Shown in pieces: positions 1-46,792 of a stretch of 46,792 nucleotides of DNA. Origin of the DNA: Spirochaetes bacterium GWF1_51_8 (GTDB taxonomy: Bacteria > Spirochaetota > Brevinematia > Brevinematales > GWF1-51-8); contig MIBE01000010.1 of NCBI GenBank assembly GCA_001829415.1, positions 1 to 46,792 on the forward strand, in the 5' to 3' direction. How positions within the stretch are numbered: the stretch's first letter is position 1; each line of letters starts with the position of its first letter. The translations under genes and the position numbers were made by a program. Under the pieces are notes generated by a model. It saw nothing but the letters and a program-made list of their open reading frames with translations, did no database searches and was not told the DNA's origin.

Positions 1-42
1 CCGATGATACTGCCTACGCGGGAAAGTAGGTGTCGCGAGGTT
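1..42 (+). rRNA. rrf: 5S ribosomal RNA, 3' end (partial)
   Basis: The first roughly 40 bases match the conserved 3' part of bacterial 5S rRNA: CCGATGATACTGC, then a short loop, then GGGAAAGTAGGT and a closing GTCGCGAGG. The 5' part of the gene lies outside the window, and the exact 3' end is uncertain by a few bases. A strong hairpin terminator follows at 57-88, as expected at the end of an rRNA operon. Confidence 0.85.
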
Positions 43-56
43 CTGTCTTTATCTTT

Positions 57-88
57 GAAAGGGCTGATTTGTCAGCCCTTTCTTTTTG
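57..88 (+). terminator. Intrinsic terminator of the rRNA operon
   Basis: A perfect 11-bp stem, GAAAGGGCTGA (57-67) with TCAGCCCTTTC (72-82), closes a 4-nt loop and is followed by a run of T residues. It sits just after the 5S rRNA 3' end. Confidence 0.9.
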
Positions 89-104
89 TACGGAGTTAAA
101 TCCG

Positions 105-659
105 ATGAAAACGATAGTATCTATCCTGTTCTTGATTTTCCTCTTTTCTTCTGTCAATGCGATTGGGCATAAGATAAGATTCATGGGCGGGGCTTCTTAC
201 TTGTTTTTGAATGAGTTTAACGGTTCGACATCTGTTGGCCCCCATGCGGGTTTCGAGATCACGTATATACTTACCCCGAAAACAAAACTTATCAATACCG
301 AAATGTCTATCGGAACACTGTATCACTATTATCCCGGAAATCCCGCGAATATGCAGACCATAAAATTCGGTTTGGGCATCAGGGTACATCTCAATATTTC
401 TGATAGTATTCGGCCGTATTTCGACCATCAAGTCCATTCGGGTATCGTGAGCTTTATCGGAAATGAAGGATATGCTCAGGCCTACATGATAAAACTGGGA
501 TTAGGTGCGGATTTCCCCTTATTTCCGGATGTAGGCAAAGAATCGGATTCTATTTTCTTCGATATCTCGTACAATTTTTTTCATTTGAACTATTTCGGTC
601 AGAATGAGAAAAAAATGGGATATCTCGGCTTGAATATCGGGTATTCGCTTTGTCTTTAA
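105..659 (+). CDS. Putative outer-membrane beta-barrel protein
   Basis: An 184-residue protein with an N-terminal signal peptide (charged MK, a hydrophobic stretch, then SSVNA with likely cleavage after residue 19). The mature part alternates hydrophobic and polar residues and is rich in Gly, Tyr and Phe. It ends in a Gly/aromatic strand (LGLNIGYSL). This pattern fits a small outer-membrane beta-barrel, but I recognise no family. The start at 105 is chosen because GGAG lies 9 bases upstream and the signal peptide begins there; the same frame is open back to position 30, but that part is 5S rRNA and terminator. It is followed by its own intergenic gap and looks monocistronic. Confidence 0.7.
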   Translation: MKTIVSILFLIFLFSSVNAIGHKIRFMGGASYLFLNEFNGSTSVGPHAGFEITYILTPKTKLINTEMSIGTLYHYYPGNPANMQTIKFGLGIRVHLNISDSIRPYFDHQVHSGIVSFIGNEGYAQAYMIKLGLGADFPLFPDVGKESDSIFFDISYNFFHLNYFGQNEKKMGYLGLNIGYSLCL

Positions 660-714
660 AAATCTTATGTCTATCAAAAATATTCTTTGTTATAAACAAC
701 CGGCCGATAAAATC

Positions 715-743
715 TTGATTTATCAGATCACTTGAAATATAAT
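715..743 (+). promoter_or_regulatory. Sigma-70-type promoter of the FecR-domain lipoprotein gene
   Basis: TTGATT (715-720), a 17-base spacer and TATAAT (738-743), 22 bases before the start codon at 766. Confidence 0.6.
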
Positions 744-765
744 TCTATTGACTTAGGAGGTGCGT

Positions 766-1416
766 ATGAAGAAACAGATATTTTTCTTTTTAGTATTTAT
801 TTCGGTTCTAATCGTTGCCGGATGTCAGACACAAGACCAAACCGCGGTCAAGGGTGAGGTTGATACGGTTGTTGGGGATGTCACCCTCAACGGTACGAAT
901 GCCTCGGTGGGCGATGATATCGATTATGACGATCTGATCGTCACGGGCACGAATTCTTATTGCGATATCGTGTTTGGTAAAAAGGATATGTTCCGGATAG
1001 TCGGGAATTCCTCGGTGAAAATCGATATCTCGAAGAATCCTTCCATCATCTATATTAAAAACGGACAGGTCGCGTATGTGATGGGCGATTTGGGCGGCAA
1101 GGGTTTTGTGGTCGAGACTGACGTCGCGGTCGCGCTTGTCCGAGGTACGGTTTTCACTGTCGTCGCCGAATGGACAAATCAGGTCTATATCTGCACCTGT
1201 AACGGTTCGATCGATTTCAACTTCGGGAAGTACGGTAAAACAAATATTACCGCCGCGCATCATGTGTCAATCCGGCTGGTAAAAGAGAACGACGGTTCTT
1301 ATGCATTCCTTCCCAGCGGCTTGGAATACCATGACGACGAAGGGGTGGAGGCTTTGGTCGACAAGATCGGGCTCAAAATAGACTGGACGAAGACGGACGG
1401 ATTATCCGATAAGTAA
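766..1416 (+). CDS. FecR-domain lipoprotein
   Basis: A 216-residue lipoprotein: a hydrophobic signal ends in a lipobox (VAGC, Cys20). The mature part resembles the FecR domain, with an N-terminal strand pattern (VKGEVDTVVGDVTLNG), a central 'GD' turn region (VGDDIDYDDLIVTG) and the typical VRGTVFTVV strand before the C-terminal beta region. FecR domains are beta-rich periplasmic modules; in iron uptake they sense signals, but many lipoprotein forms in spirochaetes have unknown roles. The ATG at 766 is preferred to the in-frame GTG at 760 because TTAGGAGG ends at 760. A near-consensus promoter lies upstream. No sigma factor or TonB receptor gene is nearby, so an iron-signalling role is not supported. 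Confidence 0.8.
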   Translation: MKKQIFFFLVFISVLIVAGCQTQDQTAVKGEVDTVVGDVTLNGTNASVGDDIDYDDLIVTGTNSYCDIVFGKKDMFRIVGNSSVKIDISKNPSIIYIKNGQVAYVMGDLGGKGFVVETDVAVALVRGTVFTVVAEWTNQVYICTCNGSIDFNFGKYGKTNITAAHHVSIRLVKENDGSYAFLPSGLEYHDDEGVEALVDKIGLKIDWTKTDGLSDK

Positions 1417-1443
1417 CCGCATCGCATCATGGAGTAACTTGAT

Positions 1444-2133
1444 ATGCCGGCAGGTGTCGCCCCTTTCACGGGATTTTCCCGCGAGATGTTCCGTTTCTTT
1501 CACGATCTCGGGATGAACAACTATAAGGAATGGTTCGAACAGCACCGTATGGAATACCTGAGCGCGGTTCGGGAACCGATGCGTTCGTTTACCATGGAAC
1601 TGAACATCAGGATGCGCGAAATGGATCCCGAATTGGAGGAGATAGTCAATCCGGATAAGGCAATCGCAAGGATCAACCGCGATGTCCGTTTCTCAAAAGA
1701 TAAATCGCCGTATCGGACGAATCTCTGGATCACATTTAAACGCTCCACCCCGGATTGGCAGACCGACCCGGCGTTTTACTTCGACATCGGATTCGACCGT
1801 TACTCATACGGTGTAGGATATTATATTTTTACCCCGGAGATGCGGGCACTGATGAAGTCAGTCGTCCGCTCTGAGAGGGGGGTGCTCGATAACGCGGTTA
1901 ATGCGCTCTCGAAATCGGTGTTCACCCTCGGCGGGGATCGGTATAAGCGCCCGATCGATAAGAGTCTTTCCGAACTCGAACGGGAATGGTGCGAACGGAA
2001 ATCGCTGTATATCTATTCAGAGCACGAACCTGACGATGTACTTTTCACACGCGGCCTGATCGATCGGGTAACTAACGATTTTCTCACTATCAAACCGGTC
2101 TATCAGCTTTTCCGTTCGATCAAGGGAGGATGA
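1444..2133 (+). CDS. DUF2461 family protein
   Basis: A 229-residue soluble protein that matches the DUF2461 (TIGR02453) family along its whole length. Visible hallmarks are the N-terminal GFSREMFRFFHDLGMNN with EWFEQHR, the INRDVRFSKDKSPYRTN segment near residue 80, and a C-terminal LKPVYQLFR-like end (TIKPVYQLFR). The biochemical function of the family is unknown. GGAG sits about 9 bases before the ATG. The gene follows the FecR lipoprotein at 27 bases and may be co-transcribed with it. Confidence 0.85.
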   Translation: MPAGVAPFTGFSREMFRFFHDLGMNNYKEWFEQHRMEYLSAVREPMRSFTMELNIRMREMDPELEEIVNPDKAIARINRDVRFSKDKSPYRTNLWITFKRSTPDWQTDPAFYFDIGFDRYSYGVGYYIFTPEMRALMKSVVRSERGVLDNAVNALSKSVFTLGGDRYKRPIDKSLSELEREWCERKSLYIYSEHEPDDVLFTRGLIDRVTNDFLTIKPVYQLFRSIKGG

Positions 2134-2190
2134 AAAACCCAACTTTAATTCTAAAGTATGAGTTAACTTTTATTCGTCGAGGAGCGCACG

Positions 2191-2688
2191 ATGGACAATT
2201 CGGTTAGAACTTCGGCGAAGGCTATTATTATCGACTGCGGACGCCTGTTGACGATCAAGTGTGTCGACGACGGCGGGACGCCGTTCTATCTCCTTCCGGG
2301 CGGCGGTCAGAATCATGAGGAAAGTATTACGGATGCGCTGATCCGCGAGTGCCGCGAAGAGATCGGAGTGACTGTACTGCCGGGCGATCTCCGTTATGTC
2401 AGGGATTATATAGAACGGAACCACGAGTTTAGTCATCGAAATAAGGACTTCCATCAGGTCGAGTTCATGTTCGTCTGCCGGATCGACGGTGATAACGAAC
2501 CTCGGACGGGGCATATTCCCGATACTTGGCAGAACGGCGTCGAATGGCTCGATCTGGATCGTATCGCGGAATACGCGTTATACCCAAAAATTCTGAAAGA
2601 ACTGATTACCCCCACGGGCGAACTTACCGGCCCGGTCTATCTCGGCGATGTGACTAATCCTTCGAAGAGAAAAATTACCTTTCCCTGA
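2191..2688 (+). CDS. Nudix hydrolase
   Basis: A 165-residue protein with a complete Nudix box, GX5EX7REUXEEXGU, in the segment GGQNHEESITDAL followed by IRECREEIGV (about residues 46-68). Nudix enzymes cleave nucleoside diphosphates linked to another moiety, using Mg2+ bound by the box glutamates. Nothing in the sequence fixes the substrate. A good ribosome binding site (CGAGGAG) precedes the ATG. The gene stands alone: the next gene has its own promoter. Confidence 0.88.
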   Translation: MDNSVRTSAKAIIIDCGRLLTIKCVDDGGTPFYLLPGGGQNHEESITDALIRECREEIGVTVLPGDLRYVRDYIERNHEFSHRNKDFHQVEFMFVCRIDGDNEPRTGHIPDTWQNGVEWLDLDRIAEYALYPKILKELITPTGELTGPVYLGDVTNPSKRKITFP

Positions 2689-2718
2689 AAAATATTTTCA
2701 AAAAATCCGTCAAACCCC

Positions 2719-2760
2719 TTGACATGGTCACTACTATACAATATACTATACTATACAAAG
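2719..2760 (+). promoter_or_regulatory. Promoter and repeat operator of the padR operon
   Basis: TTGACA (2719-2724), a 17-base spacer and TATACT (2742-2747) form a near-consensus sigma-70 promoter. The motif ACTATAC occurs three times over it: at 2733 and 2750 (both extended to ACTATACA) and at 2745, overlapping the -10. PadR proteins commonly repress their own operon by binding around the -10, so these repeats are a candidate operator. Confidence 0.7.
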
Positions 2761-2782
2761 TGATGTATTGCACGAGGTGTAG

Positions 2783-3103
2783 ATGGATATTCAGTTGAAA
2801 AAGGGCGCCCTCGAACTCTGTGTCCTCGGCCAGCTTCTCGATCAGGACCTTTACGGGTACAACCTTGTCGAGAGGATCACGAAGCACATCGATATCTCCG
2901 ATGGCACGGTTTACCCGATCCTTCGGCGTCTGGAAAAAGAAGGGCTGGTCGAGAGCTACCTCAAGGAATCGTCCGAAGGTCCGGCGCGCCGTTACTACCG
3001 GATCAACGGACAGGGAAAGGCGCATTTCGAGTCGCTGTTTTCGGACTGGCGTTCACTCAATCATGGTGTTGAAGAAATCCTGCGGGGAGATAAAAATGAA
3101 TAG
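2783..3103 (+). CDS. PadR family transcriptional regulator
   Basis: A 106-residue winged-helix regulator. It shows the PadR signature: an N-terminal LKKGALELCVLGQLLD helix, LYGYNLVERI, then SDGTVYPILRRLEKEGLV and a wing ending in RRYYRIN. It is short, with little of the C-terminal coiled coil used for dimerisation, as in PadR-s2 proteins. PadR proteins usually repress the adjacent operon and respond to a small ligand or envelope stress. The stop codon overlaps the start of the HAAS-domain gene in ATGAATAG, so translation is probably coupled. Confidence 0.92.
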   Translation: MDIQLKKGALELCVLGQLLDQDLYGYNLVERITKHIDISDGTVYPILRRLEKEGLVESYLKESSEGPARRYYRINGQGKAHFESLFSDWRSLNHGVEEILRGDKNE

Positions 3104-3656
3104 AGACAAGTTTATGAAACGGCTCGAATTGAAGCTGATGGAGAGGGGTTTGACTGTCAAGGAGCGGATGGAAATACTCCTGACCTACGAGGAGCATTTT
3201 AACGCGGGTAAGGATGACGGGAAGACCGAAGCCGAGATCATCGCGCGGCTTGGAAAGCCCGAAGAGATCGCGTTGGAGTACGGGGAGGTTTTGATGGAAC
3301 CTCAGATCGGGAGCGCCGCGCGTCTCACGAGCATTTCCGGTAAGATAGGGCGAAACCCCAAGCGGAACTTTTTATTAGCGTTACCGGCGTTTATTGTGCT
3401 GATATTTATTCTGCTGATATGGCTTGCGGCCGCGGCCGTAGCTGTATCGGGACTGTTCGGGGTATATGCCGCTATAGCAAAATGGTTGACCGGCGCGGTT
3501 CCGGGATTTCAGCAGTTGATCATACATGAAAAGAGCGAAATCCTTTTACTTCTCATATCATTAGGTCTTATTTCCGGCGGGACGCTTGCGTGTATCGGGA
3601 TGTACTATGTCCAGCGGGCTTATTTGGGTTTTGTCGATAAACAGTTAGCCGATTAG
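3096..3656 (+). CDS. HAAS (DUF1700) domain membrane protein
   Basis: An 186-residue protein. Residues about 1-65 form a HAAS/DUF1700-type helical domain (MNRDKFMKRLELKL, then LTYEEHF and EIIARLGKPEEIA). It is followed by a hydrophobic region of two to three membrane helices, about residues 90-135 and 148-175. HAAS proteins are typically encoded directly downstream of a PadR regulator and are thought to sequester or modulate it at the membrane; this pair has that arrangement, with an 8-base overlap. The start at ATG 3096 is supported by GGGGAGA upstream. The frame is open further upstream, but only as an overprint on padR. Confidence 0.85.
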   Translation: MNRDKFMKRLELKLMERGLTVKERMEILLTYEEHFNAGKDDGKTEAEIIARLGKPEEIALEYGEVLMEPQIGSAARLTSISGKIGRNPKRNFLLALPAFIVLIFILLIWLAAAAVAVSGLFGVYAAIAKWLTGAVPGFQQLIIHEKSEILLLLISLGLISGGTLACIGMYYVQRAYLGFVDKQLAD

Positions 3657-3667
3657 GCGGGGGAAAA

Positions 3668-4531
3668 ATGAAACCGATAGCAAAATGGGTTTGGGTGTTA
3701 ACCGTTATACTCGCGGTATCGTTGATCGGCTCGGTAGTGTATTATATATACAATAAAAAGTACATGGGGAATATTGCAGGGATTTATCAGCTTCAGGATT
3801 ACAAGCTTGACATTGAGAAAACTGTTGCCATCGATAGTCCTAAACCGGTCTGTATGGTCTTCGGGCAGGATAAGCTAGTGGAATACATCTGCGTCATCGA
3901 GTCGAATTATATTTCCGTGCGTATTACCGGTTCTGCGAAGTCGACGTGCAAAGAAGCATTACCCTATATCTTTATCCATGATGAAGGTGACTCTGTTTAT
4001 CTGTTTATCCAGAGTGGGTTGAATCCGAATAAAGAGTACGAATCGGAATACTATCGCGGCGATTACAAGATAAGTATCTTTGCGCCGGACGGGTGTTTTC
4101 CGGTGAAGGCTACGAATTTTAATCAGGACTACTGGTGGCGGGCGTTAGAGGAAATCCAGTCCAATTCCGCGGAACGGGAGCCTTCCGACGAGGAAATAGC
4201 GGGGTTGTTTGATAAGTATATTATTTATCTGAAAACACACAATACAAACGGTCTGGTTTCGCTTTTCGTTCCTTATCCCGGAATCACGGATTTTTCGAGC
4301 GAAGAAGAACGGATAAAATCGGCAGTTTCACATTTTTGGATGAACGATCTGCTCTTTAAGGAATCGGGCGATTACTGTCTCAAAGGAATAAAAAAGGTAA
4401 ACTTTCAAGGGAGTATTCAATATATATTGACGGCGGAATTCCTGTTCCATGGCCAATGGCGCCCCGCCGATTTCTGGTTCCGTGTAGCCTACGGTAAACT
4501 CGGTATCGATAATTTCGATATCAGTTGGTAG
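3668..4531 (+). CDS. Membrane-anchored protein, DUF4097-like N-half and NTF2-like C-half (paralogue A)
   Basis: A 287-residue protein with one N-terminal membrane helix (about residues 8-28) and the rest outside the cytoplasm. Residues about 45-150 are beta-rich and loosely resemble DUF4097 adhesin-like modules that often accompany PadR/HAAS pairs. Residues about 170-287 form an alpha+beta domain reminiscent of NTF2/SnoaL folds and end in RPADFWFRVAYGKLG, IDNFD. The next gene (4556-5422) is a full-length paralogue, and 6882-7265 repeats only the C-terminal domain. The gene lies 11 bases after the HAAS gene, in the same operon. Function unknown; the fold assignments are my inference. Confidence 0.75.
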   Translation: MKPIAKWVWVLTVILAVSLIGSVVYYIYNKKYMGNIAGIYQLQDYKLDIEKTVAIDSPKPVCMVFGQDKLVEYICVIESNYISVRITGSAKSTCKEALPYIFIHDEGDSVYLFIQSGLNPNKEYESEYYRGDYKISIFAPDGCFPVKATNFNQDYWWRALEEIQSNSAEREPSDEEIAGLFDKYIIYLKTHNTNGLVSLFVPYPGITDFSSEEERIKSAVSHFWMNDLLFKESGDYCLKGIKKVNFQGSIQYILTAEFLFHGQWRPADFWFRVAYGKLGIDNFDISW

Positions 4532-4555
4532 AAGTAGACATTCAAGGAGGAGAGT

Positions 4556-5422
4556 ATGAAGGTAAAATTGAATGCGGTTTTTATTCTTTCGATTGTGTTT
4601 ACGCTGTCTTTATTGTCTTGCTTGGGGTACTATGTGATCAACCGGAACAGCCTCTGGAGGGTCTTCAATATTTACGATCTGAAGGAATATCAGCTCGATA
4701 TAATAAAGACGATTCCTATTAATAGCGCGAAGACGATCGAACTGGTTCGGGGCGAGTATGAACTTATCGAGAGCGAACTTCCCGACGGGTCGAATGTTAT
4801 CACGGTTCAAATTAACGGAACAGCTCTCTCCACGGAAAAATACGCCTTACCCTATATCTTCATGAAGGACGAAGGCGATGCGGTATATATCTCGATCCAT
4901 AGCGGAATAAGTACGAAAAAGTTATTGAAGAATACCGGGTATTATCGCGAGAAGTATACATTAACAATTTTCGCACCTCATGATTGCTTCCCTGTGCATA
5001 AAGCAGGAAAGGAAACTGAATTATTGATCGAAGCTCTACAGGAAAAGCTGAGCAACTCGATGGAGCGGGAACCGTCGGACAAGGAAATAGTCGAGTTATT
5101 CGCAAGATTTGTCGATGCGGTAAAAAACTATGAAACGAATACAATCGCAGAGTTAATCAATCCTATCGAGGGACTGGATAGCATGCTTACCGTAGAAGGA
5201 AGAATCGGTTTTGTGGAATGGATGTTTGAATACGGTTACCCGCATATTTTTAATAATCACTGGAATTATAGAATAACAAAGATAAAAAAAGTAGTTCTCA
5301 AGGAGAAAACGCTCTACCTGATGAACGCCGAATATGAGGAGGATGGGAAATGGCATCCTTATTCCGCGAATTTCTGGTTCAGGATAGTCGAAGGTAAACT
5401 TGGTGTCGAGAATATCGATTAA
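4556..5422 (+). CDS. Membrane-anchored paralogue B of the preceding gene
   Basis: A 288-residue protein aligned end to end with the 3668-4531 product. It shares an N-terminal membrane helix and the same blocks: ALPYIF followed by DEGDAVYISIHSG, then TIFAPHDCFPV, EREPSDKEI, and finally NFWFRIVEGKLGVEN. The two have diverged considerably, so the duplication is not recent. AAGGAGG precedes the ATG at 4556. The C-terminus stops at ENID, three residues shorter than the NFDISW end of the first copy. Operonic with its neighbours; function unknown. Confidence 0.75.
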   Translation: MKVKLNAVFILSIVFTLSLLSCLGYYVINRNSLWRVFNIYDLKEYQLDIIKTIPINSAKTIELVRGEYELIESELPDGSNVITVQINGTALSTEKYALPYIFMKDEGDAVYISIHSGISTKKLLKNTGYYREKYTLTIFAPHDCFPVHKAGKETELLIEALQEKLSNSMEREPSDKEIVELFARFVDAVKNYETNTIAELINPIEGLDSMLTVEGRIGFVEWMFEYGYPHIFNNHWNYRITKIKKVVLKEKTLYLMNAEYEEDGKWHPYSANFWFRIVEGKLGVENID

Positions 5423-5440
5423 ACCTATAGGAGGATGAAA

Positions 5441-6874
5441 ATGAGAATGGTTCTGTTTAAGCTTTTTTTATTTTCGCTATTTGTGGCGTTCACTGGGGGA
5501 TGCGCGAATACGACAACGGTGAAGGAAAATGGGTATGTTCGAGTTTACAATGAAAAGGGACTGCTGCTGGAATCGGTAAATGAAAAATTAGGCATCAAGA
5601 TGGTCTATGAGAATGACGGAAAAATCGTCAAGTATTATAACGGTAAAGAGCTTCAATTCACGGGATATAAGATTATCGCTACAAATAAGATTTATACCGT
5701 GAAGGATTTAAGTTACGATTTTGGGATAAAACTTGCTATCCCTGAGGCGTATATCGTGGTGGGCGAGACCCTGAAAGGAATGATGACTGCCACTATTGTA
5801 CCAAAATCGCCGATGGACGCGGTATATCATAAAGTGAAGGGGGAGATTGAGTATATTTATATCCGCTCATTTCCCAGCTGGATCGAAGAGAATTTTCTGA
5901 AGAACGCGGTTCCGGTAGAATCGGTGATTTCTGAAAAGGATGATCTTTTAGCGATTACGAAAAAATCCCTCGACGAAAATTTTAATAGCTGTATTCATAT
6001 CAACGATTATGCGGTATACAACGAAGAATTCTATATTGCAAAGATAAAAATCGTTCCCGCAAACATCGGCTTGATGTGGCAGTCGACGAGCGAAATGATC
6101 AGCCCTGTCAATTTCGTCGATACGGGGCATATGGGGGGTAAGGCTTATGAGGCATATTGGAACGAGTACGCTGACGGCATCTTTCGTGTATACTATCCCA
6201 ACGGCAGTGTGATTGAGAAAGACCCCGCAAAATGGCTCGAATCCCGCAAAGAAGCGTTTACGAAAATCACTAATTTTCTCAATCTGAAATGGACTTATGG
6301 GAATATCAAGTTCTATGTATTTAATGATAAAAAACAGGGCAAGGATATGGGTGAAATGTCGCTGGGATACGCCAGCCCCTCGGCGTGCGCGGTGTACACG
6401 ACGTTCGACCAAACACCCGGCCATGAGTTGACACATGTCGTAGCATACCGGATCGATAACGGCTTGCGGATATTTTCCGGCGTCGCAAACGAAGGACTGT
6501 CCACTCTTTTAGATCAGAGCGGGCGAAACTATCACCTGCTTGCCAAGCATCTGATCGAGAATAAGATCGCGTTACCGAAACTGCTTGCCGAAAACTTTCA
6601 TCAAAATAAATATGGCTATTGGCTCGGCGCGTCATTTGTAAAGTACCTGATCGACATATACGGATTGGAAAAGTACAAAAGTTTCTTTGCGCAGGAACAA
6701 TATGACGAGAAGGCGGCATTTAAACAGTTTTATAATAAAAGCGGAATTGAACTTGAAACGGAATGGGTCGATTTCCTGAAGAAAAGCGATTTCGGCAAAC
6801 TCGGCGAGAAGGAAGAAAAAGCGTTGAAAATGATGGAAAACTCTTCTGAAAAATCAGGAAAAAATAATTTTTAA
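5441..6874 (+). CDS. Lipoprotein with peptidase MA-like (gluzincin) domain
   Basis: A 477-residue lipoprotein: signal with lipobox FTGGC (Cys about 21). The first 210 residues are beta-rich and unrecognised. Residues about 240-460 resemble the peptidase MA family of zinc metallopeptidases. HELTH (about 328-332) gives the HExxH zinc site, and ANEGL (Glu about 351), 19 residues on, supplies the third ligand, as in gluzincins. The downstream GASFVKYLIDIYGLEKY is typical of these proteins. It would act at the cell envelope on an unknown protein substrate. ATG 5441 is preferred to ATG 5435 because the ribosome binding site GGAGG abuts 5435. It shares the operon with the membrane-anchored paralogues. 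Confidence 0.8.
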   Translation: MRMVLFKLFLFSLFVAFTGGCANTTTVKENGYVRVYNEKGLLLESVNEKLGIKMVYENDGKIVKYYNGKELQFTGYKIIATNKIYTVKDLSYDFGIKLAIPEAYIVVGETLKGMMTATIVPKSPMDAVYHKVKGEIEYIYIRSFPSWIEENFLKNAVPVESVISEKDDLLAITKKSLDENFNSCIHINDYAVYNEEFYIAKIKIVPANIGLMWQSTSEMISPVNFVDTGHMGGKAYEAYWNEYADGIFRVYYPNGSVIEKDPAKWLESRKEAFTKITNFLNLKWTYGNIKFYVFNDKKQGKDMGEMSLGYASPSACAVYTTFDQTPGHELTHVVAYRIDNGLRIFSGVANEGLSTLLDQSGRNYHLLAKHLIENKIALPKLLAENFHQNKYGYWLGASFVKYLIDIYGLEKYKSFFAQEQYDEKAAFKQFYNKSGIELETEWVDFLKKSDFGKLGEKEEKALKMMENSSEKSGKNNF

Positions 6875-6881
6875 GAAGGAT

Positions 6882-7265
6882 ATGGAGGAATTACCGAAGA
6901 GCGATCCGTTATATGCTGAAATCTCGCTTGTTTTTAATAAATGCATGTCTTGTATCGGTAGCAAGGATATGACCGGCCTTCACGCCCTGATAGTAGATTA
7001 CCCGGGAATGCCCGCGCCCTCCCTCGATGAATTGAAGAATGGAGAAAAGGGTTTAGGTAAAATCTACAGAGGTTTAACGGATATCCTTTTTAAAGAAAAC
7101 AAGGATTTCCATATCCTGAGTATACAAAAGGCTACAATCAAGGGGACGGATCAATATATTGTGACAGCGGAATTTTTGTTTATGGAAAAATGGCGCCCTG
7201 CTGAGTTCTGGTTTCGCATGGTTGAAGGTAAACTCGGTATCGACAATTTCGATATCGAATGGTAA
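6882..7265 (+). CDS. Free-standing copy of the paralogues' C-terminal domain
   Basis: A 127-residue protein without signal peptide or membrane helix. It aligns with the C-terminal domains of the products at 3668-4531 and 4556-5422: YIVTAEFLF (compare YILTAEFLF), then WRPAEFWFRMVEGKLGIDNF. It is therefore a single-domain relative, NTF2-like by inspection only. It begins 8 bases after the peptidase gene, with AAGAAGG as ribosome binding site. It may be a truncated paralogue that lost its anchor, or a soluble cytoplasmic partner. The lack of a secretion signal while its relatives are extracytoplasmic is odd. Confidence 0.7.
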   Translation: MEELPKSDPLYAEISLVFNKCMSCIGSKDMTGLHALIVDYPGMPAPSLDELKNGEKGLGKIYRGLTDILFKENKDFHILSIQKATIKGTDQYIVTAEFLFMEKWRPAEFWFRMVEGKLGIDNFDIEW

Positions 7266-7280
7266 AATACTCGATCGGAC

Positions 7281-7315
7281 ATCCCCTTCGCCTCACGCGG
7301 TGGGGATTTTGTTTG
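7281..7315 (+). terminator. Possible intrinsic terminator of the padR operon
   Basis: ATCCCC (7281-7286) pairs with GGGGAT (7302-7307), with a further CC/GG pair inside, and is followed by TTTGTTTG. The stem is interrupted, so this is moderate evidence. Confidence 0.5.
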
Positions 7316-7387
7316 TGATGCTATATTTCATTCTATTGATTCTTTTTTTACAGTTTAAGAGAAGAGACATGGCGAACTCATGGAAAA

Positions 7388-7416
7388 TTGACTAATCCTC
7401 TGTCATTATTTAATAT
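7388..7416 (+). promoter_or_regulatory. Promoter of the hicB-hicA operon
   Basis: TTGACT (7388-7393), a 17-base spacer and TAATAT (7411-7416). The start codon at 7433 would leave a very short leader that begins close to the ribosome binding site GAGGTGAG. Confidence 0.5.
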
Positions 7417-7432
7417 TTTATATGAGGTGAGT

Positions 7433-7627
7433 ATGAATAAAATTTCCGTTGTTTACTGGAAAGAAAATGATTTCTGGATCGGGTATCTGCTTGAATATCC
7501 CGATTACCGGACTCAGGGCTCGACATTGGATGAACTGAAGGAAAACATAAAAGACATCTATAAAGAGATCGACGAAGGAACGGTTCCAGGAGTTCATAAA
7601 GCGAGTATTATGGAGCTAATTGTTTGA
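7433..7627 (+). CDS. hicB: HicB-family antitoxin (short form)
   Basis: A 64-residue protein matching the partial RNase H-like fold of HicB: a WIGYLLEYPDYRTQGSTLDEL segment follows the first strand, then a helix (KENIKDIYKEI). It lacks a C-terminal DNA-binding extension (RHH or HTH), so it is of the short HicB type. HicB neutralises the HicA mRNA interferase by direct binding. GAGGTGAG is directly upstream of ATG 7433. The gene order is antitoxin first. The last codons overlap the TTG start of hicA (TTGA). Confidence 0.85.
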   Translation: MNKISVVYWKENDFWIGYLLEYPDYRTQGSTLDELKENIKDIYKEIDEGTVPGVHKASIMELIV

Positions 7628-7797
7628 AGAGAAAGGATTTAATTAGACAAATCGAAAAGTCGGGGTGTATTCTGAAACGCCACGGTTCCCGGCACGATTG
7701 GTATGAAAATTCGTCGGAAGGTAATTGCCAGCCGATCCCGCGTCATTCGGAAATCAATGAAAACCTTGCCAAACACATCCTAAAAATGCTTTCATAG
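7624..7797 (+). CDS. hicA: HicA-family mRNA interferase toxin
   Basis: A 57-residue protein read from TTG 7624, which overlaps the hicB stop by 3 bases. It carries the HicA (YcfA) signature: KRKDLIRQIEKSG, LKRHGSRHDWY, then PIPRHSEIN and LAKHILKML. The GSRH histidine (residue 24) corresponds to the catalytic His of HicA dsRBD-fold ribonucleases, which cleave mRNA when HicB is lost. The gene is intact and small, and its start is non-ATG, so it is easily missed. The IPRH motif and the coupling to hicB make the call firm. Confidence 0.9.
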   Translation: MKRKDLIRQIEKSGCILKRHGSRHDWYENSSEGNCQPIPRHSEINENLAKHILKMLS

Positions 7798-7841
7798 ACT
7801 ATTATTTCTTTAACTCTTTTGTCTTTGAGCGGGAGTCTGTT

Positions 7842-8507
7842 TTATAGTATGGAAAACAACTCTTTCAATTCGTAGATTGTGAAATCCGGTTCGTATTCCG
7901 CGTTTTTCGGAACCTGTACTTTTGATATACCCCGTAGTATTCGGATTGTTCTCATTCCGATCTTTTTCGCAGGATAGACATCGTTTTCCAATCTATCTCC
8001 GATCATTACCGCCTTTGAGGGTTCGCATTTTGCCTGTTTCAATGCCAGTTCAAAGATTTGTAAATCGGGTTTTCTTAAACCTATTTCCGAGGACGATAGA
8101 CATATGGAGAAATATTTTTTTATTCCGAAGTTTTCCAATCTTTTCTCAGTTCCTTCTTTCTGATTTGCGATTATCCCCAAAGAATATTTATTACAAAGTT
8201 TTTCCAAAGTTTCCTTTGAATCCGGATAAATTTCCTCGAAATCGTGGTTATACCTTGTTTGGTCTATGAAGTTAAAATATTCCTCTTCGGTTCTTGCAAT
8301 CATGCGGATAGTTTTATCAAAAACCTTTGGGGCATATTCCTTTACGGAGTTTTCAATATTTTGAAGTATTTCAGAATAATTCATTGAATTCCCGGTTTTA
8401 GCCGATAATCCGAGCAATTTTTCCATCTGGTATCGAACTACTTCATCTTCGTTTATTAAAGTACTACCTAAATCGAAGAATAACCACTTAATTTCATCAA
8501 ATTTCAT
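7842..8507 (-). CDS. HAD superfamily hydrolase
   Basis: A 221-residue HAD-type phosphatase. Motif I is LFFDLGSTL with nucleophile Asp12; the second aspartate usual two residues on is Gly14, as in some HAD subfamilies. The motif III lysine lies in GLRKPDLQIF (Lys146) and motif IV is MIGDRLENDV (Asp171, Asp176). A helical cap lies between residues 20 and 95. The substrate is unknown. The start at 8507 overlaps the upstream deaminase gene by 4 bases (ATGA), so the two are translationally coupled. The frame continues upstream, but that part overprints the deaminase gene. Base composition is AT-richer than the deaminase. Confidence 0.88.
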   Translation of the reverse strand: MKFDEIKWLFFDLGSTLINEDEVVRYQMEKLLGLSAKTGNSMNYSEILQNIENSVKEYAPKVFDKTIRMIARTEEEYFNFIDQTRYNHDFEEIYPDSKETLEKLCNKYSLGIIANQKEGTEKRLENFGIKKYFSICLSSSEIGLRKPDLQIFELALKQAKCEPSKAVMIGDRLENDVYPAKKIGMRTIRILRGISKVQVPKNAEYEPDFTIYELKELFSIL

Positions 8508-9442
8508 ATTACTTTCAGCCCCCGTTCTCGGATCGTATCCAGATCCCCGGCGTCCAGAACACCGTGACGGTACAACGCGAGGAACTCGTCTGAGACCGTG
8601 TTCCCGAACACGAAAATATCGTCCGAATTGATAGTGACGTTTATTCCCCCGTCGACAAGCGCGCGGATTGGGTGATCGGCGATACTCTTCACACGACCGA
8701 GCATGAGGTTGCTGGTGGGGCAGACATGAAGGACGGTTCCGCGCCGCGCGAGGAACTCCATCACCGACGGCGAGCCCGCGGCGGTGATCCCATGCATCAC
8801 TTCGTCGAGATCGAGAGTCTCGACCGTCCGGCGAACTTGTTCCGCGTCGCCGAACTCGCCTGTGTGCGCCTTCAGCTTCATCCCATGATCGCGGGCGTAG
8901 CTGTAAATAGGCGTAAACTCCCCGGGAGCGCGAGCCGTCTCGACACTGTACAGGTCGAGCGAACAAAAGTACCCGGTGTCGATACATGACTTCGCCATAG
9001 TCTCGAGCTCGGTTATATCCCGTTCACGGATCATCCCGAGTTGGGGGATCAGTTCGATTTGGGGAGCGGTGTTCCGATGGATATCCCGGAAAGCCGCCGT
9101 CATTTCATCCGCGCCGCCGGGATAGTACTTTGTATTGGAGCAGTCGATACTGGCCTCGAGCAATACTACCCCGTCGTCGAGGGCGGTCAGGAGCGCCGCC
9201 TCGAAAAGCTTCTCGATCACTTTACGGTCTATCCCGAATGAAAATACATCGTCGAGGTATGAGTTCATTACTTCTATGCTGTTCATCCCCGATGGCGGCG
9301 GGACAAGTTCGCGCCCGAGCAGACGTGACGCGGTTTCACGTTTTCCCCCCAGGAGGCTATGGCAGTGACGGTCGGCCTTCGGGATATTCACCATGGCGGC
9401 GCGGTCGCCGTTAGATAATGCCGTGATAAATTGAGCGTTCAT
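8504..9442 (-). CDS. Adenosine/adenine deaminase family protein
   Basis: A 312-residue amidohydrolase of the adenosine deaminase family. Visible are the metal site HCH (His26, His28), KAHTGEFG (His193, Glu196), HGITA (His217), CPTSNLMLG, and INSDDI (Asp274, Asp275). These supply the zinc ligands and catalytic Glu/Asp. Typical enzymes deaminate adenosine to inosine, and family members act on adenine or other purine derivatives. The first motif is HCHSLLGG rather than the usual HxHLxG-type segment, so the exact substrate is open. It starts at ATG 9442 with GGAG nearby and shares a transcript with the HAD hydrolase gene, suggesting nucleotide or nucleoside salvage. Confidence 0.85.
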   Translation of the reverse strand: MNAQFITALSNGDRAAMVNIPKADRHCHSLLGGKRETASRLLGRELVPPPSGMNSIEVMNSYLDDVFSFGIDRKVIEKLFEAALLTALDDGVVLLEASIDCSNTKYYPGGADEMTAAFRDIHRNTAPQIELIPQLGMIRERDITELETMAKSCIDTGYFCSLDLYSVETARAPGEFTPIYSYARDHGMKLKAHTGEFGDAEQVRRTVETLDLDEVMHGITAAGSPSVMEFLARRGTVLHVCPTSNLMLGRVKSIADHPIRALVDGGINVTINSDDIFVFGNTVSDEFLALYRHGVLDAGDLDTIRERGLKVI

Positions 9443-9461
9443 TATTTTTCTCCGGACTATG

Positions 9462-9490
9462 ATAATAAAGGCCGGGACTATCTTTGTCAA
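9462..9490 (-). promoter_or_regulatory. Promoter of the deaminase-HAD operon
   Basis: Reading the minus strand: TTGACA (9490-9485), a 17-base spacer and TATTAT (9467-9462), 20 bases before the start codon at 9442. Confidence 0.65.
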
Positions 9491-9508
9491 AAATGAACAA
9501 CCCGCGTA

Positions 9509-9537
9509 TTGACAGAATATCACGATAGGATTAAGAT
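9509..9537 (+). promoter_or_regulatory. Promoter of the SdpI-like gene
   Basis: TTGACA (9509-9514), a 17-base spacer and TAAGAT (9532-9537), 28 bases upstream of the start at 9566. It is divergent from the deaminase promoter, with the two -35 elements 18 bases apart. Confidence 0.65.
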
Positions 9538-9565
9538 AAGGCACAGGAAAAACATGGAGGGCGAT

Positions 9566-9937
9566 ATGTCGGAAATGACGATTATTACAATTGCGGTATT
9601 CGGTTCATCGGCGATGTTGTTTTTCATCCTCGGGATACCGATGGCGATCCGGAAGGTGAAGCCGAATCAGATCTACGGCGCCCGGACGAAATACACGTTG
9701 ATGGACGAAGAGATATGGTACGATGTCAACGCGGTGGCCGGGAAGTTATTGATGGTCACCGGGGTAGTTCTAGCCGCTATCGCGATTGTGCCGGTGTTCT
9801 ACAAGCTTGAAAAACCGTACGATCTGTATTATCTAGTCGGAGGAGCGGGCGTCGAGTTCATCCTATTGATCCTGATGACGGTCAAGGTGGTCACGATGTC
9901 CCGGAACATGGCGCGCGAAAAGGGATTGCTGAAATAA
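9566..9937 (+). CDS. SdpI family small membrane protein
   Basis: A 123-residue membrane protein with three hydrophobic helices (about residues 3-22, 54-74 and 85-105). Between the first two lies the SdpI/YhfL motif: KPNQIYGARTKYTLMDEEIW with the conserved YG-RT and a Trp. In Bacillus, SdpI gives immunity to the SdpC toxin and signals to SdpR; most single-domain relatives are uncharacterised. ATG 9566 is preferred to ATG 9554 because the ribosome binding site GGAGG (9556-9560) lies between them. No toxin gene or SdpR is adjacent. Confidence 0.78.
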   Translation: MSEMTIITIAVFGSSAMLFFILGIPMAIRKVKPNQIYGARTKYTLMDEEIWYDVNAVAGKLLMVTGVVLAAIAIVPVFYKLEKPYDLYYLVGGAGVEFILLILMTVKVVTMSRNMAREKGLLK

Positions 9938-9950
9938 CTCTATACTTATC

Positions 9951-11765
9951 CTATTCGCTGAGCCTGAATTTCCCGATGATCGTATTTAGTTCCCCGATCT
10001 GGTTTTGAACATTATCCGAAATGCTCATTAGTTCCTGCGCGGATTGAGTGTTGTCAATTGTTACTTTACTGATCAGGTGAATCGCCTCTTTAAGTTGGTT
10101 CGATGAACGGGAGAGTTCCTCGATCTCGTTCCGGATCGTATCCGAATGGGTCTTCAATGTCGACGTATTCTGCAGGACGATCTGCGATACGGCGTCCTGT
10201 TTTTCTGACACCGATGTAATCTCTCCGACCATACGGTCGATGGACTCGATACTGACCATGATCGATCCCAACGCTATCCCGGCGCTCTCGGCGAGCTTCC
10301 CGTCCTCCTCCGCGGTTTTCAGCCCTATGTCGGCCATAGCGACCGATTCTTTCACACTGCCCTTGATCTGCTTGAGGATACCGGAGATTTGAAGTACCGA
10401 TTGGGCGGTGTTTTCGGAAAGATGCCTGATTTCGGCGGCGACGATTGAAAAACCCTTGCCGAAATCCCCCGCGTGCGCGGCCTCGATGGATGCGTTCATA
10501 GCGAGAATGTTTGTCTGGTCCGCGATCTCTCGGATGATCTTCAGGATATTGTCTATCCCTATAGTATGCGCTTCGACGTCGCGGATTTTTACCGAGACTT
10601 GGCGGATACTCTCGTTTACCTTCATGGTTTCCGATACCGACATTTCTACTTTTTCCTTCCCGACACGCGCCGAGATGACGTTCGCTTCGGAGTTTTTCCT
10701 TACCGACAACGCGCTTGCGATAATAGTCCTCATCCCGGCGATTAGCTGTTCTATCGATCCGGCACTCTCGGTGATCAGGAGGTTCTGGTTCAGAATGTGT
10801 TTTTTCATATCGTCGAGCGACTTGGAAAATTGCTCGATCGTGTTGTAGATTTCTTCCATACTGCTCGCCTGTTCTTCGCTTCCCGAGGAAATTAATTTCG
10901 ACGAGCGCGAAAGGGTTTGGGTCGCGTTGTCGAAATGAAACGCGGAACCCTTGACGGTGATCATATTGTGATTGAGTTTTTCGATGAAGCTGTTGAACGA
11001 GCGGCTGAGCTCGCCGATCTCGTCGCGGCTGATGTATTCGATCCTGTGGGTGAGGTCGCCCTCGTTGCTGGCTATATCCCGCATCCTCGCGGTGATCATT
11101 CTAAGCGGTTTGATGATCGAAACCGAAATGATATTGGACAGAAGGATGAGCACAGTCAGGCCGAAAATACCGAGAAGTATTAAAAAAAGTGTACGCGACC
11201 GGATAATATCCTGCGCAAGCTTTTCATCATTGATATTTCTCTCTGTGGCTATCTCGACAATCTCGTCGATGAATTTCCTGTGGTTTTCGTAGAGAGGGGA
11301 AAGCTTGCTTTTTAAAATCGATTTCGCGGCGGCAAAGTCTCCCGAGAGCACAGCCGGATAGTACTCGTCGTTCCGTACCTTGAAAAACTCCTTCGCGTAG
11401 CCGTATGCGTCAACTACCATTTTTTGTTTCATCCCGTCGTCTTTCAAGTCTTTTACCCAGAACTCGTGACGGGTATCGTAATCCTTTTCTAAAACCGCGC
11501 CGCGTTCGATCAGGCTCTGGATAACATCGGAATCGGTTTCGTTGTCGATTTGCAGGACGAGCAGGTAGGTTTCAATGATATACTCCGGGGGCGGAAGGAT
11601 ATCCGCGATCAAGTCCTTACCCTGCACGATACTTTTATAAACCGGCCCGTTAATTTTTACCTCGTCGAGCGTAGTGAATGAAAAATAGGCAAAAGATGTG
11701 AAGAAGATTAAAAATAGAGCAACCAATATTAGAAGTTTTTTTCTAATCCTAACATTATTTAACAT
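9951..11765 (-). CDS. Methyl-accepting chemotaxis protein
   Basis: A 604-residue chemoreceptor. TM1 is at about 9-30, a four-helix-bundle-like periplasmic sensor at about 33-190, TM2 at about 192-216, HAMP at about 217-266 (ending EIGELSRSFNSFI), then a long coiled-coil signalling domain. The kinase-contact hairpin lies at about 411-452 (IADQTNILAMNASIEAAHAG). It signals to CheA/CheW and so to the flagellar motor; the ligand cannot be told from sequence. The start at 11765 has AAGGGGG upstream, whereas the longer frame to 11810 adds a polar 15-residue leader before the membrane helix. The gene is convergent with the SdpI-like gene, 13 bases apart. No C-terminal CheR-docking pentapeptide is evident. 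Confidence 0.95.
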   Translation of the reverse strand: MLNNVRIRKKLLILVALFLIFFTSFAYFSFTTLDEVKINGPVYKSIVQGKDLIADILPPPEYIIETYLLVLQIDNETDSDVIQSLIERGAVLEKDYDTRHEFWVKDLKDDGMKQKMVVDAYGYAKEFFKVRNDEYYPAVLSGDFAAAKSILKSKLSPLYENHRKFIDEIVEIATERNINDEKLAQDIIRSRTLFLILLGIFGLTVLILLSNIISVSIIKPLRMITARMRDIASNEGDLTHRIEYISRDEIGELSRSFNSFIEKLNHNMITVKGSAFHFDNATQTLSRSSKLISSGSEEQASSMEEIYNTIEQFSKSLDDMKKHILNQNLLITESAGSIEQLIAGMRTIIASALSVRKNSEANVISARVGKEKVEMSVSETMKVNESIRQVSVKIRDVEAHTIGIDNILKIIREIADQTNILAMNASIEAAHAGDFGKGFSIVAAEIRHLSENTAQSVLQISGILKQIKGSVKESVAMADIGLKTAEEDGKLAESAGIALGSIMVSIESIDRMVGEITSVSEKQDAVSQIVLQNTSTLKTHSDTIRNEIEELSRSSNQLKEAIHLISKVTIDNTQSAQELMSISDNVQNQIGELNTIIGKFRLSE

Positions 11766-11952
11766 ACCAACCCCCTTATTACTATAGAATATATATTTAT
11801 TCTCCATCATAGTCTAAGTACACGACTTATTCTTAGAAGATATCATGCATAAAACATGCCAATTTGTTTTCAGCATAGGATGCCTTCGGCGCGTTCGCTT
11901 GACTTTCCGCCCGCGCTCCTTATAATAATTCCTTACAGGATTAGGAGACAGT

Positions 11953-13011
11953 ATGAAACCCTTCTATCTTTTGTTCTTATTCTTACCGATGCTCGCGTTC
12001 TGCAAGCCCGGCGATGTGATCTGGAAGTTCCACACGGACGGCCCGGTTTACTCGAGCCCGTGCGTGTCCGGCGGAAAGGTGTTCGCCGGGAGCTACGACA
12101 CACATCTCTACTGTCTCGATATGAACACCGGCGCGGAGATATGGAAATACCAGACCAAGGGCTTCGTCGTGTCCAGCCCCTGCGTCGCGGATAAAAAAGT
12201 ATATTTCTCGAGCGACGACTGGTCGTTATACAGCCTGCATACCGATAATGCCGCGCTAATCTGGAAAGGCTACCTCGGATACAACAGCTCCTCCAGCCCG
12301 ACTATAGTCGGCGACCGTCTCTATATCGGATGTATGTACTACCTCTTCTGCATGAGCACGAAGAACGGTAAACCGCTTTGGAGCAATTGGTCGTGGGGGG
12401 TATATCTCTCCAGTCCCGGCCTCAGCGATACTTCTGTGTATGTCGGGGTGAACGACGCACTGCACTGTGTGAACGCCAAGAGCGGAAAGGTGCAATGGCG
12501 CTATGAGATGACGGGCGGAGTGCTGTCCAGCCCGGAAGTCTGGGCGAATAAAGTCTATTTCGGCGGTGACGACGGTTTTGTCTATTGTCTCGACGCCAAG
12601 ACCGGGAAGCTTGTCTGGAAATACGACACCGGGATCGACCTCAACTCGAGTCCCGCGATTATCGATGGAAAAGTCTATATCGGCTCGAAACAGGGTTATC
12701 TCTATTGCATGGATGCCTCAGCCGGGAGTGTTGTCTGGAAGTTCGATACCGGCGATTGGGTAGAGACAAGCCCGTGTGTCGCGGACGGCAAGGTGTTCTT
12801 CGGCGGGCATAACGGTCAGTTCTATTGTCTCGACGCCGCAAGCGGGTCAGTAATATGGCAGACAGCGATCGGCGCGGTGATCGAGTCGAGCGCATGTGTC
12901 TCCGGCGGGAAGGTCTATTTCGGCGCGGACGACGGCAATATCTACTGCCTCGAATCCGGCACTCCCCCGAACATCTCGGCGGGGAATTCCATTTCCGGGC
13001 AGAAATACTAA
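11953..13011 (+). CDS. Secreted eight-bladed PQQ-type beta-propeller protein
   Basis: A 352-residue protein with an N-terminal signal (to about residue 18; the only cysteine, in LAFCK, is preceded by Phe and so is a poor lipobox). The mature part is made of eight repeats of about 39 residues, each with SSPxV, KVYFG, LYCLDAxTG and a closing W-K-Y/F-D-T strand. These are PQQ/WD40-like propeller blades of the BamB/YncE type, here without enzyme motifs. Such proteins usually act as periplasmic or surface binding scaffolds. TTAGGAG precedes the ATG. BamB itself lacks this strict repeat regularity, so I do not call it BamB. Monocistronic as far as can be seen. Confidence 0.85.
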   Translation: MKPFYLLFLFLPMLAFCKPGDVIWKFHTDGPVYSSPCVSGGKVFAGSYDTHLYCLDMNTGAEIWKYQTKGFVVSSPCVADKKVYFSSDDWSLYSLHTDNAALIWKGYLGYNSSSSPTIVGDRLYIGCMYYLFCMSTKNGKPLWSNWSWGVYLSSPGLSDTSVYVGVNDALHCVNAKSGKVQWRYEMTGGVLSSPEVWANKVYFGGDDGFVYCLDAKTGKLVWKYDTGIDLNSSPAIIDGKVYIGSKQGYLYCMDASAGSVVWKFDTGDWVETSPCVADGKVFFGGHNGQFYCLDAASGSVIWQTAIGAVIESSACVSGGKVYFGADDGNIYCLESGTPPNISAGNSISGQKY

Positions 13012-13085
13012 GCAAAGCGTCAAAACACTCAAAACAAAACTTCACTCATTTCGGGATTCCGGTTAAAATACTCCGGGAGAATTTT

Positions 13086-13868
13086 ATGAAAGCACTGATC
13101 GCGGGAAAGAACGGAACGTTGGGAAAGGTACTGACAAAAACTCTCGGGGCGAAGGGATATACAGTCGAGGGCTGGGACCGTTCGCGTATCCCTATCGACG
13201 ACTACGCCCGGATGGAGTCGTTTGTCCGGGAAGCCGCACCCGATATTTTCTATCACCTCGCGATCCTGAGCGCGCCCACCGGTCTCCCCAACGAGGGCTG
13301 GAAGGTGAACTACGAGTGGCCGAGTGAGACGGCATGGATATGCCGGACGCTCGGAATCCGTTTCGTTTTCACGAGTTCTGTAATGGTGTTCACGAATAAC
13401 GCCCGGGGGCCGTTCACACCGGAATCTATCCCCGACGAGACCGGAGGATACGGCTACGAGAAACGGATGGCCGAAGAGCGGGTACGGAGCCAGTGCCCGG
13501 AATCTATCATCGCGCGTCTGGGATGGCAGATCGGCGACGCCCCCGGATCGAACAACATGATCGATTATTTCGATAAACAGACCTCTGCTTACGGCGAAGT
13601 GCGCGCGAGCAGGAAATGGTACCCCGCGTGCTCGTTCCTCGAGGACACAGCGAAGGCGCTCGCCGAAATCGCCGTGCTGCCGCCGGGATTGTACCAGATC
13701 GACTCGAACAAGAAATGGAATTTTTACGAGATCGCGCGGGGGCTGAGCAAGCTCCACGGCGGTAAATGGAAGATAGTCCCCACAGACGATTTTGTGTACG
13801 ACCAGCGGATGACGGACAGCCGGATCGAGATTCCCGCGCTGGATACGCGAATTCCCGGGCTGAAATGA
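13086..13868 (+). CDS. NAD(P)-dependent sugar-nucleotide reductase-like protein (extended SDR, RmlD-like)
   Basis: A 260-residue Rossmann-fold protein. GKNGTLGKVL near the N-terminus gives the GxxGxxG dinucleotide motif, and TSSVMVF followed by GYGYEKRMAE gives the SDR Ser and YxxxK active-site pair. The overall pattern resembles dTDP-4-dehydrorhamnose reductase (RmlD) and related NAD-dependent epimerase/dehydratases. The substrate is unknown: no other rhamnose pathway genes are nearby. The start ATG at 13086 has GGGAGA upstream; the frame stays open to 12825 but there overprints the propeller gene. It lies 74 bases after the propeller stop and is convergent with the next gene. Confidence 0.82.
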   Translation: MKALIAGKNGTLGKVLTKTLGAKGYTVEGWDRSRIPIDDYARMESFVREAAPDIFYHLAILSAPTGLPNEGWKVNYEWPSETAWICRTLGIRFVFTSSVMVFTNNARGPFTPESIPDETGGYGYEKRMAEERVRSQCPESIIARLGWQIGDAPGSNNMIDYFDKQTSAYGEVRASRKWYPACSFLEDTAKALAEIAVLPPGLYQIDSNKKWNFYEIARGLSKLHGGKWKIVPTDDFVYDQRMTDSRIEIPALDTRIPGLK

Positions 13869-13907
13869 CCGTAGCGAGGATCGGATGAAGATAGAGTTTT
13901 GATATCC

Positions 13908-14816
13908 CTATAACCGCACGAACACTTGATTTGTAAATGGGGTCGGGATTCCGGTTTCGCGGCCGAGGCGGATGATCGTTCCGCCGAAGAGGTCGCTTTC
14001 GTTTTTCCCGCCCTTCTCGTAGTCCCGCTGGAACGACGTTTTCGTGCCGGCCGGAAAACTCTTCGCCTTGTCGAGCGAGCTGGCGGCGGCGTTCTCCGGC
14101 AGACCGACACCCTTCCGTTCGGCGATAGCCGCGATCTCGTGCATCACGGATAGCGCGAGTGTGCGGAGTTTATTATCGGCATAGACCTCGTCGAGCGTCT
14201 TCCTGTATGCCGCGGTGACCATTCCGTATGCGGCGATAAAAATATATTTCATCCAGATAGACGGATACGGATCGGGCTGGTATTCGTGCGCGATACCCGC
14301 CGCGCGGAACAGTTCGATCAACGGGGCCGGGTCGTAACGCAGGCCGAGCGGGTCGTCGCCGAAGATGATCCTGCCGTCGCCGCCGTCCTGGGTGATTTCG
14401 CCCGGTTTCGAGATATGCGTCCCGACATAGACACAGCCCGGCAGGACGACCGCTGTATCGACTACATTGCGTATCCGTTCGACTATATCGACCCCGTTGA
14501 GTAACGGGAGGATAGCGCCGACCGCGCCAGCGACCCTTTTGACATGAGGAAGGCAGTCTTTCAGGTCGTAACTTTTAACTGACAGAAGAACGAGATCGCA
14601 TTGTGGGATTTCGGCGGGGTTGTCGGTCGCGAGCGCGGGACGGCAGACTAACCCTTTTTCCGATGCTGTATTGAGAATGAGGCCGTTCTTGCGGATCTGC
14701 TCGAGATGCTCTCCCCGCGCGATGAAATAGACTTCCCGGTCATTCAGACGCGAAGCGATCTTTCCGCCGAAATATCCGCCCACACCCCCGGTACCGAAAA
14801 CGCAGATTTTTTTCAT
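13908..14816 (-). CDS. Ketopantoate reductase (ApbA/PanE) family protein
   Basis: A 302-residue two-domain reductase. The N-terminal Rossmann motif is FGTGGVGGYFGG, followed by LLSVKSYDL and LLNGVD (Asn107). The C-terminal helical domain has WMKYIF (Lys190, the catalytic Lys in PanE) and KNESDLFGG (the substrate Glu). PanE reduces 2-dehydropantoate to pantoate with NADPH. However, the two Asn that follow the Lys in E. coli PanE (N180, N184) align here with Ile194 and Gly198. The true substrate may therefore differ from ketopantoate, and I give no symbol. The gene sits just after the hypothetical gene at 14821 on the same strand, 4 bases apart. Confidence 0.85.
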   Translation of the reverse strand: MKKICVFGTGGVGGYFGGKIASRLNDREVYFIARGEHLEQIRKNGLILNTASEKGLVCRPALATDNPAEIPQCDLVLLSVKSYDLKDCLPHVKRVAGAVGAILPLLNGVDIVERIRNVVDTAVVLPGCVYVGTHISKPGEITQDGGDGRIIFGDDPLGLRYDPAPLIELFRAAGIAHEYQPDPYPSIWMKYIFIAAYGMVTAAYRKTLDEVYADNKLRTLALSVMHEIAAIAERKGVGLPENAAASSLDKAKSFPAGTKTSFQRDYEKGGKNESDLFGGTIIRLGRETGIPTPFTNQVFVRL

Positions 14817-14820
14817 GAGG

Positions 14821-15456
14821 TCACCTCATCTCTTCCGATGTGATTTTCAAAATATTGCTGTGAAATATGTAATTTGAGAAAAAGGTTTCCCCGTCTTGTG
14901 TTTCGATTGACGCAGTAACATCCATATTTCTTAATGCTAATCCCCGGATTTCGGAGCAGATAGCCCGGCTCATCGGAATCTTGTAGAATGCGGCTTCGCC
15001 AGGAGGGAGAGTTTGCGGAAAACGGGTATCCGGGATTAAACCTTGAAGGCTTATTCGCTCCGCATTGATATCTCTCCCGGTAACAAGGACGGCTTCACGG
15101 ATAACCACGCTCTTTTTTAAATGATTCATTAACGCAATCAGGATAAAAGGGGCGAGATCAGGATTCTCTTCACCTAAAGGGATTTTCCCGCAAAATAACT
15201 TGATGATGATACCTTTCTTCCTGAAAATTATCCCGATAATGATTGCGAATATCAGCAAGGAGACGCCCGCGAGAATTCCAAAAAAAATATATTCAAAATT
15301 CTCATTCGGGATTTTACTTTCCGGTACTACGGTAATTCCTTCCTGTGTTTGGGAGTCAGCGGTAGGGTTAATTTCGGTTTGATGGACAAGAGTTTCATCG
15401 CGTGATGAAGGATGCGCTCCGGAAGAGATTGAAAGTAGAATACTTTTCTCATGCAT
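14821..15456 (-). CDS. Hypothetical single-pass membrane protein
   Basis: About 211 residues, no recognised family. A hydrophilic N-terminal part rich in Ser/Thr/Gln is followed by one membrane helix (FFGILAGVSLLIFAIIIGII) with basic residues after it (FRKKG). The C-terminal domain, about 110 residues, is alpha+beta and ends in KITSEEMR. The frame extends to ATG 15537 (238 aa), but only the ATG at 15456 has a good ribosome binding site (CAGGAG, 8 bases upstream), so I prefer it. It is probably co-transcribed with the PanE-like gene 4 bases downstream. Function unknown. Confidence 0.6.
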   Translation of the reverse strand: MHEKSILLSISSGAHPSSRDETLVHQTEINPTADSQTQEGITVVPESKIPNENFEYIFFGILAGVSLLIFAIIIGIIFRKKGIIIKLFCGKIPLGEENPDLAPFILIALMNHLKKSVVIREAVLVTGRDINAERISLQGLIPDTRFPQTLPPGEAAFYKIPMSRAICSEIRGLALRNMDVTASIETQDGETFFSNYIFHSNILKITSEEMR

Positions 15457-15751
15457 AACAACTGCTCCTGCAATCGAACTTAGGGTAAGACCTTCGGCGC
15501 TTCGCGATACACCGAGGGCGCAATTTCCTGTTGACATATTATAAGAAGGTTCTATTTTTCCCGCAAATGAATAACTCTAAAGGGAGGCTCTTAACTTGTG
15601 ACAAATATCACCTATGATGTGTTAAATACAATAAGTTTCGTAAAAGGCGCTGCTTTCCCGAAGTATAACAGTAGTTAAAAAGAGCTTCCGGATAGTCATA
15701 CTATTTCAAGGAACGGGAAGAAAAAACGTTGATTCAATGACGGAAGGATGA
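15457..15751. other. Intergenic stretch with no recognised gene
   Basis: Apart from a possible N-terminal extension of the preceding minus-strand gene (to 15537), I see no coding frame, tRNA-like fold or clear promoter here. It is AT-rich and leads into the palindromic element at 15752. Confidence 0.5.
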
Positions 15752-15945
15752 GATAAAAAAGACCGTCTCTTTCGGGGGTTGTTGACAAACCCATTTTGTC
15801 ATTGCGAGGCAAAAGCCGAAGCAATCTATCTAAATATCTAATATGATGTTATACCGACTGCTTTGACGCATCGCGTCTCGCAGTGACAAAAAACCATGTG
15901 TTATATTAGTTTGTCAACAAGCCCTTCGAGGCGGCCTTTTATTTG
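15752..15945. repeat. Long imperfect palindromic element (MITE/REP-like)
   Basis: Nested inverted repeats are visible. The 12-bp arms TTGTTGACAAAC (15779-15790) and GTTTGTCAACAA (15909-15920) are perfect. Inside them, TTTTGTCATTGCGAG (15794-15808) pairs with CTCGCAGTGACAAAA (15877-15891) with one mismatch. Outside them, the flanks AAAAGACCGTCTC and GAGGCGGCCTTTT are also related as inverted repeats. The inner core (GTCATTGCGAG, then GAAGCAATCT) resembles an interspersed repeat seen in many bacterial genomes. No transposase frame is present. It lies between two minus-strand genes. Confidence 0.75.
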
Positions 15946-15966
15946 ATAATAATTTTTGAACCGTTC

Positions 15967-16806
15967 TTATTCCCAGATCGTCCCGGGCGAGACGGTGTAA
16001 TTTCTTCCGAAATTGTTATCCCACGCAGCCGCGCCGTTCAGAGTGTATGAAATAGCGAAACTGACATTTTCCGGGGTGCCGGCGAGCGGGGCGTATGCCC
16101 ACCAAACGCTGGCTTTGTTTCCGCCGGTGAAATCGGAATCGTCATAGACATACTGGGCTTGAGCTTCTTTCACGGTAGCCCAGTTGTCTTCGGTGTAGAC
16201 GATTTTTACGCTTTTATCTCCCTCGGCGTATTTGGTGAAGATGCGGCAGTTGAAGAATTTTTCGGTATCGTTCTGGCCGTAGGAAGCGTACTGCATCGCG
16301 ACAATGCTTTTCCCCCATGCGAACTCCGCGCTGAAGTTCCTGGGGCCGGTCCCGGTCATGTAGTCCTGACCGTTGTTATTATCCCAGTAAGTCTGCCCGT
16401 TCACGGTGTATCTGACCGCGAAACGGACATCCCATCCCGCGAACGGATTAAACCCGATGCCGTCGAGAGCGAAGTACCAGATTTCCTTATTTCCGGGTAT
16501 CGACTTCAGGTAACTCGCGGCGATATCTTTCCACTCCGAACCGAGTGTATAATGGACGACGACTTCCTTCCGGTAAGCCGCGTTCTCAACCTCGATATAA
16601 CCGATGAACTTCCCGGTGCCGAACGTGTAAGTGGCATAGCATTTCGAGTAGTAAAGTTTGACCATCGTACCCTCGCCGTAACCGAGCGGATCGAGTGAGG
16701 CGGAGCCGGAAGGCGCGGGGGCGGAAGGATCGAGACGGTCCGCGACCGAGCAGGCCGCACCGGAGATCAGGAACGCAAACACGATGAAACCGAACAGCTT
16801 TTTCAT
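15967..16806 (-). CDS. Lipoprotein with two CBM21-like starch/glycogen-binding modules
   Basis: A 279-residue lipoprotein: signal with SGAAC (Cys19), then a Ser/Pro/Ala-rich linker. Two copies of a beta-sandwich module follow, at about 48-150 and 165-279. Each has the CBM21 hallmarks: a strand with FA(V/I)xYT(V/L)NG, then YWDNNNGQDY in the first and AWDNNFGRNYTV in the second. Each also has the upstream KxVxVxYTxDxW-type strand (VKIVYTEDNW in the second). CBM21 binds alpha-glucans such as starch or glycogen. There is no catalytic domain, so it is a surface or periplasmic binding protein. A near-consensus promoter and a LacI/CcpA-like palindrome lie upstream, suggesting carbohydrate control. 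Confidence 0.82.
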   Translation of the reverse strand: MKKLFGFIVFAFLISGAACSVADRLDPSAPAPSGSASLDPLGYGEGTMVKLYYSKCYATYTFGTGKFIGYIEVENAAYRKEVVVHYTLGSEWKDIAASYLKSIPGNKEIWYFALDGIGFNPFAGWDVRFAVRYTVNGQTYWDNNNGQDYMTGTGPRNFSAEFAWGKSIVAMQYASYGQNDTEKFFNCRIFTKYAEGDKSVKIVYTEDNWATVKEAQAQYVYDDSDFTGGNKASVWWAYAPLAGTPENVSFAISYTLNGAAAWDNNFGRNYTVSPGTIWE

Positions 16807-16836
16807 AGTAAACTCCTCATTTTTAAATAGGCAGAT

Positions 16837-16878
16837 ATTATAGCGCGAGGGAGTGGAAAAATCAAGAAAGCGCTTACA
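16837..16878 (-). promoter_or_regulatory. Promoter with cre-like palindrome for the CBM21 lipoprotein
   Basis: Minus strand: TTGATT (16865-16860), a 17-base spacer and TATAAT (16842-16837). Directly upstream, AGAAAGCGCTTACA (16865-16878, plus strand) matches 13 of 14 positions of the cre consensus TGWAANCGNTNWCA recognised by LacI-family proteins such as CcpA. Confidence 0.55.
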
Positions 16879-16973
16879 TTATTTCATGCCTCCGCGGTTT
16901 GTACCTCTTCTTCCACAAGGGTTTTATTTCGATACCTGTATAGCCGAAATTTCACCGGAGACGGCAATTTTTA

Positions 16974-17001
16974 TTGACTTTCAGCCTGAATACATTAAAA
17001 T
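16974..17001 (+). promoter_or_regulatory. Promoter of the helical-repeat lipoprotein gene
   Basis: TTGACT (16974-16979), a 16-base spacer and TAAAAT (16996-17001). Confidence 0.5.
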
Positions 17002-17073
17002 ATTAAGTAGAAAGAGTATTAACGGGTAGGTGATATGAACAGGGATATTGGGCGAACTTCAGGGGGCGGAAAT

Positions 17074-18660
17074 ATGAAAAACAAAACTCCGGGTATCATA
17101 TTGGGAATCGTTCTTGTCATGGGGCTGGTCTCGTGCGGGTCGGGTGTCGAAGGATTCCTGAAGCAGGGAGAATACGCGAAGGCCGACGCCGAATGCGGTA
17201 AGCAGACCGGCAAGGGAAAGATCGAGTGCCTGGCAAAAATCGCGGATTTTTATTACACCTCGGGAAATTACTCGAACTCGGCGAAGTATTATAAAAAAGT
17301 CGAGGACGTCATCTTCGACAGCAAGATCGCCTCGGGCAGTTTAACCGTGCAGTTCGATAAAGAAACCCTCGCTATCCCCAACAACGGGTATCAGAAGATC
17401 GCCGAGGCTTATTTTACGATTGGCGATTATCCCAATGCGGTGAAGTACTACGAAAAGATCGGGTTTAAGGATGGGTATAGAATTGTTGCCGAAGCCTATC
17501 TCGATAAAAAAGACCCGTTGAACGCCCTGAAGTACTACGAGAAACTCGCGGACAAGAACGGCTACAAGAAGGTCGGCGATCTCTATATCGAGCTTCAGAA
17601 TCCCGATGCCGCCGCGAAGGTCTACGATAAGCTGGACGATAAGGACAGTTTCAAGATGCTTGCCGATAAGTTCTTCAAGAACGAGAAGTTCGAGCTTGCA
17701 GGGAAGTATTATCAGAAGATAGACGATAAGGCCGGACTGAAAAATATCGCCGATTCCTTCTTCGCGAAAGAAAACTACGAAAGCGCCGCGAGATATTTCG
17801 GTTTGATCGGCGATACCGCGAAACAGCAGGAAGCCTACAAGTTCGTCGCGATCGATTACGAAGACCTCGAGAATTTCATCAAAGCCGGGGAGTTTTACGG
17901 CAAGGCCGGCGACACGTCTAAAGAAAAAGATATGTACTATAAGACCGCTATTATCTTCATGGAGCAGGGCGACTTGACAAACGCCGCGGATTATTACGGC
18001 AAGGCGGGGGAGACCAAGACTAAGCAGGAAATATACCAGAAGCTCGCGAAGGACGCGGAAAAGATTAAAAATTATGAATTGTCCGCTCTGTATTGCCAGA
18101 AGGCCGGGGATGAGAAGGGAATGAAGTCCTGTTATATGAAAATAGCCGAGGATTTCGAGAAAAAGAAGGATTACCAAAACGCAGTGCTGTTCGCCCAAAA
18201 GGCCGGGGATACCCATGCGGAAAAAAAGTACTATAAGAAAATGGCAGATATCATGATGGAAAACGAGGAGTTCGAGGACGCCGCGATCTACTACAAGAAA
18301 GCCGGTGACGAGAAAAAGGTCAAGGCCGCGCTGAAAAAGGCCGCCGACAAAGAAAAGATGATTATGGACTACGGCAACAAGATCCTCGAGTATATCATCG
18401 AAAACTTCCATGGCATTATTATCGATAAGTCGTCGACCCCGGCGTTTGAAAAAATGATCGAGTCTTACGGGAAGAAGATAGGTAAAAACGATTTGATTCA
18501 GGCTGTTATCTTCGCCCGCGATTTCGCTATCGAAGAAGCTGAAAAAATCCTGAAGAGTGTTACGGTCGAGAATATGTCCGACGAGCAGATTCACCAGCTC
18601 GAGATGTACAAATCGACCGCTGACTTTTTAAAGAAGTACGTGGAGAGTTCCGGGCAGTAA
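17074..18660 (+). CDS. TPR-like repeat lipoprotein
   Basis: A 528-residue lipoprotein: signal with lipobox LVSC (Cys21). The rest is a solenoid of helical repeats of roughly 30 residues that alternate 'A-KYYEKIG/ADK' and 'GYKKVGDLYIE' type helices, ending in a longer helical tail. They look like degenerate TPRs. Many repeat units carry KAGD or KxDDK turns (GKAGDTSKEKD, QKAGDEKGMK). It is strongly lysine-rich. A scaffold role in the periplasm or at the outer membrane is likely; the partner is unknown. ATG 17074, preceded by GGGGGCGG, is preferred to ATG 17035 because it starts the signal peptide directly. The GNAT gene follows at 27 bases. Confidence 0.8.
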   Translation: MKNKTPGIILGIVLVMGLVSCGSGVEGFLKQGEYAKADAECGKQTGKGKIECLAKIADFYYTSGNYSNSAKYYKKVEDVIFDSKIASGSLTVQFDKETLAIPNNGYQKIAEAYFTIGDYPNAVKYYEKIGFKDGYRIVAEAYLDKKDPLNALKYYEKLADKNGYKKVGDLYIELQNPDAAAKVYDKLDDKDSFKMLADKFFKNEKFELAGKYYQKIDDKAGLKNIADSFFAKENYESAARYFGLIGDTAKQQEAYKFVAIDYEDLENFIKAGEFYGKAGDTSKEKDMYYKTAIIFMEQGDLTNAADYYGKAGETKTKQEIYQKLAKDAEKIKNYELSALYCQKAGDEKGMKSCYMKIAEDFEKKKDYQNAVLFAQKAGDTHAEKKYYKKMADIMMENEEFEDAAIYYKKAGDEKKVKAALKKAADKEKMIMDYGNKILEYIIENFHGIIIDKSSTPAFEKMIESYGKKIGKNDLIQAVIFARDFAIEEAEKILKSVTVENMSDEQIHQLEMYKSTADFLKKYVESSGQ

Positions 18661-18686
18661 TCACACGGAGCGATCCGGAAGGGTAT

Positions 18687-19283
18687 ATGCCGATCGAAAT
18701 AGTCGAGGGTTCGCCCCGGTTTCATTCCCAAATCCCCAGATTCGTTCTCGACAGCGGGGAAGGGATCAACCGGGCTATCCTCGGTCGAAATCCGGAATCA
18801 TTTCTATCATCAGTCTATCGTAAAAAACACGGGTACTACAGTTATCGGCGGTCGTTTATCGCGGAATGTGACGGCAAAAAGGCCGCCGGTTGCATTTTTG
18901 CGCTGGACTATGCTATAATTAAAAGGGAATATATCCACGAAATATTCATTCATCTTTCTCATCCGATTGTGCTCCTGAGACAGATGAAATCCCTGCTCGA
19001 TGCCGAACAGATCATCAAGAGCGTCGGCGCAGGCGATTGTTATGTGACGCATCTCGCGGTGCTTCCGGAATACCGTTCTCAGGGATTGGGCGCGAGGCTT
19101 CTGGACAAGACGACGGACTTTTACCGTGACCGCGGCTGTGTGAGACTGCTTCTCGATGTGGATACGGACAACGAGGGCGGAATCCGTTTCTACAGGCGGT
19201 ACGGACTCTCTATGATACAGGAACGCGCGGTCGTGATCGGCCGCAACAGATTCCATTTGACCCGGATGGGTATGAATATTTAA
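18687..19283 (+). CDS. GNAT family N-acetyltransferase
   Basis: A 198-residue protein with the acetyl-CoA-binding motif A of GNAT enzymes: LAVLPEYRSQGLGARLLD (about residues 128-145, with the Q-G-L-G pyrophosphate loop). Motif B follows (GIRFYRRYGL). The N-terminal 110 residues are divergent, so the acceptor substrate is unknown. It begins a tightly spaced train: mraY follows at 16 bases. The ribosome binding site is GGAAGGG. Confidence 0.87.
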   Translation: MPIEIVEGSPRFHSQIPRFVLDSGEGINRAILGRNPESFLSSVYRKKHGYYSYRRSFIAECDGKKAAGCIFALDYAIIKREYIHEIFIHLSHPIVLLRQMKSLLDAEQIIKSVGAGDCYVTHLAVLPEYRSQGLGARLLDKTTDFYRDRGCVRLLLDVDTDNEGGIRFYRRYGLSMIQERAVVIGRNRFHLTRMGMNI

Positions 19284-19299
19284 CGGACGGTGAGGGAAT

Positions 19300-20772
19300 A
19301 TGCTTTACTCGTTATTCTATCAATTCAGCGAAAGTTTTACGCTTCTCAATCTACTCAGGTATATATCTTTCCGCTCGCTCGCGGCGTTCTTTACCGCGTT
19401 CCTGATCGGGATGGTGATATTCCCTTGGTTTATCCGCAAACTCCGCGAACGTAAGATGGGTCAGGCTATCCGCGACGACGGTCCCCAGAGCCATCAGACG
19501 AAGGCCGGTACGCCGACAATGGGCGGGCTTGTGGTGATAGTCGCGGCGCTTCTCGCGATCCTGCTCTGGGCGCGTTTCGAATACTATGTCCTTGTCGTGG
19601 GGCTAGCCATTGTCCTTTTCGCCGGGATAGGTTTTATCGACGATTATCTCAAAGTCCGGTATAACAACTCGAAGGGTATTTCCGCGAAACTGAAGCTCGT
19701 ACTCCAGATCACCGCGGCGGGTATCATCCTCGCGCTCCTTTACTTCAATCCCCAGCACTGGCGCGAGAACACGTTCTCGGTCATTGTCAAGGACGAACAT
19801 TCCAAGCTCGTGATCGAGTATCCGTACACATGGCAGAACTCCGGGACTATCGAATGGGTACGGACGAACAGCACTGGCGGTATTGTCAGCCCAGGGCGTT
19901 ATCAGATATTCTTTGCCGTGGCGGATATTTTCGGCAATAAGAGCGAGAATCTCCTGTCGCTCGTCCGGTTATTCGACGACTACGGCCCGGTGCAGATAGA
20001 TATCAAGGCGATGAATATGAAACCCGACGAGGCGGAATCGCCGAAGGACTCGATTCTGAATCTGAACTGGGCGCTGACACTCTCGGTGCCCGCGTCGGCG
20101 GTAAAAGTGCAGGAGATCAGCGGGATTCTCGAGGTGAAACGGAGTTCCGATTTCTTCTTCAGTTTCTATCTCCCGTTCTTCTCTAAGCCGATCTTTATTT
20201 GGCCGCCGATTCTGGGATTCCTCTTTTTCGCCTTCGCGCTGATCGCGTTCTCCAACGCCACTAATCTGTCTGACGGGCTGGACGGACTCGCGGCGGGGAT
20301 GGGGATCATCCTTTTTATCCCGTTCGGCATCTTCGCGTATGTAATGGGTAACATCAATATATCGGAATACCTTCTCTTTCCGCACCTGCCGGGTTCCGGC
20401 GAACTCGCCGTGATCGTAATGGCGATGATCGGCGGGTTTGCGTCGTTCCTGTGGTATAACGTCCACCCCGCGCAGATATTCATGGGGGATACGCTCTCGC
20501 TATCGATGGGCGGAACTATCGCCACGATCGCGATCATCCTCAAGCTGGAAGTACAGCTCCTGATCGCGGGATTCATGTTCGTACTGGAAACGGTGTCGGT
20601 CGTGCTCCAGGTGTTTTGGTTTAAACGGTTCAAGAAGAGGATATTCCGCATGGCGCCGATCCACCACCATTTCGAACTGGGAGGGTGGAAGGAAACCCAG
20701 GTGGTACTGCGGTTTTATATCATCAGCGTGCTCTTTGCGCTGATCGCGCTCTCGGCGCTGAAAGTCCGTTAG
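19300..20772 (+). CDS. mraY: Phospho-N-acetylmuramoyl-pentapeptide transferase with large extracytoplasmic insertion
   Basis: A 490-residue polytopic enzyme that transfers phospho-MurNAc-pentapeptide to undecaprenyl phosphate, giving lipid I. Family motifs are all present: QTKAGTPTMGG (66-76), GFIDDYLK with catalytic DD (114-115), ATNLSDGLDGLA (320-331), and APIHHHFELGGW (452-463). Typical MraY has about 320-360 residues; here about 135 extra residues (151-288) lie between two membrane helices in what should be an extracytoplasmic loop. The insert is beta-rich and contains GGIVSPGRYQIFFAVADIFGN, which resembles the FlgD Ig-like fold. The gene is not in a mur/fts cluster but between a GNAT gene and amrA. 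Confidence 0.93.
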   Translation: MLYSLFYQFSESFTLLNLLRYISFRSLAAFFTAFLIGMVIFPWFIRKLRERKMGQAIRDDGPQSHQTKAGTPTMGGLVVIVAALLAILLWARFEYYVLVVGLAIVLFAGIGFIDDYLKVRYNNSKGISAKLKLVLQITAAGIILALLYFNPQHWRENTFSVIVKDEHSKLVIEYPYTWQNSGTIEWVRTNSTGGIVSPGRYQIFFAVADIFGNKSENLLSLVRLFDDYGPVQIDIKAMNMKPDEAESPKDSILNLNWALTLSVPASAVKVQEISGILEVKRSSDFFFSFYLPFFSKPIFIWPPILGFLFFAFALIAFSNATNLSDGLDGLAAGMGIILFIPFGIFAYVMGNINISEYLLFPHLPGSGELAVIVMAMIGGFASFLWYNVHPAQIFMGDTLSLSMGGTIATIAIILKLEVQLLIAGFMFVLETVSVVLQVFWFKRFKKRIFRMAPIHHHFELGGWKETQVVLRFYIISVLFALIALSALKVR

Positions 20773-20782
20773 GAGGGGCGTG

Positions 20783-21352
20783 ATGGAAAAACTCAGGCTG
20801 TCGGCCGAACAGAAGAAAGAACTTCTGCGTACTGTCAGGGCGACTATCGAGAGAAAGCTCGAACTCGCCGACCCCATTCCCATGCCGGGATTGAACGACG
20901 AGATTTTCGGGCAGAAGTTCGGGCTATTCGTTACCTTGACTATAGAGGACAATCTGCGGGGCTGTATCGGGTATGTCGAAGGGGTGAAGCCCATCCGCGA
21001 GGCGGTACAGGAGATGTCGGTGCAGGCGGCGTTCCACGACCCCCGCTTTTACCCGTTAACCGCGAAGGAATACCCCGGGCTGAGCGTGGAGATATCGATC
21101 CTTTACCCTGTCGAGGAAGTGGCGAACCTCGAAGACATCGCTGTCGGGCGCGACGGACTGATCCTCGAAAAGGGATACAGGCGCGGGCTTTTGCTCCCGC
21201 AGGTGGCGACAGAGTACGGGTGGGATAGGACGCGCTTCCTGAACGAGACATGCCGGAAAGCGGGCCTCGAGCCGTTCGCATGGGAGAACGGAGCGAAAGT
21301 ATACAAGTTCGAAGCAGAGGTTTTTAACGAAACGGATACCGGCCTAAAATAG
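20783..21352 (+). CDS. amrA: AmmeMemoRadiSam system protein A (AMMECR1 domain)
   Basis: An 189-residue protein with the AMMECR1 domain. The hallmark LRGCIG (about residues 55-60) is followed by AVQEMSVQAAFHDPRF, and then LSVEISILYPVEEV and RGLLLPQVATEYGWD. AmrA is one of three partners in the AmmeMemoRadiSam system (with the Memo-like AmrB and radical-SAM AmrS), whose chemistry is unsettled. The other two genes are not in this window. ATG 20783 is preferred to the adjacent GTG 20780, given AGGAGGGG just upstream. It follows mraY closely, in the same train. Confidence 0.92.
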   Translation: MEKLRLSAEQKKELLRTVRATIERKLELADPIPMPGLNDEIFGQKFGLFVTLTIEDNLRGCIGYVEGVKPIREAVQEMSVQAAFHDPRFYPLTAKEYPGLSVEISILYPVEEVANLEDIAVGRDGLILEKGYRRGLLLPQVATEYGWDRTRFLNETCRKAGLEPFAWENGAKVYKFEAEVFNETDTGLK

Positions 21353-21368
21353 ATCCAAGGGAGCGGAA

Positions 21369-23066
21369 ATGCGGTACGGATTCTTCGGACATCGCGGCAT
21401 TAACGAATTCCTGAACGAGAACGGCGAAGGTTTCTTTTTCTCGCTACTGAAAGACGGCAAGAGCTGGAGTAAGTTCTTCCTGAATGTCGGGATGCCGGAC
21501 CGGTATCCGGCGTTCAATACCGCCCATAAAGACGACCCTTCCTACTGTTCCGAGATCAAGCTCGGCCCCTGTTCGTTTACACCGTTCTACGCGAAGTACA
21601 GCATTTTCGATAACACATTCGAATGGATACAGTATAAACACGTCATTCTGCTGAAAGCCCATTTAGTCAACCCGGCGGATTTTCACGCTAACGGGCTTGT
21701 CAAAAGGGTGGAAGAATACCTTGTCATCGGCGGGCAATTCTTTATCCGTGGGATCGATTTCGAACTGTCCTATCTCGGCGACATCGAACTGGTGATCGCG
21801 GATAAGCAGATCGGGTTTATCGAGTTTGAAGAATACTACGCCAAGGCTAAAGAAGAGCTTGGAACGGCGATATTTAAAGAGAGGCCGCTCGAGGTCGCGC
21901 GGGGCGCGGTGTTCTACAACCTCGCGGTCGCGGGAATCTGGAAAAGCAAATTTTACGTGCCGGTGAACAAAGCGTGGTCGGGCTTCATGTCCGCATTGTT
22001 CGGGGTGCCCGAGGCGAAACACGGGCCGCTCCTGTTCGCATGGGACGCGTCGCTGTCCAGCATCATCTTATCCCGTTACGATACCGAGCTCGCGAAACTG
22101 ACCTTGCAGACGGTGCTCGAATGTATCACTCCCGACGGGCGTATCCCGCAGATCGTGATGCGCGAACGGGTCAGCAACCGCTCGAATCCGCCGGTCTGGT
22201 TCCTCGCCGCCAAGGAAATCTACGACCGCACCGAGGACGTCCATTTCATCTGGGGAATTTTTCCCGCTCTCGTGAAAAACTATAAATGGTTCAAAGCGAA
22301 CCGGATGAACGAGGACTATACCTTTAGTTGGGGAAGTGACAACGAGGACGACGAAACTCTCCTGCGCCTCACCGGGAAAACCGGGGCGGTACTCGAATCC
22401 GGCTTGGATAACTCGCCGATCTTCGACGAGATGGGTTTCGCGAACGGGAAGCTGGATTACGCGTGTATCGACCTGACCGGTATGATGGCTCTCGCGGCGG
22501 AAATCCTTCTCGAGTTCTCGAGGATTCTTTCGTTACCGTCCGGCGAGTTCGTCGAAGACCTGATCTTCTTCGGGAAGTCGCTGAACGAGTTTTTCGACTG
22601 GAATACCGGCACAGCCAACTCGTTCAAACGCGCCGGATTGGGCAAGGTCTTCGCGAAGGAGATCACGCCGCTGTCGTTTTACCCGCTGCTCTCCGGCCTG
22701 GTGGAGGAGAACGAGGTTAAACTGCTCGAGGGGATGTACCTGTCGAAGCATTTCCAGAATCAGTGGGAGATACCCTCGTTAAGCATCCAGTCGCGGGACT
22801 ATCTTCCCGACGGCGATTATTGGCGCGGGCGGATTTGGCCGCCGATCAATTTCCTCGCCGCGTGGGGATTCAAACGGCACGGGTCGGATATCTACCGTCT
22901 GATCAAGGAAAGCTCCGAACGCCTCCTGATGACGGAATGGCTCCGGCATAACCATATCCATGAAAACTACTCGGCGATCTCCGGCGAGGGCGAGCCCAGT
23001 CATGGGATTTACGCGCGTTCCTGCCCGTTTTACTCATGGGGCGGCCTTTTGGGGATTATGGATTAG
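21369..23066 (+). CDS. GH63-type (alpha/alpha)6 glycoside hydrolase
   Basis: A 565-residue cytoplasmic protein (no signal). The C-terminal (alpha/alpha)6-barrel shows the GH63/clan GH-G pattern: FAWDASLSS (Asp226), ESGLDNSPIFD (Asp347, the likely general acid), GDYWRGRIWPPIN (485-490 core) and HIHENYSA (Glu532, likely base), then GEGEPSHG. These match bacterial GH63 enzymes such as glucosylglycerate or mannosylglycerate hydrolases and trehalase-like relatives. The likely job is turnover of a compatible-solute glycoside or alpha-glucoside, but the substrate cannot be fixed. AGGGAGCG precedes the ATG. Its last 11 bases overlap the convergent PilZ gene. Confidence 0.83.
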   Translation: MRYGFFGHRGINEFLNENGEGFFFSLLKDGKSWSKFFLNVGMPDRYPAFNTAHKDDPSYCSEIKLGPCSFTPFYAKYSIFDNTFEWIQYKHVILLKAHLVNPADFHANGLVKRVEEYLVIGGQFFIRGIDFELSYLGDIELVIADKQIGFIEFEEYYAKAKEELGTAIFKERPLEVARGAVFYNLAVAGIWKSKFYVPVNKAWSGFMSALFGVPEAKHGPLLFAWDASLSSIILSRYDTELAKLTLQTVLECITPDGRIPQIVMRERVSNRSNPPVWFLAAKEIYDRTEDVHFIWGIFPALVKNYKWFKANRMNEDYTFSWGSDNEDDETLLRLTGKTGAVLESGLDNSPIFDEMGFANGKLDYACIDLTGMMALAAEILLEFSRILSLPSGEFVEDLIFFGKSLNEFFDWNTGTANSFKRAGLGKVFAKEITPLSFYPLLSGLVEENEVKLLEGMYLSKHFQNQWEIPSLSIQSRDYLPDGDYWRGRIWPPINFLAAWGFKRHGSDIYRLIKESSERLLMTEWLRHNHIHENYSAISGEGEPSHGIYARSCPFYSWGGLLGIMD

Positions 23067-23397
23067 GTTTGAACTCTTCTGTCAGATCGAGATTGGAACG
23101 GATCATGAATTTCAGCAGGAAATCGTCCAGCACTATTTTATCTTCCGGGTGAAGCTCCTCGATTCGGATGCCGTACTCTCCGCTATTTTCACCCTTGTTT
23201 TTAACCACACAGAAGAACATGATCGTTCTACTCTCCAAGTCGAGGGTGATCTTCAGCAGGTCTCCGGCTTCGAGAATCTGGCGGGTGCCTATCTTCAAGC
23301 CCTCCATGGAGAGATCGAGGACTTCGCAGGAATAAGTGGATGTCTTTATCGTATAGGTGGCTTTTATATTAACGAAGACGCGTGTACTTCGAATCAT
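23056..23397 (-). CDS. PilZ-domain protein (putative c-di-GMP receptor)
   Basis: A 113-residue single-domain protein. The N-terminal RSTRVFVNI gives a shortened arginine motif (Arg3, Arg6; RxxR where the family usually has RxxxR), followed after a strand by VLDLSMEGLKIG, the DxSxxG motif. The beta-barrel strands continue to EYGIRIEEL, and a C-terminal helix follows. PilZ domains bind cyclic di-GMP and often tune motility or exopolysaccharide. With the first motif imperfect, binding needs testing. AGGAG precedes ATG 23397. It is convergent with, and overlaps by 11 bases, the glycosidase gene. Confidence 0.82.
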   Translation of the reverse strand: MIRSTRVFVNIKATYTIKTSTYSCEVLDLSMEGLKIGTRQILEAGDLLKITLDLESRTIMFFCVVKNKGENSGEYGIRIEELHPEDKIVLDDFLLKFMIRSNLDLTEEFKPNP

Positions 23398-23425
23398 GAT
23401 CCTCTCCTGTATACATTGAGGCGCT

Positions 23426-23454
23426 ATTATACTACTTTTCCCGCGTTTCGTCTA
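23426..23454 (-). promoter_or_regulatory. Possible promoter of the PilZ gene
   Basis: Minus strand: TAGACG (23454-23449), a 17-base spacer and TATAAT (23431-23426), 28 bases before the start codon at 23397. Confidence 0.45.
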
Positions 23455-23494
23455 ATATCCGGGTTAGAAATATGCCGGATACAAAAACATTCGC

Positions 23495-23523
23495 TTGACG
23501 GGAAACCTTCGTTAGAGTATAAT
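23495..23523 (+). promoter_or_regulatory. Promoter of dtd
   Basis: TTGACG (23495-23500), a 17-base spacer and TATAAT (23518-23523), 25 bases before the start at 23549. Confidence 0.7.
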
Positions 23524-23548
23524 ATTCTATTAAATTATCGGGAAAGTT

Positions 23549-23998
23549 ATGCGCGCGGTGATACAGCGGGTAAAAAAAGCCCGTGTGACGGTCGACGGAG
23601 CGGAAACAGGCTCTATCGGAAAAGGGATACTCGTGTTCATCGGGATCGGCCGTGAGGATAACGACAGGGATATCGAGTATATCGCCGGGAAAGTGCCCGG
23701 GGTGCGGATTTTCCCGAAGGGCGATCAGGAAGCGTCTATCTCGGTACTGGACGCAGGCGGGGAGATCATGGTCATCTCGCAATTCACCCTATACGGCGAC
23801 CTCCGCAAGGGAAAGCGCCCATCGTTCACCGGGGCGATGGAACCGGGACGCGCGAAGGAAATGTTCGAACGGCTGTTATCGTCGATGAGGCAGAACGGAT
23901 TGGATGTAAAGACAGGCGTTTTTCAGGCGATGATGGACGTAGAGCTGATTAACGACGGCCCGTATACGGTTTTGATAGATTCCGCAAAATCGTTTTAG
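23549..23998 (+). CDS. dtd: D-aminoacyl-tRNA deacylase
   Basis: A 149-residue protein matching DTD in full: MRAVIQRVKKARVTVDG at the N-terminus, the catalytic/substrate motif ISQFTLYGD with FTGAM nearby, and the C-terminal NDGPYT (the Gly-Pro motif that enforces D-chirality). The enzyme removes D-amino acids, and glycine from mischarged tRNAAla, acting on tRNA as a dimer. The length is normal for the family. It has a near-consensus promoter and precedes the MBL-fold gene by 8 bases, probably in one transcript. Confidence 0.95.
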   Translation: MRAVIQRVKKARVTVDGAETGSIGKGILVFIGIGREDNDRDIEYIAGKVPGVRIFPKGDQEASISVLDAGGEIMVISQFTLYGDLRKGKRPSFTGAMEPGRAKEMFERLLSSMRQNGLDVKTGVFQAMMDVELINDGPYTVLIDSAKSF

Positions 23999-24006
23999 GA
24001 GAGATT

Positions 24007-24831
24007 ATGAAGTTGACATTCTGGGGGGTTCGGGGTTCGATTCCCGTACCGGAAATCAATAAAATGAAGGTCGGCGGCAATACGTCATGCGTAGAAGTCG
24101 ACCTGGGTATCTCGACCCGCCTGATCCTCGACGCGGGCACCGGTATCCGTCCTCTCGGCGCGAAGATCGCCAAAGAGATAGCCGAGGGTAAGGTCAACGA
24201 GGTCATCATCCTTCTCAGCCATTACCATTGGGATCACATCCAGGGCTTCCCGTTCTTCAATCCGATTTTCAACCCGAAGTTCAAGATATATATTTTCGGC
24301 CCCGCGAAGGCCAACCGTAAGCTCGAAGGACTGCTTTCCGGGCAGATGGAATACGACTACTGGCCGGTGAAATTCTCACAGCTTCCGGTGAACATCGACT
24401 TCTATGAGTTGAACGAGGGTTCGCATCTCTTCAAGACGGGGCTCCGCGTGATCGCGAAACGGCATATCCATCCCGGAACCGCGCTCGGATACAGGATCGA
24501 GTTCGGCGGTAAGTCGTTTGTCTACTGTACCGACACCGAGCATTTCCAGAACCAGGTGGATAAACGTGTGGTGGAGCTTTCGAGCGACACCGGGCTATTG
24601 ATTCATGACGCCCAGTACACGGACACGGAGATCGAGTTCCGTCTGGGGTGGGGACACAGCACATGGCGGCAGGCGGTCGAGGTCGCGAAACAGGCATCGG
24701 TAAAACGGCTGGTGCTGTTCCATATGGACCCTGAGCGCACCGACGAGGAAGCGCTTGGTATCGAGGCCGAAGCCAAGAAAGAGCACTCCGGCGTGATCCT
24801 CGCGAAAGAGGGCATGACGATCGAAGTATAA
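24007..24831 (+). CDS. MBL-fold metallohydrolase
   Basis: A 274-residue metallo-beta-lactamase-fold protein. The dinuclear metal motif is LLSHYHWDHIQGFPFF (His72, His74, Asp76, His77), after LILDAGTGIRPLG. Further ligands lie in KRHIHPGTALGYR and YCTDTEH, then LIHDAQYTD and GWGHSTW. The N-terminal FWGVRGSIPVP and GGNTSC are typical of a group of phosphodiesterase-like MBL proteins of unknown substrate. AGGAGA precedes the ATG. Its last 166 bases reappear, diverged and frameshifted, at about 27497-27663. Confidence 0.88.
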   Translation: MKLTFWGVRGSIPVPEINKMKVGGNTSCVEVDLGISTRLILDAGTGIRPLGAKIAKEIAEGKVNEVIILLSHYHWDHIQGFPFFNPIFNPKFKIYIFGPAKANRKLEGLLSGQMEYDYWPVKFSQLPVNIDFYELNEGSHLFKTGLRVIAKRHIHPGTALGYRIEFGGKSFVYCTDTEHFQNQVDKRVVELSSDTGLLIHDAQYTDTEIEFRLGWGHSTWRQAVEVAKQASVKRLVLFHMDPERTDEEALGIEAEAKKEHSGVILAKEGMTIEV

Positions 24832-24906
24832 TTTTATATTCAGATTCCCCCAGTTCACATCTTTCAGGAAAGGTAATTTACCGTGACGGGACTATGACTT
24901 TGATTC

Positions 24907-25278
24907 CTATTTCGTTAGTACGGTATTGATCCGTTCGATGAACTCAGTCCTTGAAAACGGTTTCGAGATAAAATCGTCGCACCCCGCGTCCATCCCCCTC
25001 TTCGTCTCTTCGGTGCCGCTGAGGCCGGAAAGCAGAACGACCGGGGTATTCGACGTCCCGGGATTGTTTTTAATCATCCTGCAAACCTCATACCCGTTCA
25101 GCTCCGGCATCGATACATCGAGAATAACCAGATCGATTCCCCCGCCGGACAGTTTTACAATTCCGTCCTTTCCATTAAGCGCCCGATATACCTCATAACC
25201 CTGCGGCTCCAGGATCGCTTTGAGAAGTTCGAGATTCATAGGTTCGTCGTCGATGCAGAGTATTCGTTTTTTATCCAT
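24907..25278 (-). CDS. Single-domain response regulator (CheY-like)
   Basis: A 123-residue receiver domain only. Acidic pocket CIDDE (Asp10, Asp11), phosphoacceptor VILDVSMPELNG (Asp54), Ser in VLLSGLSG and Lys in FISKPF. No output domain. It lies 3 bases after the preceding response-regulator gene and closes a kinase-regulator-regulator operon. It may act as an intermediate or sink in a phosphorelay. Confidence 0.92.
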   Translation of the reverse strand: MDKKRILCIDDEPMNLELLKAILEPQGYEVYRALNGKDGIVKLSGGGIDLVILDVSMPELNGYEVCRMIKNNPGTSNTPVVLLSGLSGTEETKRGMDAGCDDFISKPFSRTEFIERINTVLTK

Positions 25279-25281
25279 TCT

Positions 25282-25659
25282 TTACCCTCCCGGACCGATA
25301 TATCTCTCTATCATTTTCGGTAATAGACGGGTGTCGATTGGTTTTGTGATGAAATCGTCCACGCCCGCGGCGAGAATTTTAGTTTTATCCGAGACCATCG
25401 CGAAGGAAGTAACGGCGATCACTATAAGATGTTTAGTTTTAGGGTTTTCCTTAAGTTTCTGGATAGCCGAATATCCGCTCATCAGCGGCATTTGGATATC
25501 CATCAGAATCAGGTCGGGATTGATCTCTGCCGCCATCCGGACTCCGTCCGCGCCGTTCGTCGCCTCGATCACACGATATCCGTAGTAGGTACACAAGTCT
25601 CTGATGAGAGTGCGATTCAGTTCGTTATCCTCGACCAGCAGGATCAGCTTTTTCTTCAT
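25282..25659 (-). CDS. Single-domain response regulator (CheY-like)
   Basis: A 125-residue receiver domain only. Acidic residues VEDNE, phosphoacceptor ILMDIQMPLMSG (Asp54), Thr in IAVTSFAM and Lys in FITKPID. It is related to, but clearly distinct from, the following receiver (24907-25278). It is 21 bases downstream of the histidine kinase gene and is probably phosphorylated by it. Confidence 0.92.
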   Translation of the reverse strand: MKKKLILLVEDNELNRTLIRDLCTYYGYRVIEATNGADGVRMAAEINPDLILMDIQMPLMSGYSAIQKLKENPKTKHLIVIAVTSFAMVSDKTKILAAGVDDFITKPIDTRLLPKMIERYIGPGG

Positions 25660-25680
25660 GTACTTTCCTCATTAGACTGT

Positions 25681-27246
25681 CTATTTAACATCCGGACGCG
25701 ATGCTTGCAAATCGATCGGAAGCGAGAAATAGAAACGGCTTCCTTTGCCGAATTCGCTTTCAGCCCAGACACGTCCTCCGTGAAGTTCGACTAATCGTTT
25801 AACGAGCGAAAGTCCCAATCCCGTACCTTCGTACTTCCTTTGATAGGCGGTCTCCAACTGACCGTATCGTTTAAAGAGCTGCGACAATTCGTCGGGCTTT
25901 ATTCCGATCCCCGTATCTTCGATACGGAAAATCAGTTCGACGGTTTTTTCGTTTCCGCCGGGTGATTTATTTGTATAAACCGCGACCGAAACCTTCCCGT
26001 GATCCCGGGTGAATTTGACGGCGTTGGTGAGGAGATTGACGATGACCTGCTTCAGTTTGCGTTCATCCGCCGATAGCGTGATATCGGCATCCGGGGCGAT
26101 TTCTACGGCGAGAGAGACGGAGTGCTTAAGAGCCTTTTCTTTTACCATCAGGAGCGAACTGTCGATTACCCCGCGTACCGGAACTTCCGAGACCTCCAAC
26201 CGCATATTCCCGGATTCTACCTTTGAAAGATCGAGAATGTCGTTGATGAGGGTGAGCAGGTGACGGGAACTTTTTTCTATATAGGATAGGTATTCTTTCT
26301 GCTTATCGTTCAGTTCGCCGAAAAGGCGGTCTTGGAGCACCTCGCTGAACCCGATCACGGAATTAAGAGGTGTCCGCAGTTCATGGCTCATATTCGCGAG
26401 AAAATCGGACTTCGCGCGGTTTGCCTCATCAGCCTCTTTCAACGCGGCTTCCAGACTTCGGGTACGTTCCTGAACCATATTCTCCAATTCGACATTAGTC
26501 CGGCTCAGGATTGTCTGTGCTTCTTTAAAATCGGTGATATCGAGGGAGAGAATAAACGCGCCTTCGGGAGCCGGCTGAATTCTGAGATCATACCACTTCG
26601 ACGTACCGTCGGGGTATTGGAACAGGTTTTCCATCCTGTGTGACTCATTATTGTCCAAACAAAGACGGAGCTTTGCGAACATTTCGGAGTTATCAATTCC
26701 CGGAAACATTTCGGCCATCGAATGTCCGAGCAAATCCTCTTTTTTCATTCGGGCGTGGATCGCGGCAGTATCGTTCAGATAGACGTACCGGAATTCGCGG
26801 TCGATAATCTGACAGCCTTCGATCATGATATCGAGGGTTTGGCGAAAGCGTTTCTCGTTCTCAAGCTGGAGAAATGCCGACCGTTCGGATGCCAGGGCCT
26901 CGGCGGCTTTTTTATTCGCTACTCTCGTCCGTTCCTGAGAAAAGCCGTAAAGAATACTCATACTTATAAACATGAAGACCGATAAAATCGAGTAGGGGTT
27001 TTCAAACTGGAATGAATTAATGACAGGAATGAAGAACCACCACGCGAGAGCGGTCGAAATTGTCCCCGCGATCAGCGCTCCCATTATTCCGCCGACCCAC
27101 GCGCTGAAAAAAACCGCGGGAAAGAAGAAAAACCACGCGAAAGGTTTCACAGCCCACCAGAATAAATTTTCCATCACCAACGCTATCAAAGGGAAAATAA
27201 CGGCGAGCAATGGCGGGAGTATCTTGCTGTTTCGGAAAAGTTCCAA
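25681..27246 (-). CDS. Membrane PAS-domain sensor histidine kinase
   Basis: A 521-residue kinase. Residues about 9-105 are hydrophobic, with helices in DUF4118-like (KdpD-type) arrangement. A PAS domain spans about 133-245 ([19 protein letters not shown], then [11 protein letters not shown]), followed by a coiled coil and HisKA with [14 protein letters not shown] (phospho-His288). HATPase_c has [10 protein letters not shown] (N box), DTGIGI (G1) and [18 protein letters not shown] (G2). It has no fused receiver, but two receiver genes follow. The start is a TTG at 27246 without a strong ribosome binding site; the next Met (residue 25) would cut the first helix, so the TTG is kept with caution. 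The signal sensed is unknown. Confidence 0.9.
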
Positions 27247-27291
27247 GATGCTTTTCAGTTATTTATCCTTATTATCGTATCCCTATAAGAT

Positions 27292-27320
27292 ATAGTAATC
27301 CTTCTATAAATATTTTGCAA
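27292..27320 (-). promoter_or_regulatory. Possible promoter of the kinase operon
   Basis: Minus strand: TTGCAA (27320-27315), a 17-base spacer and TACTAT (27297-27292). It lies in an AT-rich stretch 45 bases upstream of the kinase start. Confidence 0.4.
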
Positions 27321-27327
27321 GAAATAT

Positions 27328-27420
27328 ATGAAAAATAATATTGAAGAAATAAATGAAAATTACCCAACGGATGAGATTGATTATAACTTATATTCTGTTA
27401 TAAAAATAGGGGTATGGTAA
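27328..27420 (+). other. Short open frame in AT-rich spacer, coding status doubtful
   Basis: A 30-codon frame from ATG 27328 to TAA (27418-27420) encodes an acidic peptide (starting MKNNIEEINENYPTDEIDY). No clear ribosome binding site precedes it. It could be the remnant of a lost gene start. The region 27247-27495 otherwise holds only the kinase promoter. Confidence 0.15.
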
Positions 27421-27496
27421 AATAAATTGCATATTTTCTATGAATAGATTTTTACCCTGAACTTCACGTAATAAAAACGTATACGATGTTTGTAGC

Positions 27497-27663
27497 GGCG
27501 GCAGACGGTCGAGGTCGCGAAACAGGCATCGGTAAAAACAGCCGGTGCTGTTCCATATGGACCCTGAGCGCACCGACGAGGAAGCGCTCGGTATCGAGGC
27601 CGAAGCCAAGAAAGAGCACTCCGGCGTGATCCTCGCGAAAGAGGGTATGGTGATCGAAGTGTA
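27497..27663 (+). pseudogene. Frameshifted duplicate of the 3' end of the MBL-fold gene
   Basis: About 167 bases match the last 166 bases of the MBL gene (24666-24831), including the stop. Differences are few. One extra base in the run after GCATCGGTAAAA causes a frameshift. Changes after that are mostly synonymous (for example GCGCTT to GCGCTC, GGC to GGT), and the stop is TAG instead of TAA. There is no start and no 5' part. It lies in the same orientation as the complete gene, on the far side of the two-component operon. Confidence 0.88.
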
Positions 27664-27665
27664 GG

Positions 27666-28781
27666 TTATTTTAGCTTTTTATGAAGTTCATAGAAAGGTT
27701 CGGGCTTTTTCTTCGGCTTGGTTTTTTTCGGCGCATCTTCTTCTTCGTCTTCCATTCCAATAAATTCCTGCTGATAAACTTTTTTCATCATAATATTCGA
27801 ACTAATAAGAATGGTACTTTCTTCAAGATAATTGATACAACAGCAATCCCCGGTTGCATCGATTGTATATTGACTTAGCCCGTTTTTTGTTTTCAGTTTA
27901 TATGGTCCATCATAGGAATGATAGAACATATTCTTTAAATCTTCGAAACTGCTTTTCTTCAGATTTGTCATGATAGCGTTCATTTCCGCCCAATAGCATT
28001 TGTTTTCATCATCGGAAATAAACATGAAACTCTCTCTGTTTGTTCCATTGGGATAATTCTCACATGTGGATGCGGAAAACTCGAGCCAAATGCCCAATAG
28101 TTGTTTTTGTTTTATCGGTTCGGGTTTCATCAGATTCCAGAGGTATGCCTTGTATTTTGTAAAAAACTGATTTTTCGATTCCTGAACGGAACTCATAGTG
28201 TACTTTTTTTCGCCGTTGTATATCTCAATCTCACTCATACAAATATCCGAATACTTGGTACCGGGATAGACCGAAACGATTTCGATAGAAAGAATATTAG
28301 TTTTAAATGTTGTGTCGAACTTTACTGTCTGAGGGGAAGGAGTGTCAATCAAAAAATACTTCTTACCATTAATCAGCATCTCATTGATACGCGCGTTTTT
28401 AAAGTACAAGTCGTCCTGCTTGAGATAGCCGTTATAAAAAATAAGTCTGTCAAACATGATAGACGCATTAAAAGCGATTTTATAGACAGGATTGGTTTTG
28501 CTCTGCGAAAAATAATCACCTTTAAGCTGAGCCGATGTGTTGAGCGAATTGTCGAATAGGTGAAACGGCGCATACTGGAACGGATCGAAATAATCGATGA
28601 CGACCTGAGACGGATGAAGCATCAGGCTTCCGTCGAGTTTGATTTTTTCAGTACCCTTCGGCAGCTTCTTTGTCATCCCGGTGAATTGAATGACGATCTT
28701 ATTCGACTGTTCGTCGCTAAAACCGATACTCCCGCAAACGAACAGGAGTAGAGATGAAATGATAACGATGGTTATTTTCAT
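27666..28781 (-). CDS. Secreted protein with NADase-type glycan-binding-like domain
   Basis: A 371-residue protein with a signal peptide (MKITIVIISSLLLFVCGSIG; cleavage probably near residue 20, though VCGS offers a weak lipobox). Residues about 60-195 form a beta-sandwich. Within it, LSIEIVSVYPGTKYSDICM and SEIEIY match the discoidin-like 'NADase-type glycan-binding domain' found in spirochaete and other surface proteins. The central part is unrecognised. The C-terminus has an acidic run (EDEEEDAP) and then a lysine/proline-rich tail (KKTKPKKKPEP). The gene is AT-rich compared with its neighbours, suggesting a different history. It ends only 2 bases from the MBL gene remnant. Confidence 0.65.
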   Translation of the reverse strand: MKITIVIISSLLLFVCGSIGFSDEQSNKIVIQFTGMTKKLPKGTEKIKLDGSLMLHPSQVVIDYFDPFQYAPFHLFDNSLNTSAQLKGDYFSQSKTNPVYKIAFNASIMFDRLIFYNGYLKQDDLYFKNARINEMLINGKKYFLIDTPSPQTVKFDTTFKTNILSIEIVSVYPGTKYSDICMSEIEIYNGEKKYTMSSVQESKNQFFTKYKAYLWNLMKPEPIKQKQLLGIWLEFSASTCENYPNGTNRESFMFISDDENKCYWAEMNAIMTNLKKSSFEDLKNMFYHSYDGPYKLKTKNGLSQYTIDATGDCCCINYLEESTILISSNIMMKKVYQQEFIGMEDEEEDAPKKTKPKKKPEPFYELHKKLK

Positions 28782-28811
28782 GAATCATTTTAATTCTTCG
28801 CTGACAAACTG

Positions 28812-29567
28812 TCAAATTCCGAAAACCTTCCTGAAATTCCGCTCAATTTGCGCGGAGAGACTATCGAAATCGAGCCCCAGAAGTTCCGAGACATAGCGGT
28901 AAGTAATCCCGACATACTCTGGGCAGTTCTTTTTCCCGCGGTTCGGGATGGGCGAGAGGTAGGGCGCGTCGGTCTCCAGAAGCAGGCGGTCATGGGGGAC
29001 AAGCCTCGCGGCCGCGCGTAACGGTTCGGCCTTGGAGTAGGTGATATTCCCCGCGAACGACAGGTAATATCCTTCGGGGATCAGTTTTTCAGCCTCATCC
29101 GGTCCGTAGCCGAAACAGTGAAAAACTACGGGAATTTTCAAGGCGTAGTCCTTCAGGATACGGAACGTGTCGTCGAACGCGTCGCGGGAGTGAATGAGTA
29201 ACGGAATATTCCGCGCGATAGCTGTTTCGATATTGAAGCGGAAGAGTTTCTCCTGTTCCGGGGCTCCGGCGTAATCCCAATGATAATCCAATCCGACCTC
29301 GCCGATTGCGTGCGGGGGAAACCGTTCGATCAGCGAGAGGAACTCGCCGCGCATCTTCGTGCCGAACAAAGCCGCGTTCTCGGGATAGAGGCCTGCGGCG
29401 TGCAGAAGCCATGGAACGCCCCGGAGCGCCGCCGAGGTTAAGATTTCATCGTTATTTGTCGATATTTCAACAAGATAGCCTAAATCATCCGGCGGATTGC
29501 TTAAAAACGCGCTTAATTCTTCCGGGGAATAGGTGTGCCTGAGATGAGTGTGGCTGTCGATCAGCAT
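28812..29567 (-). CDS. tatD: TatD family deoxyribonuclease/hydrolase
   Basis: A 251-residue metal-dependent hydrolase. Metal-binding motifs are in order: MLIDSHTHL (His6, His8), IGEVGLDYHWD (the Glu), LLIHSRDAF, VVFHCFGYG, and LLLETDAPYLSP. TatD enzymes are 3'-5' exonucleases or DNases on single-stranded DNA/RNA, and some act on D-aminoacylated substrates. ATG 29567 has GGAG upstream. The frame extends 15 codons further to 29612, but without a ribosome binding site and into sequence with an inverted repeat. Confidence 0.92.
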   Translation of the reverse strand: MLIDSHTHLRHTYSPEELSAFLSNPPDDLGYLVEISTNNDEILTSAALRGVPWLLHAAGLYPENAALFGTKMRGEFLSLIERFPPHAIGEVGLDYHWDYAGAPEQEKLFRFNIETAIARNIPLLIHSRDAFDDTFRILKDYALKIPVVFHCFGYGPDEAEKLIPEGYYLSFAGNITYSKAEPLRAAARLVPHDRLLLETDAPYLSPIPNRGKKNCPEYVGITYRYVSELLGLDFDSLSAQIERNFRKVFGI

Positions 29568-29594
29568 ATTTGCTCCGTTAGGGAATCTATGATG

Positions 29595-29628
29595 GGTCAC
29601 TTCAATTAACAAATGATAGGAAGTGACC
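29595..29628. repeat. Inverted repeat in the tatD/M23 divergent region
   Basis: Perfect 9-bp arms GGTCACTTC (29595-29603) and GAAGTGACC (29620-29628), 16 bases apart, lie just upstream of tatD. It could be an operator or a leader hairpin. The rest of the gap 29568-29834 shows no gene; TAAAAT at 29788 may be the -10 for the M23 gene. Confidence 0.5.
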
Positions 29629-29834
29629 GTTGGACGTATTATTAGTTATGATACTTTAGAATGTCAGAAAAGGCAAAGTTATTTGAAATGCCCTGATCGT
29701 AGTGAAGGAAGAAAAAGCTGTCAAACCCGTGAAAGGCCGAGCGAGAAATAAATAAGGAAATTACTGGCAACTTTTTCGGCGATATGTTAAAATATTACGG
29801 GGTGGAGTGAAATCAGAGACTCCAGGAGGAATTC

Positions 29835-30872
29835 ATGGTACATTACAAGAAAAAACGTCCTGCTCTCAGATCTTCGGCGGAAGTCTACAAGAAGTCCCGC
29901 TGGATGAAATTCAAAGAGCAGACCACGCTCTTTTTCAGTAACATGAAACGCTTCTTCGCAAAAATCGCCTTAAAGATCCATGAAAAAGGCTCGCAGAAGC
30001 TGACTATCATGCTTGTTCCGCATAACGAGAAGAAGATTTTCAACATTCAGATTTCCAACTATATCATGTTCTTCGCGATGGTTATCCTCGGCGTGACGAT
30101 TATCACGTCAGTAATCACGATCTCCGGGAACCAGCAGAACGCGAAACGCCTGGTGAGCCTGAGTGATGAAAACCAGTCGCAGGTTCTCGTGATCGAGGGC
30201 TTCAAAAACAGTATCCAGAACCTGAACAGCAAGTTTACCAAGTTTAAAAGCGATGTAAACCAGATTTTCCGCGCCGCGGGCGGGGAAAGCGATATCTACC
30301 AGTTCAACGAGATCAAGATCGGCGGAGATTATACCAATAATATTATGCCGCAGGAAGCTCTTTCCCTCGAAAAGCTCGCGACCGAACTGGAAGTGACCAA
30401 GATGAAGATCGGCGAGATGCTGATGTTCAAGGCGCAGATGGGGACGCTCTTAGGCGAAATTCCTTCGCTTTATCCGTTAGCCACCCGCGCGAGGATCACC
30501 TCGGTCTACGGGCCGCGTGTCGATCCGGTCTACCGTTGGAAGTACGCCTTCCATTCGGGTATCGACCTTGCTGTTAACCCGGGAACTCCCGTGTTCGCCG
30601 CCGCCGACGGTATAGTCGAAAGCGCGGGATGGCATGGCGGTTACGGTATCATGATCAAACTCAAACACAAATACGGTTTCGGTACGAAATACGCCCATAT
30701 GATGAAACTGGGCGAACAGATCACGATAGGCGCGCAGGTAAAGCAGGGCCAGGTGATCGGATATGTTGGTTCTTCCGGTAAGGCGACCGGGCCGCATCTT
30801 CATTATGAAGTGCTGATCGGCGATAAGACGGTAAACCCCGAACCGTTTATCTGTATGAGGCCCGGGAACTAA
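29835..30872 (+). CDS. M23 family (LytM-type) peptidoglycan peptidase, membrane-anchored
   Basis: A 345-residue bitopic protein: basic cytoplasmic N-terminus of about 75 residues, one membrane helix (77-99), a periplasmic coiled-coil linker (100-210) and a C-terminal M23 domain. The zinc/catalytic residues are present: FHSGIDLA (His240, Asp244), YAHMMKLG (His288) and PHLHYEV (His321, His323). It should cleave peptide cross-links in the wall. It heads the genes for bactofilin and a STAS protein. Bactofilins often recruit or regulate a neighbouring M23 peptidase to set cell shape, as in Helicobacter Csd1/CcmA and in Leptospira. AGGAGG precedes the ATG. Confidence 0.92.
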   Translation: MVHYKKKRPALRSSAEVYKKSRWMKFKEQTTLFFSNMKRFFAKIALKIHEKGSQKLTIMLVPHNEKKIFNIQISNYIMFFAMVILGVTIITSVITISGNQQNAKRLVSLSDENQSQVLVIEGFKNSIQNLNSKFTKFKSDVNQIFRAAGGESDIYQFNEIKIGGDYTNNIMPQEALSLEKLATELEVTKMKIGEMLMFKAQMGTLLGEIPSLYPLATRARITSVYGPRVDPVYRWKYAFHSGIDLAVNPGTPVFAAADGIVESAGWHGGYGIMIKLKHKYGFGTKYAHMMKLGEQITIGAQVKQGQVIGYVGSSGKATGPHLHYEVLIGDKTVNPEPFICMRPGN

Positions 30873-30909
30873 GATTTAGCTCAAATACTATCACTCAGTT
30901 GGAGGGGAT

Positions 30910-31344
30910 GTGTCCGAGAAAGAGAAGACGCCGGTAGCGGGCGACGGTCAGCCGAGGGCGGAGTCGCACAGCGTCATAGGAATATCGAATGCGTTCAGCG
31001 GGGAATTCCGCGCGGACGGAATCCTCAGGATTGACGGGGATTTCAAGGGTGTTGTGAAGGGTAAAGGGACGGTGCTTGTCGGCGAAAAAGGCCGCATTTT
31101 AGGCGATATCTATGCGCGTTCGGTGCGGATAGGCGGAAAGGTCAAGGGCAACATCTACGCGATGGAAAAGGTCGAGATCCTTTCGACCGGCAAACTCGTA
31201 GGCAATCTTTGGGCGCCCAAGTTCCTCGCCGAGGAAGGAATGGTCTTCACCGGTAACGGCAAAACCCTTTCGAAGGACGAAGTTGAGAAGTTATTCAAGC
31301 AGAATGTGGAAAATCAAGCCGCAATCATAAACGAAGATATATAG
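30910..31344 (+). CDS. Bactofilin (polymer-forming cytoskeletal protein)
   Basis: A 144-residue protein whose core (about residues 20-115) is the right-handed beta-helix of bactofilins: IGISNAFSGEFRADGILRID, then GVVKGKGTVLVGEKG, ILGDIYARSVRIGGKVKGNI and VEILSTGKLVGNL. The flanking ends are short and polar. Bactofilins self-assemble without nucleotides into membrane-bound filaments. The start is GTG 30910, with GGAGGGG just upstream; an ATG two bases earlier is out of frame. It lies 37 bases after the M23 gene, so the pair probably works together in wall patterning. Confidence 0.9.
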   Translation: MSEKEKTPVAGDGQPRAESHSVIGISNAFSGEFRADGILRIDGDFKGVVKGKGTVLVGEKGRILGDIYARSVRIGGKVKGNIYAMEKVEILSTGKLVGNLWAPKFLAEEGMVFTGNGKTLSKDEVEKLFKQNVENQAAIINEDI

Positions 31345-31353
31345 GGGATCGAT

Positions 31354-31863
31354 ATGTCCGAGGTATCCCGGGTTATGGTAGGACCCTTCGAAGGAGGGGT
31401 CTTGGTTAAGGTTCAGGGCCGTGGAACGATGGAGTTTTGCTCCCAGTTGTTCGACTATTTAAGCGCCCGTATGGAAAAGAGTCAAAAAGAGAATATCTAT
31501 TTCGAACTCTCCGAAACTCATTATCTGGACAGTTCTTTTATCGGCGTGATCGTCTCGATAGAGAAGAAGCTCCAGAAAGACTCGCGCGGTTCGATCGTCA
31601 TCCTCAACCCCACCGAGAAAGTGAAAGAAATACTTTCGATGATGGGTCTGAGCGAAATCCTGCCGATGCGCGACAACATGACAATCAAAAACCTCGATCT
31701 CAATGAAGAAATTCAGCAAAAACTCGAAAAGGATTATAAGGATATCAAGCTCCTGCTTGAATCCCATCAGAGTCTGATGGAGATCAATCCTGAAAACAAG
31801 AAACGCTTTGGGCTTGTGGAAGAGATGCTGAAGCAGGAACTCGAAAGGAACAAAAATGAATGA
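31354..31863 (+). CDS. STAS-domain protein (anti-sigma factor antagonist-like)
   Basis: A 169-residue protein. Residues about 8-110 form a STAS domain with the switch loop HYLDSSFIGVIV (Asp59, Ser60, Ser61), where SpoIIAA-type antagonists are phosphorylated on Ser. The C-terminal 55 residues are a charged, helical extension ending in ERNKNE, not usual in SpoIIAA. No kinase or phosphatase partner is adjacent. Its place between bactofilin and lpxA suggests envelope-related signalling, as inference only. Its last 8 bases overlap lpxA (ATGAATGA). Confidence 0.85.
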   Translation: MSEVSRVMVGPFEGGVLVKVQGRGTMEFCSQLFDYLSARMEKSQKENIYFELSETHYLDSSFIGVIVSIEKKLQKDSRGSIVILNPTEKVKEILSMMGLSEILPMRDNMTIKNLDLNEEIQQKLEKDYKDIKLLLESHQSLMEINPENKKRFGLVEEMLKQELERNKNE

Positions 31864-32653
31864 TATCCATCCCACGGCGATAATCGGTCAGGATGTTGTC
31901 TTAGGCGATGGAATAAAAATACACCCCTATGCCGTATTGGATGGTAAGGTGGAGATCGGCGACGGATGTATTATCGGGCCGTATGTTCATCTCACCGGAT
32001 GGGTAAAAATAGGTAAACGTACAAAAGTCTACGCTCACGCCTCTATCGGCGAAGACCCCCAAGATTATACGTTCGACGGTACACCCGGCCTCTGCGAGAT
32101 CGGAGACGATTGCCTGATCCGCGAAGGGGTTACAATCCATACTCCTGTTCACGGCGACGAAGGATGTAAAACGAGCGTCGCAAACGGCGCGTTCCTGATG
32201 GCGAATTGCCATGTGGCGCATAATGTCGAAGTTGGCGAGAAGGCTATAGTCGCGAACGGCACCCTGCTTGCGGGATTCGTCAAGGTCGGAGAAAAGGTCT
32301 TTCTTTCCGGTAATATCGGCATTCACCAGTTCTGCTGGATAGGCGCCTACAGCATCGTTTCCCCGTGCGCGAAAGTGGTACAGAATGTGCCGCCGTTTAT
32401 GACCGCTGACGGGAACCCCGCTATCGTACACGGGCTGAATGTGGTCGGGCTGAGACGAAACAATTTCCCAGAAACCCAGCGTTCGAAGATAAAAGACGCA
32501 TACAAGATGCTATATTATAGCGGAATGGGATTCCGTGACGCGTGTGACGAAATCGAGGCTAAATATTCGAGTGACGAATGGGTGATGAAGCTCGTGACAT
32601 TCGTCCGCGAGTCGAAGAGGGGGATTATCGGTGCCGCCCAGACATCCGAATAA
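31856..32653 (+). CDS. lpxA: UDP-N-acetylglucosamine acyltransferase
   Basis: A 265-residue left-handed beta-helix enzyme that starts lipid A synthesis by acylating UDP-GlcNAc at O3. Hexapeptide repeats fill residues 1-180. The catalytic His is His122 in ANCHVAHNVEVG (E. coli His125). GEDPQDYTFDG replaces the GDPQDxKYxG loop of E. coli, and the helical C-terminal part has GLRRNNF. The presence of the gene implies LPS. It overlaps the STAS gene at the start and lpxB at the end. Confidence 0.95.
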   Translation: MNDIHPTAIIGQDVVLGDGIKIHPYAVLDGKVEIGDGCIIGPYVHLTGWVKIGKRTKVYAHASIGEDPQDYTFDGTPGLCEIGDDCLIREGVTIHTPVHGDEGCKTSVANGAFLMANCHVAHNVEVGEKAIVANGTLLAGFVKVGEKVFLSGNIGIHQFCWIGAYSIVSPCAKVVQNVPPFMTADGNPAIVHGLNVVGLRRNNFPETQRSKIKDAYKMLYYSGMGFRDACDEIEAKYSSDEWVMKLVTFVRESKRGIIGAAQTSE

Positions 32654-33830
32654 ACCTATTCCTGAACAAGAAGCAATTCAAGATCGAAACCAACCAAAAA
32701 AGTCGTTTTTTTTCTCGGCGGGTGAAATATCCGGGGACGCCCATGCGGCCGAATTGATCCGCGAGATGGGCAAGCTTGGAGATTTCGAGTTCGCCGGCCT
32801 CGGCGGTAAAAACATGTTCGCGGCGGGACTGCGTTCCGCGTTCGGCGATGTTTCCACCTTGAGCACCGTCGGGTTTGTCGAAACAATCTATTTCCTCGGC
32901 AAAAAAGTTCGTCTCCTGAACCGCGCCCTCGGCTACATCAAACAGAATCCCCCCGACGCTGTCGTCCTGATCGATAACCAGGGTTTCAATATCCTTCTCG
33001 GTCGCGAGGCGAAAAAACTCGGCATCCCGGTGTTTTATTATCTCCCGCCGTCCGTTTCGGTTTGGGCGGAATGGAACGCGCCCAAGGTCGCCGAGATTTG
33101 CGACCACCTGATCTGCAATATCGAAGCCGATACCCATATCTATAGAAAGTTTTCCCGGAATGTGTATTTTCCCGGCAACCCGGTGATCGATAAGATATCC
33201 AGATTCAGTCCCGACCCGGCGTTCCTGCCCAATCTCGGGCTCGATCCGGCGAAGACGACTGTGTCTATTTTCCCCGGGAGCCGTCACCAAGAACTGAAGA
33301 AGCTCCTCAATATCATGCTCGACGCCGCGAAAATCCTGATCGAAAAACACGGGTTTCAGGTGCTATTACCGTTGTCGCACGAGGGCTACCGTGAAAGGAT
33401 AGAGCGCGCGATCGAACGGAAGAAGCTTACCGGTAAGGTGACACTTGTCGCTGACGATCCGTATTCGGTGATGAACGCTTCCGCGGTGAATATTATGGCG
33501 TCCGGTACCGCGACCCTCGAATCGGTCCTGATGCGAAAACCGCCCGTGATCTGTTACCGCATCTTCCCGATTTCGTTCATGATCGGTAAGCGGCTTGTGA
33601 AGAAACAGATGATCGGGCTTCCGAATATCTTTCTCGATAAAAAAGTCTTTCCCGAGCTCCTACAGGGCGCATGCGGTCCGGAAAATATTGTCCGGCATGC
33701 ACTGCGGTTTCTCGATTCCGACGCTGCGTATCATGACGAACTGAACGGTTACTACGGGCTTGTCCGCGGTATGATGGGCGCGCCGGGCGTTTCGCTTCGC
33801 GCCGCGCGGTATATCCTCAAACATCTCTGA
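32631..33830 (+). CDS. lpxB: Lipid-A-disaccharide synthase
   Basis: A 399-residue GT19 glycosyltransferase that joins lipid X and UDP-diacylglucosamine. Hallmarks: FSAGEISGDAHAAELI at the N-terminus, LPPSVSVWAEWN, FPGSRHQELK, and SGTATLESVLMRKPPVICYR. Then come SFMIGKRLVKKQMIGLPNI and PELLQ. The start is taken as GTG 32631, with GAGGGGG upstream; it gives about 23 extra N-terminal residues compared with E. coli, and it overlaps lpxA by 23 bases. ruvX follows after 1 base. Confidence 0.94.
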   Translation: MPPRHPNKPIPEQEAIQDRNQPKKSFFFSAGEISGDAHAAELIREMGKLGDFEFAGLGGKNMFAAGLRSAFGDVSTLSTVGFVETIYFLGKKVRLLNRALGYIKQNPPDAVVLIDNQGFNILLGREAKKLGIPVFYYLPPSVSVWAEWNAPKVAEICDHLICNIEADTHIYRKFSRNVYFPGNPVIDKISRFSPDPAFLPNLGLDPAKTTVSIFPGSRHQELKKLLNIMLDAAKILIEKHGFQVLLPLSHEGYRERIERAIERKKLTGKVTLVADDPYSVMNASAVNIMASGTATLESVLMRKPPVICYRIFPISFMIGKRLVKKQMIGLPNIFLDKKVFPELLQGACGPENIVRHALRFLDSDAAYHDELNGYYGLVRGMMGAPGVSLRAARYILKHL

Positions 33831-33831
33831 T

Positions 33832-34248
33832 ATGGGACGCATCTTAGCCATCGATGTTGGCGAGAAACGGATCGGCCTCGCGGTCTCCGACGACCTCAGA
33901 ATGGTCGCTTCGCCGTTAGATGTCTACCAAAAAAACGGTGATATTTTTATCCGGCTTGAAAAACTCTGCCGTGAATACAAGGTGACAGGGATTGTCCTCG
34001 GCCTGCCTGTCTCGAAGAAGCATATCGAAGCGGAAACAATGGTAAACAAATTCGCCGACGGTTTAAGGATGTCGTTCGCCGAAAAGCTCGATATTGAAAT
34101 CCTGTTTCAGGACGAGAGTTTCAGCTCGGTCTACGCGGAGTCGTGGATGAAAACCGAGGGGTATCACCGAAAAAAAATCCGCTCGGATTCTGACAAATAC
34201 GCGGCGCTGAAAATCCTCGAGGACTATCTGACACGCGGGGCTGAATGA
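33832..34248 (+). CDS. ruvX: Putative Holliday junction resolvase (YqgF/RuvX)
   Basis: A 138-residue RNase H-fold protein. ILAIDVGEKRIGLAVSD gives the first acidic residue, then IVLGLPVSK, ILFQDESFSS and a C-terminal DKYAALKILEDYL (final Asp). RuvX takes part in DNA repair and/or 16S rRNA 5' processing. The start codon begins 1 base after the lpxB stop, so the two are translationally coupled. Confidence 0.93.
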   Translation: MGRILAIDVGEKRIGLAVSDDLRMVASPLDVYQKNGDIFIRLEKLCREYKVTGIVLGLPVSKKHIEAETMVNKFADGLRMSFAEKLDIEILFQDESFSSVYAESWMKTEGYHRKKIRSDSDKYAALKILEDYLTRGAE

Positions 34249-34268
34249 GTGTATTATTTATGAGACAG

Positions 34269-34284
34269 TTAATCAACTGATTAA
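34269..34284. promoter_or_regulatory. Palindrome upstream of the lpxC promoter
   Basis: TTAATCA, 2 bases, TGATTAA: 7-bp perfect arms about 55-70 bases upstream of the -24 element. The position would suit an activator site for a sigma-54 promoter. Confidence 0.4.
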
Positions 34285-34337
34285 AGAAACAGGAAGCCCA
34301 ACTCTTAACCCCATCAAGAAATAACAAAACAGCACGA

Positions 34338-34353
34338 TGGCATAATAATTGCA
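34338..34353 (+). promoter_or_regulatory. Sigma-54-type (-24/-12) promoter of lpxC
   Basis: TGGCATAATAATTGCA has GG and GC at the exact spacing of the RpoN consensus TGGCACGNNNNTTGCW. It lies 31 bases before the lpxC start codon, in the only real gap between ruvX and lpxC. Confidence 0.65.
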
Positions 34354-34384
34354 CTAAGAATGTAACACAGGGTGGGAGTACATC

Positions 34385-35314
34385 ATGCGTATTCAGAATA
34401 CACTTAAAAATAAGATCACGTTCAGAGGCAAGGGGCTGCACAGCGGGAGTATGGGGAATTTGACCCTTCAGCCCGCTCCCGAAGACACCGGTATCGTCTT
34501 TGTTCTCAAGGATGGACGCCAGAAGCAGTTCATCCCATACATCCCGGATAATATCATCGACACACGAAATAATATCACTGTCAGTAACGGTAAAGCGCTT
34601 GTGCGTACGGTCGAGCATCTGGTCGCCGCGCTCTACGGGATGAGGGTGGATAACTGCCTCATCGAGACCGAGATGAACGAGATCCCGATTATGGACGGAA
34701 GCGCGCTCGAGTTTATCGAGGGCATTCAGGAAACCGGGGTGGTCGAGCAGGACAAGGAACGCGAGGAACTCAGGATTGTGAACCCGGTTTGGGTCACCTC
34801 CGAAGACAAGTTTATCGTCGCCCTTCCTTACAACGGCCTCAAGCTCAGCTACACGATCTCCTTCCCCAATTCCCCCATCGGAACCCAGACCTTCAACCTT
34901 GATTTTTCCACGGAATCCTTTTTAAATAAGATCGCGGGCGCGCGTACTTTCGGGTTTATCGAAGACCTCGACTACTACCGGAAGAACGGCCTCGTACTCG
35001 GCGGCGATTTTGACAATGTCCACGTCTTCAGCCGCAAAGAGAACCGTTCGCTCAACAGCCCCCGTTACGACGACGAGCCGGTGCGTCACAAGGTTCTCGA
35101 TCTTGTGGGCGGCATCGCGATGCTGAACTTCGATATTAAAGCGTTTATCATCTCCTATAAGGGCGGTCATACCCTCGATACGCTGTTCGCCCAGAGAGTG
35201 ATGAGCACGATTTCCGGAGTTCAGAAGGTCGGCAATGTCTACTCCTACGGGTCGGACACAAACTACTACTATATGCTTGCCGATATTCTCGATCTGGAAA
35301 AGTATCCTTCATAA
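34385..35314 (+). CDS. lpxC: UDP-3-O-acyl-N-acetylglucosamine deacetylase
   Basis: A 309-residue zinc deacetylase, the committed step of lipid A synthesis. Zinc and catalytic residues are visible: TVEHLVAAL (Glu77, His78), RHKVLDLVGG (His235, Asp239) and GGHTLD (His262); ARTFGF is also conserved. N-terminal QNTLKNKITFRGKGLHSG is typical. The length matches the family. It is set apart from lpxAB-ruvX by 136 bases that hold a sigma-54-like promoter, so it may be regulated separately from the rest of the pathway. Confidence 0.96.
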   Translation: MRIQNTLKNKITFRGKGLHSGSMGNLTLQPAPEDTGIVFVLKDGRQKQFIPYIPDNIIDTRNNITVSNGKALVRTVEHLVAALYGMRVDNCLIETEMNEIPIMDGSALEFIEGIQETGVVEQDKEREELRIVNPVWVTSEDKFIVALPYNGLKLSYTISFPNSPIGTQTFNLDFSTESFLNKIAGARTFGFIEDLDYYRKNGLVLGGDFDNVHVFSRKENRSLNSPRYDDEPVRHKVLDLVGGIAMLNFDIKAFIISYKGGHTLDTLFAQRVMSTISGVQKVGNVYSYGSDTNYYYMLADILDLEKYPS

Positions 35315-35321
35315 TTGAAAT

Positions 35322-35350
35322 TTGACGATTTTTTAGAAAAGTTATATAAT
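35322..35350 (+). promoter_or_regulatory. Promoter of the DUF3800 gene
   Basis: TTGACG (35322-35327), a 17-base spacer and TATAAT (35345-35350). It would start transcription about 70 bases before the start codon at 35426. Confidence 0.7.
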
Positions 35351-35355
35351 AATCT

Positions 35356-35418
35356 GCGGTTGAGAGAGCTGCATAAGCGGTTCGTTGGATAAAATCCACT
35401 CAGCTGCATTTTTTTTGG
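35356..35418 (+). promoter_or_regulatory. Leader with repeats, weak hairpin and T8 run before the DUF3800 gene
   Basis: The leader holds GAGCTGCAT and CAGCTGCAT as direct repeats, TGGAT-AAA-ATCCA as a small hairpin, and AGCTG/CAGCT as a possible outer stem, followed by eight T residues. The T run runs straight into the ribosome binding site GGAG. It could be an attenuator or a short RNA terminator; the stem is weak and no known riboswitch class is recognised. Confidence 0.3.
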
Positions 35419-35425
35419 AGACATA

Positions 35426-36166
35426 ATGTATTTCTTGTATCTTGATGATTCCGGCTCAATAAGAAACACAAATGAAAGTAATTTTGTAATCGGGGGAATA
35501 TCTATATTTGAAAACCACATGCACTGGTTTATCAAAGAGTTGGATGATTTGGCTAAGCAAATTCTTCCCCAAAACCCTCATTCTGTCGAATTCCATGCTT
35601 CGGAAATTTTTTCCCGGCGTATTCCGCCGTGGAACGGAATGTCGAAGCAATCGGCTATTGAAGTAATTAAACAGGTATTGTCTATTGTAGCGAAATCATA
35701 TAGTCAGAATTCCGCGTTTGCATGTGTTGTGCATAAGAAATCGTTTGTAAAATTTGATCTTATGAATCTTGCTTTTGAAAACTTATGCAGTAGATTTGAT
35801 CTAAAATTAAAAAGAATTTATGCGGTTTCCGGAGAGTCCCAACGAGGCTTGATTGTAATGGATAAAAATTCATATGAAGCAGGGCTAAATCTTCTCTCGA
35901 TAAATTTTCGAGAATTAGGTACAAGATGGGGTATTCTTAGAAATATCAGTGAGGTTCCCTATTTCGTTGATTCTCGGGCTTCCCGTTTAGTACAATTAGC
36001 CGATACAATAGCATATTCAGTGTATAGGTACTATGAGGCAAAAGATTTATCCTATCTTGAACCAATATTACCTAAATTCGATTCTGAGGATGATAAAATT
36101 CATGGACTTGTTCACTTGCATAATACCGGGGCTTGTTATTGCCCCGCATGTTTATGCAGACTTTGA
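35426..36166 (+). CDS. DUF3800 domain protein
   Basis: A 246-residue protein of the DUF3800 family. Typical parts are the N-terminal FLYLDDSGS, VEFHASEIF, and the C-terminal YFVDSRASRLVQLADTIAY followed by SVYRYYE. The conserved acidic residues have led to suggestions of an RNase H-like nuclease fold, but the function is unproven. Family members are common on phages and other mobile DNA. The gene is markedly AT-richer than its lpxC and hisIE-like neighbours and has its own consensus promoter. Both facts suggest acquisition into this locus. The last residues include CYCPAC, which may bind a metal. Confidence 0.8.
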   Translation: MYFLYLDDSGSIRNTNESNFVIGGISIFENHMHWFIKELDDLAKQILPQNPHSVEFHASEIFSRRIPPWNGMSKQSAIEVIKQVLSIVAKSYSQNSAFACVVHKKSFVKFDLMNLAFENLCSRFDLKLKRIYAVSGESQRGLIVMDKNSYEAGLNLLSINFRELGTRWGILRNISEVPYFVDSRASRLVQLADTIAYSVYRYYEAKDLSYLEPILPKFDSEDDKIHGLVHLHNTGACYCPACLCRL

Positions 36167-36236
36167 TCTAATAAAGAAAAAATATCTTCCAGTTTTATGA
36201 AATGGGATACTATTCATTATCTTTCCGGAGGCGAAA

Positions 36237-36836
36237 GTGCCCGAGAACAAATTCAGCGTCTGGGGAGACCTCGGTCTTTCCGCGTCCGAAACCCTTTCCG
36301 CGGTCATCCAGGATAAACACTCGAAAAACGTGATCGCCGTGGTCGCCATGGATCGCGAGTCGTGCAGGCTCACCAACGAAACGGGCGACATCCATTACCT
36401 CAAAGGTATCACCGTGGAACCCTACCAGTACGGCGGGAACAACATGTCGTATTTGTCGGTCAGGCTGAACATCGATAAGACCGCGCTCCTGATCGAGACG
36501 GAACTGCCGTTCGGCGTTCAGACTCAAAGCGAGTTCGGGACGATGGAAGCAGATAAGTCTTCTATCCTGAACGCGGTCTACGACGTGATCCGCGAACGGA
36601 AGATGCACCCGCCGGAAAACTCTTATGTGGCGAAAAAGCTCGCCGAGGGTATCGACCGGATATTAAAAAAAATAGGCGAGGAAGCTGGCGAAGTAATTAT
36701 CGCCGCGAAGAACGCCGATCCCGAAGAGATGGGTTGGGAGATGGCCGACCTGATTTTTCATATGTGGCTCGTACTCGGCTTCTACGACCTGACCCCGGAG
36801 ATCGTTTTCGATAAACTGATCGACCGGAGAAAATAA
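36237..36836 (+). CDS. HisIE-like protein: degenerate HisI domain fused to an intact HisE domain
   Basis: A 199-residue protein in the layout of bifunctional HisIE. The C-terminal half (about 125-199) is a phosphoribosyl-ATP pyrophosphatase domain with IGEEAGEVIIAAKN (148-152) and EMADLIFHMW (Glu168, Asp171). The N-terminal half aligns with HisI (AVIQDKHSKNV, then AMDRESCRLTNETG) but has lost the metal and catalytic motifs. The KGETSG region reads EPYQYGGNN, the DCD site reads NID, and the ACHTG...SCF region reads VQTQSEF. Cyclohydrolase activity is therefore unlikely. The start is GTG 36237 after GGAGGCG. No other his genes are nearby. The stop overlaps the next start (TAATG). Confidence 0.8.
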   Translation: MPENKFSVWGDLGLSASETLSAVIQDKHSKNVIAVVAMDRESCRLTNETGDIHYLKGITVEPYQYGGNNMSYLSVRLNIDKTALLIETELPFGVQTQSEFGTMEADKSSILNAVYDVIRERKMHPPENSYVAKKLAEGIDRILKKIGEEAGEVIIAAKNADPEEMGWEMADLIFHMWLVLGFYDLTPEIVFDKLIDRRK

Positions 36837-37213
36837 TGACGAACCGGGGTGTAGTATCGGGCATTCTGACTGTCATACTGTGTATCGGCGCGGGTGTCGC
36901 GGGATATATCGGCCTGTTTGCCGGAAAGCCCACCGCCGCTATCGAAGGCAGGATTACATCGTCGAAACAAGACGTCGCGGCGGGAGAAAGCGCGGATTTC
37001 ATCTTCTTCCCCTCCGCCGCTACAAATAGACTCATTCTGAACTGGGAAATCGTACCCTCCGGCGGCGTGGTTCTCACATCCCCCACTAATTCCGAAGGTA
37101 ACCTGAAAGCCAATGTTTTCTTCAAAGAATCCGGCAGTTATAAGATCAGCGCCGGTGTTCCGGTCGGCGGAAAGAAATGGATCGTTTCCGAATATGTGAT
37201 CGATGTGAAATAA
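36836..37213 (+). CDS. Membrane-anchored beta-sandwich-like protein
   Basis: A 125-residue protein with an N-terminal membrane helix (about 8-30), then a beta-rich domain with Ig/PKD-like features: VAAGESADFIFFPS, ILNWEIVPSGG, and FKESGSYKISAGV. No family recognised. It would sit on the outer face of the inner membrane. It is coupled to the HisIE-like gene by a 1-base overlap and is followed 9 bases later by the mini-RsmE gene. Confidence 0.65.
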   Translation: MTNRGVVSGILTVILCIGAGVAGYIGLFAGKPTAAIEGRITSSKQDVAAGESADFIFFPSAATNRLILNWEIVPSGGVVLTSPTNSEGNLKANVFFKESGSYKISAGVPVGGKKWIVSEYVIDVK

Positions 37214-37222
37214 AGGGGTAAA

Positions 37223-37453
37223 ATGAAAAATCTGATAATCCGCGACGACCAGATATCTCTGGATTTCGCCGTGATCGAGGGCGAAGATTTCAATAGTCTT
37301 ATCTATGCCGAACAGAAAGGGGTAGGGCAAAATATCGACGCGATGGACGAAAAGGGCAATACGCTCACTCTCAGGATCGATTCGATTATCGACGGCCGAA
37401 TGGTAGTCCAGATCACTGAAATGATCCCGCCCGCGAAGAAACCCCGCGCATGA
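37223..37453 (+). CDS. Stand-alone RsmE N-terminal (PUA-like) domain
   Basis: A 76-residue protein that aligns over its full length with the first 76 residues of the RsmE encoded next. Matching blocks: MKNLIIRDDQI with MRRFFIPADSI, DFNSLIY with DFHHLVH, NIDAMDEKGNTLTLRID with TIDAVDGWGNFLKIRID, and ITEMIPPAKK with ILERIPATER. That region of RsmE is the PUA-like RNA-binding domain. Here it stands alone, without the SPOUT methyltransferase domain, and its stop overlaps the rsmE start by 4 bases (ATGA). Ribosome binding site AAAGGGG. It may bind the same RNA or partner RsmE; function untested. Confidence 0.75.
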   Translation: MKNLIIRDDQISLDFAVIEGEDFNSLIYAEQKGVGQNIDAMDEKGNTLTLRIDSIIDGRMVVQITEMIPPAKKPRA

Positions 37454-38181
37454 GGCGTTTTTTTATCCCCGCCGACAGTATCCGGAAAGAACGTGCCCGG
37501 ATCGGCGGTACCGATTTCCATCATCTTGTCCATGTCCTTAGGAAATCCTCCGGCGATACGATCGACGCTGTAGACGGATGGGGCAACTTCCTAAAAATAA
37601 GGATCGATAAGGTCGAGGCCGGTGCGGCAGAAGGAACGATACTCGAACGGATTCCGGCGACCGAGCGAAAGATTTCAGTGACGCTCTATCAGGCGATCCC
37701 GAGGCAGGGAATTTTCGACGATATTGTCGAGAAGGCCGTAGAACTGGGTGTCCGCCGGATCGTGCCGTTAGTGACCGCACGGAGTACTGTACGTTTCGAC
37801 GACGAGCGGGGGGAGAAGAAGCTCGCGAGATGGAGACGGATCGCCGACGAGACGATCAAACGGGTGGGGCGCGCCGACAGCGTGGAAATCCTTCCGGTCA
37901 TTGCCCTTCCGGCAGCACACGAATGCCTAATCGAAGGGTCGTTAAAACTCGCGGCGTGGGAAATGGAACAGGATGTCACATTAAAAAGCATCCTGCATGA
38001 AGAAAACAACCTTTCAGCGGCGGAAGTGTTGATCGGGCCGGAGGGCGGGTTGAGCGAAGAGGAGATCTGGATACTGAAAGAAATGGGCTTCAGGACTGTC
38101 AGTCTCGGGAAACGGATACTCCGCGTGGAGACCGCCGCCGTTTCCGTCCTGTCTAATATATTCTACGAACTGGATTTATAG
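37450..38181 (+). CDS. rsmE: 16S rRNA m3U1498 methyltransferase
   Basis: A 243-residue SPOUT methyltransferase that methylates U1498 of 16S rRNA at N3. The N-terminal PUA-like domain (1-75) is followed by the knotted domain with VTLYQAIPRQ, DDIVEKAVELGV, VLIGPEGGLSEEEI and SLGKRILRVETAA. These are the SAM-binding knot motifs. Normal length. It is preceded directly by a free copy of its N-terminal domain and is convergent with the collar-protein gene, with no gap. Confidence 0.95.
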   Translation: MRRFFIPADSIRKERARIGGTDFHHLVHVLRKSSGDTIDAVDGWGNFLKIRIDKVEAGAAEGTILERIPATERKISVTLYQAIPRQGIFDDIVEKAVELGVRRIVPLVTARSTVRFDDERGEKKLARWRRIADETIKRVGRADSVEILPVIALPAAHECLIEGSLKLAAWEMEQDVTLKSILHEENNLSAAEVLIGPEGGLSEEEIWILKEMGFRTVSLGKRILRVETAAVSVLSNIFYELDL

Positions 38182-41100
38182 CTAAATCCCTTTCAGCAGG
38201 TTCGCCCTGAACTCGTCGATAATGTCCTGGAGCGTCGTCCGCATCGGGATGTCGTCGTCGAACGCAGGCTGCTGTCCTTTCATCGCGGGATTGAGAATAT
38301 ACTTGATATTCGCCTCGCTCTGCCCGTAAACAACCATTATCTTATTCGCCGAGTTCTTGGCATGATAAAAGTCGATCAGCGCGTCCTGCTGGTACTTGTC
38401 CTTATATCCCGCGTATTGGTATGCGTAAATCAGGTTCACAACGCCTTTATTGTTGTAGGCTCTCGCGAGCTGGGAATAGATTTCGATATGCCGCTGGAGT
38501 TCCGGGTTGATATACCCCATTTTCAGCGCGATACTGTCGTAATACTCGATCGCCTTCTCGTACTGGGTTTTCGCGAGACTGTACTTCCCGGTATGGAAAT
38601 ATGCGTTCCCGAGCGCGTAGGACAGGATAGGATTGTACGGCTCGTCGATATACAGGTCCTGCAATTCCAGCGATGCTTTCTCAAAACTTTTCTCACGGTA
38701 ATACAACCACGCGAGATTGTACTGCAGGAGGAAATCCTTCTGGTTTTTCGGCATATAGAAACGCGCGGTCTTGTAAGCCATCAGCGCCTTATCGAGCGAT
38801 TTCGAGGGGTCCGGGAACTGGAGATTGTTGTAGTAGAAGATATGCCCGAGGTTGGCATAAGGCTTGTAGTAGTACGGCGCGAAATTCGTGGCGGTTTCGA
38901 ATTCCCGTTTCGCGAGCTCGATATTGCCCGGCAGGCCTTCGCTGATATAGTAGATTTCGCCCCGGAGGTTGTACGCCTTCCCGTTCTTGTTGTTGAGGAT
39001 GATCGAGTTCGAGGCCGCGATCAATGCGTCGATGAAGTTCATGTTGAGTGTGAGGTGACGGGCGTACTCGTAGTATGCTTCGCTGTATAGGAACTCCTTC
39101 GGAACTGCGGCGCTCTTGAACATTTTTTTATCTTTCTCGGAAGGTTTCTTCGCCTCGTCCTTCTTGGGAAGGTTTTGGTCGATATAGTCGATCAAATTGA
39201 CAAGCACTTCTTTCGCTTCTTTCGGCATACGCTTATCGTTATAGTACTTCGCGAGATGGGTCAGGGTTTCGACGTCGATCGCCTTCGGATCGGCGGCCTT
39301 GATACGGCCGAGGAAATAGGTGATCAGTTCGTCATCCTGCTCGCGGATCGCGATATCGACCTGACGGAACATCGCCGCGACATGTTTATTGTTCTTATCG
39401 AGGAACTCCTGATAGATTTTCGCGGCCTCGGAATAGTACTTCGACTGCTGTGCGGGCTCGGTTAACGTATCGCCCCATTCGATATAGGTCTGCCCCAGAC
39501 GGTCGATGATGTCGAATTCGTCCGGAGACTTCTTCTTTAACGAGTTCAGGAGCGCGACGGCCTTGTCGAACTTCTTGGGATAGATAGTTTTATAGAACTC
39601 CGAGTAATTGAATACCGTCAGTTTATCGAGCGGCTTCTCGACCAGCGCCTGCTGGAACTTCTTTTCCGCGAGGGAGTACTCGTTCTTTTCGAGATAGGCT
39701 ATCGCGAAACGGTTATACCATTCGAGATCGGGGCCGCCTTTATTCTCACCCTCGGTAAACTTCGCCTCGGCGGAGACATAATCGCCCTTTTTCAGATCGG
39801 CGATACCCTCTTCATACGAACGGCTGGCATTACCGGGAACCCAGACCAAGCGCCAGATGAGGATTGCGCCGACAAGCAGCGCGCCGAAAAGGATAGCCGC
39901 GTATTTGGTGATGTTCTGGAGTTCCTTCTGGAATTCCTGGGCCTTACGCGCTTCTTCGGCGAATATCACGCGCCGGGTCTTAGACTTCGGGACCTCGGGG
40001 CGTTCTTCCAACTCTTCATCGATATGTATCTTGTCTTCTGGAACATTGTCTTGTATAAAGTATTTGACCGTCTGCTCGGGCTGTTCGAGGATCAGCATCG
40101 CGACAAGCTGTTCCATGAGGTCGCGCGGCAGGAGTTTGTCGATAAATATTTTTCTTAGTTTCTTGCGGAGTTCGGTGTCCTCGAACATGTTGATCCGGTT
40201 TCGGACACGGAGCGCTTTCGATTCGTCCAGTTCTATATCGTTCTCGCCGGAGAATTGCTGCGGTTTTTGGGTATACTCTTTCTGGGTGAAGGACGGCTGA
40301 GCCGGTACAGCCTCGGGCTCTTCGGATATTTCCTCGGCCTCGCCGAAGCCCTCCATATCCATGCCCATATCCAAATCCATCGAGGGTTCGGATGCGGATG
40401 GTTCTTCCATCGGGAACTCGGGCATTTCGCCGGACGTCTCGCCGAAGTCCATCGAGGGTTCTTCCGGCATTCCCATCTCCGGCTCCATGAGAGCGGAAAG
40501 GTCGTCGGAAGGCGGGGTCTCTTTGTCCATGAACGCCGAGAGATCGGGTTCGGACGATTTCAGGTCCTGGCTTTCTTCCGCGCCGAAGTCCGGCATCTCG
40601 AAGGCGGATTCGTCGAAACCGCCCATTTCTGGCTCGGCGCTTTCTTCCATCGATGGGAAATCGCCCAATTGTATATCTTCCGCCCCGGAGGTGCCCGTTT
40701 CAGTTTCGGCGGGGAAGTCGGGGTGGGAATCGTCGAATAACGCATGCAGGTCGCCGAGCCCGGCCTCGTCATGACTCAGGTCTTTACCCGTCTCGGGAGC
40801 ACCGCCGGGTTCGAGAGGGGGAGCGCCGGTATCGATAACAGGCTTTGACGTCGCGGTTTCCTTATCAGCATCTTCCATATTGAGCTGACCGAGGATGTCG
40901 GAGAACTCGCTCTCCAATTCACCCTGCTCGCTTGTTTCGCCTGAGGTTTCAAAGTCACTTGTTTCATCAAAATTGAAATCCGGCTGCGTCTCCCCGGAGT
41001 CTTCGCCTTCTATTTCATATTCACCGTCATCGGCAAGCTGTTCCGCGTTTTCGTCCATAATGTCCTGAATCAGGTCCTGCGGGCCGCCGCCGGATTGGAA

Positions 41101-41688
41101 TCGACGGTGCAGTTCGTCGAGCGAAGGCGGAGCGATATCGAGAGCGGCAAGTTCATCGAGGGTGTCTTGATCCAGTTGTTCGGCAGTTTCTTCTTTTTGA
41201 ACGGGTTGGGCGGGAGAGGAAGCCTTCGGTTCAGGCGCTTTTTCTTCAGGCGCGCCCCATGCTTCTTCCGACATGACATCGGACATCGAGACTTTTGCTT
41301 CCGGCGCGGACTGGGTTTCCTCCGGGTTTTGCGAGAACGCCTGAGCGAGGTCTTCGTCGGCGTCTTCCATACTCAACGCGCTGAATTCCGATAAGTCGTC
41401 CATCGCGGGCATCGCGTTGTCACGGCCCATCGGCATATCTGACAATTCGTCCAGCATCGCCGAACGGGGAGCCTCCGCTTTAGGCGGCGGCGCGGCTGAA
41501 TCCTTACCCGATGTAACGCCGTTGATCAGGTTATCGATATTATCCCAGCTTTCCGGCGTGACATCATCTTCGGATACGGACATCCCGGATTCGGCGTTTT
41601 CGATTTTATCCAGATCCAGATTTAATTGATTTGGATCGAATTTATTCTCGTTGCCTAAGTATTTGAGCAAAAAATCATATTTACCCAT
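38182..41688 (-). CDS. flcA: FlcA-like flagellar collar protein: acidic N-region, one membrane helix, periplasmic TPRs
   Basis: A 1168-residue protein. Residues 1-480 are very acidic, low-complexity, with recurring short motifs such as LDELSDM, LDELAALD, DLHALFDD, DLSAFMDK and DLSALMEP. Residues about 485-550 are a small helical domain; one membrane helix follows (596-617), then TPR-type helical repeats to the C-terminus. This layout fits the spirochaete periplasmic flagellar collar protein FlcA (Borrelia BB0326), which helps assemble the collar and stators; the assignment rests on architecture, not on alignment. The long acidic cytoplasmic part seems larger than I would expect. AGGAAAG precedes the ATG. 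No flagellar operon flanks it. Confidence 0.65.
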   Translation of the reverse strand: MGKYDFLLKYLGNENKFDPNQLNLDLDKIENAESGMSVSEDDVTPESWDNIDNLINGVTSGKDSAAPPPKAEAPRSAMLDELSDMPMGRDNAMPAMDDLSEFSALSMEDADEDLAQAFSQNPEETQSAPEAKVSMSDVMSEEAWGAPEEKAPEPKASSPAQPVQKEETAEQLDQDTLDELAALDIAPPSLDELHRRFQSGGGPQDLIQDIMDENAEQLADDGEYEIEGEDSGETQPDFNFDETSDFETSGETSEQGELESEFSDILGQLNMEDADKETATSKPVIDTGAPPLEPGGAPETGKDLSHDEAGLGDLHALFDDSHPDFPAETETGTSGAEDIQLGDFPSMEESAEPEMGGFDESAFEMPDFGAEESQDLKSSEPDLSAFMDKETPPSDDLSALMEPEMGMPEEPSMDFGETSGEMPEFPMEEPSASEPSMDLDMGMDMEGFGEAEEISEEPEAVPAQPSFTQKEYTQKPQQFSGENDIELDESKALRVRNRINMFEDTELRKKLRKIFIDKLLPRDLMEQLVAMLILEQPEQTVKYFIQDNVPEDKIHIDEELEERPEVPKSKTRRVIFAEEARKAQEFQKELQNITKYAAILFGALLVGAILIWRLVWVPGNASRSYEEGIADLKKGDYVSAEAKFTEGENKGGPDLEWYNRFAIAYLEKNEYSLAEKKFQQALVEKPLDKLTVFNYSEFYKTIYPKKFDKAVALLNSLKKKSPDEFDIIDRLGQTYIEWGDTLTEPAQQSKYYSEAAKIYQEFLDKNNKHVAAMFRQVDIAIREQDDELITYFLGRIKAADPKAIDVETLTHLAKYYNDKRMPKEAKEVLVNLIDYIDQNLPKKDEAKKPSEKDKKMFKSAAVPKEFLYSEAYYEYARHLTLNMNFIDALIAASNSIILNNKNGKAYNLRGEIYYISEGLPGNIELAKREFETATNFAPYYYKPYANLGHIFYYNNLQFPDPSKSLDKALMAYKTARFYMPKNQKDFLLQYNLAWLYYREKSFEKASLELQDLYIDEPYNPILSYALGNAYFHTGKYSLAKTQYEKAIEYYDSIALKMGYINPELQRHIEIYSQLARAYNNKGVVNLIYAYQYAGYKDKYQQDALIDFYHAKNSANKIMVVYGQSEANIKYILNPAMKGQQPAFDDDIPMRTTLQDIIDEFRANLLKGI

Positions 41689-41765
41689 TCGTCTTTCCTA
41701 TCCGGAATTAAGAGAGAGAATCGCTGTTTTATTGCATATCTATATATCGGAAGAAAACTTATATT

Positions 41766-41796
41766 ATTTATCAGTTTATAATAAAAGATGATAAAT
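41766..41796. repeat. Inverted repeat upstream of the flcA-like gene
   Basis: Perfect 8-bp arms ATTTATCA (41766-41773) and TGATAAAT (41789-41796), 15 bases apart, in the AT-rich gap between comF and the flcA-like gene. A possible operator or a weak terminator for comF. Confidence 0.4.
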
Positions 41797-41813
41797 GTCC
41801 ATCGCTAAAGCGT

Positions 41814-42530
41814 TCAGGCGCGGAAAAATGTCAGAATATCGACACTCGCCGCGCCGTTATCGAGAAGGACGGATGTGCATTCGTCCGCGGTGCTTCCGGT
41901 GGTGAAGATATCGTCGATCAGCAGGATGCGTTTCCCATGGAGAACGGTATCGAGGTTTCCCGCCGCCTCGAACTGCCCTTTTACAGCGGCCCGGCGGTCG
42001 TTCAAGCCGAGCTTGCTCTGGGCGACATCGTGTTCCCTTCGGGTGAGGATCGGAGTGAAATCCCGCCCGAGGTAATGGAGCACGAGGTGGACCTGGTTGA
42101 ATCCGCGCTTCTTCATTCCGCCTCTCGATAAAGGAACGGCGGTGACGATATCGTGGCCTGCGGTTTTCATAAAGTCCGCGAATGGTTTCTCTATCAGCAT
42201 CGCGACATCGCGGGCGGCCTCACGGTTTGCTTCGAACTTCAGGCTCAGCACAAGCTCGTGGATCACCGGATTCTTGTACGACAGCAGGGATGTATTTCCG
42301 CCGAACCTGAACGTCCTGTCCGCGCAGTCAAAGCAGAGGCCGGGCGGGGCGTCGTAGAGCCGCGTCGAGCATTTGACACATTTATTCCCGAGCGATGCGG
42401 ACGTTTCGCGGATATAGTCCGCGCAATTCGCGCAAAGTACGGAATATTCCTGCCCGGCGGGTTTCCTTCCGCACGAGATACATCGACGGGGAAAGAAGAA
42501 CGCGAGTATTCCGCCGAAAAAACTGTTCAT
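41814..42530 (-). CDS. comF: ComF family protein
   Basis: A 238-residue protein with an N-terminal zinc-ribbon (CISCGRKPAG, CANCADY, CVKCSTR, CFDCADR) and a C-terminal phosphoribosyltransferase-like domain. The latter has AVPLSRGGMKKRGFNQ and the PRPP loop LLIDDIFTTGSTADEC. ComF is needed for DNA uptake in competent bacteria, where it works with the ComFA helicase and DprA. No other competence genes are in the window. The start at 42530 overlaps the preceding thioredoxin-fold gene by 4 bases. The longer frame to 42746 overprints that gene. Confidence 0.9.
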   Translation of the reverse strand: MNSFFGGILAFFFPRRCISCGRKPAGQEYSVLCANCADYIRETSASLGNKCVKCSTRLYDAPPGLCFDCADRTFRFGGNTSLLSYKNPVIHELVLSLKFEANREAARDVAMLIEKPFADFMKTAGHDIVTAVPLSRGGMKKRGFNQVHLVLHYLGRDFTPILTRREHDVAQSKLGLNDRRAAVKGQFEAAGNLDTVLHGKRILLIDDIFTTGSTADECTSVLLDNGAASVDILTFFRA

Positions 42531-43267
42531 AACGAGGCGGTCCTGACGGCATTCGGCCAGAACTCGGCGAGGTTCTGAAAAAGGTATTCGCGCAGGAGCG
42601 AGCCTTTCCGGTGCAAGGTCTCCGCGTTTCCGGTTCTCAGTCCGATCCTCCCGACCGCCGCGCGGGTGAAGAGCCAATGCGTAAAGGCGGGTTGGGGGTA
42701 CATTTGTTCCAGCTCGCCTGCCGGAACCTCGCGTCCTTCGAGCCACCAGACTTCACGGAGAAAATTCATCGCGGCAGCTTTCATGAAGAGGTGCGGCTTC
42801 CCGGCGAAGAATCCCGGAAAACGCGCCGTGAAGACTTCTCTCAATCTGTCGAGAAACTTTTCCTCCGAGGGGACTGCGATCTGATCGAGGCCGGAAGCGG
42901 ACAACAGGTACGCGGGGTTGCCGAAAAGCGCCGCAGGGTCTTCGTAAAGGTATATCTGGATCGCCGTGCCTGCGTTATCGGACGCGGCTTGGATCATTCC
43001 CCGGAACAGAGTCTCGTCGTCGGGAACAACAGGAGTATAGAGCTTAAAATAATTCTTTAACCACTCGGGGTCGAACACGCCGGAGATAATGGGCCGATCA
43101 CCCGCGAAGAGCGCGGGAACCGAGAGGACGCCATGCGAGAGCGCAGTCAACGGCGAATCGCCGGCGTCGATAATGTTTACGGCATCGGAAAATCCGGCCT
43201 CACGAATCAGCGCGAGAAGCTCCCTGCTATGGGGACAGGTGTAATGAATATAAACGGAAAAGACCAT
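42527..43267 (-). CDS. Thioredoxin/glutaredoxin-fold protein with novel C-terminal region
   Basis: A 246-residue protein. Residues about 1-75 look like a glutaredoxin-type thioredoxin fold: FSVYIHYTCPHSRELL, with a single active Cys11 in CPHS, and a cis-Pro in LSVPALFAG. The remaining 170 residues are helical and unrecognised; a glutathione-transferase-like helical domain is possible. With CxxS, it would act as a monothiol enzyme or a binding protein. It is translationally coupled to comF (4-base overlap), so the two may be functionally linked. AAGGAGGGGG precedes the ATG. Confidence 0.7.
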   Translation of the reverse strand: MVFSVYIHYTCPHSRELLALIREAGFSDAVNIIDAGDSPLTALSHGVLSVPALFAGDRPIISGVFDPEWLKNYFKLYTPVVPDDETLFRGMIQAASDNAGTAIQIYLYEDPAALFGNPAYLLSASGLDQIAVPSEEKFLDRLREVFTARFPGFFAGKPHLFMKAAAMNFLREVWWLEGREVPAGELEQMYPQPAFTHWLFTRAAVGRIGLRTGNAETLHRKGSLLREYLFQNLAEFWPNAVRTASL

Positions 43268-43318
43268 TTTCCCCCTCCTTTTTCAGTCGGGATAGTATAA
43301 CGGATGTTTCGCGTTTTG

Positions 43319-43348
43319 CAAAGAAAAGAAGCCGGCTGATCGCCGGCC
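43319..43348 (-). terminator. Hairpin with T-rich tail upstream of the thioredoxin-fold gene
   Basis: Minus strand: GCCGGC (43348-43343), TGATC-type loop, GCCGGC (43337-43332), then TTCTTTTCTTT. It looks like an intrinsic terminator, but lies about 50 bases before the start of the comF operon. It may therefore be a leader attenuator or an insulator. Confidence 0.45.
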
Positions 43349-43468
43349 TCGGGTATATCGGGAAGGTGGTTCTGGGTCGAAAAGAATGTTTAACGGCATA
43401 ATGATAGTAAAACTTTGTTAAGAATGAATGAGTAAAAAATAAATAGTGAAGAGAATAAAAAATTCGAC

Positions 43469-43497
43469 TTGCGTAAAAAACGGTTGTCAGTTAAAAT
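43469..43497 (+). promoter_or_regulatory. Possible promoter of the cupin-phospholipase operon
   Basis: TTGCGT (43469-43474), a 17-base spacer and TAAAAT (43492-43497), 19 bases before the TTG start at 43516. Confidence 0.45.
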
Positions 43498-43515
43498 AAC
43501 ATCGAGGAGTTGAGA

Positions 43516-43989
43516 TTGGACGATTATCAGATCATCAGTTTTCGGACTATCAACGATCTAATTTCTTCAGCGAAACGTTCGCCGCGCCTGAGAAGGAATC
43601 TCAATCTGCACGAACCGGAGGATGTGATCCAGCGCTTTCTGAACGCGATGACGCCCGGCACATATGTCCGTCCGCATAGGCATATGAATCCGCCGACCGC
43701 CGAAACATTTATCGTGCTTCGCGGACGGGTCGCGGTGGTGTTTTTCGACGATTTCGGTAATATCACCGGTTATCAGGATTTAGGTGAAAAGTGTGAAGGA
43801 AAGGGGATCGATTTAAAGCCTGAGATTTGGCACTCGGTCATCTGTCTTAAGGACGCCGTACTTTTCGAAGTGAAGCAAGGGCCGTACCGGCCTGAGACCG
43901 CGAAAGAGTTCGCGGAATGGGCTCCGCCGGAGGATGACGTGAAGGTGAAAGATTACCTGCGGTATGTGATCGAAAAAATCGGGGGATAG
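43516..43989 (+). CDS. WbuC family cupin protein
   Basis: A 157-residue cupin. It matches WbuC-type proteins: LHEPEDVIQRFLNAMTPGTY, VRPHRHMNPPTAETFIVL with the metal-binding His pair, and RGRVAVVFFDDFGNI, later IDLKPEIWHSVICL with a third His. WbuC genes often occur in LPS O-antigen clusters, but the function is unknown. The frame opens at TTG 43510, but TTG 43516 is better placed behind CGAGGAG (spacing 6). The start is non-ATG either way. The phospholipase-like gene follows after 1 base. Confidence 0.85.
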   Translation: MDDYQIISFRTINDLISSAKRSPRLRRNLNLHEPEDVIQRFLNAMTPGTYVRPHRHMNPPTAETFIVLRGRVAVVFFDDFGNITGYQDLGEKCEGKGIDLKPEIWHSVICLKDAVLFEVKQGPYRPETAKEFAEWAPPEDDVKVKDYLRYVIEKIGG

Positions 43990-43990
43990 G

Positions 43991-44998
43991 ATGCCGAAGG
44001 AGATCGCGCATTGGGTTTTCGCTCGCAAGGCGCTCGACGTTCTCGATACCGATTCGCCCTTCAGGCGGGTTATAGAAAGCAATATCCATTTATACTATGC
44101 CGGGGCCGTCGCGCTCGATTCGCCGTTCTATTATACCTACGGGCGCGACTGGAAAATATATCGCGGTATCGGGACACGTCTGCACGACACCCGGGACTCG
44201 TTCTCGTACCTGCGCGGCCTTCTCGCTTACAGCCGTGAGAAACACCCCGACGCGGCTTGGCCGTTCGTGATGGGGCTGCTCGCGCATATCGTCGCGGATT
44301 CCGTTTTTCACCCGTTCGTCATCTACTTCAGCGGGGATTCCCATCGGAAGAAACCCCGTGAACGCTCCCGGATCACGTACCGTCATGCCATGCTGGAAAC
44401 TATGATGGACCTCTATTTCATGAACGACGCCGTTTTGCCGTTCGGACACAGTTACGGGGACTGTCTCCGCCGGATGGAAATTCCGATGGCGGATTTCGAA
44501 GACCTGCTCTATGTCCTTTATTCCAGCGAGGGGCAATTCCATCCCGAACGGATAAAACAGTATCTCCGGAAACACGCGCGTTTCCAGGGTATGTTCGATA
44601 AAATCTGGCCTCACTTCCTCTTCGGCCTGATCAACCTGCTGACATTGGACACGTTCAGGTATTTCCTCGCGATCTTTTATCCGCTCCGGCGCCCCGATCC
44701 GAAAAGCCTCTTTCTCTATCCGGTGGCCTACAGGAATCCGTTGACCGGGGAACGGATGGTAGCGTCAGTCCGCGATCTCTCCGACAGGGTACGCGATGGA
44801 ATCGCGGAATGGCTCAGGAAGGCCGAAAGTTTATGGGGGAGCGATTCAATCTGGGAGTTGTTCGGTGACGAGCACGGCCCGAACCTGAAAACGGGCGAGC
44901 CGGATACAAAATCCGAAGATATGCAATTTTTCAACACAGATGTCGATATTAAAAGCGTCATCTTCCAGCGTGAAGGCAGTCCGTTTTATTACGCATAA
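43991..44998 (+). CDS. Zinc-dependent phospholipase C-like protein
   Basis: A 335-residue helical protein of the zinc-dependent phospholipase C/S1-P1-like group. Visible metal-site pattern: EIAHWVFARKALDVL (His7), then LYYAGAVALDSPFYY with the Asp, GTRLHDTRDSFS (His), and LLAHIVADSVFHPFV (His, Asp, His). RHAMLETMMDLYF follows with His and Glu/Asp. No signal peptide, unlike the secreted clostridial alpha-toxin, so an intracellular role on phosphoesters is more likely. The substrate is unknown. It is coupled to the cupin gene (1-base gap). Confidence 0.82.
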   Translation: MPKEIAHWVFARKALDVLDTDSPFRRVIESNIHLYYAGAVALDSPFYYTYGRDWKIYRGIGTRLHDTRDSFSYLRGLLAYSREKHPDAAWPFVMGLLAHIVADSVFHPFVIYFSGDSHRKKPRERSRITYRHAMLETMMDLYFMNDAVLPFGHSYGDCLRRMEIPMADFEDLLYVLYSSEGQFHPERIKQYLRKHARFQGMFDKIWPHFLFGLINLLTLDTFRYFLAIFYPLRRPDPKSLFLYPVAYRNPLTGERMVASVRDLSDRVRDGIAEWLRKAESLWGSDSIWELFGDEHGPNLKTGEPDTKSEDMQFFNTDVDIKSVIFQREGSPFYYA

Positions 44999-44999
44999 T

Positions 45000-45028
45000 T
45001 TGAAATTCTAAACAAAGATGATTATATT
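45000..45028 (+). promoter_or_regulatory. Promoter of the small-paralogue operon
   Basis: TTGAAA (45000-45005), a 17-base spacer and TATATT (45023-45028), 16 bases before the start at 45044. Confidence 0.5.
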
Positions 45029-45043
45029 AGTATAGGATAAAAT

Positions 45044-45355
45044 ATGCCGATGATGGTTGAGTTTTGGAAAAAAGAACCGTTCAAGAAGATATATGTCAAC
45101 TTCAACCGGGAAACCATGAGTCTCTCAAGCTTTCTCGCACATCCCGAGGCGAAGGTGATTCTTGATTTGATGTATAAAAAAATCCAGAACGACTATACAT
45201 CGGAACTGAAGGAAACGTCTTTGAAAACGGTGGGAGAGTTTATAAAAAACCATTTTCTCAGGCTGGATAAAACGTTCGATGTCGTAGTGCAGGGGAGTGA
45301 GGGGCAGAAGACTATTCTGATGAATTTCGATAGGGATCGTCCGGACGATTACTAA
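45044..45355 (+). CDS. Small hypothetical protein, tandem paralogue 1
   Basis: A 103-residue soluble protein of unknown family. It is a paralogue of the next gene: both start with a (V/I)EFW strand and V-NFN, share AKV-MYKKIxxD and TVGEFIKxHFLxxDK, and end in a DVVxxGxxxQ strand. No membrane helix or signal. The ribosome binding site is AGGA. Confidence 0.65.
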   Translation: MPMMVEFWKKEPFKKIYVNFNRETMSLSSFLAHPEAKVILDLMYKKIQNDYTSELKETSLKTVGEFIKNHFLRLDKTFDVVVQGSEGQKTILMNFDRDRPDDY

Positions 45356-45370
45356 TGAACTGGGGGCTTT

Positions 45371-45673
45371 ATGGCGATTACGATTGAGTTTTGGAGAAGT
45401 AGAACCCTCAATACTGTATGCGTCAATTTTAACGAATGCACTTATCTGCTGAGGGACTTTCTTCTGCTGGACGACGCGAAAATTGTTGTGAAGGCGATGT
45501 ACAAAAAGATCGAACGGGACTTTCCGCTTGAACTGAATGAGACGGTTTTCGCGACGGTAGGGGAATTCATCAAGAAGCATTTTTTAGTATTCGATAAGAA
45601 TTATGATGTCGTGATCCTCGGAGAAGGCCCGCAGACATCGGTGATATTCAATATCGAGGAAAACAAGCCCTGA
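45371..45673 (+). CDS. Small hypothetical protein, tandem paralogue 2
   Basis: A 100-residue paralogue of the gene at 45044-45355, 15 bases downstream. The shared core includes MYKKIERDFPLELNET, TVGEFIKKHFL and DVVILGEGPQT. Function unknown. GGGGG precedes the ATG. An HMA-domain gene follows after 11 bases, so a three-gene operon is likely. Confidence 0.65.
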   Translation: MAITIEFWRSRTLNTVCVNFNECTYLLRDFLLLDDAKIVVKAMYKKIERDFPLELNETVFATVGEFIKKHFLVFDKNYDVVILGEGPQTSVIFNIEENKP

Positions 45674-45684
45674 AGGAGGCGAAT

Positions 45685-45882
45685 ATGAAACAGAGTGTAA
45701 AAATAAACGGTATGAATTGTATGCATTGTATCCGCGCGGTGAAGGAAGCGTTAACTGAAATCACCGGGGTCGAAAACCTCGATGTCAAGATCGGCTCGGC
45801 GGAGTTCGACGCGCCGGATTCGTTCGATATGAAAATAGTGTTCGAGGCGATCGAGGAAGCTGGATACGAACCGGTAAAATAA
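45685..45882 (+). CDS. Heavy-metal-associated (HMA) domain protein, CopZ-like
   Basis: A 65-residue single HMA domain: VKINGMNCMHCIRAVKEAL with Cys12 and Cys15 in GMxCxxC, which bind Cu(I) or a similar soft metal. The fold continues with GVENLDVKIGSAEF and AIEEAGYEPVK. Probably a cytoplasmic metallochaperone. No P-type ATPase gene is in the window. GGAGG precedes the ATG. It is convergent with the next gene, with no gap. Confidence 0.9.
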   Translation: MKQSVKINGMNCMHCIRAVKEALTEITGVENLDVKIGSAEFDAPDSFDMKIVFEAIEEAGYEPVK

Positions 45883-46212
45883 TCAGAGACTGGGGCTCGC
45901 AACGATCATCGTGAAGAACACGATCAGCAGAATCACCATCAGAATAGACATAATGATGCCGAGGATGCCCAGAACCTTACCCCTTTCCTTTTCCTTGTCG
46001 AGCCTGACTAAGCCGGTGACGCATAAGACAAGCGCGATCACTTGGGTGATGATGACGAGAAGGTTGATCGACCAGAAGCTGAATATAAAAAACGGCAGTC
46101 CCATCAGGAAGAAAGACCCGACAGTCGTGAATCCGAAAACGGACGACGACAGGATAAAACCTGTCATGATCTGCGATTGAATTTTTTTCTTGGGTATAAA
46201 GCTTTCCGGCAT
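45883..46212 (-). CDS. Small membrane protein, three to four helices
   Basis: A 109-residue hydrophobic protein: MPESFIPKKKIQSQ, then helices at about 15-40, 42-64 and 80-105. The short basic loop RLDKEKERGK between helices two and three is followed by VLGILGIIMSI, a pattern seen in DUF4190-like small membrane proteins. The start at 46212 has GGAGGGG upstream. Function unknown. Confidence 0.65.
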   Translation of the reverse strand: MPESFIPKKKIQSQIMTGFILSSSVFGFTTVGSFFLMGLPFFIFSFWSINLLVIITQVIALVLCVTGLVRLDKEKERGKVLGILGIIMSILMVILLIVFFTMIVASPSL

Positions 46213-46308
46213 GTCCCCTCCACAGAGACCATACATTCTATACTATCCTTCCCGCGATGTCAATTCTACGCTATTGTCGGGATTGAATAAAAACGTTTTC
46301 GCTTAAAA

Positions 46309-46337
46309 TTGACTTTTAGCTCCCCATATTTTACCAT
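46309..46337 (+). promoter_or_regulatory. Promoter of the aldolase gene
   Basis: TTGACT (46309-46314), a 17-base spacer and TACCAT (46332-46337), 28 bases before the start codon at 46366. Confidence 0.5.
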
Positions 46338-46365
46338 ATATCCGAATTCACTAAAGGAGCATGGT

Positions 46366-46792
46366 ATGGCGGTTAGTTATAAGGAACTGGGATTTGTGAA
46401 CACGCGGGCGATGTTCGAAAGAGCTGTATCGAGCGCTTTTGCGGTCCCGGCGTATAATTTTAATAATATGGAACAGTTACAGGCGATTGTTTCCGGGTGT
46501 CTCGACACCCAGTCCCCGGTCATCCTTCAGGTTTCCTCCGGCGCGCGTAAGTACGCGAACCAGACCCTCCTCCGCTGGATGGGGCAGGGCGCTGTCGAAA
46601 TGATGAAGGAAATGGCTAAGGAAAAGGGTTTGGGCGAAATCCCTATCTCTCTCCATCTCGACCACGGCGATACCTACGAACTCTGCGTCTCGTGTATCGA
46701 GACCGGATTTTCATCCGTGATGATCGACGGTTCCCACCTGACCTATGAAGAAAACGTAGCGATGACCAAAAAAGTAGTCGAATATGCCCATA
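46366..46792 (+). CDS. fba: Class II fructose-bisphosphate aldolase, 5' part (runs off the window)
   Basis: The first 142 residues of a class II (zinc) aldolase of glycolysis/gluconeogenesis. AVPAYNFNNMEQLQAI, VILQVSSGARKYA and SLHLDHGDTYELC (catalytic Asp99, zinc ligand His100), then GFSSVMIDGSHLTYEENV, are all family motifs. AAAGGAG precedes ATG 46366; the ATG at 46361 is out of frame. The 3' part lies beyond the window end. Confidence 0.93.
   Translation, partial: MAVSYKELGFVNTRAMFERAVSSAFAVPAYNFNNMEQLQAIVSGCLDTQSPVILQVSSGARKYANQTLLRWMGQGAVEMMKEMAKEKGLGEIPISLHLDHGDTYELCVSCIETGFSSVMIDGSHLTYEENVAMTKKVVEYAH

Follow-up and report, generated by a model that had tools for sequence, protein, structure and literature searches.

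The mraY gene of the window (the whole stretch analysed, 46,792 nucleotides of contig MIBE01000010.1 of Spirochaetes bacterium GWF1_51_8) encodes a MraY protein whose loop between the fourth and fifth transmembrane helices (TM4 and TM5) carries a large inserted domain, and we judge it slightly better than even that this is a working MraY with a periplasmic docking domain descended from the FlgD-type Ig modules of envelope proteins. MraY is an essential, compact enzyme and an antibiotic target, and its contacts known to us lie in the cytoplasm or within the membrane. That MraY should carry a conserved domain in the periplasm suggests that, in some bacteria, the site of lipid I synthesis may be set from the outer side of the membrane, and the insert would offer a defined, deletable handle on that positioning. 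A search of the open literature found no earlier report of a periplasmic domain on MraY.

The 490-residue product matched the NCBIfam model TIGR00445 (mraY) with an E-value of 2e-103 and 346.3 bits, above the curated cut-off of 192.05, and its Glycos_transf_4 match was broken in two by the insert. It is the sole gene of the Glycos_transf_4 superfamily found in the genome (assembly of 3.54 Mb, 93.5% complete). An AlphaFold2 model built with 31 MraY homologues gave a confident MraY core (pLDDT mostly >90) with the ten-helix MraY fold, which in Foldseek matched solved MraY structures of E. coli, Aquifex and Hydrogenivirga (8g01, 6oyh, 9zno and 5ckr) at E-values down to 1.6e-21 and with a TM-score by target of ~0.9. 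The protein thus shares its ten-helix core, catalytic residues and predicted fold with MraY of E. coli (8g01) and Aquifex aeolicus (4j72, 5ckr), whereas those enzymes have 360-365 residues and a short TM4-TM5 loop. D114, D115, N322, D325, D328, D397 and H455-457 are all invariant across an alignment of 32 MraY sequences. The earlier note had described all catalytic motifs as intact, which holds for the catalytic Asp and His residues but not for the near-invariant Gly of GDTGSL, which in this genus alone is Leu (residue 399; 20494-20496), two residues past the catalytic D397. The substitution is present in all four genus genomes; the position is Gly in the 31 other MraY of the alignment, and Leu occurred in none outside the genus among ~60 MraY aligned. 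Since this position is not a defining catalytic residue, the MraY assignment stands. The genome also contains a MurG-like gene (7.6e-71, the best match falling slightly under the murG cut-off) and a MurJ gene, which would serve the following steps of the pathway. With the catalytic residues kept, no other superfamily gene found and these pathway genes present, lipid I synthesis in the cytoplasm is the most likely activity of the insert-bearing MraY.

Table 1. Features of the mraY locus, in positions of the window.
Feature	Position	Strand	Basis or remark
Upstream gene, GNAT acetyltransferase	18687..19283	+	PF00583, E 2.9e-15; same place in genus
mraY, phospho-N-acetylmuramoyl-pentapeptide-transferase	19300..20772	+	490 aa; TIGR00445, AlphaFold core compared with MraY structures
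Catalytic Asp pair, D114-D115	19639..19644	+	Cytoplasmic side, before TM4; invariant in 32 aligned MraY
Insert, residues ~153-283	19756..20148	+	Between TM4 (129-149) and TM5 (303-324), periplasmic side; alignment, AlphaFold secondary structure
FlgD-type Ig-like module of insert, residues 156-243	19765..20028	+	hhalign with spirochaete FlgD_ig units
C-terminal part of insert, residues 244-284	20029..20151	+	Predicted beta strands; no significant homology
Active-site loop NLSDGLDGLA, N322-A331	20263..20292	+	N322, D325 and D328 invariant (32 aligned MraY)
GDTLSL motif	20485..20502	+	Catalytic D397 kept; near-invariant Gly replaced by Leu399
Conserved HHH, H455-H457	20662..20670	+	Invariant (32 aligned MraY)
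Downstream gene, AMMECR1-domain protein	20780..21352	+	PF01871, E 2.7e-53; synteny

Boundaries of the insert were set by aligning the window MraY with 29 other spirochaete MraY. Compared with insert-free MraY of the same order (frames of 368-373 aa) it has ~130 extra residues, which begin just past 'YFNP' at the end of TM4 and stop just ahead of the 'F.FYVPFF' stretch that leads into TM5, so that the limits proposed earlier (~151-288) were correct within a few residues. In the AlphaFold core model the catalytic DD, TM4, the insert and TM5 follow one another in this order. Published work on MraY describes ten transmembrane helices, both termini in the periplasm and an active site on cytoplasmic loops (PMC4790310; PMC5039524), and for the Aquifex enzyme a small beta-hairpin on the periplasmic side has been described in a review (PMC4790310). 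Given this topology, an insert that follows TM4 lies in the periplasm; the outward orientation proposed in the earlier note is therefore supported by homology, through the fit of the core model to the E. coli and Aquifex enzymes, the DD pair ahead of TM4 and the published arrangement. The TM4-TM5 loop, probably the site of the small beta-hairpin in solved MraY structures, would here have been replaced by a conserved periplasmic domain.

The first reading of the insert had rested its resemblance to FlgD Ig-like domains on the motif GGIVSPGRYQ...ADIFGN. The Pfam FlgD_ig model (PF13860) matched the window insert weakly (E 0.2, 12.1 bits, under the gathering cut-off of 27) and over model positions 25-71 of 79, the first 24 being absent; the best E-value among the inserts of the genus was 0.053. 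A profile of the four genus inserts was run over 393 genomes. At E <= 0.001 it matched long open reading frames in 28 Spirochaetota genomes other than those of the genus, against ~0.4 expected by chance. All five proteins scanned (four matches of the insert profile and one protein of the window's own genome picked by Pfam) carry multiple FlgD_ig domains with E-values of 1e-36 to 1e-52, one of them with a clear OmpA domain. A profile of the different MraY insert of a related family (f4, below) was run the same way as a control and matched nothing outside that family.

Comparison of the insert with 35 FlgD_ig units by hhalign gave a probability of 97.7% and an E-value of 2e-12 over columns 7-127, with none of 200 shuffles as good. 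Because these units had been chosen with the insert profile itself, the comparison was repeated with Pfam-chosen FlgD_ig units of the same genome, which scored 34.7 against 12.7 +/- 2.3 for column-shuffled profiles (maximum 20.7; 0/200 as good). Taken separately, columns 7-67 (residues 156-216) scored 60.3 against a null of 10.8 and columns 63-94 (residues 212-243) scored 20.6 against 9.8, in each case with 0/60 shuffles as good, while the last ~40 residues gave no significant match to FlgD_ig units in hhalign (13/60 shuffles as good). The idea that these 40 residues form the next FlgD_ig repeat unit, hinted at by the long alignment, was set aside as they are not significant alone. On these profile comparisons, homology with the FlgD-type Ig modules found in large repeat proteins of spirochaetes spans insert residues 156-243. 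The resemblance thus extends beyond the motif, over residues ~156-243 and below the Pfam cut-off, and the significance of the profile comparisons makes the motif a true FlgD-type Ig signature.

In the tandem-repeat proteins (L042, L138, L141, L125) a single unit matches residues 156-243 in order and register. These proteins have ~1000-1500 residues and several modules each, some with OmpA, and unlike MraY are not membrane enzymes. The ~88 matching residues of the insert would accordingly descend from FlgD-type Ig modules of large envelope repeat proteins. One such protein is encoded in the same genome (G000:C23:10919-12415; L125-L128), in a 1384-aa frame that has repeated FlgD_ig domains and ends in an OmpA domain, and could possibly be the source of the insert module, or its partner. 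OmpA domains are a peptidoglycan-binding family, and the presence of one at the end of this protein would fit an insert that senses the status of the wall by binding peptidoglycan or some other glycan of the periplasm. We consider such glycan binding quite improbable, as the insert comes without the OmpA part and we know of no established glycan-binding role for FlgD_ig modules.

The fold proposed earlier for the insert, a FlgD-type Ig domain, draws its support from the profile statistics rather than from structure. A single-sequence AlphaFold model of the insert was all-beta with eight strands, at a pLDDT of 56, and its top PDB match in Foldseek was the Ig-like domain of FlgD from Xanthomonas campestris (3c12), a secreted flagellar hook cap protein, at a non-significant E-value of 0.25. 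Foldseek of this model against the PDB and viral models returned nothing significant, nor did sequence searches of solved structures with the insert, either singly or as a profile. In the full-protein AlphaFold2 model, where none of the aligned sequences extends over the insert and its confidence is low for that reason, strands appear at 254-262 and 273-281. An Ig-like fold is thus supported at the level of sequence homology. A match that lacks the first FlgD_ig strands, together with the strands predicted at the C-terminal end, suggests by topology reasoning a permuted sandwich, in which the strands of the C-terminal ~40 residues are predicted to complete the Ig fold in circularly permuted order. 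Permuted in this way, the domain would have its two ends close to each other, above TM4 and TM5.

The same in-frame insert is present in all four available genomes of the genus (family f1), at 62-94% identity, and GC3 is alike in the insert and the MraY core. The agreement of the four genomes rejects an assembly error, and the probability of any assembly or gene-prediction artefact is negligible: the four genomes share the reading frame, the same neighbour genes and the lack of stop codons. In the closest pair of the genus the insert had a dN/dS of 0.05, with 0.028 over its N-terminal 80 residues, and the MraY core one of 0.027; the C-terminal part of the insert evolves faster (0.10), and values for the insert are well below 1 throughout the genus. 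By this measure the insert is under purifying selection. A nearly neutral decoration, in which a lineage-specific insertion is kept by drift or folding constraint alone, would agree with the faster C-terminal part and with the restriction of the insert to one genus, whose relatives have none or a different one. We hold it very unlikely, given dN/dS well below 1 and a domain still recognisable across the genus. The main rival is a structural role, in which the domain recruits no partner and instead adds stability to MraY or the MraY dimer, or covers the periplasmic face. A stabilising domain would also be expected to evolve under purifying selection, but an N-terminal module that in the closest pair is constrained as tightly as the catalytic core speaks against this role, and FlgD-Ig modules usually occur in surface or assembly proteins, a context that fits binding better; we regard a structural role as somewhat unlikely.

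In the docking role, which we prefer, the Ig-like domain would present a docking surface in the periplasm and the catalytic core would make lipid I on the cytoplasmic side. Docking would keep MraY beside a partner, for which a flippase/synthase complex and an envelope scaffold are candidates.

Within the order, 13 genomes divide into four with this insert (f1), four from two genera with a different insert (f4) and five with none (f2 and f3). The f4 insert, of ~120 residues, occupies the same place in MraY and is conserved in both genera (L007, L008, L013, L014). Over 393 Spirochaetota genomes the MraY matches of the f1 and f4 insert profiles were each confined to their own family, and the f4 profile had no detectable relatives; one f4 member matched DUF11 at E 0.012. 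Among the TIGR00445 matches listed for 198 Spirochaetota genomes, judged by match lengths, no insert of >100 aa was found outside f1 and f4, and the other matches listed were unbroken or had much smaller insertions, such as ~25-30 aa in the Brachyspira-like f14. As two families of the order lack an insert, MraY can evidently be active without one. In a tree of the MraY core, with the insert columns removed, supported branches place f4 as the first family to split off and f1 as the sister of f2+f3, which makes one gain and one loss about as simple as two gains. Comparison of the f1 and f4 insert profiles gave 25/200 shuffles as good, and that of the f4 insert with FlgD_ig 6-8/200; these sequence comparisons neither demonstrate a common origin of the two inserts nor reject it. 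The genes around mraY (TPR, GNAT, AMMECR1 and glycoside hydrolase) are the same across the genus where contigs allow, and the mraY-AMMECR1 order is shared with the insert-free families f2 and f3, indicating that the gain of the insert, or its loss from the relatives, happened at this locus.

The same loop is also occupied in other phyla. Hydrogenedentota MraY (L044, L047; both 6001-7482) carry an insert of ~130 aa at the same TM4-TM5 position, similar in size but apparently helix-rich and, by eye, unrelated in sequence, and this was probably an independent event; Bacteroidota MraY have a shorter insert at the same site. Unrelated inserts in one loop suggest a general site for additions. A loop that tolerates additions in this way is also what a purely structural role for the domain would lead one to expect. 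In a more specific form of the docking reading, the Ig-like domain would tether the first membrane step of wall synthesis to a partner in the periplasm, be it a synthase complex, an OmpA-type envelope scaffold or the periplasmic flagella, the TM4-TM5 loop being a general docking site filled independently by different phyla. We consider this version unlikely; if it were true, lipid I would be produced at the sites where it is required for the wall or the flagellum.

Human DPAGT1, of the same superfamily, also has a lineage-specific inserted domain, of 52 residues in cytoplasmic loop 9, which forms part of the substrate site (PMC6218659). The superfamily therefore accepts inserted domains, although the DPAGT1 insert is cytoplasmic and at the active site whereas that of the window MraY lies on the opposite face of the membrane.

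Several minor features of the locus and its relatives were observed. MraY of f2 and f3 (L009-L012) have about six extra residues (e.g. KMFGEG) in the cytoplasmic loop before MAPIHHHFE, absent from the insert-bearing families. In the single-contig genome of an insert-free relative (G007:C1:1844128-1845082), mraY appears to be split into a 310-aa frame and a later 76-aa frame, with a TGA, which suggests a frameshift or sequencing error. In the window, mraY lies outside any dcw cluster, flanked by the GNAT and AMMECR1 genes and a GH63/MGH1-like glycoside hydrolase gene (18687-23066), and a putative lipoprotein with two starch-binding modules (CBM21/CBM53) is encoded at 15967-16806 on the minus strand.
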